From Oligosphaeraceae bacterium (GTDB lineage: Bacteria; Verrucomicrobiota; Lentisphaeria; Oligosphaerales; Oligosphaeraceae): DNA of 46,385 bases. Both the position numbers and the translations under genes were made by a program. This document shows, one piece after another, positions 1 through 46,385 of this stretch. A model generated the notes under the pieces. That model was given only the letters and a program-made list of their open reading frames with translations. It searched no databases and was not told where the DNA came from. Positions within the stretch are counted from its first letter, which is position 1. The number at the start of each line of letters is the position of its first letter. Location: the NCBI GenBank assembly GCA_012799725.1, contig JAAZKR010000046.1, forward strand, positions 1 to 46,385, read 5' to 3'.

Positions 1-29
1 ATAGAGCCGCCACCCGATGCCTTGTCCTG

Positions 30-67
30 AAAATCTGCGTACATCTGTGTAATCTACGGATAAAATG
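30..67 (+). repeat. Dispersed ATCTGCG word repeat (family B)
   Basis: aaaatctgcgtacatctgtgtaatctacggataaaat. Confidence 0.7.
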
Positions 68-193
68 CCGCTTGAATACTTTGAAACGGGGTTGGCTATT
101 TTTGGGAACCGTGCTCTGTAGTCTATGGGACGGCTGTGACAAAATTTCGCACATTTACAATATTTACTACTATCACAAGATTTTGCACATTAA

Positions 194-1369
194 CTATTTT
201 TTCGTAAATTTGCTGACATCGATCAGGTACATTTGTCGCGAGCCTTCATGGATCGAGTCGATGCAGACGAAGCGGTCGTCGCGCGACCAGTTGGGATGCA
301 GATCACATCGGGTGGGTATGGGATAAGCCGGATCGGCATAAAATGAGCCGATTTCGAATGCTTCCCGATTATCGAGGTCATACAGGAACAGGCGTCGGCA
401 ATGATCTTCGAGCGGGTAGCTGTCGGTCAGCATCCATTTGCCGTCGGACGAGTAGGAGCAATGGCCGTCACCTGGGAAGACATCCTTTGCGATGAGTTCG
501 GTCTGATGCGTCTGATCGGTGTAATGGTAGTATTGCCAGCCATGCGTATAGCGGTTTGAAAAATTGATGATCGTATTCTTGCCGGTCCAAGTGTAATGGC
601 TGCTCATATTTTCGAGATTCAGCGGCCAGATGTCGGAGCCATCCCGATTGGCGGTAAACATATGGGTCAGATGCCAGCCGGGGCTGCCATCCTTGTTCCA
701 CAAGCGCCAGCGATGGAAAAAGGCAATGCGGCGGCTGTCGGGGCTGAACAGCATATGATTGAACCAGCCCGGCGTGCCCTCCATGTCCGAACGGTAATAC
801 TTCTCCGTTACCTCGGCAATACTTATCACCAATTTCGATGTATTGTTTTTCAGGTCAACCAGAAAAACACCGTCCTGATCTGGGCATTTCACTTTTTCGT
901 ATGGATCCCTTCCGCCGGGATAGCCATATCCGGGGCGTTCCCGGTCCAGGCGTGAGAAACTCAGGCTCAAGGCCCATTTTCCATCGGGGCTGAGGCAGTA
1001 TATCGGTCGGCAGATTGTCTGCTTCTCGCCGGTATGCAGATCCAGGATTCTTGCGACGAAGTGATCCCCTTCGCGGTCATTGTAGATGACTTTCGTCTTT
1101 GCATCATTGAGCCACTGGAACATGCAGCCCTGCTGCCAGCACCAGGCATCACTTTCCGCCAGCGGGATAAAACGCTCCTTATCTTGCAGGTCAACCATGC
1201 CCAGCGACAGCTTTTCACCGGGAACCGGCTGCCGCGCGACAAAATCAATTTCCTGAGCCAGCAGATACCGACCGGACTGATCCCAGGGGAACTTGTCAAA
1301 ATACCCAAAAAAATAGTGTTTCGGGCCATGCGTAATACGCCGCGCCGGAAGATGCTGTTTTTGAATCAT
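194..1369 (-). CDS. Beta-propeller protein, oligogalacturonate lyase/TolB-like
   Basis: ORF 194..1609; likely true start is the internal Met (MIQKQHLPARRITHGPKHYFFGYFDKFPWDQSGRYLL) at 1369. Repeated SPDG/SPDSRRIAFF/SSDGKWMLTDSYP propeller-blade motifs. Confidence 0.75.
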   Translation of the reverse strand: MIQKQHLPARRITHGPKHYFFGYFDKFPWDQSGRYLLAQEIDFVARQPVPGEKLSLGMVDLQDKERFIPLAESDAWCWQQGCMFQWLNDAKTKVIYNDREGDHFVARILDLHTGEKQTICRPIYCLSPDGKWALSLSFSRLDRERPGYGYPGGRDPYEKVKCPDQDGVFLVDLKNNTSKLVISIAEVTEKYYRSDMEGTPGWFNHMLFSPDSRRIAFFHRWRLWNKDGSPGWHLTHMFTANRDGSDIWPLNLENMSSHYTWTGKNTIINFSNRYTHGWQYYHYTDQTHQTELIAKDVFPGDGHCSYSSDGKWMLTDSYPLEDHCRRLFLYDLDNREAFEIGSFYADPAYPIPTRCDLHPNWSRDDRFVCIDSIHEGSRQMYLIDVSKFTKK

Positions 1370-1380
1370 GGCAGATATCC

Positions 1381-1690
1381 TCAAGTCGATTGACGCACGA
1401 TCAGTGTTTGCAGGATGCGTTCCCGCTTGGCCGGGCCCGGTTTCCTCGTTGCGCAGACGTCGGATCATCATATTCCAGACCGTTTTACTGAAAAGGCCGT
1501 TGTCATAGCCGACCGTAGTGAGCGGCGGCTCCGTATATTGTCCAAAAACAATATTGTCAAAGCCGGCCACTGCGCACTGCTGCGGAACGGAAATATGATG
1601 TTTGCGCAAAGCGGCAAGAAAACCGATCGCGCCCAGATCATTGGACGCAATGACCGCATCCGGAAGTTCTTTCTCTTGTCAAATTTTCAT
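1381..1690 (-). pseudogene. C-terminal remnant of a LacI-family transcriptional regulator, 5' truncated and frameshifted
   Basis: Minus strand reads QEKELPDAVIASNDLGAIGFLAALRKHHISVPQQCAVAGFDNIVFGQYTEPPLTTVGYDN...RLRNEE (LacI effector-domain signature). After a 1-nt frame change at the GGGCCCGG run near 1433-1438 it continues as GPAKRERILQTLIVRQST-stop, a canonical LacI C-terminus. An in-frame stop precedes QEKEL and no HTH domain is visible upstream. Confidence 0.8.
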
Positions 1691-1890
1691 TTCAAACAAC
1701 AGTTAATATACAACGTTTTGTGATGAACTTAGGGCGCCCGGTGCCCACAACTCATTTTCCCGCAGAAGGCGTTTAAAACACAGAAACATATAGAGGGTAC
1801 AGCTCTGGCGAATCAGCAGAATCAATCCATATTGCTTTTTTCGTATAGCTGCCCCGATCTCAAAACCGCACGCTACCAGGATTTTGCGCA

Positions 1891-2973
1891 TCATTTAAGA
1901 TTTGTGCCCGGCTGCACGACACTGCATAGACTGGCATATACTTGTCGGGGCGTAACTTGGTGCAGGCAATGGTATTTTTGCTCCTCGGGCAATGGGCAGA
2001 AGCGCTTGAAGCATGGACGACACTGAGCCGTGGAGATTTCCAGTCGCCATTTGCCGCCTATAGGGCCGGTGGCTACTGGATCAGTGGAACCAAAGATAGC
2101 GACGCCATGCGCACCCAAACCGGCACCTAAGTGCATGATGCCGCTGTCATTGGCTACAATCGCCTGTACATTGGCCAAAATAGACATCAGGGCAGTCAAA
2201 TTGGTCTTGTGCACTAAATTAAGCACCTCGGGACAGGCCGCCGCGATTTCCGCACCAGCGGGAATCTCCTTTTTTGCTCCAAGCAAAACCACCTTGCCGC
2301 CCTGCTCCTGCCAACGCATAGCTATTTCGCTAAAATAGACTGCCGGCCATTGTTTGGCCGGCCCATAGGCCGCACCTGGCGCCAAAGCCAACCAGCGTTC
2401 CTGCTTGCTGATGCCGAACTGCATGGCTAATTCCGGATCATGACGCAAAGGTGGGCAATCTGCCTCAAGACGTGGCGATCCCAACGTGGAAATTAACTGC
2501 AAATAATATGAAAGCTGATGGAGTTTACCGATATTTTCGCCGCGTTTCCATTCAGGAATACGATGGTTGAGCAGCAACGAACGCCATCTGCCACGTCGGC
2601 CTATGCGCAGAGGCACTCCACAACGAAATACGTCCAAAGCAGAACCAAATGAATTGGGCAGCACCATTGCCACGCCGGGATTAAGGCTGCGTACCTGCTG
2701 TATTTCAGCGCTGCTGATGCGTTTGCCCTGCATGGGGATGACTGCATCCACCCAGGGGCAGGCGCGCCAAATCTCAGCCAAGGCTGCGGGCGTCAACACA
2801 AAAAGTCCGCATGTTTCCGGCATCATACGTTTCAACTGATATGCTGCCGGCAGGGTCATAAGCAGATCGCCCAGCCAATTAGTGCTACGCAGCAGCAGTC
2901 CTTCCTGCCAGCGTGGCGCGGCGATTTCTGGTATATGCGGCTCGAGCCGGCGCAATTCCGGTTTATATAGCAC
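1891..2973 (-). CDS. Lipopolysaccharide heptosyltransferase, GT9 family (WaaF-like)
   Basis: LLLRSTNWLGDLLMTLPAAYQLKRMMP at the N-terminus; LALAPGAAYGPAKQWP; ANDSGIMHLGAGLGAHGVAIFGSTDPVATGP, typical of heptosyltransferase II. Confidence 0.85.
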   Translation of the reverse strand: MLYKPELRRLEPHIPEIAAPRWQEGLLLRSTNWLGDLLMTLPAAYQLKRMMPETCGLFVLTPAALAEIWRACPWVDAVIPMQGKRISSAEIQQVRSLNPGVAMVLPNSFGSALDVFRCGVPLRIGRRGRWRSLLLNHRIPEWKRGENIGKLHQLSYYLQLISTLGSPRLEADCPPLRHDPELAMQFGISKQERWLALAPGAAYGPAKQWPAVYFSEIAMRWQEQGGKVVLLGAKKEIPAGAEIAAACPEVLNLVHKTNLTALMSILANVQAIVANDSGIMHLGAGLGAHGVAIFGSTDPVATGPIGGKWRLEISTAQCRPCFKRFCPLPEEQKYHCLHQVTPRQVYASLCSVVQPGTNLK

Positions 2974-3811
2974 GCCCGCCTCCCAGATAATGCAGCAAGA
3001 GTCCCAATTCCCGGCGTAATTTTTTGCGTTCCACGATACGATCTATAAAACCATGTTCGAGCAGGAACTCGGCGCTTTGGAAGCCCTCGGGCAGATCGGC
3101 TTGTGTGGTTTGCTTGATAACGCGCGGGCCGGCAAAGCCTATCAAGGCCTTGGGTTCAGCCAGAATGATGTCGCCCAATGATGCAAAGCTGGCAGTGACC
3201 CCACCGGTAGTAGGATTAGTCAGAATAATGATCAGGGGCAGTCCAGCCTCATCATGACGCATGACAGCTGCCGAGGTCTTAGCCATCTGCATCAGGCTCA
3301 GTATACCCTCCTGCATGCGTGCACCACCGCTGGCAGTGACAATCAGAGCCGGCAAACTGCGTTGTACAGCCATTTCGAGCATACGGGTGATTTTCTCCCC
3401 CACCGCTGAGCCCATGCTAGCGCCCATAAAACGAAAGTCCATTGCCGCCAAGGCGTAAGGTATGCGATTCAGTGTTGCGCTGCCGCATACCACCGCCTCC
3501 TGCAAATTAGTCTTCTGCTTAGAGCTGAGCAATTTCTCAGCATAAGAGCCATCGCCAGAGAAATTCAGCGGGTCACAGGAATGCAGGCTGGGGTCAATTT
3601 CCTGAAAGCTATCAGGGTCCACCAGCATTTTGATGCGTTGGGCTGCGGTCAACGAGAAATGGAAGCCACAGCTTGGGCAGACTTGCAGGTTTTCCTCCAA
3701 CGAGCTTTGATAAAGCAGTTCGGAGCATGACTTGCAGTTTAGCCATAGTCCGGCAGGTATATCACTTTTGACCTGCTGATTATTGGCAGTGGTATTGTTT
3801 GGGCTTGACAT
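2963..3811 (-). CDS. accD: Acetyl-CoA carboxylase carboxyltransferase subunit beta
   Basis: Zinc ribbon CKSC...CPSCGFH; TASGGARMQEG; NPTTGGVTASFASLGDIILAEPKALIGFAGPRVI. Likely start MSSPNN at 3811 within ORF 2963..3910. 3' end overlaps the heptosyltransferase start by 11 nt. Confidence 0.93.
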   Translation of the reverse strand: MSSPNNTTANNQQVKSDIPAGLWLNCKSCSELLYQSSLEENLQVCPSCGFHFSLTAAQRIKMLVDPDSFQEIDPSLHSCDPLNFSGDGSYAEKLLSSKQKTNLQEAVVCGSATLNRIPYALAAMDFRFMGASMGSAVGEKITRMLEMAVQRSLPALIVTASGGARMQEGILSLMQMAKTSAAVMRHDEAGLPLIIILTNPTTGGVTASFASLGDIILAEPKALIGFAGPRVIKQTTQADLPEGFQSAEFLLEHGFIDRIVERKKLRRELGLLLHYLGGGRAI

Positions 3812-4254
3812 GATTAGCCACTTTCCAGATGAATAAAACACTAGGCAATAAATAATATAACCCCGGTTCCATCGAACGTGGTGGCTGCCTGCCTTTTGTC
3901 GCTGACTCAAGCCCAGCGTAATGGTTTAGCCTCCTGCAATAGCCGGACATGTTGTGTTTCAAGCGAAAAGGCATTCGTTAATGTGCGAAGTTTTGTGATG
4001 AACACGAATAGCTTCAGCGCAAGGCATATTTGTCATTGGCCGTTGGTGGCCATCAGTCAGGGACTAAGCCCTGGGAGCGTGACAGGACTCATGGAGCCAT
4101 GCCATGATGCATAACCCCGGGTGACTAAGCCCGAAGAGCAAGGGAGCCCGAGCCAGGATCACCCAAAAAAATCAGCGTCCGCAAGAGCGCCATAACATGA
4201 TGGTTTTCAGTCGGGTCAATCGGATCGATCTAGAAAGTCACTCATTGCCGCAAA

Positions 4255-4458
4255 GTGGCTATGAATACTGAAAGTGCGCAATCTGGCAACCCGAGAAAAA
4301 CTACTCTATTAGCTTATCGCCCTAATTCTTCCACTGGAAAAATGTGGCACTTACTTGAAATCGCACAAAATAATGAGTATAGTAACCTTGACGCAGACGG
4401 AACATTGCGTACAAGAGCTCAGCTGGCAGCATACCTTGAGGAGTCCTCATGCCCATAA
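4255..4458 (+). CDS. Small hypothetical protein upstream of the pseudopilin cluster
   Basis: 67-aa ORF (GTG 4255 or ATG 4261), overlaps the next pseudopilin gene by 10 nt; no recognised domain. Confidence 0.35.
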   Translation: MAMNTESAQSGNPRKTTLLAYRPNSSTGKMWHLLEIAQNNEYSNLDADGTLRTRAQLAAYLEESSCP

Positions 4459-5117
4459 ATACCATAGCATCGTACCCCAGAGGCACCCGTAGACACTGCT
4501 TCACCCTGGTGGAACTCATGGTTGCGCTCATCATCATAGGCGTGTTGCTGCTGGTATTGGCACCGGCTTTCAACAGGCTAATGACCGGCAACGCAGTGAG
4601 TTCTGCCGAAAGAATGCTGAGCAGCCAGTTCGCCTTGGCCAGGGCTGAGGCCGCCAGCCGCAGATGCGAAGTAGCCATTGTTATCTACGATGAGAACACT
4701 GCCGCCGGCGCCACAAAAATCGCCAATCCCTCTTCGTTCCGAGCCGCGTACAACAACGGCGGCACTTGGGAATGGCTGCCAGGCAGCCAACAAACTTGGT
4801 TGCCGACCGGAGCAGTGGTCGGCAGAGTTTTACTCGGCACCGCCGCTGACGTACCCGCGCCGGTACCCGGCAGCCCTATACCGGACCTGCCAAATACAAC
4901 AACCGGTGTAACTGTACAAATTGACGGCGTTGATTTCCCTGCCGTCATCTTCAAGCCCAACGGACGTCTGGCACAAGACGTAGTTTTAACCATAATCGAG
5001 GCGGTTTATATTCCCGGCCAGGGATTGACAGCACGCAATGACAATTACTGCCGCATTCTGGAAGTCAGCCAATATACCGGCAGAGTCACCATCTCCCAAA
5101 AGGAGGCAACGCCATGA
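4449..5117 (+). CDS. Prepilin-type protein, GspH/FimT-like
   Basis: FTLVELMVALIIIGVLLLVLAPAFNRL prepilin N-terminal methylation motif; SSQFALARAEAASRRCEVAIVI as in GspH/FimT; position in cluster. Confidence 0.8.
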   Translation: MPINTIASYPRGTRRHCFTLVELMVALIIIGVLLLVLAPAFNRLMTGNAVSSAERMLSSQFALARAEAASRRCEVAIVIYDENTAAGATKIANPSSFRAAYNNGGTWEWLPGSQQTWLPTGAVVGRVLLGTAADVPAPVPGSPIPDLPNTTTGVTVQIDGVDFPAVIFKPNGRLAQDVVLTIIEAVYIPGQGLTARNDNYCRILEVSQYTGRVTISQKEATP

Positions 5118-5740
5118 AATCAGCACAGAAGCAACTGTCTGCCTTCACCATGGTTGAATTGCTGTTAGCCATGGGGGTTTGTGTTATCGGCATTTGTGGC
5201 ATTATGGTGCTCTTCCCCGTTGGCGCAACCGCCAGCCGTGATGCCGCCATGGAAACATACGCCGCCAATGCAGCAGACCAAATGCTGGGCTGCCTTAAAT
5301 ACGCCATAACACAAAATGCCACTGAGTGGGACAAATATATCATTGCGGAAGGCGCAACAGCCACAGGAACAAGCTTGCCTGACGACAATCCAAGTAACAA
5401 AGAAAATCCAACTACACCCTATAATTTGCAAGATACCGCCGTCTGGTCAACCAGCCTTGGTGTTGTCGCTGACAATATCTTCAAGCACAATACCAACAAC
5501 GGGGTTTTCCAAATCATCAGTTGCCGGGACGATTCACCTGCCGTTAATTCACCCAATGTAGACTTCCGTGCCATCATGAATGTTTGGCGAAAGGATGTTA
5601 CTGTCGGTGCTGTCACTTTGCCCCACAGGATGGCTATTCAATTAAATGTTGAGGTAAGCTGGCCGGCGGCTCTGCCATACAATGCTCGTCAAAAGAGCAC
5701 TTTTATACTTGAGGTCTTCAATCCGAACTACAGCCCTTAA
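5114..5740 (+). CDS. Prepilin-type protein, GspI/PilV-like
   Basis: FTMVELLLAMGVCVIGICGIMVLFPVG; 4-nt overlap with the previous gene. Confidence 0.75.
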   Translation: MKSAQKQLSAFTMVELLLAMGVCVIGICGIMVLFPVGATASRDAAMETYAANAADQMLGCLKYAITQNATEWDKYIIAEGATATGTSLPDDNPSNKENPTTPYNLQDTAVWSTSLGVVADNIFKHNTNNGVFQIISCRDDSPAVNSPNVDFRAIMNVWRKDVTVGAVTLPHRMAIQLNVEVSWPAALPYNARQKSTFILEVFNPNYSP

Positions 5741-6495
5741 TGATGAAGGGGGGCCTTATGCGATACACAAACAAGGATAAACGAGCAAGGCACTACACGC
5801 TGATCGAGCTCATGATCGCCATGGCCATACTGGTCATCATGATGGGCTTTTTATTTCAGTTCGTCAATAGTGCCCAAAGACTGTGGAGCGCAAGCAGCGG
5901 CACAGAGGATAGCTTCGACCGTGCACACCTTTGTTTTGATTACTTGGAAAGAGACTTTATTGGCGCAATCATGCAGGACGAAGAGTCAAATCCCGGAAAA
6001 GGAATAGGCTTCATAATGGATACAAATGAATATGAGGCCACTGCCGCTTCGCCCAACTTCATTTTTTTGCTCGGCCTGGTAAGCCAAGTTGACAGCAATA
6101 ATGCCACAGACACAACTGGCGGCAGTGCAGCCTTCCCGATAATCTATTTCCTGAAGAAAATCACAAATCCGGTCAACAGCAGTGTTTCTTTTAGTCTGTA
6201 TCGCCTGATAATAGATAGCACTATGGCTGGCTTGGCACCCTTTGGCTTCTATGGAGATTCGACCGCCTTTTACAGTCAGGTCAATAGCAGCATGGCGTCT
6301 TTACCTGCCGACAACTCGAGATTGCTCTGCGAAAATATCGCCTCGATAAAACTCGGTGTGCATCCCTCTTCCATGAGCAGCGGCTCTAAGTTGCCAGAAC
6401 TTGTTAAAATCAATCTAAATTTGTTTGACACCGGTGTTAAAGACAGCAGCCAACCTAATACGCGGACTTTTAGCAAAGTGATTATGCTGCAATGA
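5740..6495 (+). CDS. Prepilin-type protein, GspJ/PilW-like
   Basis: YTLIELMIAMAILVIMMGFLFQFVNSAQRLW...FDYLERDFIGAI, typical of GspJ/PilW; 1-nt overlap with the previous gene. Confidence 0.75.
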   Translation: MMKGGLMRYTNKDKRARHYTLIELMIAMAILVIMMGFLFQFVNSAQRLWSASSGTEDSFDRAHLCFDYLERDFIGAIMQDEESNPGKGIGFIMDTNEYEATAASPNFIFLLGLVSQVDSNNATDTTGGSAAFPIIYFLKKITNPVNSSVSFSLYRLIIDSTMAGLAPFGFYGDSTAFYSQVNSSMASLPADNSRLLCENIASIKLGVHPSSMSSGSKLPELVKINLNLFDTGVKDSSQPNTRTFSKVIMLQ

Positions 6496-6526
6496 TTTCA
6501 CCATCTTTCCTTCCGTGGAGCAAGCC

Positions 6527-9238
6527 ATGAAAAACAAACAAGGCCATAATAAAGAGCGAGGCTCAGCTCTGCTGATGACGCTGGGCGTGCTGGCTCTGGC
6601 GCTCATATTAGCCATGAGCTTTGCTTTTACTTCGCGGGCCAGCAGGACAATCTCAAAAGTCAATGCCGACATGATCAGAGCCAGGCTATTGGCGCAATCC
6701 GGACTGAACCGCCTGATAGCAGCAATGTATAACGACAACGTCAATACTCCAGGCTACTATCTGGCAAGAAAAGGCGGCAACCTCGATTTTACCGGCTCCA
6801 TCACAAAATCTGATGCGGTCATCAAATATTTAAATATGGGCGGCGACAGCTCAGATGCAAGTGAAACTGAAAATTCCTTGCATGCAATCTTGGCTCGACA
6901 CGATAATTATGCCAAGCAACTGTATACGGGTTGCAGTGGCTTTGCCCCCACCGGTTTCCAGACCTACTTTGATGATGAGGGCAAGGTCATGGGCCGAATT
7001 GGCTTTGTCGTAATCGAGGAAAGCGGAAAAATTGACCTGAATCAGGTATTGAATCTTCGAACAGAAGCAAATAACATGCCCTTTGTCTGGGCAGATAACC
7101 CGCGAATTTACCATGGCACCGGAACTTTTAATGCCGCTACAGATTTTTATTACAATATCCTGTGGGGTTATCAACCCGGAACACAGGTTGACGAGACCAA
7201 CACCCAACGCGTGGGCCTGCACATGCAGGAACTTCGGGTGGCTGCCTCATATTTATCTGCTTTGCCGGCAACATCTGTTGCAAATAGAAAGGCGCAGTGG
7301 ATGTCTTATGATCACCTGCTCAACAGCATTTCATACACCGCGAATAATACAACATTTGATGATGATATCTTGCACTATACTTTCTTTAGCGGAGAAGAGC
7401 CGGAAGCCTATTGGGATCAAAGTGCGGAGACCGCAGTGCCCGGCACAGGAGAACGTCAGCGTTTCGATATCACCGGCTATGAATGGCGAGACGACGCCTT
7501 GGGCTCCTATTACACCACAGCTGGCGGCACTCATCCGAACCCTGCCACAAGCGGTTGGCAGCATCCTTCAGAAAGCGGCACTGCCAACGCCTCCGCTTAC
7601 GCCAGAAGCCTTGCCGCTGCCCTGCGGAGTGGCTCCCAGCCGTTCTGGAATACAAGCGTCGATCCACCTGAACCCGCAGATGTCAATCGCATCAGCGGAG
7701 CAACAATACCCGCCGACTTCAGCGGCATTCCGTGGCTGAATACTTTGCAGCCGGACTCTGTCCGTCCCCAGGTTGCCGCCAACCTCGTCGATTACTGTGA
7801 CAGCGATTCCTGGGCGACAATCCCGAATACCGTAACTTGGACAAGCACCACTGAACCGGAATACTGCGGCAATGAAAAAGTCCCATATTTCAATGAAGTG
7901 GCGCTGGCAGTAGTTGCGGAAAAAGCAGTTACGCTTACTCCTGATTACACGTTCCGTCTCCGGATAATACCTAGGGTGGAACTGGTTCATATTTTTGGTC
8001 CGCCGGGTCCGACTGGTGATCTGCATAGCGGAGATTTTCAAGTCCGCATCATTGGCACCTATCAGCTGATCGACAATATGGGGACAATAATACATGATGA
8101 TCCTTTGAACCAAATCTTCTCTTTCTCCAATAAGCCTGACGTCAAGTCCTATTCCTACGATATGACCATGGTCAATCCAACTGATCCGTCGACCATTGTG
8201 TACGAAGAGACGAGATCAGATGATATTGACGGCGCAACGTTTAATCTCCATATCACTCAAGTCATCATGATCTCCGGAACAGTGAACAATGAAGATCAGA
8301 TCAAGGATTATGGTTTCTGGGCAGGTGATGTAACGACCAGCATCATGGCGACTACGACGCCGCATCAAACACAATACGCTTCTTTGGAAGTCGCAGACCC
8401 GCGCTTCAATCACCGTAGTGACAGTTGGGCATGGTATGGCGGTGGTACGGTATTCTCACCCAACATCGCGCATCACACCATTTTCACAAACAACTCAAAT
8501 TTTAATCCTCAGAATGACGGCACAAATACGACTAAGGATATCGAAACCTTCACCGGTCTTGCCTTAAACAGCACTTTTTCCACGGCTTTTATCCGCAATG
8601 CACCGATGGAAAGCCTTTGGGAGCTCGGTGCCATTCATCGGGGCGCCCCCTGGCAGACCTTGAACCTGCGAAGCTTCGGCACGACTGGGAATTATGCCGA
8701 CGGCGATGCGATGATTCTTGATCAGGTCAAGATCGGCCCGGTGAAATTCAGCCGCGGCAAGTATAATGCCAATGCCATTAATCCGGAAGTATGCAATGAA
8801 TTGCTCTCCGGAATCCATCTGATGTCCCCATATGATGATGTTACGACTTGGAATCCCACCCCCCCAACGCTTCCGGGCACTATTACCTGGAAACCTGTCA
8901 GCGAATTCCGCGGGCAGATTGCCAATACCCTTGCTGCATGGGGCGGAACTACGGATCAGCGCATTGAAGCCTGGATCGGACGTACCGCCAACCTGCTCAG
9001 CACACGAAATGACTGCTATACGATTTTTGTAGTTGCTCAAGCCATGCAGGAATTACCAGGAATCGATGCAACAAACTTCAGTGCTGTCAGGGACAGTGTT
9101 ATCAACCCAACGGCTTATAACGTTTCCGGAACAGACCGGTATTGCAGCATTCTGGCCACGCAGATTCTGAGAGCACACTTGGTGCGTGATGCCTGGCGCA
9201 ATACCTATCAGATTGTGCAGCAGCGTTATCTGGAGTAA
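6527..9238 (+). CDS. Very large GspK/PilX-like minor pseudopilin
   Basis: ORF 6515..9238; probable start MKNKQGHNKERGSALLMTLGVLALALILAMSFAFTSRASRTISK...ARLLAQSGLNRLIAAMYND. GspK/PilX-like N-terminus; GFVVIEESGKIDLNQVL matches the GspK 'D.sGkiNlN' region. Confidence 0.75.
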   Translation: MKNKQGHNKERGSALLMTLGVLALALILAMSFAFTSRASRTISKVNADMIRARLLAQSGLNRLIAAMYNDNVNTPGYYLARKGGNLDFTGSITKSDAVIKYLNMGGDSSDASETENSLHAILARHDNYAKQLYTGCSGFAPTGFQTYFDDEGKVMGRIGFVVIEESGKIDLNQVLNLRTEANNMPFVWADNPRIYHGTGTFNAATDFYYNILWGYQPGTQVDETNTQRVGLHMQELRVAASYLSALPATSVANRKAQWMSYDHLLNSISYTANNTTFDDDILHYTFFSGEEPEAYWDQSAETAVPGTGERQRFDITGYEWRDDALGSYYTTAGGTHPNPATSGWQHPSESGTANASAYARSLAAALRSGSQPFWNTSVDPPEPADVNRISGATIPADFSGIPWLNTLQPDSVRPQVAANLVDYCDSDSWATIPNTVTWTSTTEPEYCGNEKVPYFNEVALAVVAEKAVTLTPDYTFRLRIIPRVELVHIFGPPGPTGDLHSGDFQVRIIGTYQLIDNMGTIIHDDPLNQIFSFSNKPDVKSYSYDMTMVNPTDPSTIVYEETRSDDIDGATFNLHITQVIMISGTVNNEDQIKDYGFWAGDVTTSIMATTTPHQTQYASLEVADPRFNHRSDSWAWYGGGTVFSPNIAHHTIFTNNSNFNPQNDGTNTTKDIETFTGLALNSTFSTAFIRNAPMESLWELGAIHRGAPWQTLNLRSFGTTGNYADGDAMILDQVKIGPVKFSRGKYNANAINPEVCNELLSGIHLMSPYDDVTTWNPTPPTLPGTITWKPVSEFRGQIANTLAAWGGTTDQRIEAWIGRTANLLSTRNDCYTIFVVAQAMQELPGIDATNFSAVRDSVINPTAYNVSGTDRYCSILATQILRAHLVRDAWRNTYQIVQQRYLE

Positions 9239-9241
9239 TCA

Positions 9242-9772
9242 ATGATGAAAAAGAATCTTCTTTTAATACTGTTGCTTCTCTGTGGGCTGCCGGGTTTTGG
9301 ACAGGAAACTGAGAAATTAATGGATAAGCTGAACAGGGGGCAGAAGAAACATTTTCTGCTTTTCTGTCAAATCCAGATGGCGACAAAAGACGGTAAGGCA
9401 GACCACCAGAAAGTCTTTGAAGCTTATGTTTCAGTGATTGCAGAATCCTGTAAAGTCACTCAGCCGCAATACCAAAAGATAGCTGATAATTTGCAGGAGA
9501 GAGCCGACAAAGCTCTGATGAATGGCAGGAATGAAATTGCAGAACGAGTTGGCAAAGTCGCCAAGATATATACCGACATGAGCCAGTCACAACTGAATAT
9601 CATGAAGGCCTACGAAGACAAAAATACGGAAGCAACGCACCAGACTTTGAGTCAGATGCAGGCTCTTGAAACGCTAATGAATAACAACCGCCTGAAAACC
9701 CTGGAGCGGGATTGGCTCTTTCCCGCCGAGGCAGAACAATTCCTACTGCAGAGCCTAGGCAGCAAAAAGTGA
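9242..9772 (+). CDS. Exported hypothetical protein in pseudopilin cluster
   Basis: 176-aa ORF with signal peptide-like N-terminus (MMKKNLLLILLLLCGLPGFGQ), 3 nt after the gspK-like gene. Confidence 0.65.
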   Translation: MMKKNLLLILLLLCGLPGFGQETEKLMDKLNRGQKKHFLLFCQIQMATKDGKADHQKVFEAYVSVIAESCKVTQPQYQKIADNLQERADKALMNGRNEIAERVGKVAKIYTDMSQSQLNIMKAYEDKNTEATHQTLSQMQALETLMNNNRLKTLERDWLFPAEAEQFLLQSLGSKK

Positions 9773-9791
9773 ATGGAAACAGGTTCAGAGC

Positions 9792-10280
9792 ATGAGAACA
9801 TACCGTCAATGCAAATCTTTCAGTCTCATTGAATTGCTTTCGGTGATAGGCATCATTGCCATAGTGGCAACTATCATCCTGGGTGGTATGAACTATGCCG
9901 GGAAGCGTGCCGACGAGGCAAAAACAATCTCTCTGATGACTCAACTCGAGATGGCTCTTGACGCCTTCAAGCAAGACCGGGGATACTATCCGCCAATGGC
10001 ATCAGCAGTCACGGTCGAATTTCTTACGGTCAGTAACAAGTTAACTCTGCAACTTGGTGGAGCCTCCGGGCAATACGAATTTGTACACAGCTCCACTCAA
10101 CGCCCGTATCTGGAGCTGGGCTGGGTTACAAATACCGCCCAACCCTACATCGATGCTTGGGGCAATGCATTTCAGTATAGCTGCCCAGGTACGAATAATA
10201 CCGCTTCATATGATCTCTGGTCAGAGGGAGCAAGCAGCTCCGCTGATGATGACATTTGCAACTGGAAACGCCGTCAATAA
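9792..10280 (+). CDS. Type II secretion major pseudopilin, GspG-like
   Basis: FSLIELLSVIGIIAIVATIILGGMNYAGKRADEAKT...DAFKQDRGYYPP...YIDAWGNAFQYSCPGTNNTASYDLWSEGASSSADDDICNW, canonical GspG C-terminal motif. Confidence 0.85.
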   Translation: MRTYRQCKSFSLIELLSVIGIIAIVATIILGGMNYAGKRADEAKTISLMTQLEMALDAFKQDRGYYPPMASAVTVEFLTVSNKLTLQLGGASGQYEFVHSSTQRPYLELGWVTNTAQPYIDAWGNAFQYSCPGTNNTASYDLWSEGASSSADDDICNWKRRQ

Positions 10281-10319
10281 CCCCGAGCTTTGTGATGAAC
10301 TTGGAGAGCTGCCGCCTAG

Positions 10320-10348
10320 ACCCAAAGTTTTCCGTGGAAAACTTGGGT
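10320..10348. other. Intergenic hairpin between the two gspG-like genes
   Basis: ACCCAAaGTTTTCC-gt-GGAAAACTTGGGT, 13-bp stem with one bulged A. Confidence 0.75.
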
Positions 10349-10575
10349 AGACCGACACCATAAGCGTTAAGTTGTTTTCATTTCTTGATCAATCTTCGTA
10401 GAACACGAGTTCTAGCACAAATGGGAGGAGGGAAATGCTCCTAGGCAACGGATTGTGTTCATGGAGAAACAACCTCGAAAAGGTGGCGCCATGAGTAACA
10501 CCAGGTGAAGCAAAGCGGAATCTGGGACATGGCATCCCCACTACCATCAAAGCCTCGGAGAGGCGGCACATAAAG

Positions 10576-10615
10576 GAAGCCCCGCCCAAAAGATAATGCC
10601 TTGTAAAGGCACTAC
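10576..10615 (+). repeat. Dispersed intergenic repeat family A, 3' block only
   Basis: gaagccccgcccaaaagataatgccttgtaaaggcactac vs gaagaccccacccaaagacagtgccttgtaaaggtactac at 38938-38978; contains GCCTT-gta-AAGGC stem-loop. Confidence 0.75.
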
Positions 10616-10691
10616 TCACAGGCAACTGGCCATACGCTACATCAAACTGATTTTTGTGATGCATCTTCCATCTAACAAGGAGATAAGTTTT

Positions 10692-11345
10692 ATGCGTTCA
10701 TTTAGATTCACTTTAGTTGAGCTGCTGATCGTTATCGGCATTATCGCCATCCTTGCCGGCATATTGCTGCCGGTAGTCAGCGGAGCGGCAAAACGCGCCG
10801 ACATGACCAAGGCAAAAGCCGAAATCACTACCCTCATTAATGCCATCAAGCAATTTGAAAGTACATACGGGCATCTGCCGCTACCAAATGGATATACGGG
10901 AACCGCAGCCCTTACTGACGTGGAATATAAAGATTTCATTCTCATGCTGCAGGCGGAAAAAAACTCTAGCGGCAACTATGATTATGCTTCCTATAACAAT
11001 TCTAATCCTAATACCCGGAAAACCCGTTTTTTAGATGTCGTAGGCAATACGCCAGGACAATTCATGGACCCATGGGGTGGAAACTACTTGGTCTATATGG
11101 ATCATAATTACGATGGTAAAATAGATGCTGGCACCATTGCGTCAGGCGACAAAATCGAAAACGGCAGTACCGGTGGCAGTTCTCCTACATTGACACATTT
11201 TGACGGCGAACTGTACTATAGCATCATCATTTGGTCCAAGGGTGCTGATGATGGCAGCTCGGTCAAAGCTGTTCGCAACGACAACGTTTACTCTTTCCCG
11301 GTGGTCTGGGATCGAGGCAGCAATTCTTATACAATCACTCAATAA
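10692..11345 (+). CDS. Second GspG-like prepilin protein
   Basis: ORF 10596..11345 with probable start [38 protein letters not shown] at 10692; FMDPWGGNYLVYMDHNYDG and IIIWSKGADDG C-terminal motifs. Confidence 0.82.
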   Translation: MRSFRFTLVELLIVIGIIAILAGILLPVVSGAAKRADMTKAKAEITTLINAIKQFESTYGHLPLPNGYTGTAALTDVEYKDFILMLQAEKNSSGNYDYASYNNSNPNTRKTRFLDVVGNTPGQFMDPWGGNYLVYMDHNYDGKIDAGTIASGDKIENGSTGGSSPTLTHFDGELYYSIIIWSKGADDGSSVKAVRNDNVYSFPVVWDRGSNSYTITQ

Positions 11346-11366
11346 TTCATAGAGAGGACACATGCC

Positions 11367-12014
11367 ATGAAACGTCAATTTACCTTAGTTGAGCTGCTGG
11401 TAGTGATCGGCATTATCGCCATACTGGGTGCCCTGCTCCTGCCAGTGTTGAGCAAATCACGTGACAAGGCCATCCAAGCCGAATGTGCCAATAACATGAA
11501 GCAATTAGCTTTAGCGGAAGCCGCATACGCAGCCGACAACGATAATTTGTTTTTGGGCGGTGTGCCCGACACGATCTCCAAAAGCTGGGTCGCCGCCTTA
11601 TATAGCTATGTTAACGAACCCAAGGTCTTTGTTTGTGACGCCGATGAATATGACGACAAAACTGAAGATTACGGAGATCATGGCGGCGTACTTACGGTCA
11701 GCTATTTAAACAATGCCGGTTTGCCGGCGAACAAAAAACGCTATATTGCGGAACGCCCGGCAGCAATAGCAACTTACGGTCCAAGGATGCATGAAGTGTC
11801 TGACAACCTGTCAACTTGGCCTAATGGCTATGCGGCAGAAGGCACAATGAAATGGAAATATTTTGATGATTTCGATAACGATACTTGTCGACACGATCAA
11901 GTATCCAACTTCGCTTTTCTTGATGGGCACGTAGCAAGCCAAACCGTTGAAATCTTCAAAGCCAATAACAGCGACTCAGACCTAACAAAGCGTACTTGGG
12001 CAAAGCTTAATTAA
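11367..12014 (+). CDS. Prepilin-type protein with H-X9-DG-like C-terminus
   Basis: [55 protein letters not shown]...[16 protein letters not shown]. Confidence 0.82.
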
Positions 12015-12163
12015 CCCCGCCCAAAACCCCACGTTGCTTTTTTGACCTGTGCATCACTTGAGACGGAACACTTGGCGCAAACCAATGACTGCAAACCGTT
12101 TTTAACCACGGGAAACACCGAAAACTTAGTGTGGGCTATGCTCACAACCCAGTTGAGAAATTC

Positions 12164-12197
12164 AATCCGCAGATTTACGCAGATTAGCTCAGATTTT
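12164..12197 (-). repeat. Dispersed ATCTGCG word repeat (family B), inverted
   Basis: atccgcagatttacgcagattagctcagatttt. Confidence 0.7.
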
Positions 12198-12373
12198 CCA
12201 GGGCGCAGACTTCTCAGGGGAAAGGCAGATTTTTAAAGTGCGCCCTAAGAAATCTGCGGCATCTATATGTTGTATTTCAGCCTAAAAGATGTTCAGCCTA
12301 AGTTCATTGCGCTGTAAGTGCCCCCTCATGCCTGGCCCCACTGGGGATCAACTATGCCTTTTTACTTCTTATA

Positions 12374-13474
12374 ATGTCAGCTACCAATATATATTTATTC
12401 AGCGGCAATGATGCCAGCCGCATAAGCTCGGAGGCCGAAAAACTGGTCTTGCAGCTTGTCGGCCCGGAGCCAGACCCTTTTTCCTGTGATATCATACAGG
12501 AAAGCGAAGGTGGTACTTCCACCCAGGAGCTCCTGCGCCGACTTTTGCGTTCGCTGGACTCACCATCCTTCATGGGCGGCCAAAAACTGGTCTGGCTAAA
12601 GAATTACGGTGATTTTGGCTCAGAACCTGCTGCCTCCGCCAAGAGCAAAAAGGGTACGGAAGACCCCATGCGCGAACTGGCACGACGCATACAGGAAGGA
12701 CTGCCCGCCGATGTGATTCTTGTAATGAATGGCCCGGGCATAGATAGACGCAAAGCACTGGCTAAAGCCTGCGACGAAAAAGGCGAAGTGCGCATCTATA
12801 ACGTACCTGACTTAAGCCGGAGTGGCGGCCTGGCTGAAATGGGGCGCATCATACGGGAAAACGCAGCCGAAAAAGGTCTCAAATTGAGCCGTGGTGCCGA
12901 AGATGCCTTGCTGGAAGCCCTGGGAGGAGATACCTCCCTGCTGGATGGCGAATTGGAAAAAATACGCTGCTATATGGGCGATGACACTCAGGCAGTCAGC
13001 CGGGAAACCGTGCAGGAGCTTTGCGCCGGTCAGGCAGAAAAGCAGGTCTGGGCCCTGAGTGACGCCCTGGGCAAACAAAGCCTGAACGAGGCTCTGACAA
13101 CCAGCGCCAATATTATCGCGCTTAGTAGAAACCCGGACAGTAGTGCGCGTGGCCTGATCTACAATGGTGTCACTTTCTTCAGGGAAGCGCTGAAAATGCG
13201 GCTGTTCATGGCAGAACGCAATCTGCGTGACGCTAATGCAGTGAAATACCTGTTGGAAAGCAATCCGGAACTGCGTAAGAATGCCGACAGGGGCGACGTA
13301 GAGTCTATGCATCCCTATCGTGCCATGGTAGTCGCCGGGCATGCGCTAAAATATACGCCGTCTCAGATGATAAAGGCAATGCGCATCCTGCGTGATGCGC
13401 TTTGGCAATGTAGCAGCTCAAAAATTACACCGCAACAGGCTCTGGAAAATGCTATATTAAGCATATTGAATTAG
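12374..13474 (+). CDS. holA: DNA polymerase III subunit delta
   Basis: NIYLFSGNDASRISSEAEKLV...LDSPSFMGGQKLVWLKN...AEDALLEALGGDTSLLDGELEKIRCYMGD...VWALSDALGKQSLNEAL, HolA organisation. Confidence 0.85.
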   Translation: MSATNIYLFSGNDASRISSEAEKLVLQLVGPEPDPFSCDIIQESEGGTSTQELLRRLLRSLDSPSFMGGQKLVWLKNYGDFGSEPAASAKSKKGTEDPMRELARRIQEGLPADVILVMNGPGIDRRKALAKACDEKGEVRIYNVPDLSRSGGLAEMGRIIRENAAEKGLKLSRGAEDALLEALGGDTSLLDGELEKIRCYMGDDTQAVSRETVQELCAGQAEKQVWALSDALGKQSLNEALTTSANIIALSRNPDSSARGLIYNGVTFFREALKMRLFMAERNLRDANAVKYLLESNPELRKNADRGDVESMHPYRAMVVAGHALKYTPSQMIKAMRILRDALWQCSSSKITPQQALENAILSILN

Positions 13475-13500
13475 CAACGAGCTACTGCTGCGCGTTATAA

Positions 13501-13536
13501 AAATCTGCGCTCATCTGCGTAATCTGTGGATAAAAC
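13501..13536 (+). repeat. Dispersed ATCTGCG word repeat (family B)
   Basis: aaatctgcgctcatctgcgtaatctgtggataaaac. Confidence 0.75.
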
Positions 13537-13578
13537 AAATTAAAATCTTTCCGAAAAAACTTAGAAGATAGTAATAAT

Positions 13579-14295
13579 ATGGCTTTTCAAGAACTCACAT
13601 TAGCTCAGGCCTCCAAGCTGTTAGGCTGCAAGCCCGAATTTCTCCGTCAGCAGGCCACTCAGCATGGTTTGCCGCACCGCATGCAGGGTGATGAGATGCT
13701 TTTCGACCAGGAAGAGCTGCTCAATTGGAGTTCCGTGCATCTACTTGAGGCCAGACAGGAGCACAAGCAGGAGAAAATACTGTGTGATACCGCACAGCCT
13801 GCCTGTCTATTACCCAGCTGCTACTGCCAGCTAGCCTGTGTTAGTACCAGCCTGCCGGGGCGCAGCAAAAGCGCCATACTGAAACATCTCACCGAATTGG
13901 CGGCACAAAGCGGCTTTCTTTACGACCAAAGCGAATTTCTGGAGTCGCTGCGGCAGCGCGAAGAACAGGCTTCTACCGCACTGCCCGGCGGCGTTGCCTT
14001 TGTACACCCATGCAGCCGCGATGAATTTCTTTTCGAGGAATCTTTTATCTGCCTGGCCAAATCGGAGCAGCCTATATATTTCGGCGAAGCCGACGGCAAA
14101 ACCAGCGATATCTTCTTTGTTATCGCTTGTCGAGATGAACTGCACCTGCCCATATTGGGCTGCCTGGGACGCCTGGTCAGTGAAGGCGATCTGCTTGAAC
14201 AACTGCGAGAGGCAGAAAGCGCTGAAGAAATGCTGCAAGCACTCAAAAATGCCGAAAATAGCCCGGCATGCAAAAAATGCCGAAAAAATTGCTAA
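13579..14295 (+). CDS. Excisionase/MerR-like HTH protein fused to a PTS EIIA (PtsN-like) domain
   Basis: N-term LTLAQASKLLGCKPEFLRQQATQHGLPHRMQGDEMLFDQEELLNWS; C-term KSAILKHLTELAAQSGFLYDQSEFLESLRQREEQASTALPGGVAFVHPCSR...ISEGDLLEQLREAESAEEMLQAL-type EIIA pattern with putative phospho-His in GGVAFVHP. Confidence 0.7.
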   Translation: MAFQELTLAQASKLLGCKPEFLRQQATQHGLPHRMQGDEMLFDQEELLNWSSVHLLEARQEHKQEKILCDTAQPACLLPSCYCQLACVSTSLPGRSKSAILKHLTELAAQSGFLYDQSEFLESLRQREEQASTALPGGVAFVHPCSRDEFLFEESFICLAKSEQPIYFGEADGKTSDIFFVIACRDELHLPILGCLGRLVSEGDLLEQLREAESAEEMLQALKNAENSPACKKCRKNC

Positions 14296-14323
14296 TAGAA
14301 AAACCGTATGAAAAACACAGCCA

Positions 14324-14391
14324 GCCGCCTTGGCGTTCTTGGCGTCTTGGCGCTTAGTCCTGCTTCATTGAACTGCCAAGAGCGCCAAGTA
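14324..14391. repeat. TTGGCG-type inverted repeat, copy 1
   Basis: gccgccttggcgttcttggcgtcttggcg ... actgccaagagcgccaag, with tgcttcatt spacer; same word and spacer as 23491-23573 (spacer inverted). Confidence 0.75.
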
Positions 14392-14420
14392 TAGAAGAAA
14401 ATAGCCAAAGTTAAAATTCT

Positions 14421-15587
14421 GTGCCGGCCAGGCACGACACCCATTCACACTTTCCAATGCCTGTGTCCCCCATTAATATCCGGCCCGATGTGCTACATGT
14501 CTGCGAGGCCTGTGCCGGCGGCGTACGGCGGCATCTGGAGCTGGTTTTGCCTGCCCTGCACAAACGCGGGCTCAAACAAGGCTTGTTTGCATTTTCGGCA
14601 CGGGCTGACAGCGATTTTATGCTCTTGTTAGAGCAGCTGCAAGACTTGGATTGTGCTGTAGATTACCTGGACCTGCACCCCGCATTGAGCTTGTCCGGGT
14701 TATTCAATGCAGCCCGGTGCTTGCAAGCCATGATCGATGAGTTGCAGCCACGCACCCTGCATCTGCATTCCGGCTGGGCCGGAATTTTGGGACGCTTACC
14801 CTTATTTGGCATTAGACATAAATGCAAGTTATATGCGCCACACGCCTTTGGCTGGCAGAGCAAAAGCCTCTGGGCCAGCCTGCTAAAACCCAGGCTGGAA
14901 AAATATTTAAGCCGGCATACCCAAGCCTATATCCTGGTAGGCCAGGAAGAACTGCGCGAAGCTGCATCGCTAGGCATAAATAACGACAAACTCTTTCTGG
15001 CTGAAAATGGCTTGCCGGCAGACTTCGCTGCCAGCCTCTGGCGGCGTCAAAAAGCGAGACAGGCGCTAGCCATCCCTGAAGATGAATGCGCCGTATTGAT
15101 TCCCTGCCGCCTGGCCTGGCAAAAGGGGCTGGACCTGCTGTTGCCAGCCCTGGCACAAAACAATATGACGGAACTTGAACTGAATTTCCATATCTGTGGC
15201 GATGGCCCGGAAAAAGACGCACTGGCAAAACTGGCAAAGAAGCTGAATCTGCAAGAAAAAATCCACTTTCGTGGAAACCTGCCTGGACTATGGCAAAAAC
15301 TGCGTGCTTTTGACGGCGCCATACTGCCGTCACGCTACGAAGGACGTTCATACGCACTGCTGGAATGCATGGCCGCAAAAATGCCGTTGCTGTGCAGCGA
15401 TATACCGGCAAATATGCTGAGCGCAGAGGTGCTGAGTTTCAAAGCCGGCGACCAGGAATCGCTAGGCCGAGGCCTGACTGAACTGCAAAGCAAGCTCGGT
15501 CAGGTGATAAACTACGAGCCCCAAACAAGCCTGGAAGAGCAAACCGAGCAGCTGATCTCAGCGTATGAGACGGCAGCAGGTACATAG
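14421..15587 (+). CDS. Glycosyltransferase family 4
   Basis: VLHVCEACAGGVRRHLELVLPAL; LIPCRLAWQKGLDLLLPAL; FHICGDGPEKDALAKLAKKLNLQEKIHFRGNLPGL; GAILPSRYEGRSYALLECMAAKMPLL. Confidence 0.85.
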   Translation: MPARHDTHSHFPMPVSPINIRPDVLHVCEACAGGVRRHLELVLPALHKRGLKQGLFAFSARADSDFMLLLEQLQDLDCAVDYLDLHPALSLSGLFNAARCLQAMIDELQPRTLHLHSGWAGILGRLPLFGIRHKCKLYAPHAFGWQSKSLWASLLKPRLEKYLSRHTQAYILVGQEELREAASLGINNDKLFLAENGLPADFAASLWRRQKARQALAIPEDECAVLIPCRLAWQKGLDLLLPALAQNNMTELELNFHICGDGPEKDALAKLAKKLNLQEKIHFRGNLPGLWQKLRAFDGAILPSRYEGRSYALLECMAAKMPLLCSDIPANMLSAEVLSFKAGDQESLGRGLTELQSKLGQVINYEPQTSLEEQTEQLISAYETAAGT

Positions 15588-15834
15588 CCCCGCCCAAAAA
15601 GGGTTCCGAGCGCATTTTTCCCGCAGATTATGCAAATTACACAGGTGAATACGGATTTCTGTGTCTTTCGTGCTAAAAAATCCCTGTCACCCGGGTTCAC
15701 GCCGATGCCTTATGGACACAAAAATTTTCGGGGCTTTTTTTGCGTTAGTCTGCGTCACCTGCAGACGAATAAGACCTATATTAATATACGAAAACAACGA
15801 ACCGCAACGACGTGGTGGATGATAACGACAGACT

Positions 15835-17535
15835 ATGACAGAACAGTGGGTTATGGAAAAAAAGACACCTTATCAGGTATTGGTCAGTGGACATCGTAAT
15901 CCGGATATTGACAGTTTGGTGTCGGCAGTGGCAGTCGCTGAATTGCGGCGACGACAAGGCCAGACGAACATAACGGCGCTATGCCCTGGAGTCTTGCCGG
16001 AGCGGGCGCGACATTTGTTCAAGCGTTTTGGCATCGAGCCGCCGCAGAGCCGTAACGACGTCTACACTCGAGTGCGGGATATTATGACACCGGCCACGCC
16101 GATCAGCGCTGGCACGACCCTGTTTGACGCCGTTGGCAAACTCCGCGAGTCAAGCCGACATCAACTGCCGGTTGTCGCCGAGGATGGTCGATTCTTGGGC
16201 ATGCTCAGCGGCCTGGCGCTGCTCTCAAACTTGCTGGATATTGGCAACGACGCCGGCCGAGGCCTGACCGGACGCCGCATCCATAGCTCCATCCAGCTGA
16301 TCCAGCAGGTCCTGGAAGCTGAGGTGCTTACAGCTGACGACGCCGACAAAACGCAGGACTTCCAAGTTTATGTCGCAGCCATGAATCTGGACAGCTTTAC
16401 CGAGCATCTGCCGAACACAGCCAACCACGAACTGGCAGTCATCGTCGGCGACCGGCCGGAAATCCATTTGCGGGTGCTGCACCGGCGGATGCGCTTGATG
16501 ATCGTAACGGGCAATCGTCCGGTGGATCCGTTGATTGTCGAAGCGGCGGCACGCGATAAGGTGTCCATATTGCTAACGAGTTTTGATTCGGCGACGGTGA
16601 TCCGGCGGCTGAAATTCAGCGTGCCGGTCGAATTCAGCCGTTTTCCAGAGAACCAGTTGTGTTTGTCGCCGCGTGATCGCCTGCGCGATGTGCGCAACCA
16701 TGTGTTGAACAGCGTTGATGATTTGGTGCCGGTGGTGGACGAGGTGGGTATGTTGAGAGGCGTGGTGCTGAAGAACGCCTTTGATCAGCCGCCGCCTTTC
16801 CGCATGATTTTGGTTGACCACAATGAAATTGAACAGAGCCTGCCGGGTGTCGAAGAAATACCGGTGATTGAGGTAGTTGATCACCACCGTATCGGCATGC
16901 CGCCGACAGCGGCGCCAATACGCTTCACGGCTGATGTGGTGGGCAGCACTTGCACCTTGGTGGCGATGATGTTCCGCAGTGCCGGCGAGAGTCTGTCAGC
17001 GGGACTGGCGGGACTGCTGTTGGGCGGAATTATCTCCGACACACTGCTGCTGCGCTCACCCACGACTGCCGACCTCGACCGGCGCATGTGCGAATGGCTG
17101 ACCAAAATCGCCGGCGTACAGCCCGAGGAGTTAATGGATGAACTGCTGCGGATTGATTCACCCCTGGCCGCCAAGCCCGCGCATGATGTCATCCATGGCG
17201 ACCGCAAAGACTACAGCGATGGTCGTTTCCGCTTCTCCTTGGCGCAAGTGGAAGAGAGCAACATGGAACTGCTGCGACAGCGACGGGACGAGTTGCTGAC
17301 TGAGATGAAGAAGCTCCTTGACGAAGAGCAGCTCGACTTTGTCGGCCTGCTGGTGACAGACGCGGTACGGGAGACATCCGAACTGCTGATCATCGGTTGT
17401 GGAGAGCTGATTCGCAATCTGCCCTATGCGGCGGTAGCTGAGAATCTCTTTGTGCTGCCGGGCGTTCTCAGCCGCAAAAAGCAACTTTTGCCACAGATAC
17501 TGGCCATTACGGCGGTTCTGCAAGACCAGCGCTGA
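15835..17535 (+). CDS. Manganese-dependent inorganic pyrophosphatase (family II) with CBS/DRTGG regulatory insert
   Basis: DHH motifs GHRNPDIDS, LVDHNEIEQS, VVDHHRIG; two CBS-like halves (RDIMTPATPISAG...QLPVVAEDGRFLGMLSG; SPRDRLRDVRNHVLN...LVPVVDEVGMLRGVVLK) flanking a DRTGG-like segment; DHHA2 domain at C-terminus. Probable start MEKKTPYQ. Confidence 0.88.
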   Translation: MTEQWVMEKKTPYQVLVSGHRNPDIDSLVSAVAVAELRRRQGQTNITALCPGVLPERARHLFKRFGIEPPQSRNDVYTRVRDIMTPATPISAGTTLFDAVGKLRESSRHQLPVVAEDGRFLGMLSGLALLSNLLDIGNDAGRGLTGRRIHSSIQLIQQVLEAEVLTADDADKTQDFQVYVAAMNLDSFTEHLPNTANHELAVIVGDRPEIHLRVLHRRMRLMIVTGNRPVDPLIVEAAARDKVSILLTSFDSATVIRRLKFSVPVEFSRFPENQLCLSPRDRLRDVRNHVLNSVDDLVPVVDEVGMLRGVVLKNAFDQPPPFRMILVDHNEIEQSLPGVEEIPVIEVVDHHRIGMPPTAAPIRFTADVVGSTCTLVAMMFRSAGESLSAGLAGLLLGGIISDTLLLRSPTTADLDRRMCEWLTKIAGVQPEELMDELLRIDSPLAAKPAHDVIHGDRKDYSDGRFRFSLAQVEESNMELLRQRRDELLTEMKKLLDEEQLDFVGLLVTDAVRETSELLIIGCGELIRNLPYAAVAENLFVLPGVLSRKKQLLPQILAITAVLQDQR

Positions 17536-17595
17536 AAAAGGCTGCGGAGGAGCCTCACACGAATGTGCGAAGACAAAATATAAGAGCGGCCTATG

Positions 17596-17628
17596 AAAAT
17601 CCGCGCAATCTGCGGATTCTGCGGATTC
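17596..17628 (+). repeat. Dispersed ATCTGCG word repeat (family B)
   Basis: aaaatccgcgcaatctgcggattctgcggattc. Confidence 0.65.
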
Positions 17629-17753
17629 ATACTTGATTCCTTGTTGTTGGCCTCGGCTACGTCCTTCGACTTTGGCGTCATGTTATTCATTCGCAATTTA
17701 TGTCTTCCGTATTATATTATTGGTTTGATTGCAGTTCACCTTGAGGTCATTAC

Positions 17754-17963
17754 ATGAACGAAGAATATCTTTCCAGTGCCCGTGCCAAGGTACGTGATGT
17801 ACGCCTTTTCATCAACGGCGTCGCCAAGCGCGCCAGTCAGCTTTCCAAAGGCAACCGCCGCTTAGTGCCCACCTTGCCGGATGATGATCGTTCCAACCTG
17901 GACATCGCCCTACTCGAGGTCGCAGAAGGCAAGGTCATCATCAAGGCCGAAGACGAAAAATAA
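17754..17963 (+). CDS. rpoZ: DNA-directed RNA polymerase subunit omega (RpoZ-like)
   Basis: MNEEYLSSARAKVRDVRLFINGVAKRASQLSKGNRRLVPTLPDDDRSNLDIALLEVAEGKVIIK, the omega pattern (N-x-R-a-x-L...alrEiaeGKi). Confidence 0.7.
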   Translation: MNEEYLSSARAKVRDVRLFINGVAKRASQLSKGNRRLVPTLPDDDRSNLDIALLEVAEGKVIIKAEDEK

Positions 17964-18089
17964 GGATTCGCACAAGCTCAGAGCTTTAGCGCAACCAGCT
18001 CGATTTATATTTTGGAGCAAAGATTTGAAGTCTTATATGCTTCAGGCACAGCTAGCTTGAATGCCGGGCTGTTGCATTTATGGTCTTTC

Positions 18090-18120
18090 ACCTGGCCAAA
18101 GAAGCCAGGTTTTTCTTTTT
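18090..18120 (+). terminator. Rho-independent terminator downstream of rpoZ-like gene
   Basis: ACCTGGC-caaagaa-GCCAGGT followed by TTTTCTTTTT. Confidence 0.88.
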
Positions 18121-18208
18121 GTGTGTAATTTTCGGGTAGCCGGCCCGAGCCGTCTTTTTTATCAATTTTGCTCGAGCGGATTATTACCGCTATGCCTTTC
18201 CCTGTTTT

Positions 18209-19597
18209 TTGGTCGCCGTCATGCTTAATGCGCCCAGTCAGATACCCGCCGCCAGCGTCAGCAAAGCACCTGCCCTTACCAAGAACCAGCGTTTTTATGC
18301 TTTGTTTGTATTTTCCTTGGCCGTGCTGATTTACTTTATTGTCAATATTCAGCGTGTAGCCATACCCGGGCAGATCTTCAATGAGTTGCAGAGCGATCTG
18401 CGCATATCGGCCACAGCAGTAGCCACCTTGGGCGCAACCTTCATGTATGTCTATGCAGCTACGCAGCTGCTGGTAGGCTTGCTGGTGGATAAGTACGGCG
18501 GCATGCGTGTAATGTTTTGCGGCAGCATCCTGATGAGTATAGGCTCCATATTATTTCCGCTCTCGAGGAGCTTGAGTGCACTGATGCTCAGTCGCATGCT
18601 GGTAGGCCTGGGCTGCGGCGCAGCATACCTGAGCATAGTAAAAGAATCGGACCGACTTTTTAGCCATAATTTCACCCAAGTGATGGGGCTGGTGATCTCG
18701 CTGGGCTACTTTGGCGGAGTGCTGGGCACCCTGCCCTTGGCTAAGACGGTAGGATGGATAGGCTGGCGTCCAACCCTGATGTTGATCGCACTGGTGACCG
18801 CAATCACAACAGCTATCATCGCCCTGATCTGGCGACGCTGCCCTAAGCCGGAACCCATGGAAGACAAAATCAGCCTGAAACCATATCTGCATGGCTTCCG
18901 AATACGTACCAACCTGATCAATATGAGTTCATACGCAGTTAACTTCGCTATCTATTACGTCATACTGACTGTATTCGGGCGAAAATTTCTCGAGGACATC
19001 GCCGGACTAAGCCCAGATGCAGCATCTTTCAGCTGCACCATGATGGTGGTGCTATCCGCGCTTTTGAATCAATTTATCGGAGTACTCTGCGGCTATACCG
19101 GCAATTTGCGCCAACCATATTATCGCACCTTGAATCTCTTTCCGCTTATCGCATGCAGCATGCTGGTTTTTGGACTGCTTTGCAAGGGCAATACACCGGG
19201 CTGGGGAGGTTTCTTTGTTACCGCTTTCATTATTATCAGCCTGACTTCCGGTTTCTCCCCTATCACCAATGCCCTGGCGCGAGAAACCAATCCACCAAAT
19301 CGTACCGGTGTAGCGGTGGGAATTGCTAATTTCGCAGCATATATTATGGTGGCGTTGCTGGGTAGCGTGTCAGGTCTGGTGCTGGACCTTTTCAAGGGCA
19401 AAGCAATTGAGACTGCGGGCAGATTGATTTATCCGGATACAGCCTATCTCTGTCTGTACAGCTTGTTTTTCGTGATCAGCATCTTTACTTTTCGCATCTC
19501 ACTTGCCTATCCGGAAACTGCCGGGCGCAACATCTATGCCGGGCGTATCCGGATGCAGCAACTCACCCGCTTTATCAAGTTGAAGCTTTACGAATAA
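18209..19597 (+). CDS. Major facilitator superfamily transporter
   Basis: About 12 hydrophobic segments; LLVDKYGGMRVMFCGSILMSIGSILFPLSRSLSALMLSRMLVGLGCGAAYLSIVK typical of MFS loop 2-3. Confidence 0.88.
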   Translation: MVAVMLNAPSQIPAASVSKAPALTKNQRFYALFVFSLAVLIYFIVNIQRVAIPGQIFNELQSDLRISATAVATLGATFMYVYAATQLLVGLLVDKYGGMRVMFCGSILMSIGSILFPLSRSLSALMLSRMLVGLGCGAAYLSIVKESDRLFSHNFTQVMGLVISLGYFGGVLGTLPLAKTVGWIGWRPTLMLIALVTAITTAIIALIWRRCPKPEPMEDKISLKPYLHGFRIRTNLINMSSYAVNFAIYYVILTVFGRKFLEDIAGLSPDAASFSCTMMVVLSALLNQFIGVLCGYTGNLRQPYYRTLNLFPLIACSMLVFGLLCKGNTPGWGGFFVTAFIIISLTSGFSPITNALARETNPPNRTGVAVGIANFAAYIMVALLGSVSGLVLDLFKGKAIETAGRLIYPDTAYLCLYSLFFVISIFTFRISLAYPETAGRNIYAGRIRMQQLTRFIKLKLYE

Positions 19598-19634
19598 CCA
19601 GACAGCTATAAAGCAAAACAACAAGGCAGGGAAT

Positions 19635-20690
19635 GTGTTCATGGATGATGTACCGGACAAAACAGAGGACATTGAACTGGGCAGTTGCCTGGTCATAGGT
19701 GGGGGCGGTTTTCTAGGCAGTCACATCGTACAGCAGCTGGTTAATAAAGCGCAAAAAGTTACTGTGTTTGGACGAAGCGAATATCCGCAGCTGAAAGCGC
19801 AAGGCTTGAACTGCCTGCGAGGCGACATAGTCAATCAAGGCGAAATTATTGCCGCTTGCCGAGGCATGGACACGGTTTTTCATACTGCTTCGCTAAGCTA
19901 TATGTGGGGTCGCCGTGACCTGATCTATCAAGTCAATGTGGAAGGCTGCGCCAATGTTATCAAAGCCTGCCGAGAAAACTGCGTGCGCCGCCTGGTCTAT
20001 ACCAGCTCGCCCAGCGTAGTCATAGGGGATGAAAGCATAATCAATGGCGATGAAAGCCTGTCCTACCCTAAACAGTATAACGCTGATTACCCCCACAGCA
20101 AGAGCTTGGCCGAGCAACTGGTACTGGCCGCCAATAATAAGCTCGAAAACAAACCGCAAGCCTGCCCTGAGCCACTGCTTACTTGTGCTATACGACCGCA
20201 TCTTATCCTGGGACCGGGAGACCCGCATATATTGCCGCGTGTGCGGCGTGCCGCCGAAAAACGACGGCTGCGCCAGATCGGCGACGGCCGCAACCAAATC
20301 ACTATTACACAAGTGGACAATGCAGCACATGCACATATTTTAGCAGCGCAAGAGCTTGCTGGACAAAAGCGCTGCGCCGGAAAAGCCTACTTTGTAGGCG
20401 ACAGCGAGCCTATCTATCTCTGGCCTTGGCTAAATGAACTGCTGGCACTCTGGGGTCTGCCACAAGTCACAAAACGGGTCTCCTGGGGTCTGAGCCGCAG
20501 CTTGGCCCTGCTATCAGAGGCGCTGCATCATTTCATGCCCTGGCTGGGCGAGCCCTTTATGACTACATTTGTGGTTGATCAACTGGCGCGCTCGCATTCC
20601 TTCTCGCATCAGGCCGCCAGCAGAGACTTCGGCTATCAGCCCATAGTATCCCCAGAAGAGGCGCTGCAAAAGCTGGCACAATGGAAATAA
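19635..20690 (+). CDS. NAD-dependent epimerase / 3-beta-hydroxysteroid dehydrogenase-like extended SDR
   Basis: CLVIGGGGFLGSHIVQQLV; GDI(VN); DTVFHTASL; YTSSPSVV; YPHSKSLAEQLVL; AIRPHLILGPGDPHILPRV. Confidence 0.88.
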   Translation: MFMDDVPDKTEDIELGSCLVIGGGGFLGSHIVQQLVNKAQKVTVFGRSEYPQLKAQGLNCLRGDIVNQGEIIAACRGMDTVFHTASLSYMWGRRDLIYQVNVEGCANVIKACRENCVRRLVYTSSPSVVIGDESIINGDESLSYPKQYNADYPHSKSLAEQLVLAANNKLENKPQACPEPLLTCAIRPHLILGPGDPHILPRVRRAAEKRRLRQIGDGRNQITITQVDNAAHAHILAAQELAGQKRCAGKAYFVGDSEPIYLWPWLNELLALWGLPQVTKRVSWGLSRSLALLSEALHHFMPWLGEPFMTTFVVDQLARSHSFSHQAASRDFGYQPIVSPEEALQKLAQWK

Positions 20691-20815
20691 GGGCTTGTGT
20701 GGCAGCAGCACAGAACTGGGAACTGGCACCTCCGTAGGACTGACAGCAATAATATAGAACGGGCCGGCTACAGGAATAGCACCGCTCAAGACTCTTACCC
20801 TGTTTGTGGTATCGC

Positions 20816-23233
20816 TTATTCATCTGACAGTTTGAGGAGTCTTGGAGGTTGGAGCAGGCCTGACGGTGCTCGATATGCTTCGAGTTGATTGGCCAAGGTA
20901 TTATGGACTCGAATCTGCAAGCGCTGTTTTCCCTGCCATTCGCCCAAGTCGAAATGATAGGGTGCCCAGATGCGGCGCCGGATGGGCTGATCTTGCCAGA
21001 GGACTTCGCAGATACCGGCGGCTTCGGGTAATTCGAGGCGGACATTGGGGCAGTCCAGCTCGGCTTCCAGGTCATAAGTCACTGTTCCGGAATAGAACGG
21101 GGCGCCCTGATTGGCCCAGGAGCCGGGCTGCAGCAGGTTTTTACGCGGGGAAAGCTGCAACGTAAAGCTTTCCGGCTCAAATAACTCTAAATGATAGAAC
21201 TTAAATACAGAACGGTAGAAATCCTGCTGCGTTGCCAAATGCAGCTCGAAGTCACCGCATAAATAGACCGGTTCGGAAAATTCTATGGACTCAGGGATGG
21301 CCAGGGTATATGTCCCGGCGCCGCCGGAGATAGTATAACGCCAGTATTGATCGTCAAATATCTTTACGGGTTCGCCGTCTTCAAGCGGCTGCTGATTCAG
21401 CAGCACCGCTCCGCGCAAGGCAGCAGGCACTTGAATGCTCAGCTCCTTAATATCCGCATTATTGCTCCAGCAACAGCTTTTACGCAACGGTATCAGGTTT
21501 GGGCTTTCCCAGTGCACCCGCAGCGCCCCCTTGAATTCATGCAGAACCGGCATTGTCACCGGTTCCCGGTATTGCTCCCAGGGGCCGCCCAGGACTGCCA
21601 TTTCGCCCGGGTACAATTCCAGCTCGTAATTTTTGCCGTCAAAGGGGATGCTTCCACGCCAGAGAGTGTCGCCCCAGACATTGCCGAGCAGAAGGAATTT
21701 GCTGCCGTCGGTCAGGCGTCTTGGCATAAAGGCGAGCACATCACTGCTGAACGGGGCTTCAGGAAGACTGCCGTGTTCCGGTGCGAAAGCATCGATGCAA
21801 TGAGGAAATTTTACCGCTTCGGAAGAGTCGGCAATGACATATCCTCGAAGCTGACGATTAAGCTGGTCACAAAGCTCAAAAAAGGCACTGGTGTCGGTTT
21901 TTCCGTCCCAGATTTGCTCGGTAGGATCAAGCACAGCCAGTTCCGCGATGTAGTCTCCCTGACTTGCCACCTGGCAGAAATGCGCCAGCCAATCATTGAA
22001 TTCACGCAGACCATGCCGCAGACTGCCGTGCAAAAATTCCGGCGGGGCAAAATATTTGGTTTGACCATGCACGCGATGATGCACCGCATGCGGCACAAAA
22101 AAGTTGATGCCCTGTAATATCTGCCAAGTAGCAATCTGTCTCAGCCAAGTATAATTTGCCCCCCAGTTTGTAGCAGCAAACGCTTCGCAGAGCGCCCGTT
22201 TTTTACCCTGCAAAAAAGCGGCACTGGCGGCATATTTGGCGCGCAGGTCGAATTTACTGACGTTGAATTCCGGATTATGAAGCTTACGGTCATTGCCACC
22301 AAAGCTGACCTTTGGGCAGAACAACCTTGAATCATAGTGCGTTCCGCCGTCAAGAGCAAACAATTCATGGTCGGTTCCCGGGATATCGGCATGCTGAAGC
22401 AGGTTCAGGGGGCGACCTTCGGTAAATATCGAGCTGCGCGGGCATTCCTGCCAGCTAAATGGACCGGTATCGGAAGTATGGAAAGAATATTTCAGCCCAT
22501 GTTTGCGGCACCACTGATAATTGTTGGCAAACCACTGCTGATACAGATCGCCAGCCAGCTGCCAATAGTCACGGCGAGCTTGCGTAGCTTCTCCCTTTAA
22601 CAATGCCGACAGATGCGGCTCGATTGCATACCCGAAACGGCGCCGGAATTTTTCGCTAAAATGCCGCGACCAAGGGAAATACTGCCGTCCGCCCAAGATT
22701 TTTGTGGTCTGGAAATTGCATCTGCGATTGTCGGCATCGGAGAAGAAACCGGTGAATCCATTGCCAAAATATTTTCCCAGTCTTTTCCGATATTCTTCAT
22801 AGACCAATTCGACAAACAGCTGCGAGCTTTCTTTTTCTTCGAAAGCCGGAAATCCCCAATCGGCTTTCCGCACCGAAACGCGCCCGTCGTCTTCGAGCCA
22901 GAGATATTGCTGATACAAATCCGGCTGCCGTCTTTCAATGCGACCAGCCGCATCGCCCGGCGGGAAATCAAAGCCGTCATTGACCCAGAACTGCAAATCA
23001 AGTTCACGGGCTGCCAGCAGAAAGTTTTCAGTTACTTCAAACCAAAAATCCTCAAGATACTCCTCTGCCGAAAAACCGGTAGGAGGTTTATTGAAGAAAA
23101 CCAATCCGCCAAAGCCGCCATCCTTCAGAGCCTGCATCGCTTCACGCGCTGCTTTTCTATCCAATTCCTTGGGATCCGTCGTATTGATGAAATAAAAAGG
23201 TACCGGACGGAAATCATTTAAGTGCACAGTCAT
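20816..23233 (-). CDS. Large glycoside hydrolase-like protein (TIM-barrel plus beta domains), family uncertain
   Basis: 805-aa ORF: FRPVPFYFINTTDPKELDRKAAREAMQALKDGGFGGLVFFNKPP...LDLQFWVNDGFDFPPGDAAGRI...GFTGFFSDADNRRC; C-terminal beta-sandwich-like region. Confidence 0.6.
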   Translation of the reverse strand: MTVHLNDFRPVPFYFINTTDPKELDRKAAREAMQALKDGGFGGLVFFNKPPTGFSAEEYLEDFWFEVTENFLLAARELDLQFWVNDGFDFPPGDAAGRIERRQPDLYQQYLWLEDDGRVSVRKADWGFPAFEEKESSQLFVELVYEEYRKRLGKYFGNGFTGFFSDADNRRCNFQTTKILGGRQYFPWSRHFSEKFRRRFGYAIEPHLSALLKGEATQARRDYWQLAGDLYQQWFANNYQWCRKHGLKYSFHTSDTGPFSWQECPRSSIFTEGRPLNLLQHADIPGTDHELFALDGGTHYDSRLFCPKVSFGGNDRKLHNPEFNVSKFDLRAKYAASAAFLQGKKRALCEAFAATNWGANYTWLRQIATWQILQGINFFVPHAVHHRVHGQTKYFAPPEFLHGSLRHGLREFNDWLAHFCQVASQGDYIAELAVLDPTEQIWDGKTDTSAFFELCDQLNRQLRGYVIADSSEAVKFPHCIDAFAPEHGSLPEAPFSSDVLAFMPRRLTDGSKFLLLGNVWGDTLWRGSIPFDGKNYELELYPGEMAVLGGPWEQYREPVTMPVLHEFKGALRVHWESPNLIPLRKSCCWSNNADIKELSIQVPAALRGAVLLNQQPLEDGEPVKIFDDQYWRYTISGGAGTYTLAIPESIEFSEPVYLCGDFELHLATQQDFYRSVFKFYHLELFEPESFTLQLSPRKNLLQPGSWANQGAPFYSGTVTYDLEAELDCPNVRLELPEAAGICEVLWQDQPIRRRIWAPYHFDLGEWQGKQRLQIRVHNTLANQLEAYRAPSGLLQPPRLLKLSDE

Positions 23234-23490
23234 TCTTCATACACCGAACTGCGGTGTCCCCTTTTCTGAAATCATTTGTTTGTATGCGAATAATACACTA
23301 TGATTTTTTTTTGCAGAAAGTCAAGCAATAAAAGTGATATTTAGGTTGCCTGTAACTGGAAAAATAATGCCTCAGTCTTCCCGTAGCATTTCTAAAGCAT
23401 TGGTTTAACGTGGCAATACATGGGACCTATGGAGCCAACACTCTTCTTTTAACGCTTTGTAATAACATCGGCGACGCCATGCCGTAAAGT

Positions 23491-23573
23491 CGCCTTGGCG
23501 TTCTTGGCATCTTGGCGTCTTGGCGGTTAAATGAAGAAGCATTAACCGCCAAGAACGCCGAGGACGCCAAGCA
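23491..23573. repeat. TTGGCG-type inverted repeat, copy 2
   Basis: cgccttggcgttcttggcatcttggcgtcttggcggttaa-atgaagaagca-ttaaccgccaagaacgccgaggacgccaag. Confidence 0.85.
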
Positions 23574-23616
23574 ATTAAGCCAGCACTACAGAAGAATGAC
23601 ACATTACCTGGAAAAG

Positions 23617-23643
23617 TTAAACGCACGCTTTTTGTGCGTTTAA
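23617..23643. other. Perfect 10-bp hairpin
   Basis: TTAAACGCAC-gcttttt-GTGCGTTTAA. Confidence 0.85.
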
Positions 23644-23683
23644 TTCTGCAAATTGCAAGTGGAACATTTTTTGTTGCCAGTAC

Positions 23684-23711
23684 TTGACAATGCCCTATTT
23701 ATGCTTATAAT
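23684..23711 (+). promoter_or_regulatory. Consensus sigma70-type promoter upstream of prepilin/DUF4838 cluster
   Basis: TTGACA (23684-23689), 16-nt spacer, TATAAT (23706-23711); a second gcTTATAATc lies at 23724-23729. Confidence 0.65.
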
Positions 23712-23924
23712 ATGGTTAATGCTTATAATCTCCATATTAATAAATCTTGTTTGTATTGTAGGCAAAAGGCTTGTGTGGTTTTTTGGTAAAAAACCTTTAC
23801 AAATCGAGCTTTACCGACAGGCAGGCATGATTTTCTATACAAGGCTTTCTGGTTGTCATAATTAATAAAAGCACAGATAATGGGGTCATCAAAAACGAAG
23901 CATACACAAACAAGAGGGCATAAA

Positions 23925-24662
23925 ATGCGTAAGGTTTTCACATTAATCGAGTTACTAGTTGTCATTGCGATTATTGCTATTTTAGCAGCCATGCTATTGC
24001 CGGCATTAAATAAAGCCCGGGACAAGGCACGCGGCGTCACTTGCCAAAATCAGATAAAGCATGCTATCATGTTCTGGATGATGTACTCAATGGATAATGA
24101 TGAGGCTATTATTCCCAGCTATTACAAAATTTCGGTGAGCACTCCTGGCTCATTCCAGGAATATTATGCGCGGTATAATGGCGCTCCAAATGCTAGCGGC
24201 GATGCCTTTACCTATACCAAGTTGCTGCATTGTCCTTGCGATGCAACAACAAGTATCGTTACCTCCCGTGCTGGTGTTGGTGCAGTGTATCTGGACTATT
24301 ATAACGTCTACGCAAGTTATGGATATAACTTTTTCCTGGGTGGGAACAATTCGGACCCCTGGTGGAATGGCGCAAGGCAAGCAGTTACCCTTACAGCCCT
24401 GAAGGGCAATACATCCCGGATTGTCGTACTGGGGGATTCCTGGTGCCAGGTGGCGACACACAGCGTAAACAAAGCGCGGATTGTCAGCGCTATTGATTAT
24501 TCTGTAGGGACTTTTGGAGCCCATGGCAAAAATGGAAATTTTGCTTTTGCCGATGGAAGCATACGGGCGTCAAATGTTGTTGAATATTACGAGTATGATA
24601 AATCTAAATATACTCTTGACGTCTGGAATACCACATCTGCTCTCGATACAGTTACCCGCTAA
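23925..24662 (+). CDS. Prepilin-type (DUF1559/H-X9-DG-like) protein
   Basis: ORF 23880..24662, probable start [46 protein letters not shown]-term [18 protein letters not shown]. Confidence 0.87.
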
Positions 24663-24752
24663 GCGGGCGCTTCATTTACGGGACGGGGTTTTTATATAAC
24701 TTTTTTCTCTCAAAAATCATTCTTTTCAAAGCAATCAATAGGAGTTGATTTT

Positions 24753-27047
24753 ATGAGTTATAAGATTTTGACTGTTGTGTTAGGGGTCTTGGTGCCTTGC
24801 ATACCCCTGCCTGGCTCCGCTCTGGTGCTTGAAGAAGGAAAGACAGTGCCGGTTGTGCAACCGGTTCAGGCAACCCCAGCTGAGAAAACAGCCTGCCAGG
24901 AATTAAGTGAATATCTTCATAAACTGACAGGTGGGAGTTACCCAATAATCCGTGAAGACGAGATCAACGGCATGCCTGCTATTTTCGTCGGAAATACAGA
25001 CTTTGCCAGAGGGCAAGGGATCGACCAGCAGTCTCTGAATCGCGAAGAGTGGGTGATGCGCAACACAGGGAAAAATCTGATTCTGGCAGGCGGTTACCCC
25101 AGGGGAGCCTATTATTCAGTTATTGAATTTTTGGAACGCCAAGGCGTTGTCTGGCCTGATGAATTGACAGAGCATGTCCCGCCCAAGCGTCCAATCGTGA
25201 TTGAAAATCTTTCGGTGCAGGGAGAACCTGGCATTGCATTTCGTCGAATTACGCTGGGAATGAGCACGTTCAATGAGACATCGAGAAGATTTATGGCCCG
25301 TTGCCGCCGGAATGACTTGGTGATAACCGAGGACTACGGTTTCGGCGAGGACATGAGCGGCTGCCATACGTTTCATGATTACACTTCTCCTGATTGGCCC
25401 GATGAGTACTTCAGCCTCAACGACGGAAAACGCACACGTAGCCGGGATGGTGGCGGACCTGGCCAATTGTGCATGAGTAATCCGGAAATGCAAAAGGCTG
25501 TTTTGGCGAAACTTAAGGCGAAAATTGCAGCAGATCGAGAAAGATTGCCGGCGGAACGCTGGCCTCGTATTTATGATGTCAGCCAAAATGACAATGAAGC
25601 CTATTGCACTTGCTCAAACTGCCTGGCAATCATGAAGCGCGAGGAAGCCTACAGCGGCGTTTTGCTGGAGTTCATCAATTTTCTGGCAAACGGAGTTGCC
25701 CAGGAATACCCGGATGTGTTGATACAGACTTTTGCCTATTGCCACACCTTGCAGCCTCCGAAAAACCTCCGCCCCGTTAAGAATGTATTGATGCGCGTAT
25801 GCAGAATGGGGGGAGAATTTTCAGTTGGCACAGCAGATACCATGACGCCCATATCCGGCAAGAACAACCGTACCTATGCGAAGATTCTGGCCCGCTGGGC
25901 AGAAATTTCCCATCATCTCGCCATCTGGGAATACTGGATCATTTATTACAAGGACTCTTTCCCGTATGTCAACGTGAAGGCAATGGCAGAGGATATCAAG
26001 ACATACAGCGATTATAAGGTAAATAATATCCTGGCTGAGTGCGAATCCCCTGAATGCACCAGCTTTTCTGCGTTCAAACAGTGGCTGGGATACCAAATGA
26101 TGGTACATCCCAATGCCTCCCTAAACGAACTGAAAAACCGGTTTTTTCCAGCCTATTACGGTAAAGCAGCTCCGCAAATGCTTTCCTACATGCACTATAT
26201 GGAAAAACGAATGGATGAAATGGAAAAACCATTGGCGCACGCGGGAACCCTGGCAATTCCATATCTGGATCGAGAGTTTTTTGAAACCGCAAATTCCTTG
26301 TTAACCGAAGCGGAAAAGGCTGCAAAAGGCGATGAAAACGCACTCAGCCATATTGCTTATGAGCGTATTCCTGTGGATGCGATTCTGCTTGCCATGCGGG
26401 CAAAATTTGTGGAGGCACTGCCTTCCGGCGGTTTGACTGTGGAACAGCTGTTCCGACGTTACAGCAAAAACCTTCTGGCACATGTGGCATATTATTTTAA
26501 TGATGGCAAGGCATATAATCCAAAGCCTGGAGTCTATGCAAAGTGTCAGGCAGTCCTGGCGGCAAAAGAGCAGGCATATCTTAGTGATGATTTGCAAATA
26601 CCTGCCGAATATCGTGACAGAGTTGTATTCGATGTCAATTGGAGTTTTGGCAATCCTGATCGTTTTGCTGAAGTCCCTGATGCGCTTTTTGGCAAGGCAT
26701 TGAAACTCCCTCGAGCAGACAACTATCATCGACTTCCATTGGATGTCGGCATTTACAACAACACAACGAAGAAGAGCGAACTGCTGAAAAATTTTTCAAA
26801 GGAGGAACTGGCGCAAGATGAAAAATTTCATTATTATTCATTGGGCAGACATAAAATCACCCAGGGAATGATGTGCTGGATTCATTGGTCCTGGCAGGTA
26901 AGCCTGAAATTGGATTACGCTTATACTCCGGATTCAGAAGAAAAGCATGAGGTTTTGGTGTCCATGAAAGTTACTGGGGAGCCATACGTGACCGGCTCAA
27001 AATCAAAACCTGACATCTTTGTTGATCGCATTCTTATTTTAAAATAA
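24753..27047 (+). CDS. Exported DUF4838-domain protein (glycosidase-like)
   Basis: Signal peptide-like N-term; TACQELSEYLHKLTGGSYPIIREDEINGMPAIFVGNT...LILAGGYPRGAYYSVIEFLERQGVVWPDELTEHVPPK (alpha-glucuronidase-type N-domain); VSQNDNEAYCTCSNCLAIMKREEAYSGVLLEFINFLA typical of DUF4838. Confidence 0.82.
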   Translation: MSYKILTVVLGVLVPCIPLPGSALVLEEGKTVPVVQPVQATPAEKTACQELSEYLHKLTGGSYPIIREDEINGMPAIFVGNTDFARGQGIDQQSLNREEWVMRNTGKNLILAGGYPRGAYYSVIEFLERQGVVWPDELTEHVPPKRPIVIENLSVQGEPGIAFRRITLGMSTFNETSRRFMARCRRNDLVITEDYGFGEDMSGCHTFHDYTSPDWPDEYFSLNDGKRTRSRDGGGPGQLCMSNPEMQKAVLAKLKAKIAADRERLPAERWPRIYDVSQNDNEAYCTCSNCLAIMKREEAYSGVLLEFINFLANGVAQEYPDVLIQTFAYCHTLQPPKNLRPVKNVLMRVCRMGGEFSVGTADTMTPISGKNNRTYAKILARWAEISHHLAIWEYWIIYYKDSFPYVNVKAMAEDIKTYSDYKVNNILAECESPECTSFSAFKQWLGYQMMVHPNASLNELKNRFFPAYYGKAAPQMLSYMHYMEKRMDEMEKPLAHAGTLAIPYLDREFFETANSLLTEAEKAAKGDENALSHIAYERIPVDAILLAMRAKFVEALPSGGLTVEQLFRRYSKNLLAHVAYYFNDGKAYNPKPGVYAKCQAVLAAKEQAYLSDDLQIPAEYRDRVVFDVNWSFGNPDRFAEVPDALFGKALKLPRADNYHRLPLDVGIYNNTTKKSELLKNFSKEELAQDEKFHYYSLGRHKITQGMMCWIHWSWQVSLKLDYAYTPDSEEKHEVLVSMKVTGEPYVTGSKSKPDIFVDRILILK

Positions 27048-27082
27048 CAGGAGAAATGGTGCTGCCATTATAAATTGAAATT

Positions 27083-28441
27083 ATGGAAAATAAAATCACG
27101 GGAATCGCCCGTACAAATCGTTTTTGCTGGGATGTATCGACTTTGATGGGCAATATGTCCGGCATTTATCAACTGGCACATCCCGCACAGCTTAGTCCCA
27201 CAGAATTCGCCCTGTCACTGAATATCCGTGCTTGCGGCGTCACTGCCATAGACTTGGAAATCGGCAATGACCTTTTGATTGCAGATGATCTGCAATCTGG
27301 GCAGTATCGCGTCATGCCTTTGGATCGCTATACATTTGGCCCAAACCCATTGACCGGAAAAGAGGTTCTTTTTGCCCACTATCCCAAGAACCTGGCATTT
27401 GTCCCCCTCGGCGCCAAACATGCTGATGGAACGCCGCACCCGTATGCAGGAACTGGATTTATTATTGGCCAGATCCTGAGTTTTCCAATCGAGGCACTCG
27501 ATAAATCAAATTGTTTCGACGGCATTCCCGAAGAGGAAATCTTTTACGGGCTGGAAATAGGACAATGCACCTATGACGGCAAAGATTTCAAAATCAGAGA
27601 CCTGCAAATACGCAAAATTTCAGACTTTTTGCCGGGCATGGTCATTGGAGGAGGAAGCTTAGGAAGCATCGTTCCGGATGGGGATGATATGCTTATAGCC
27701 TTTAATTGCGACAAGGATGTCGGGAAAAAAGAAGTTCGCGGATGCGGGGTGCTCCGTTGGAAAAACAAAAACGGGAATTGGGAAGTACAGGAGTACCTGC
27801 CAATTATTGAGCCTGATTATGAGCACTTCCATACAATGAATGGGGTCACGGCAAATTATGTCGAACCCTCATTGGCTCGTGCCTGGGATGGCTCTTTGAT
27901 ATTTACGGCACGCGAAATTGGGCCTGAACCCTTTGGCTATGAAACCAAGGAGGGGAGTCGCTTGACTGTCTGGCATTCAACCGATCAGGGAAAATCCTGG
28001 AAAGTCATTATCGAAAAAGAAAACTTCCATACACAAACCCCCCTATCCGTCGGGGTAACCGCAAGTGGTATCCCATATATCGTCGCCAATGAGTTTTGTA
28101 CCCATAATTCCAAAGGTGAGAGACTGACCTCCATTATTCTTCGGGAAAAACTCCTGGTATGGCCAATAAAGCAGGATTTCAGCGGTCTGGAAGAACCAAT
28201 CTGCGCCTGCGATGCCCCAGTTGAATTCGGCGAACCGCCAAATCAATCTTTCTGGAGAGTGGATCACCCCATCGGCCTGCCAGTGCGCTTGAAAGACGGT
28301 AAATGGCACAGCATTCTCTGCTTCAGAACACTGGAACACCTGGAATGCGACAGCAATGCATTGCCTACTCCATTTACAGGCAGCTATGTCCGTGAAATCT
28401 TCTCTACAGGAAATGATTTCCCGCTATGGATTTTTGATTAG
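27083..28441 (+). CDS. Sialidase/BNR-repeat-like protein
   Basis: EPSLARAWDGSLIFTAREIG and Asp-box HSTDQGKSWKVI; six-bladed propeller-like pattern; 36 nt after DUF4838 gene. Confidence 0.6.
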   Translation: MENKITGIARTNRFCWDVSTLMGNMSGIYQLAHPAQLSPTEFALSLNIRACGVTAIDLEIGNDLLIADDLQSGQYRVMPLDRYTFGPNPLTGKEVLFAHYPKNLAFVPLGAKHADGTPHPYAGTGFIIGQILSFPIEALDKSNCFDGIPEEEIFYGLEIGQCTYDGKDFKIRDLQIRKISDFLPGMVIGGGSLGSIVPDGDDMLIAFNCDKDVGKKEVRGCGVLRWKNKNGNWEVQEYLPIIEPDYEHFHTMNGVTANYVEPSLARAWDGSLIFTAREIGPEPFGYETKEGSRLTVWHSTDQGKSWKVIIEKENFHTQTPLSVGVTASGIPYIVANEFCTHNSKGERLTSIILREKLLVWPIKQDFSGLEEPICACDAPVEFGEPPNQSFWRVDHPIGLPVRLKDGKWHSILCFRTLEHLECDSNALPTPFTGSYVREIFSTGNDFPLWIFD

Positions 28442-28599
28442 TCACCCTGACCAAAGTCAATGTCATAGGCTCAGGAAGTTATCGCTCTTGAACATGCATC
28501 CCCGTACTATCAACTTCTTGTTTTTTCGGAAAGATTTTTCTGAAAAGAAAGCTCTAAGCAATTGGCATACAAGCACTTTTATGACTGATCCAAATGATT

Positions 28600-28694
28600 C
28601 AGCGCCTTTACAAGGCGCTGTCTTTTCTTGGGGGATTCCCCACCCCAAGCTAAAACCTGGCGCTAAGCATAGTTAAGCGCCTACGGCGCAAGTT
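28600..28694 (-). repeat. Dispersed intergenic repeat family A, full-length copy (minus orientation)
   Basis: Reverse complement: cttgcgccgtaggcgcttaac...cagcgccttgtaaaggcgct; same terminal blocks and order as 38898-38978. Confidence 0.75.
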
Positions 28695-28727
28695 CTTAAG
28701 CAGGGCATATGTTCGGTTTCTGATCCT

Positions 28728-28766
28728 AAAATCTGTGTTCATCTGCATCCATCTGCGGATAAAAAT
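28728..28766 (+). repeat. Dispersed ATCTGCG word repeat (family B)
   Basis: aaaatctgtgttcatctgcatccatctgcggataaaa; compare 30-67, 13501-13536, 17596-17628, 30676-30710. Confidence 0.7.
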
Positions 28767-28992
28767 GGGTTGTGGGCGACAACCCACCCTAAGTTTTCCC
28801 TGATCGGCCAGAGTCAAGCCTCCTGTATCAGCTCAACAATCAGTCCCAGCAGCTCGACTATGACCTTGTGCTCAAAAACATCGACAACATTTATAAGCAA
28901 GGACTTAGTCGTCTGTAGTGCGGCGTATGGAAACTGGAGAATTGCATGGGACGCATGGATGAGACAATGAGACAAAAGGTATCTGCGATTTT

Positions 28993-29165
28993 AGCTTGCC
29001 GGTTCCATGAGCCCCATACGTCCAATACTCTTAACTTAACGCTTTGTAACCACATAGACGACTCAACTCCATAAAGCACGCCAAGCAATTAAGTCAGCGC
29101 TACAGAAGAATGACACATTACCTTTATAAGCAACTCGTCAAAGGAAAATTGATCCTCCGAGTTGC
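28993..29165. repeat. Paralogous intergenic leader element, short form (TTGGCG hairpin absent)
   Basis: ccatgagccccatacgtccaatactcttaacttaacgctttgtaaccacatagacgactc..ccataaagcacgccaagcaattaagtcagcgctacagaagaatgacacattacct followed by hairpin GCAACTCG...CGAGTTGC. Confidence 0.75.
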
Positions 29166-29325
29166 AAAACACCAAATCCATGTTAACTTTCCTTTGTATC
29201 TGAATCTCTTATTTTATCAGGTGTAGAAAGTTTTTCAAAATAAGGACTCAGACACACTTTGTAAAATATTTTTTCCTGTCGCAAGATTTCGCATTAACTG
29301 AATTTAACTTGAGGTCTGTTTACAA

Positions 29326-30252
29326 ATGAAGTATGAAATGAATCAATTTGACGGGGCTTGGTCTGCCATGTCCACCCCTCTTACCCTGGATGGCCGTGTA
29401 GATGCAGATGCTCTGCAAAAATTGGTGGAACACCAGCTAAAATTGGGAATCAAAGGGCTGTTTCTCTGCGGCACCGCTGGCGAAGGCCCTTTCCTTTCTG
29501 ATGCGGAGCGTTTGCGCCTGATCAATCTCACTGTCCGTTTTGCGGCTGGGCGCCTGCCCATTGCCGTGCAAATCACCGACAACTCCGCTGAACGCATGAT
29601 TGAGAACCTCAATCGCTATCAGGACCTGGGCATTGACATTTCGGTGATTGCACCTCCATTTTTCCAATTGAATGCGACCGACGACTTCATATACGACCTC
29701 TATACCCAAGTAATTGAGGCAAGCCAGATTTCTGTTGGCATCTACAACCGTGGCAAGAATTCCAGCGTGCAGATCCCCCCCGAAAACCTGGGACGCATTC
29801 TGGATAATCCCAAAGTGTGCCTGGTAAAGGACAGTGCCAGTCAAGAGGACTTCAAGCAGGCGATCCTTGCAGCGAAGGCGCGCCGCAAGGGAACACTTGC
29901 CGCCCTCTGCGGCGATGAATTCGCATGTGTGCCCTATCTTCGTGACGGCTATGACGGCGTCCTTTTCGGAGGTGGCTGCTTCAATGGCGCGTACGCAGCG
30001 GAAATGCATCGCCTGGTGCGCGCCGGCAAGCCTGAAGAGGCACAGAAGCTTCAGGAGCATCTGAATGAAGTAATGTTCAAGGTCTTCGGCGGCAAGAAAA
30101 TTGCCTGCTGGCTAGCTGGACAGAAAGAACTGATGCGGCGGCTGGGCGTCTTCAATACAGCTCGTTGCCTGATCAACTATCAGCTGAATGATGAATGCTC
30201 CAAGGCCATTGACGAGGTGCTTCGTGACGAAAAAGCCTGGCTCGTACGATAA
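29326..30252 (+). CDS. Dihydrodipicolinate synthase / N-acetylneuraminate lyase family aldolase
   Basis: GIKGLFLCGTAGEGPFLSDAERLRL; ISVGIYNRGKNSS; VCLVKDSASQEDF (Schiff-base Lys); DGYDGVLFGGGCF. Confidence 0.9.
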   Translation: MKYEMNQFDGAWSAMSTPLTLDGRVDADALQKLVEHQLKLGIKGLFLCGTAGEGPFLSDAERLRLINLTVRFAAGRLPIAVQITDNSAERMIENLNRYQDLGIDISVIAPPFFQLNATDDFIYDLYTQVIEASQISVGIYNRGKNSSVQIPPENLGRILDNPKVCLVKDSASQEDFKQAILAAKARRKGTLAALCGDEFACVPYLRDGYDGVLFGGGCFNGAYAAEMHRLVRAGKPEEAQKLQEHLNEVMFKVFGGKKIACWLAGQKELMRRLGVFNTARCLINYQLNDECSKAIDEVLRDEKAWLVR

Positions 30253-30254
30253 GT

Positions 30255-30297
30255 TTTCACGAGCTCATTCAGGCCTCACCTGAATGAGCTCGTGAAA
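30255..30297. other. Perfect 19-bp inverted repeat (bidirectional terminator-like hairpin)
   Basis: TTTCACGAGCTCATTCAGG-cctca-CCTGAATGAGCTCGTGAAA immediately after the DapA-family stop codon. Confidence 0.9.
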
Positions 30298-30543
30298 GCA
30301 GACAAAGACTATATGTCGATTGTTGAAAATTGCCCTATTGATTATTAAGGAGCTGTGAAAAATTGAGGCAACTGGCCTGGAATCTTTGAGCTGTTTTTCC
30401 CCTGTTCTGAAAGGGGCGCACATACGCGACTGATAGAAAAGGGGAAAGGCAGTCAAAATAAACCGGAGGCGCCCTTAATTTTTAAACGAATCCTTGCCCC
30501 TCGAATTTCATATTACAACATTTCGCACAATACCCACTATTCA

Positions 30544-30588
30544 ATTTTACAAGAGCTTCATTTTACAAGAGCCTGCTCTTGTAAAATG
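30544..30588. repeat. Three-copy arm structure: two direct and one inverted ATTTTACAAGAGC
   Basis: ATTTTACAAGAGC at 30544-30556 and 30560-30572; GCTCTTGTAAAAT at 30575-30587; extended perfect hairpin CATTTTACAAGAGC-ct-GCTCTTGTAAAATG (30559-30588). Confidence 0.88.
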
Positions 30589-30675
30589 CAAACTATACTT
30601 TATAGCTTCAGTCGAAAACAGAACCATAAACAGGTTTCTCGAAAAGGGATTTCCGAGTTACAAAATAATGCTCCT

Positions 30676-30710
30676 TAATCTGCGATAATCTGTGCTGTCT
30701 GCGGAAAAAC
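30676..30710 (+). repeat. Dispersed ATCTGCG word repeat (family B)
   Basis: ttaatctgcgataatctgtgctgtctgcggaaaaac. Confidence 0.65.
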
Positions 30711-30813
30711 TATGGGCATCCTAACGCCAGTGTAGAAAAAATTATTCTTTGTTGTATGCCATGCCGCCAAGCATACAATCACATAAATTAGAGATGATGG
30801 GGCTGGAACTGCT

Positions 30814-33018
30814 CTATTCCTTCCAGTGGGTGTTAATCGTTTTTTGTATTGCAAGCGCGGATCCGTCCGGTCGCTCGATCCTTCCGGGAATACTGTCCGG
30901 CAGTTCTGCCTTGAATTGGATTTTCCCGCTGACACGCTGCCATTCTATATTTATTTTTCCATAAATCGTATCATACGATGCGGTCATATTACTCAGAGAA
31001 GCGATCGGACGCGGCTTCAAGACGACTTCGCGAAAGCCCGGACGCGAGAAATCGGGCTCGATCCCGGCAGCATACTGCATCATCCAGGCAAAAAGATCGC
31101 CATACATGATATGATTGTGCGAATATTTTCCTGCAAAGTCTTCGCATAGAGTGGTTTCGCCGTCACGGACCCATTTGCACCAGCCGGGATATTGATCTTG
31201 CGTGAAGACCTTGAATCCGTCATCAGCATATCCATGTTCCGCAAGAACACGGGGGACAAACTTTGCGCCAACAATCCCGAAATCGGCAGTATGAGCATCT
31301 TTCCGGACGCTGTCAAGGAGCATTCTAACAGCGTTAGCGGCCTCTTTTCCGTTGCAGAATCCAAACTGCACAGCCAACGCCAGCGCAGTTTTTTCATTGT
31401 TGGCATAGGAACCGTTTCCGTTGGAAAATTCTCGGTTGAACGCGTGAAAAACTTGTTCCGCCAGTTCTGAATAACGTTTGACATCTTCTTCATAACCAAA
31501 GAGTCTTGCGGCCTCGACAAGCATCTTCAGCTCGTGATAATACCATGCCGTAGTTGGCAGTTCCGGAACGACTGCCCGTTCTGCAAACGGGTGCATCCAG
31601 TCACCAAGACCGAACCTGACAAGGTGTCCCTTCGCCAGGCTTTTCGTAAAAGCAAGTGCACGCTTGAAAGGCTCGTAGTTTTCGCGCATGGGAACCGCAT
31701 CACCGCGGTAGATATAAATGTTGCGCGGTATCCCGAACAGGATGGTATCGAACATGGTGCCGCTGCCCCAGTTGTAGCCCCAGCCAGAGGTCGGAGCCAT
31801 ACCGGGGAGCTGTCCATTCGGGCGCATGCAATCACGAATTGTCCCGAGCCATTCCCGATACGTTTCCTTGCCATCAAAGAAAAAAAGGCCAGTATCTGAA
31901 GCAAGCTGTGCATCGTTCATCCAGCCATTCTTTTCACGATGTGGACAATCGGTCGGGATCCCGACAAAATTATTGAGATAGGACCAGTAAGTGCATTGTT
32001 TCAGTGCATTCATATCGGGGTCAGAACAGGTGAAATCGCCGACTTGTCTGACATCGCTGTGAATTGCTTGTGCGGTCATTGAAACGAGTTCCGCGTCGCC
32101 GCTGATCTCCACCGCCACATAACGAAATCCGTGATAGGTGAAATGCGAGTGCCAGACTTCCGTTGCCCCTCCTTTGAGCGTGTACCTTTCCGTCTGAAAT
32201 TCGCCGCTTTTGATAAATCGGGCAATATTATCGAGACAAAGTGTTCCATCCGGGTTCAAAACATCACCGTACTGAATTTTGATGCAGCTTCCGGCTTTTC
32301 CTCGGACTTCGATCTCGGCACGTCCGGCGAGATTCTGCCCAGCATCCCAAATGCCGCATTCGAGTTTGTGCATGGGAAATGTGCGGGTAACACGGCATGG
32401 CGCGGAAGTCTGTTCATATAGAATCCCCCCCGGTCCAGCAGTAATAGTGGCATCTTGCCATGAGGAATCATCAAAGCCGTTCTGATCCCAGCCGGGCATT
32501 TCGAGCCGGGCATCATAATATTCCCCGTTACGAAGTGAATCGAATACAATAGGACCATTGGTCGTGACTTTCCAGGTATGATCACTGGCAAGGATCGTTT
32601 GCCCGTCCGCAATAAGTTCCGCAATCATTTTTGGATAATCGCGCCAAGTAGCCTTATCGAAATGCCATACTTCGGCTGTTTGGCAGTTATAGAGGCCATT
32701 CCCAAGCGTAACGCCAATCGTATTGCGCCCAGAAACAAGATGGCCGCTAACATCGTGCACGAGATATCCTGCATGAGCATCGTACTTTGCCTGTGCTGGC
32801 GCCAGCTCGAAGTCACTGACACGGCGACCATTAATCCTGACTTCATGAAAACCAAGTCCGCAAATATAAAGTTTACAGTCTTTAGGCTCCGCTATTTCAA
32901 ATTCTTTTCGGAAATATGGAGCAGGAAAGTTTTTTGCGTTCCAGTCTACCATGGTTGCGCCAAATGATATCCAGTACGCATGCCAAACTCTTGTATCTGA
33001 AAACGACATGACACACAA
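30814..33018 (-). CDS. Alpha-L-rhamnosidase (GH78-like)
   Basis: APYFRKEFEIAEPKDCKLYICGLGFHEVRINGRRVSDFELAPAQAKYD; GIPTDCPHREKNGWMNDAQLASDTGLFFFDG; YSHNHIMYGDLFAWMMQYAAGI. Confidence 0.87.
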   Translation of the reverse strand: MCVMSFSDTRVWHAYWISFGATMVDWNAKNFPAPYFRKEFEIAEPKDCKLYICGLGFHEVRINGRRVSDFELAPAQAKYDAHAGYLVHDVSGHLVSGRNTIGVTLGNGLYNCQTAEVWHFDKATWRDYPKMIAELIADGQTILASDHTWKVTTNGPIVFDSLRNGEYYDARLEMPGWDQNGFDDSSWQDATITAGPGGILYEQTSAPCRVTRTFPMHKLECGIWDAGQNLAGRAEIEVRGKAGSCIKIQYGDVLNPDGTLCLDNIARFIKSGEFQTERYTLKGGATEVWHSHFTYHGFRYVAVEISGDAELVSMTAQAIHSDVRQVGDFTCSDPDMNALKQCTYWSYLNNFVGIPTDCPHREKNGWMNDAQLASDTGLFFFDGKETYREWLGTIRDCMRPNGQLPGMAPTSGWGYNWGSGTMFDTILFGIPRNIYIYRGDAVPMRENYEPFKRALAFTKSLAKGHLVRFGLGDWMHPFAERAVVPELPTTAWYYHELKMLVEAARLFGYEEDVKRYSELAEQVFHAFNREFSNGNGSYANNEKTALALAVQFGFCNGKEAANAVRMLLDSVRKDAHTADFGIVGAKFVPRVLAEHGYADDGFKVFTQDQYPGWCKWVRDGETTLCEDFAGKYSHNHIMYGDLFAWMMQYAAGIEPDFSRPGFREVVLKPRPIASLSNMTASYDTIYGKINIEWQRVSGKIQFKAELPDSIPGRIERPDGSALAIQKTINTHWKE

Positions 33019-33113
33019 CTCCCAAAAAAGGTCGAAAACAGTTAATAACCTGCTGGTTTTTTAGCATATTATGAGTTAAAAACAAAATTTCGCTCACCAA
33101 CAAGGTTGTCAAT

Positions 33114-33127
33114 GCCTAAATTTAGGC
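33114..33127. promoter_or_regulatory. Perfect 14-bp palindrome upstream of GH78 gene
   Basis: GCCTAAATTTAGGC, about 95 bp upstream of the minus-strand GH78 start. Confidence 0.5.
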
Positions 33128-33405
33128 TGAGTTGTGAAGAAATCAACTCAAACGGTGTTTTTGTCTTGACCGTTGGATGAGCACCTTTATTCGCTCCCTG
33201 TGCAAGTACTGCTGCAAGCACCTGAACAGGCGCTGTGCATTATGAATGTGCATATAATGTCGGCAACCTGTACAAAGAGACAATAGTTTTGCCTTGCGAA
33301 TCCCCTTGTGCCGAACGCCTTCTCCAGTGAAAGCCAGTGGTGCTTCTGTACGTCGAATTGTTCCTCAATGTTAACCTGCAGATAATGTTTTGCATCCTGC
33401 AACTA

Positions 33406-34428
33406 TCAAACCTTATGACAGCAGGATTCGCCAAGGATCAATGAACCTTCGACAAATATCTCGTGGAGTGGCGGTGATTCAACAGGAATGTTGTTGATGA
33501 TGACACGTACCGCCTCACGGGCGATTTCTGCAGGATTATTGTCCATCACGGAGATCGACGGCTGCATTGCCTGACTTCCTTTCCACGACTCCATGCCAAT
33601 AATAGAAACGTCCTCCGGGACGCGAAGACCACGGCTGTTCAGCAGGCGGATCGCCCACAAAGTGGCATTGCCATTACCGATTATTAGCGCATCTGGTCGC
33701 ATCGGAAGCACGTCGTCAAGAAGCTCGGTCATCAATTCCAGGGTATCGCATTCGCCTATGTCACCGCAGTAGATCTGCGCCTCGTCAAAGGGGATACCAT
33801 GTGCCAGATGAGCGTCGCGGAAAGCACGGGCACGCGCCATGGCATCCGGGGTGCGATAGTTGGATTTAACGTAAATGATTTTCCGCCGGTTCAACGAAAA
33901 AAGATAATCCATCGCTTTGCGAAAAGTTCCATGATAATCAGGGGAGACAAAAGAGAACTTCTCGTCAGTTGCCGGTTGACTAATGAAAAGTGGGTTTTTG
34001 AATGGCTTGAAAAGCGGTGGGACCTTCTCACTGAATTCGTAATAATGCGCCATGCAAATTACGCTCTGGATGTCATATCCAAGAAAATCATCCACATAGC
34101 TTTTGATAGCGTCAATGCTGTCATGCATCAGACCGACCTGTAGCCTGTAGCCTGCTTCGCGAGTGAGCTGCTCGATACAGCTTAAAATATCACTGTAAAG
34201 CCTGCAACACTGACTGTCAACGATGAGTCCGATGATGTCCTGCTTTCTACTCGCCAGGCGTTGCGCCATACGATTGGGGCGGTAGCCTAGTTGTTCAGCA
34301 ATCTTTTGAATGTGCAGCGATTTTTTTTCGCTGATCTTGGTAGTTTTCCCACCACCACCGTGCAGCGCCTTAGACGCCGCAGATCGTGAAACCCCAGCAG
34401 CCTTTGCTACATCAGAAAGTGTTATCAT
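33406..34428 (-). CDS. LacI-family transcriptional regulator
   Basis: ORF 33406..34545, likely start MITLSDVAKAAGVSRSAASKALHGGGGKTTKISEKKSLHIQKIAEQLGYRPNRMAQRLASRKQDIIGLIVD at 34428; RPDALIIGNGNATLWAIRLLNSRGLRVPEDVSIIGMESW effector domain. Confidence 0.92.
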   Translation of the reverse strand: MITLSDVAKAAGVSRSAASKALHGGGGKTTKISEKKSLHIQKIAEQLGYRPNRMAQRLASRKQDIIGLIVDSQCCRLYSDILSCIEQLTREAGYRLQVGLMHDSIDAIKSYVDDFLGYDIQSVICMAHYYEFSEKVPPLFKPFKNPLFISQPATDEKFSFVSPDYHGTFRKAMDYLFSLNRRKIIYVKSNYRTPDAMARARAFRDAHLAHGIPFDEAQIYCGDIGECDTLELMTELLDDVLPMRPDALIIGNGNATLWAIRLLNSRGLRVPEDVSIIGMESWKGSQAMQPSISVMDNNPAEIAREAVRVIINNIPVESPPLHEIFVEGSLILGESCCHKV

Positions 34429-34569
34429 ATTGTTATCCTCGCTACGGTTCTTGTTTAAGATAACTGCATTTTGGAATATTGTCACGCTTAACAAATGAGT
34501 CATAAGGGAAAAAAACTTTTCCCCACCCTCCGCCTCCATTGACAAAAAAAGAAGAAAGCATTACATTTT

Positions 34570-34585
34570 AATGTACCGCGACATT
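34570..34585. promoter_or_regulatory. Candidate LacI-family operator between divergent LacI and glycosidase-like genes
   Basis: AATGTACCGCGACATT; differs at 2 of 16 positions from the perfect palindrome AATGTACCGGTACATT at 39201-39216. Confidence 0.65.
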
Positions 34586-34818
34586 ATGGTTGTGACAATT
34601 TTTTTTCGAATATACAATTACAGTCGCCCACATATTCGCGGAACATCTTTTGAGAAGTTAAAAAAGTCTCCATCTCTTCATTTGGGTTTTACATAAAAAC
34701 GAGCGGGCGATAGCACTATAGTTTGAAAAAAGTGGCAATTTCTGCTTCAAGTGGGTAAAAATCTGAATCTGCGGCAAACTTCAAATACCAACCTTTTTCC
34801 CGACGAGGATAGAACGAA

Positions 34819-36363
34819 ATGAAACTTTATGCGACGGTGGATTTTGCTGATGAGATTATTGCATCGATCTGGACTCCGAAACGTTTATTGAAATATTTTA
34901 AATTGATCCGCTCCAAAGGGATCACACGGCTTTACTGGATCGACCAGCAGGAAATCATGGAGCGCTGCGGCAATGACGAAATCAATGCTAACATGGTCGC
35001 AACAATTCAGAATTTTTCCGGACGCATCCACGAAACGGCAGTGCAGCTGGCACACGAAGCTGGACTCGAAATTTTCGTTCTGATCAAACCCTACGAGTGT
35101 GGGCTGCTCGCTCCGGCGTTGTCAGATGATGCCATAAAGCGTCCTCATCTTCCGGTTGCCGGTGGCATCTGCGACCGCTTCACCAGTTTTGCAAAGAAGC
35201 ACCCTGAAGCGATGCTTCAGCGCATACCGGTTCCAATGCATGGTGAAGCGGCAGTTTTGACACTCCTCTTTTCGGCGCCGCTTGTCAAAAGCGGATTGGT
35301 ACGGCTGTGGGCGTCAGAAACGAATTGCAATTATCAATTAATCGAGGAAAAAAGCGTTCCAGCAGGGTTTCAGGAGATCAGTTTTACTCGCCCAACAGGC
35401 AAAAACTTTTTTGTTTTCCAGAGTGCTGACCTTGCCAGCGGTAATACCTATGAAAAGATCATTTCCATCAGCGATACCGAGGAACGTCCGGTGCCATTCT
35501 CGCTGGGAATTCAGCCCAAGCGGCGCTACGTACCGATCAAGTCCCACTTGGAACACCGCCCCAAGCCCTGCGATGACGGTGGATTTAAGAAGATGGGGAT
35601 GTTGTTCGATTATTTTCCGGGTATCCCGTCGGGACTTTATACCAGCAATCTGCCCCCAAACTGGTACTTTGATTTTGCCAATGCCACTGAAAACGCATTG
35701 GGTGTGTCCTTAGAGATCAATGACCGCATTGTCGGTTTCCCGGATCCGACACATCCGGCGCATTACGAAAGCATTCGCCAATGGGTTGAGCGTGATTTGG
35801 CCATGGGCTTTGACGGCCTGGATGTACGGGTTTCCAGTCATAGTTCGCCAATCTTCTGGCGCGATTATGGCTTTGGCTCCGAGGTGCGGCGCACCCGCGG
35901 GGAGGCTCACAACCAATTGCTGCGTATGATTTCCAAACTAGTGCGCGCTGCAGGAAAGGTGATGAGTGTTCACATCGAAGATTTTATGTATGACTCAACG
36001 CCGGAACTGCCCTCTCCTATGGAATTTTTCTGGGATTATCACCGCTGGATCAACGAACGACTGATGGACGAAGTAACTGCCAAGATGATCTTTACCGATG
36101 GTCTTTTGGCGGCAAACTTTGCGCTGGCGTGCGAGTGCCGTGCCGCCGGGATCAAAGTCAATACTTGCCCATTTTTGCACAATGTTTCGCAGCCGCTGGT
36201 TTTTGCATCGTGGTCTGCGCAGGCCGGAATTGAGGCGTTTAACATCTATGAAACAGCGACGGTCTGGCAAGCTGATGCGGAGGGTGACGGCATTGCCGAG
36301 ATTAACCCGGCGATGTTGAAACAGCTCTGCCGTATTACGGAAATCGAGGTGCCTGAATGTTAA
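34819..36363 (+). CDS. Hypothetical protein, probable TIM-barrel glycosidase-like
   Basis: 514-aa ORF: IRQWVERDLAMGFDGLDVRVSSHSSPIFWRDYGFGSEVRR...FEDFMYD-like barrel-strand pattern; overlaps downstream GH78-like gene by 7 nt. Confidence 0.65.
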   Translation: MKLYATVDFADEIIASIWTPKRLLKYFKLIRSKGITRLYWIDQQEIMERCGNDEINANMVATIQNFSGRIHETAVQLAHEAGLEIFVLIKPYECGLLAPALSDDAIKRPHLPVAGGICDRFTSFAKKHPEAMLQRIPVPMHGEAAVLTLLFSAPLVKSGLVRLWASETNCNYQLIEEKSVPAGFQEISFTRPTGKNFFVFQSADLASGNTYEKIISISDTEERPVPFSLGIQPKRRYVPIKSHLEHRPKPCDDGGFKKMGMLFDYFPGIPSGLYTSNLPPNWYFDFANATENALGVSLEINDRIVGFPDPTHPAHYESIRQWVERDLAMGFDGLDVRVSSHSSPIFWRDYGFGSEVRRTRGEAHNQLLRMISKLVRAAGKVMSVHIEDFMYDSTPELPSPMEFFWDYHRWINERLMDEVTAKMIFTDGLLAANFALACECRAAGIKVNTCPFLHNVSQPLVFASWSAQAGIEAFNIYETATVWQADAEGDGIAEINPAMLKQLCRITEIEVPEC

Positions 36364-38687
36364 ACAAATCGCAATGGATCAGTTGCCCCGGACTTCCCGA
36401 AAAGGGATGTGTGGTTTTCTATGCCCGGAAGCGCTGGCAACTTGCAGCGCTTCCCGCATCGGCGATGCTGAAAATCAGTGCCGATAGCCGTTTCCGGCTC
36501 TGGATCAACGATATATTCGTAGGTTCAGGACCGGTGCGCGGCTCGACCGTATTAAATTTTCATGAAGTGTTTGAGATCGCGCCGCTGCTTCGCATAGGCG
36601 AAAATGAGTTCTTTGCCGAGGTTTGGTCACAGCGCGAAGAGAATTTTGTCTTTCATTCATTAGAAGCTGCATTGTGGGCAGAAGTGCGGGGAATGTTATA
36701 CAGCGCTCCCGGCGATGGTTGGGAGGTAAAACCAGCGCGCGGTTGGCGCAGCGATGTGCCCCATTACACCTTGCAAAGCGGCTTCATGGAGTGGTACGAC
36801 TTTCGCGAAGAGACGCAACCTGAGTCATGGTGCCCTGCCATAACAGCAAGAAACCACCAGCTCCTCGCGAAAAAACTTTTACCGAACCCTTTGCCCGCTT
36901 TCCCAGAATCATCACTACGTCCGGTGGAGGCGCTTTCGTGGTACGCAGTAGGCCCGCTGGACATTTTTGACGCGCATCGCATCCCCGACGTTCTATCCGA
37001 AGAACCACACATGGCGCTTTCTCCCGAACGGATCGTAAATCCCAGTGCACTTTTCAGCGGCAAAGGTGCTGTTATATTACGACCCGGCGCACCCGGAGAG
37101 GGTTTGGGCGTAATCCTCGATTTTGCCTCAGAAGTCTCCGGCCGTCTGGAAATCGAACTGGATGCACCTGCAGGAACCACGCTCCAGATTGCTTACGGCG
37201 AAGCTTTAAGCGGCGGTCGCATCGCCACCAAATTTTCCATGGATTACCATTTCACCGATGCATTTATCCTCAAAGATGGACGTAATCTTGTCACTACTGC
37301 CTTTTCTGAACGCGGCTTCCGAATGGTCGCGATTTCAATCCGAAACTTTGATCGACCGATTCGACTGGAGCGTGTAAGCGGCATAAACCGCCGCTATCCT
37401 TTTATGAAACGGGGCTCTTTTTTTTCCAGCGATTACCGCTTGAACCGTATCTTTGAGGTGTGTACGGAAACCTTGAGCGCCTGCGCTTCGGACGTTTTCA
37501 TGGATTGCCCATGGCGGGAACGCGCATTCTGGGTCAATGATTTGCTGGTCAACAACCTGGCAACACTGCACTGTTTCGGTGCGTCGGAACTGCACCGACA
37601 CTGCCTTGAACTCGCGTTTTCGCAACCGCACCCGTCAGAATTGCTTTCGGCGGTGGTACCGATGCCAAAGATGGCAGGACAGTGCGATTTTATCTTCGCC
37701 CCGACCAATCTTTATATGATGCTGATTCTTAAAGATTACTGGCACTTTTCCGGCGATGATGCAACAGTACGGCGCTATCTGCCTGACATTGAACGCATAT
37801 TCAATGCGATATGGCGTTTGGCGGACTCTGACGGCATCCTCCGCACCTCGGGAGTCACCGCCGAATGGAACTTCTATGACTGGAGTTTCGAGGAAAACCA
37901 TCTTTGCTGCAACAACGCCGGCGAGTCGATGCTCAGTTCGCTCTACCTTATCGCCTCCAGTACCTTTGAAGAAGTGGCCACAGCACTCGGGCATGACTTT
38001 GACCGCAGCGAATTGCAGCGGCGGCGTGCCTTGACCGCTCGGAACTTTGAAACGCGTTTCTTTTCAGAGGAAAGCGGACTAATCGAAGACGAACTGCGCT
38101 CGACTGACGATCTAACACCAGTTAAACGTTCGACTCAACTGGCGCACGCATTATGGCTCCTCACCGGCGAGGCATCACCCCGCGTTGCCGAAATCTGCCG
38201 CAAAGCTATTTCCGATGAATCGCTCCTAAAGCCTGATTACTATTTGCACTACTTCTGGTTCCAGGCCGCCGCATCAGCAGGAAAGGCACAAGAAGCGTTA
38301 GATCGCATCCGGCGCTACTGGGGACGCTGTATTGATACTGGCTCGCCTACTTTATATGAGGCCGGCATCCACACCTTCGGCAAACAGGCAATGGATGGTT
38401 CCGGCAGCCTCTGTCATGCTTTCGGTACTATTCCGGTGGCGTTCCTACACGAAGTGATCCTAGGCGTCAGAGCACTTGCACCGGGTTTTCGTGAATTTTC
38501 TTTTGCACCTAATCGATTCGACCTTGACTTCGCCGAAGGGCGCATTCCGGTTCCCGTTCCAAGTGGCTGCATTCGCGTGCGGCTCACTGTGGAATACACG
38601 GAGTTGACGGTCCCAGCTGGCTGCACAGCAGTGCTGCCAAACGGTGTGCGGCTCAATGCCGGATTTCATAAATTGAAAGCAACCTAA
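36357..38687 (+). CDS. Alpha-L-rhamnosidase-like protein (GH78-like, (alpha/alpha)6 barrel)
   Basis: KISADSRFRLWINDIFVGSGPVRG; SACASDVFMDCPWRERAFWVNDLLVNNLATLHCFG; HTFGKQAMDGSGSLCHAFGTIPVAFLHEVILGVRALAPGFREFSFAP. Confidence 0.85.
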   Translation: MLNKSQWISCPGLPEKGCVVFYARKRWQLAALPASAMLKISADSRFRLWINDIFVGSGPVRGSTVLNFHEVFEIAPLLRIGENEFFAEVWSQREENFVFHSLEAALWAEVRGMLYSAPGDGWEVKPARGWRSDVPHYTLQSGFMEWYDFREETQPESWCPAITARNHQLLAKKLLPNPLPAFPESSLRPVEALSWYAVGPLDIFDAHRIPDVLSEEPHMALSPERIVNPSALFSGKGAVILRPGAPGEGLGVILDFASEVSGRLEIELDAPAGTTLQIAYGEALSGGRIATKFSMDYHFTDAFILKDGRNLVTTAFSERGFRMVAISIRNFDRPIRLERVSGINRRYPFMKRGSFFSSDYRLNRIFEVCTETLSACASDVFMDCPWRERAFWVNDLLVNNLATLHCFGASELHRHCLELAFSQPHPSELLSAVVPMPKMAGQCDFIFAPTNLYMMLILKDYWHFSGDDATVRRYLPDIERIFNAIWRLADSDGILRTSGVTAEWNFYDWSFEENHLCCNNAGESMLSSLYLIASSTFEEVATALGHDFDRSELQRRRALTARNFETRFFSEESGLIEDELRSTDDLTPVKRSTQLAHALWLLTGEASPRVAEICRKAISDESLLKPDYYLHYFWFQAAASAGKAQEALDRIRRYWGRCIDTGSPTLYEAGIHTFGKQAMDGSGSLCHAFGTIPVAFLHEVILGVRALAPGFREFSFAPNRFDLDFAEGRIPVPVPSGCIRVRLTVEYTELTVPAGCTAVLPNGVRLNAGFHKLKAT

Positions 38688-38897
38688 AAAACTGGATCTA
38701 CGACGGTAGATGTAAAGCCTTTTTAACCTGGCACGGGCTGACGCCTACAACCTATTTTTAACCACGACCACTTGAAATGGCAGGAATTTTTTATGGTTGC
38801 TCCGACGAAGGTTGTTGCCTCGACGGATGAAATGGCACTTGAATTTGCGGTCTAATTTGTTGGTTTCTCCGACGGATCGGTCAGATCTGCATAATAC

Positions 38898-38978
38898 TTT
38901 GCGCCGTAGTCGCTTAACCCTAGACTTTAGCCTAGAATGAAGACCCCACCCAAAGACAGTGCCTTGTAAAGGTACTAC
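38898..38978 (+). repeat. Dispersed intergenic repeat family A, full-length copy (plus orientation)
   Basis: ctttgcgccgtagtcgcttaaccctagactttagcctagaatgaagaccccacccaaagacagtgccttgtaaaggtactac. Confidence 0.75.
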
Positions 38979-39200
38979 AATCAGTCGGAAAAGTCAGATA
39001 AATGATTATGTGCCAATGACTTGAAGATCACTTTTTAAAAATCTTCCACAAAAACAAGAAGTCGAGTGATAGTAACATAAGGTATCATGCAGAAACAGGA
39101 CAATTCCAGAAAATCACAGCTATTCCTGATCCTGAAAATACGCACTATAAAAACTTTTTCCAGCAGGACTTGATTTTTCGGTTTAATAGCTTACATTCAT

Positions 39201-39216
39201 AATGTACCGGTACATT
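39201..39216. promoter_or_regulatory. Candidate LacI-family operator upstream of prepilin/GH123-like cluster
   Basis: AATGTACCGGTACATT, perfect 16-bp palindrome with central CCGG; near-identical to 34570-34585. Confidence 0.65.
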
Positions 39217-39462
39217 GCGCCTGTGTTTCAACTCTGGAGGCATGCGTTCATTGGCTTGCATTGTTTGTTTTACGATGCGACAAATCATGCTTTTTTTCAG
39301 TTAAACGCGCGTATGATTTATTTTGAAGCAATTGAGACGATTCCATAAAGCATTTTATAGGAATTTAATATATTTTTCAAAACGGAGACGGAAAATTACA
39401 AACATAAAGGAAAAATAATGCAACGAAAATCATTCACTCAACTACAATATGAGGAAAAAACA

Positions 39463-40173
39463 ATGAAACGTGGATTGTTCACCTTGATTGAATTGCTTGT
39501 TGTCATTGCGATCATCGCGATACTCGCCTCCATGCTGCTGCCGGCCTTGAACAAGGCACGTACGAAAGCACGTAAGATCAACTGTCTATCCAACATCAAA
39601 GCGCTGACCCTTGCCTCGATCATGTATACCGATGACAACGACGGATATACGGCTGCTGTTTTCTGCGACAGACCTGCTGGCCAGCGCTGGTGTGTTGAGT
39701 TATACAGCAAATACATCATGAAGGATACTAGGGTTTTCCTCTGTCCGTCTAAACCACAGTCCAAGTGGGATAAAAGCGATTTCTGGACAACTGGCAACAT
39801 CGGCTACGCAGTTCCTCGCGGTATTGTGGGCTGGAACCCTAGCGGAAACAACGGTGAAGGTCAGAAATGCACACAGATTGGCAGGCTGAAGAGCACGACT
39901 GCAATTATTGGCGAGGGTCTTATCCAGGCTGAAGGCGGCAATGAATACTCCATCTGGAACGCCGGTGAATATGGTGGTATGGCGCCCACGGTTATGATCC
40001 TCACTGGCGCATCAACCTCCTATCCTATTGATGATACACGCCATGAAGGCGGTGCTAACTTCGGTTTCGTTGACGGTTCCGCAGCATTCCTGGCAACAGC
40101 CCAAATCAAGACCGGGCACCAGACATACTTCAGACCTATATGCTTCGGCGGCATACATCGCGAAATCTGGTAA
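39463..40173 (+). CDS. Prepilin-type (DUF1559/H-X9-DG-like) protein
   Basis: ORF 39418..40173, probable start [63 protein letters not shown]-term [17 protein letters not shown]. Confidence 0.87.
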
Positions 40174-40196
40174 AAATTCAAAGGGGAAACAACTCA

Positions 40197-43009
40197 TGCA
40201 GGTATTTAGAATCCATGTGTTCGTCCATGCCATACTATTCAGCTTGGCAGCGATAGCCGCGCATCCTTTTGCAATTCTCGACAAAGAAGCTGATGGCATT
40301 GCAAAGATACGCCCTGTGTTTGTCATGTCCGAGGCTTTTTCGCAATATAGGCCAGACGAGCAAGCAGAGTTGCGTGGATTCTGGGCAACTGCTGTTGACC
40401 TGAATATGAATTTGTCGAAGGAATTCAACTGGGCTGCACCAACGCTGAATAACACCATGCAGCTGCTGACTGCCCAAGGTGATTATACATGCGCGGCATT
40501 CTCCGTGTTTTTTGCCAAAGAAGCTCCCAAACTGGAAATTATTTCCAGTGAACTGAAAAGTCGAAATCATGTCATTCCAGTTTCTGAAACCTGTGTGTTA
40601 CAGATTTCGCCGGCAAAATCTGTTCCACGTTTTCCCTACTGCAATCTGATGTGGGAACCAGTGACAAACGATATGAAACCTGGCGATCAGCTCAATCTGG
40701 TCTATATGGTCAATGTTTCAGCGGACACCCCCGCAGGTCTCTACAAAAGTCAGGTTACACTTGTTGCAAATGGTCAACAAATGGCTCTGAATGTGGAATT
40801 ACGTGTGGCGGATTTTACTCTGCCGGAGTGCGGTAATTTCGGATTCTTTCTGAATGGAAATCTCTATCAGCCAAGAGACGGTTACAACTGCAACCAAAAA
40901 GCCTTTGTTAAGGAAAATCTCAAGCTGTATTTCAATTATTTTAAGACACGCCGTTTCAATTCTATTTCAATTTTCGACAATCTTCCAGACTTGCGCTATA
41001 TAGATGGTAAAGTCACAGGCAATTTCAGCGACATGTCAGCGATTGCAGCCGCCATGAACGCCAGCGGTTTGAAAGGCAAGCTACTTATTGACCTACGTGA
41101 TATCGGCTATTGGTGCAACGCAGTTGCCATTAAATTGGAAGAGTTGGGCAACAAGGTGACGGCAGGTGACCTAGGCGTTACTATGGTACAACGTAAGCCC
41201 AGTATAGAGCCATATCCGGAAAAAGCAAAAGAACTATATGCTGAATCAATCCGCCTGCTTATTGCCCAGGCAAAAGCAGAACATTGGCCGGATATTAGAA
41301 TCTTTGCAGATGAAGAGCTGGGCAACCAATTCCCGCTAAAAATCAATAACTATGAGTGCTTTATGCCCGTTATCATGAAAGAGTTTGCTGAATATGCCGC
41401 TGTCATTGACAACGGCATTGGCTGGGGACGGAAAACAGCAACCGAATACGCCGCACGAGACCAAGTTCGTCACAGGCAGTATAACAGCTGGACAGAAGAA
41501 GCCTTGGCAAATGCTGAGGCGGAAAATGCTGAGGTCTGGACGTTCAATTACGCAACCTCGAGGCTGGCAAACGGCTTCCTGCAAAGTCGCATGAACTCAA
41601 AAGGACATCACCAATGGGCGGATCTTTGGGATGCGAGCAATTTCCAGTGGCAGTTTACCAGGCTTTCGCCCAAAGGAGTAGTCACCTCACTAAATGCCGA
41701 ATGGATGCATGAAGGCTGTGTTGACTACGCGGCCTGTGAATATCTCAAGACCTTGATCGCAGAATGCGAAGCGGCTGGAAACACTACTCTGGCGGCAGAA
41801 GGCAAAGCAGTCCTTGCTGAGATTTTCCGTGATCTGTCAGTTAACCACACAACAGCCCAGAACTATGGGCAGATGATGCCGAATTCGGCGCTGTCTGCCT
41901 GGCGGTGGCTGGTTTTCCAGGCAATTGAAAAACTGCAGGATGGCCATTTCACGGCCGCCACAGTTGGAGATGGCAAGCCGTCCATGCGCCTTGAACCGAC
42001 AAAACAGATTACAGTTCCCAACAATGACTATATTCTGAAAGTGAAGAATATGGATGGAATATTTCAGGAAACCGCAGAAACACCCGAAGACTTCTGGAGT
42101 GAATTCATCGGCCCGTTCTCACATCTGACAGAATACGAAGCGCAGCTCCGTGCATTCTGCAGCACCCCCGAGGAATTCAAGGCAAAGAATGCCCCCAGCT
42201 ATACGATGGCACGCGTGGCCAGCATTCCGGCTGGTCTGGCGATCTACACCTATGCAAATCACGTTCAGCCAAAGGATCCCTACCGTTATGAGCGCCAAGA
42301 TGACGATGGCGATATGTGGCAGGATGACTGCATCGAATTTTTCTTCGGTTTCCCCAACGGCAAGCACGCACATCTGATGTATAACTCAGCAGGCAAAAAG
42401 ACATTTTTCTATGGAGGCCAAGTTATTCCTGCCGAAGACAAAATCAAGAGTTTCATCAAGTCACCGATCAATGTGACTGGTGGAACAATCAATAAAATGC
42501 TTATTCCGTGGAGCTATTTTGGTCTGACTTTGCAACCGCTCCCCGGAACAGTCTGGGAATTCAATGTGGGACGTGAAATGCACACTTTCCGTACCCCGAC
42601 TGAGGCTCCGATGAGCTGGGCGCGCCTGGCAACAAGCTTCCACGAGCAAGATAAGTGGGGAAGACTGGTCTTTACTGGCAGCGATGGCGTCTCAAACGTA
42701 AAGGCAGAGCCATCACTGATGGTTGAACCCAGCCTGGCCAAGATGGTTACTGTTGGTTTGCCGTTCCCTTTCAATATGGAAATCCGAGCCGATGTGCAGA
42801 TACTGAGCCTAGATGTCACCCTCGTCCATGAGGACGGCACGGAAGTCGCCCTGGAGACAATCAAGGCACCGGTTGGCAGCTCACGGCTTGTCATTGAAAC
42901 TGCGGGCCTGAAACTAGGCAGCTGGACGCTTTATCCTCGAATCTCCCAAAAGCCAGTTGCTCCATCCAATGTAGTCTCATTCAGAGTTGTGGATTCACCT
43001 TGGAAATAA
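40197..43009 (+). CDS. Exported glycoside hydrolase-like protein (GH123/DUF4091-like) with C-terminal CBM9-like domain
   Basis: ORF 40028..43009; likely start MQVFRIHVFVHAILFSLAAIAAHP at 40197 (signal peptide, 23 nt after prepilin stop). VSADTPAGLYKSQVTLVANGQQMALNVELRVADFTLPE linker typical of DUF4091/GH123; DDGDMWQDDCIEFFFGFPNGKHAHLMYNSAGK typical of CBM9-like. Confidence 0.7.
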
Positions 43010-43201
43010 TCAAGGTTTACTTCAAACATTCATCCGAAGCAACAGTCTGAGGGAAAGGTGGTGATAAGAGACTGTAAAGAATTGCTGGCGTCCCAAAGTT
43101 GGGACCTGAACTCTAAAAGTCGTCAATGACTTGAAAAAAACGGAGGTTCCCCGTAGATTCTTTGCGTTGTAGTTAAGCAGTAACTAAAAAAACGGGCTTA
43201 T

Positions 43202-44194
43202 TCAGGAATTTAGTTTTACTGAGACACCGCCCCCTTTTTCGCGAGCTTTATTGAAAGCTTTTGCGGCAGCGCTGACATCATGAGCACCCAGGCCAACCAA
43301 GACGCAGAGGATCTTCTCCTGATCGGAACTGCGTCCCTGCGCCTTGCCGGCAACTATGCTCCCAAGCTCAGGAGACAACGAAGCTTCCGGAATTTTGTTC
43401 TGCTCGACCAAGTTTTTAATTTCACCACGATGTGCGGCCTGTCCCGCACTGTCAACAACGATTTTATCGAAGCTGAGCAAGGCATCGTCTTCTGCCTGCT
43501 GGTATGAGCCCATTCCCAGCATCAGCACGCCGGGCTGTAGCCATTCCTTGCGTATGAATGGTTTTGCAGCGGTAGTCAACAGCACCACGACATCGGCCTT
43601 GCTAACAGCAGCGGCGGCATCAGTCGTTGTCTGCACCTGAATTCCGTATTCGCCAGCCATGGTTTGCTGGAAGGCGACCAAGCGTTCGTTGTTGATATCC
43701 ACGACAGTCAGCTCGGCTTTCGGCGCCACCTGATGGATGCAAACAGTCGCGGTATGACCCTGCGTTCCCGCGCCAACCATGGCAATGCGTTTTGTCTCTT
43801 TCCTGGCCAGATATTTTACTGCAATGGCAGCTGATGCACCGGTACGCCAGTCTGAAATATAAGTACCATCCAAAACGGCCAAAGTATCTCCGTTTTTAGG
43901 GCTGGTCAACACCAGCAGCCCGCGAATATAAGGCATCCCATTTCCAGGATTTTCCGGGTAGCCGCCCACCCACTTAATGCCAGCGGCGTGTTGCGATACC
44001 AAGAAAGCCGGCATTGCGTTGTTCCAAGAATCCGAACCGCTCCGAGACATGTCCAAATGAATTTTCGGAGGCATCACCACCTGCCCAAGCCCCCAATCCC
44101 TAAATACCGCCTCTACAATCCCATTAAATTCCGTGTATGGCAACAAGGCTTTTATCTCACTATGCCGAAGAATAAGCGTCTCGGATTTGCTCAT
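43202..44194 (-). CDS. Ornithine cyclodeaminase / mu-crystallin family protein
   Basis: ORF 43202..44212; LLVLTSPKNGDTLAVLDGTYISDWRTGASAAIAVKYLARKETKRIAMVGAGTQGHTATVCIHQVAPKAELTVVDIN. Confidence 0.9.
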   Translation of the reverse strand: MSKSETLILRHSEIKALLPYTEFNGIVEAVFRDWGLGQVVMPPKIHLDMSRSGSDSWNNAMPAFLVSQHAAGIKWVGGYPENPGNGMPYIRGLLVLTSPKNGDTLAVLDGTYISDWRTGASAAIAVKYLARKETKRIAMVGAGTQGHTATVCIHQVAPKAELTVVDINNERLVAFQQTMAGEYGIQVQTTTDAAAAVSKADVVVLLTTAAKPFIRKEWLQPGVLMLGMGSYQQAEDDALLSFDKIVVDSAGQAAHRGEIKNLVEQNKIPEASLSPELGSIVAGKAQGRSSDQEKILCVLVGLGAHDVSAAAKAFNKAREKGGGVSVKLNS

Positions 44195-44284
44195 GTTCGT
44201 CCTCCTGATCAAATTGTACCAATTGAAGCTTTCTTGAACCGTAGAATGTTTTCGTAAAAACGCTCTACGACTATACCTGCGTGG

Positions 44285-44902
44285 TCATAAGAAAAACAGT
44301 TCCTTTAACCAGTTGATGAAGTTTTTCGCGGCGTTGGCTTTCAGGTATTGTGCTTTGATAGCCGTGCCGAAAGGTTTACCCGGCTCTTCCTGCCAAGCGA
44401 GCCATGTGTGGATCAATGCCTTGGACTTGTCCTTGTCCGCAAACAGCTGGTGCCCTTCAGGAATGTTGTCGATGCTATGTTCAGCATGGTCGAGCAATTC
44501 ATTCGGTGTTGGCACTAGTAAACGCAGAAAGTCTTCCAGAATGCCGTTGCTTCGATTGTCGGGCATCAGCCATATGCCGACCTTGGGTAGCAATGCATCT
44601 GCTGGCGGGGGAAGAATAGTTCCCAGAGGTGCAGGAGTCTTCGGAGCAGTATATCCAGCGGCGACCAAGTGGTCACGCAGGGAGTCCCAACGCGCCTGCA
44701 TGTTTGTGTCAGCATCTACAAGAATGCCGAGAGCCTTGACATCGCTGCCTTTGAGCTGGACAGGTAAACTTTCGAGCAACTCGGAAATGCCGCCAAGGTT
44801 CTTGATCTCGTCGATTCGCCCAAGATTATGATAATCGCAGAGATGCTTCACGACATGTTCGTCGTCGGTGCCTTCCACCATGAGTATATTTTTACTTTCC
44901 AT
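44285..44902 (-). CDS. TOPRIM-like protein (DUF3226-type), partner of AAA ATPase
   Basis: NILMVEGTDDEHVVKHLCDYH (EG..DE TOPRIM Glu) and KALGILVDADTNMQARWDSLRDHL (DxD); WLMPDNRSNGILEDFLRLLVP; 2 nt downstream of the ATPase gene. Confidence 0.75.
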   Translation of the reverse strand: MESKNILMVEGTDDEHVVKHLCDYHNLGRIDEIKNLGGISELLESLPVQLKGSDVKALGILVDADTNMQARWDSLRDHLVAAGYTAPKTPAPLGTILPPPADALLPKVGIWLMPDNRSNGILEDFLRLLVPTPNELLDHAEHSIDNIPEGHQLFADKDKSKALIHTWLAWQEEPGKPFGTAIKAQYLKANAAKNFINWLKELFFL

Positions 44903-44904
44903 GG

Positions 44905-46032
44905 TTAGCGCACCTCAATTCCATCGCGTGTTGCCACGGCGAGTTCATCTTTCTTGAAGAGCGTCGGAATGACGGCGTCGCCTTTGCGGGATAGTCGTAC
45001 AAGGGCAACGTCTTCAGTGGTTTCAGCAGCCGTTTTCTGGAACGCCTCGATAGCATCCCAACTGTGAGACGTGGCGAAGACTTGTACGTTCAAGTTTTTA
45101 GCCAGGCGAAAAATGGCTCGCCAAACATCCGGTTGCACAGTATGGTGCATCCCATTCTCGAACTCGTCGATAAGTAGTAGGCCATCTTTGGCGTTCACCA
45201 GCGAAAGTGCGATGCTGAAGAGCCGGTTCAGGCCGTCCCCATATGAGCGAAGAGGGAGAGGACGCTGATAGTTTTTTGACCGAACAATGGCAGCCCGAGA
45301 CCGGCGGGGGTCGTTTCCACCGACCATCGAGACGGCAAATATACTTGGATCAATGATCTGGAGCGCATGAACGACCTCTTTTTCGCTGTCGGAAAGCGCG
45401 ATGTTGTCCCAAAGTGCACCAAGATTAGCGGTGCTTTCGCCGCCATAGGGGCTGACATAGACGCACTGCAGCAGAGGTTTTTCGCCGAACATAGAACGGT
45501 ATGATCTATTACTACTATAAGGGAAACGCTGGAAGAAGGATACCAGCGAAATTTCACGCGTTCCATTTGGTGACTTGATCACCAGCGCAGGCCAATTTTC
45601 TCCTAACAGTTTGGGGAGCTTCAGGTCGATTTGGTCGGATTGGGTCTGTGACCTCGTTAGCCACTCGAGCTGCAAAGTCAACCCAAAACCATGTTGCTTG
45701 CCTTTCGCTTTTATCTGGATTGGTTTGAAATCCTTGATAGATTGCGGAAAACCGGCAAAGAGACTGGCAAGCCAAAGCAGCGTATCAGCTTCGTTCAGAC
45801 GCAGGGAATCCGCCATATTGTCGACATTTTCTTCCCGATAGCTCAGAATACTGGAGATGACGGACGGGTCTGCATTTGAGCTTAAGATGCGAAGCGCCTC
45901 TAATATGGACGACTTACCTGTATTATTACGGCCAGTGATCAGGTTGACTCGCCCCAATCCCTTGACAGAGAAGTCCCGCAACGCTCGGAATCCTGAGACC
46001 GTAAGTTCAGTGATGCTTGGTTTCTGTTTCAT
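44905..46032 (-). CDS. AAA-family (AAA_15/21, OLD-like) ATPase
   Basis: ORF 44905..46044; Walker A GRNNTGKSSILEAL, Walker B GLLLIDEFENGMHH, H-loop VFATSHSWDAIEAF. Confidence 0.88.
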   Translation of the reverse strand: MKQKPSITELTVSGFRALRDFSVKGLGRVNLITGRNNTGKSSILEALRILSSNADPSVISSILSYREENVDNMADSLRLNEADTLLWLASLFAGFPQSIKDFKPIQIKAKGKQHGFGLTLQLEWLTRSQTQSDQIDLKLPKLLGENWPALVIKSPNGTREISLVSFFQRFPYSSNRSYRSMFGEKPLLQCVYVSPYGGESTANLGALWDNIALSDSEKEVVHALQIIDPSIFAVSMVGGNDPRRSRAAIVRSKNYQRPLPLRSYGDGLNRLFSIALSLVNAKDGLLLIDEFENGMHHTVQPDVWRAIFRLAKNLNVQVFATSHSWDAIEAFQKTAAETTEDVALVRLSRKGDAVIPTLFKKDELAVATRDGIEVR

Positions 46033-46385
46033 TGCAGCTCTCAATTAGTGTGTTGCATTATATACCACTTCTGGGTGACCGTGGCGCAGCTGACATGCAC
46101 GTGCCGAATCCTCCATCGCGTCGCTCCCCATGGCAGTATGGTGTAAAATATAGCATCTGATGCAACGACTGCAATTGTTTGTTAATCGTCCGGCGATATG
46201 TGATATGGTACACCCCAAAGTTAACTTTTCCGTGGTTAAACAACTTTTTGTCCAGGGCTAATAATGTGAAAAAACAGAAAAACTGGTGTTGTACCAATCG
46301 GAAATTTCTTGATCCGCAGAATGTCAGACCCATACTATAACTCTGAATTTCACCTGCTTCACCGTGCATATCACAGGGAGTAGGA

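Follow-up and report, generated by a model that had tools for sequence, protein, structure and literature searches.

The window, a 46,385-nucleotide stretch of DNA from an Oligosphaeraceae bacterium, very probably contains an autoregulated local repressor of the LacI family that acts on its own gene, on a glycosidase-like/GH78 operon and on a prepilin/GH123-like operon through two near-identical palindromes. The first-pass annotation had proposed one regulator for both clusters and for itself, a proposal supported by the rarity of the palindromes, their intergenic position, their conservation beside orthologs and the linkage of the genes. The physical binding, the repression and the inducing sugar are steps that we infer. 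A dimer of the regulator would bind AATGTnnCGnnACATT across the start of each promoter and block transcription of the GH-like/GH78 operon (34819-38687), the prepilin/GH123-like operon (39463-43009) and lacI itself. A sugar from the target glycan, which is probably rhamnose- and/or N-acetylhexosamine-containing, would bind the regulator and relieve the repression.

The regulator, its neighbors and the two palindromes

The regulator is a protein of 340 aa (33409-34428, minus strand, ATG start at 34428) with the domains expected of the LacI family, an N-terminal LacI HTH (residues 3-52) and a periplasmic-binding-protein-like, sugar-binding-like effector domain (residues 65-336). Its Pfam matches are PF00356 (2.5e-10, above the cut-off), PF13377 (5.6e-23) and PF00532 (3.1e-6). 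On the plus strand, a putative TIM-barrel glycosidase-like protein of 514 aa (34819-36363) matches no Pfam family and has a low-confidence TIM-barrel-like model. Its gene is overlapped by 7 nt by that of a GH78-type alpha-L-rhamnosidase-like protein of 776 aa (36357-38687, plus strand), for which the original family assignment is correct, as the protein contains the Bac_rhamnosid catalytic domain (PF17389, 9.1e-25; PF05592, 1.1e-8). Homologs of the 34819 protein are present in three members of the class at 45-54%, and the operator motif is not found at these loci; hence, the gene either joined the regulon in this lineage or lost the regulon elsewhere.

The second cluster consists of a prepilin-like protein of the N_methyl/DUF1559 type (236 aa; 39463-40173, plus strand; PF07963 and PF07596) and a large secreted GH123-like protein of ~937 aa counted from MQVFRIHV (40196-43009, plus strand), which has homologs in the related genomes G196 and G054. 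The GH123 assignment survives only in part: ~150 residues match GH123 structures (5l7v/5l7r, about 4e-7), while the match is partial, confined to profile positions 88-234, and the protein belongs to no Pfam family. The structure model of the same protein (pLDDT 47) is too weak for fold assignment. Enzyme identity by structure was rejected due to the low confidence of the models (pLDDT 58 and 47), and a single fold search returned generic TIM-barrel matches only.

Two further loci of the window flank these genes. Downstream of lacI and 387 bp away, the same strand encodes a second full-length GH78 rhamnosidase (30814-33018, minus strand), and no operator copy precedes its gene. A possible defence module, an OLD-nuclease/TOPRIM-like pair, consists of an AAA_15/AAA_21 ATPase gene and the DUF3226 gene that follows it (44285-46044, minus strand).

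The first predicted operator, AATGTACCGCGACATT (34570-34585), is located in the intergenic region between the divergent lacI gene and GH operon, and the second, AATGTACCGGTACATT (39201-39216), upstream of the prepilin/GH123-like operon; neither is assigned a strand. Re-reading of the sequence confirms the positions and the details that had been described: the second site is a perfect 16-bp palindrome, the two differ at 2 of 16 positions, and both are intergenic at the two clusters named. The first site lengthens into the imperfect palindrome TAATGTACCGCGACATTA. LacI operators are even palindromes of 16-22 bp with a central CG, a form that AATGTnnCGnnACATT fits, perfectly at 39201 and imperfectly at 34570. 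The form claimed agrees with a survey of the family, in which 1251 of 1303 regulators have even palindromes, 1173 have a central CG and 72% are autoregulated (Ravcheev et al. 2014, PMC4052901).

The motif is rare. With up to three mismatches, the window holds two matches compared with 0.13 in its dinucleotide shuffles, and no third match inside the window accompanies the sites at 34570 and 39201. In the 3.25-Mb host genome (G000), no match other than these two has two mismatches or fewer, a level at which a reversed-pattern control yields none; at three mismatches, 16 further matches appear compared with 13 for the control, and 15 of the 16 are within reading frames. Exact matches to a degenerate form, AATGTNNCGNNACATT, occur in the host genome at the same two places only, a count partly dependent on the sites from which the form was derived. 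The host genome is a metagenome-assembled genome of 314 contigs, 92.7% complete, and further sites may be missing from it. The genome scan suggested with the original claim thus reveals a rare motif with two copies, both at CAZyme clusters, rather than an abundant and unenriched one.

The sole intergenic candidate for a further regulon member in the host genome is the remaining three-mismatch match, TATGTACCGGTAAATA (L216, G000:C299, 3425-3440), ~180 bp upstream of another prepilin gene. Its AATGT/ACATT arms are broken, and it is possibly a weak third site or the operator of a related regulator. An RNA element or common 5' leader was also considered for the two sites and rejected, as the leaders have nothing in common beyond 9-mers; Rfam gives no match in the window.

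Conservation of the predicted operator across the regulator clade

Orthologs of the regulator are found among relatives in G196 (64% identical), G010 (55%), G059 (52%) and G054 (48%); G010 belongs to the same family as the host and G059 to another family of the class. The host is a relative of the Victivallales, its nearest named hit being JAFZWH010000133.1, a MAG of that group from the rumen, which corresponds to G010. Phylogenetic footprinting, the further check that had been suggested, recovers the AATGTnnCGnnACATT element in the lacI upstream region of three of these orthologs. In G059, a perfect AATGTACCGGTACATT is present 22 bp upstream of the lacI start and CATGTACCGGTACATT, with one mismatch, 103 bp upstream, and these are the only sites with 0-1 mismatches in that genome. 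The G196 ortholog, found after the 16-mer had been fixed, carries AATGTATCGCGACATT and AATGTCGCGGTACATG at 47-71 bp from its start, and the G010 lacI upstream region carries AATGTTACGAAACATT. The chance of an exact site per 250-bp upstream region is ≤1e-4 in first-order Markov simulations for G010, G059 and G196.

The arrangement of sites is conserved along with the sites themselves. The degenerate form AATGTNNCGNNACATT was built from host, G059, G010 and G196 sites with the G010 prepilin site left out, and G010 (3.2 Mb) contains exactly two matches to it, 11.7 kb apart on one contig. One is located where lacI and an oxidoreductase gene diverge; the second precedes, by 72 bp, the prepilin gene at the head of a distant CAZyme cluster. 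This is the layout of the window, where the spacing of the two sites is 4.6 kb. Exact matches to AATGTNNCGNNACATT occur in only 30 of 198 genomes of the class, and a contig with two of them is present only in the host and G010.

The four regulators that come with the motif group in one clade (support 98/97), and the DNA-binding domain of each contains a GGGGKTTK loop. The G054 regulator is placed just outside the clade, with the recognition helix LMTVSQ as opposed to R/K/Q-S-(A/T)-(V/A)-S-K, and its genome has no AATGTNNCGNNACATT site. A different CG-centred palindrome, ATATAACGTTATAA, is present upstream of the G054 lacI (L064, about 10419-10434) and is a candidate for a changed operator that matches the changed helix. 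Within the clade, operator position 6 is A or C for regulators whose first recognition position is R or K, and T in all four half-sites for the G010 regulator, which has Q. Four proteins give no more than a hint that the recognition residue and operator position 6 covary.

Promoter geometry and alternative readings

The GH operon has a putative sigma-70-type promoter (TTGACA-17-TACATT, 34539-34567, plus strand) that agrees with the consensus at 10 of 12 positions, and the putative lacI promoter (TTGTCA-17-TACATT, 34570-34598, minus strand) agrees at 9 of 12, its -10 being formed by the outer half of the operator. The putative promoter of the prepilin operon (TTGATT-16-TACATT, 39170-39197, approximate to 1-2 bases, plus strand) is weak; at 8 of 12 it is alone not above chance and is backed by the geometry common to the sites. 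The operator begins 2 nt past the putative -10 at site 1, 3 nt at site 2, 4 nt at the G010 prepilin site and 1 nt in G196, and it lies inside the -35/-10 spacer in G059 and G196. Promoter-like matches are about as frequent in the region as in shuffles; the recurrent geometry carries weight, and the individual promoter calls are weak evidence. Positions on or just past the -10 or in the spacer are those of a repressor. Autoregulation by operator position is clear at the strong G196 and G059 promoters, and in the window the putative -10 of lacI falls within the operator.

In G196 (L174, 9900-9939), a perfect TTGACA-17-TATAAT has one operator in its spacer and a second 1 nt past its -10, which has the appearance of a compact double-operator design. 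The TACATT found 2-3 nt upstream of both window operators was considered as a third conserved half-site and rejected, as it is not kept in G010 or G196; it is more likely a -10 box. Most LacI-family sites, >75% of those known, are 30-140 bp upstream of the start, which is a frequency rule (PMC4052901). The sites of G059 (22-103 bp), G196 (47-71 bp) and G010 (72 bp) compare with 142 bp to the lacI start (34428) and 233 bp to the divergent GH gene (34819) for site 1 of the window, and 246 bp to the likely prepilin start (39463) for site 2. The distances of 233 and 246 bp require long 5' leaders. The sites at 34570 and 39201 may also be joined by DNA looping; the regulator is shorter than Escherichia coli LacI.

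The sites could be real operators of this protein and serve an activator or a global catabolite regulator similar to CcpA. CcpA (1rzr, 1zvv) is the closest solved relative by profile (3e-38) and has the same domain architecture, and CcpA-like proteins are able to activate from upstream sites. This reading is improbable given that there are only two sites in the host genome, unlike a global regulon such as the cre network, and that the operators occupy repressor positions: the window and G010 have them on or just past the -10, G059 in the spacer and G196 in both places. The HTH loop of the window regulator (GGGGKTTK) is four residues longer than that of CcpA.

Less probable still is that the adjoining LacI is a bystander and that the sites serve a different palindrome-binding regulator, either a LacI paralog or a protein of the GntR type, whose gene lies elsewhere. 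The host genome contains 15 other LacI-family genes, and binding by the adjoining protein is predicted, but in each of four genomes, which represent four genera, the element is found upstream of the lacI gene of this clade, and an exact copy is absent from the other LacI loci examined. The operators of E. coli GntR/IdnR have a ATGTTACC-type half-site; in this form they resemble the window sites in the half-site, the ATGT core and the central CCGG/CG, while the gene content of the loci differs. Chance resemblance of two short palindromes has next to no probability: 16-bp palindromes with few mismatches do arise by chance, as the 13 control matches illustrate, but genome-wide counts and ortholog conservation rule this origin out, since matches with 0-2 mismatches are unique to this locus in the host genome and perfect or exact matches recur in orthologous lacI promoters at the simulated odds given above for each.

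A local, autoregulated repressor resembles the local LacI sugar regulons already described (RegPrecise; PMC4052901) in its even 16-bp palindrome, central CG, autoregulation, small number of operons and adjoining CAZyme genes. The mechanism is not new, as its features are those of known local LacI regulons. The window differs in that its target includes a prepilin-like protein and its operators are farther from the starts. The literature searched contains no bacterial-regulator paper with the operator core TGTACCGGTACA and none that joins Lentisphaer*, LacI and prepilin; the words Lentisphaer* and Verrucomicrobi* are absent from the text of PMC4052901.

Pairing of LacI regulators with prepilin-like genes

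The gene order of relatives bears out independently the proposed link of the regulator to the prepilin/GH123-like cluster. In G196, lacI, a prepilin gene (49% over 222 aa with that of the window) and a homolog of the 40196-43009 gene (45.5% over 947 aa) are consecutive and form one operon behind the operator. The same order is found in G054, where the large gene is more divergent (28% over 811 aa), and G059 has lacI, prepilin and a CBM4_9 protein. Given this order, the layout of the window is most simply read as a split or rearranged operon. The ancestral state was probably that of G196, with lacI, prepilin and GH123-like gene forming a single operon downstream of one operator region; in the lineage of the window, the GH/GH78 genes separate lacI from the prepilin operon, which has an operator copy of its own. 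We infer this direction of rearrangement.

The pairing extends beyond this locus. Of the 16 LacI-family genes in the host genome, six (contigs C15, C19, C124, C229, C230 and C306) are followed immediately, on their own strand, by a prepilin-like gene, with 1.1-1.4 kb from the HTH to the prepilin motif; this far exceeds what a density of ~80 prepilin genes in 3.25 Mb would give. The arrangement also recurs in members of the class. This pairing is a more unusual aspect than the regulon itself. A tentative generalization, perhaps one chance in three of being right in our estimation, is that the glycan-use unit of Victivallales comprises a LacI regulator, a cognate prepilin and a CAZyme under one operator, with the prepilin co-induced, substrate-specific and engaged in polysaccharide capture or secretion. 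Such a pilin-like role would be functionally comparable to that of SusCD in Bacteroidetes loci.

A LacI-family regulator of Victivallales, a lineage that PMC4052901, the main comparative study of the family consulted, does not mention, thereby has a predicted operator and regulon that are backed by evidence. They tie a prepilin-like class with ~80 copies in the host genome to carbohydrate-enzyme genes through shared predicted regulation, and with this tie the function of these prepilins becomes testable.
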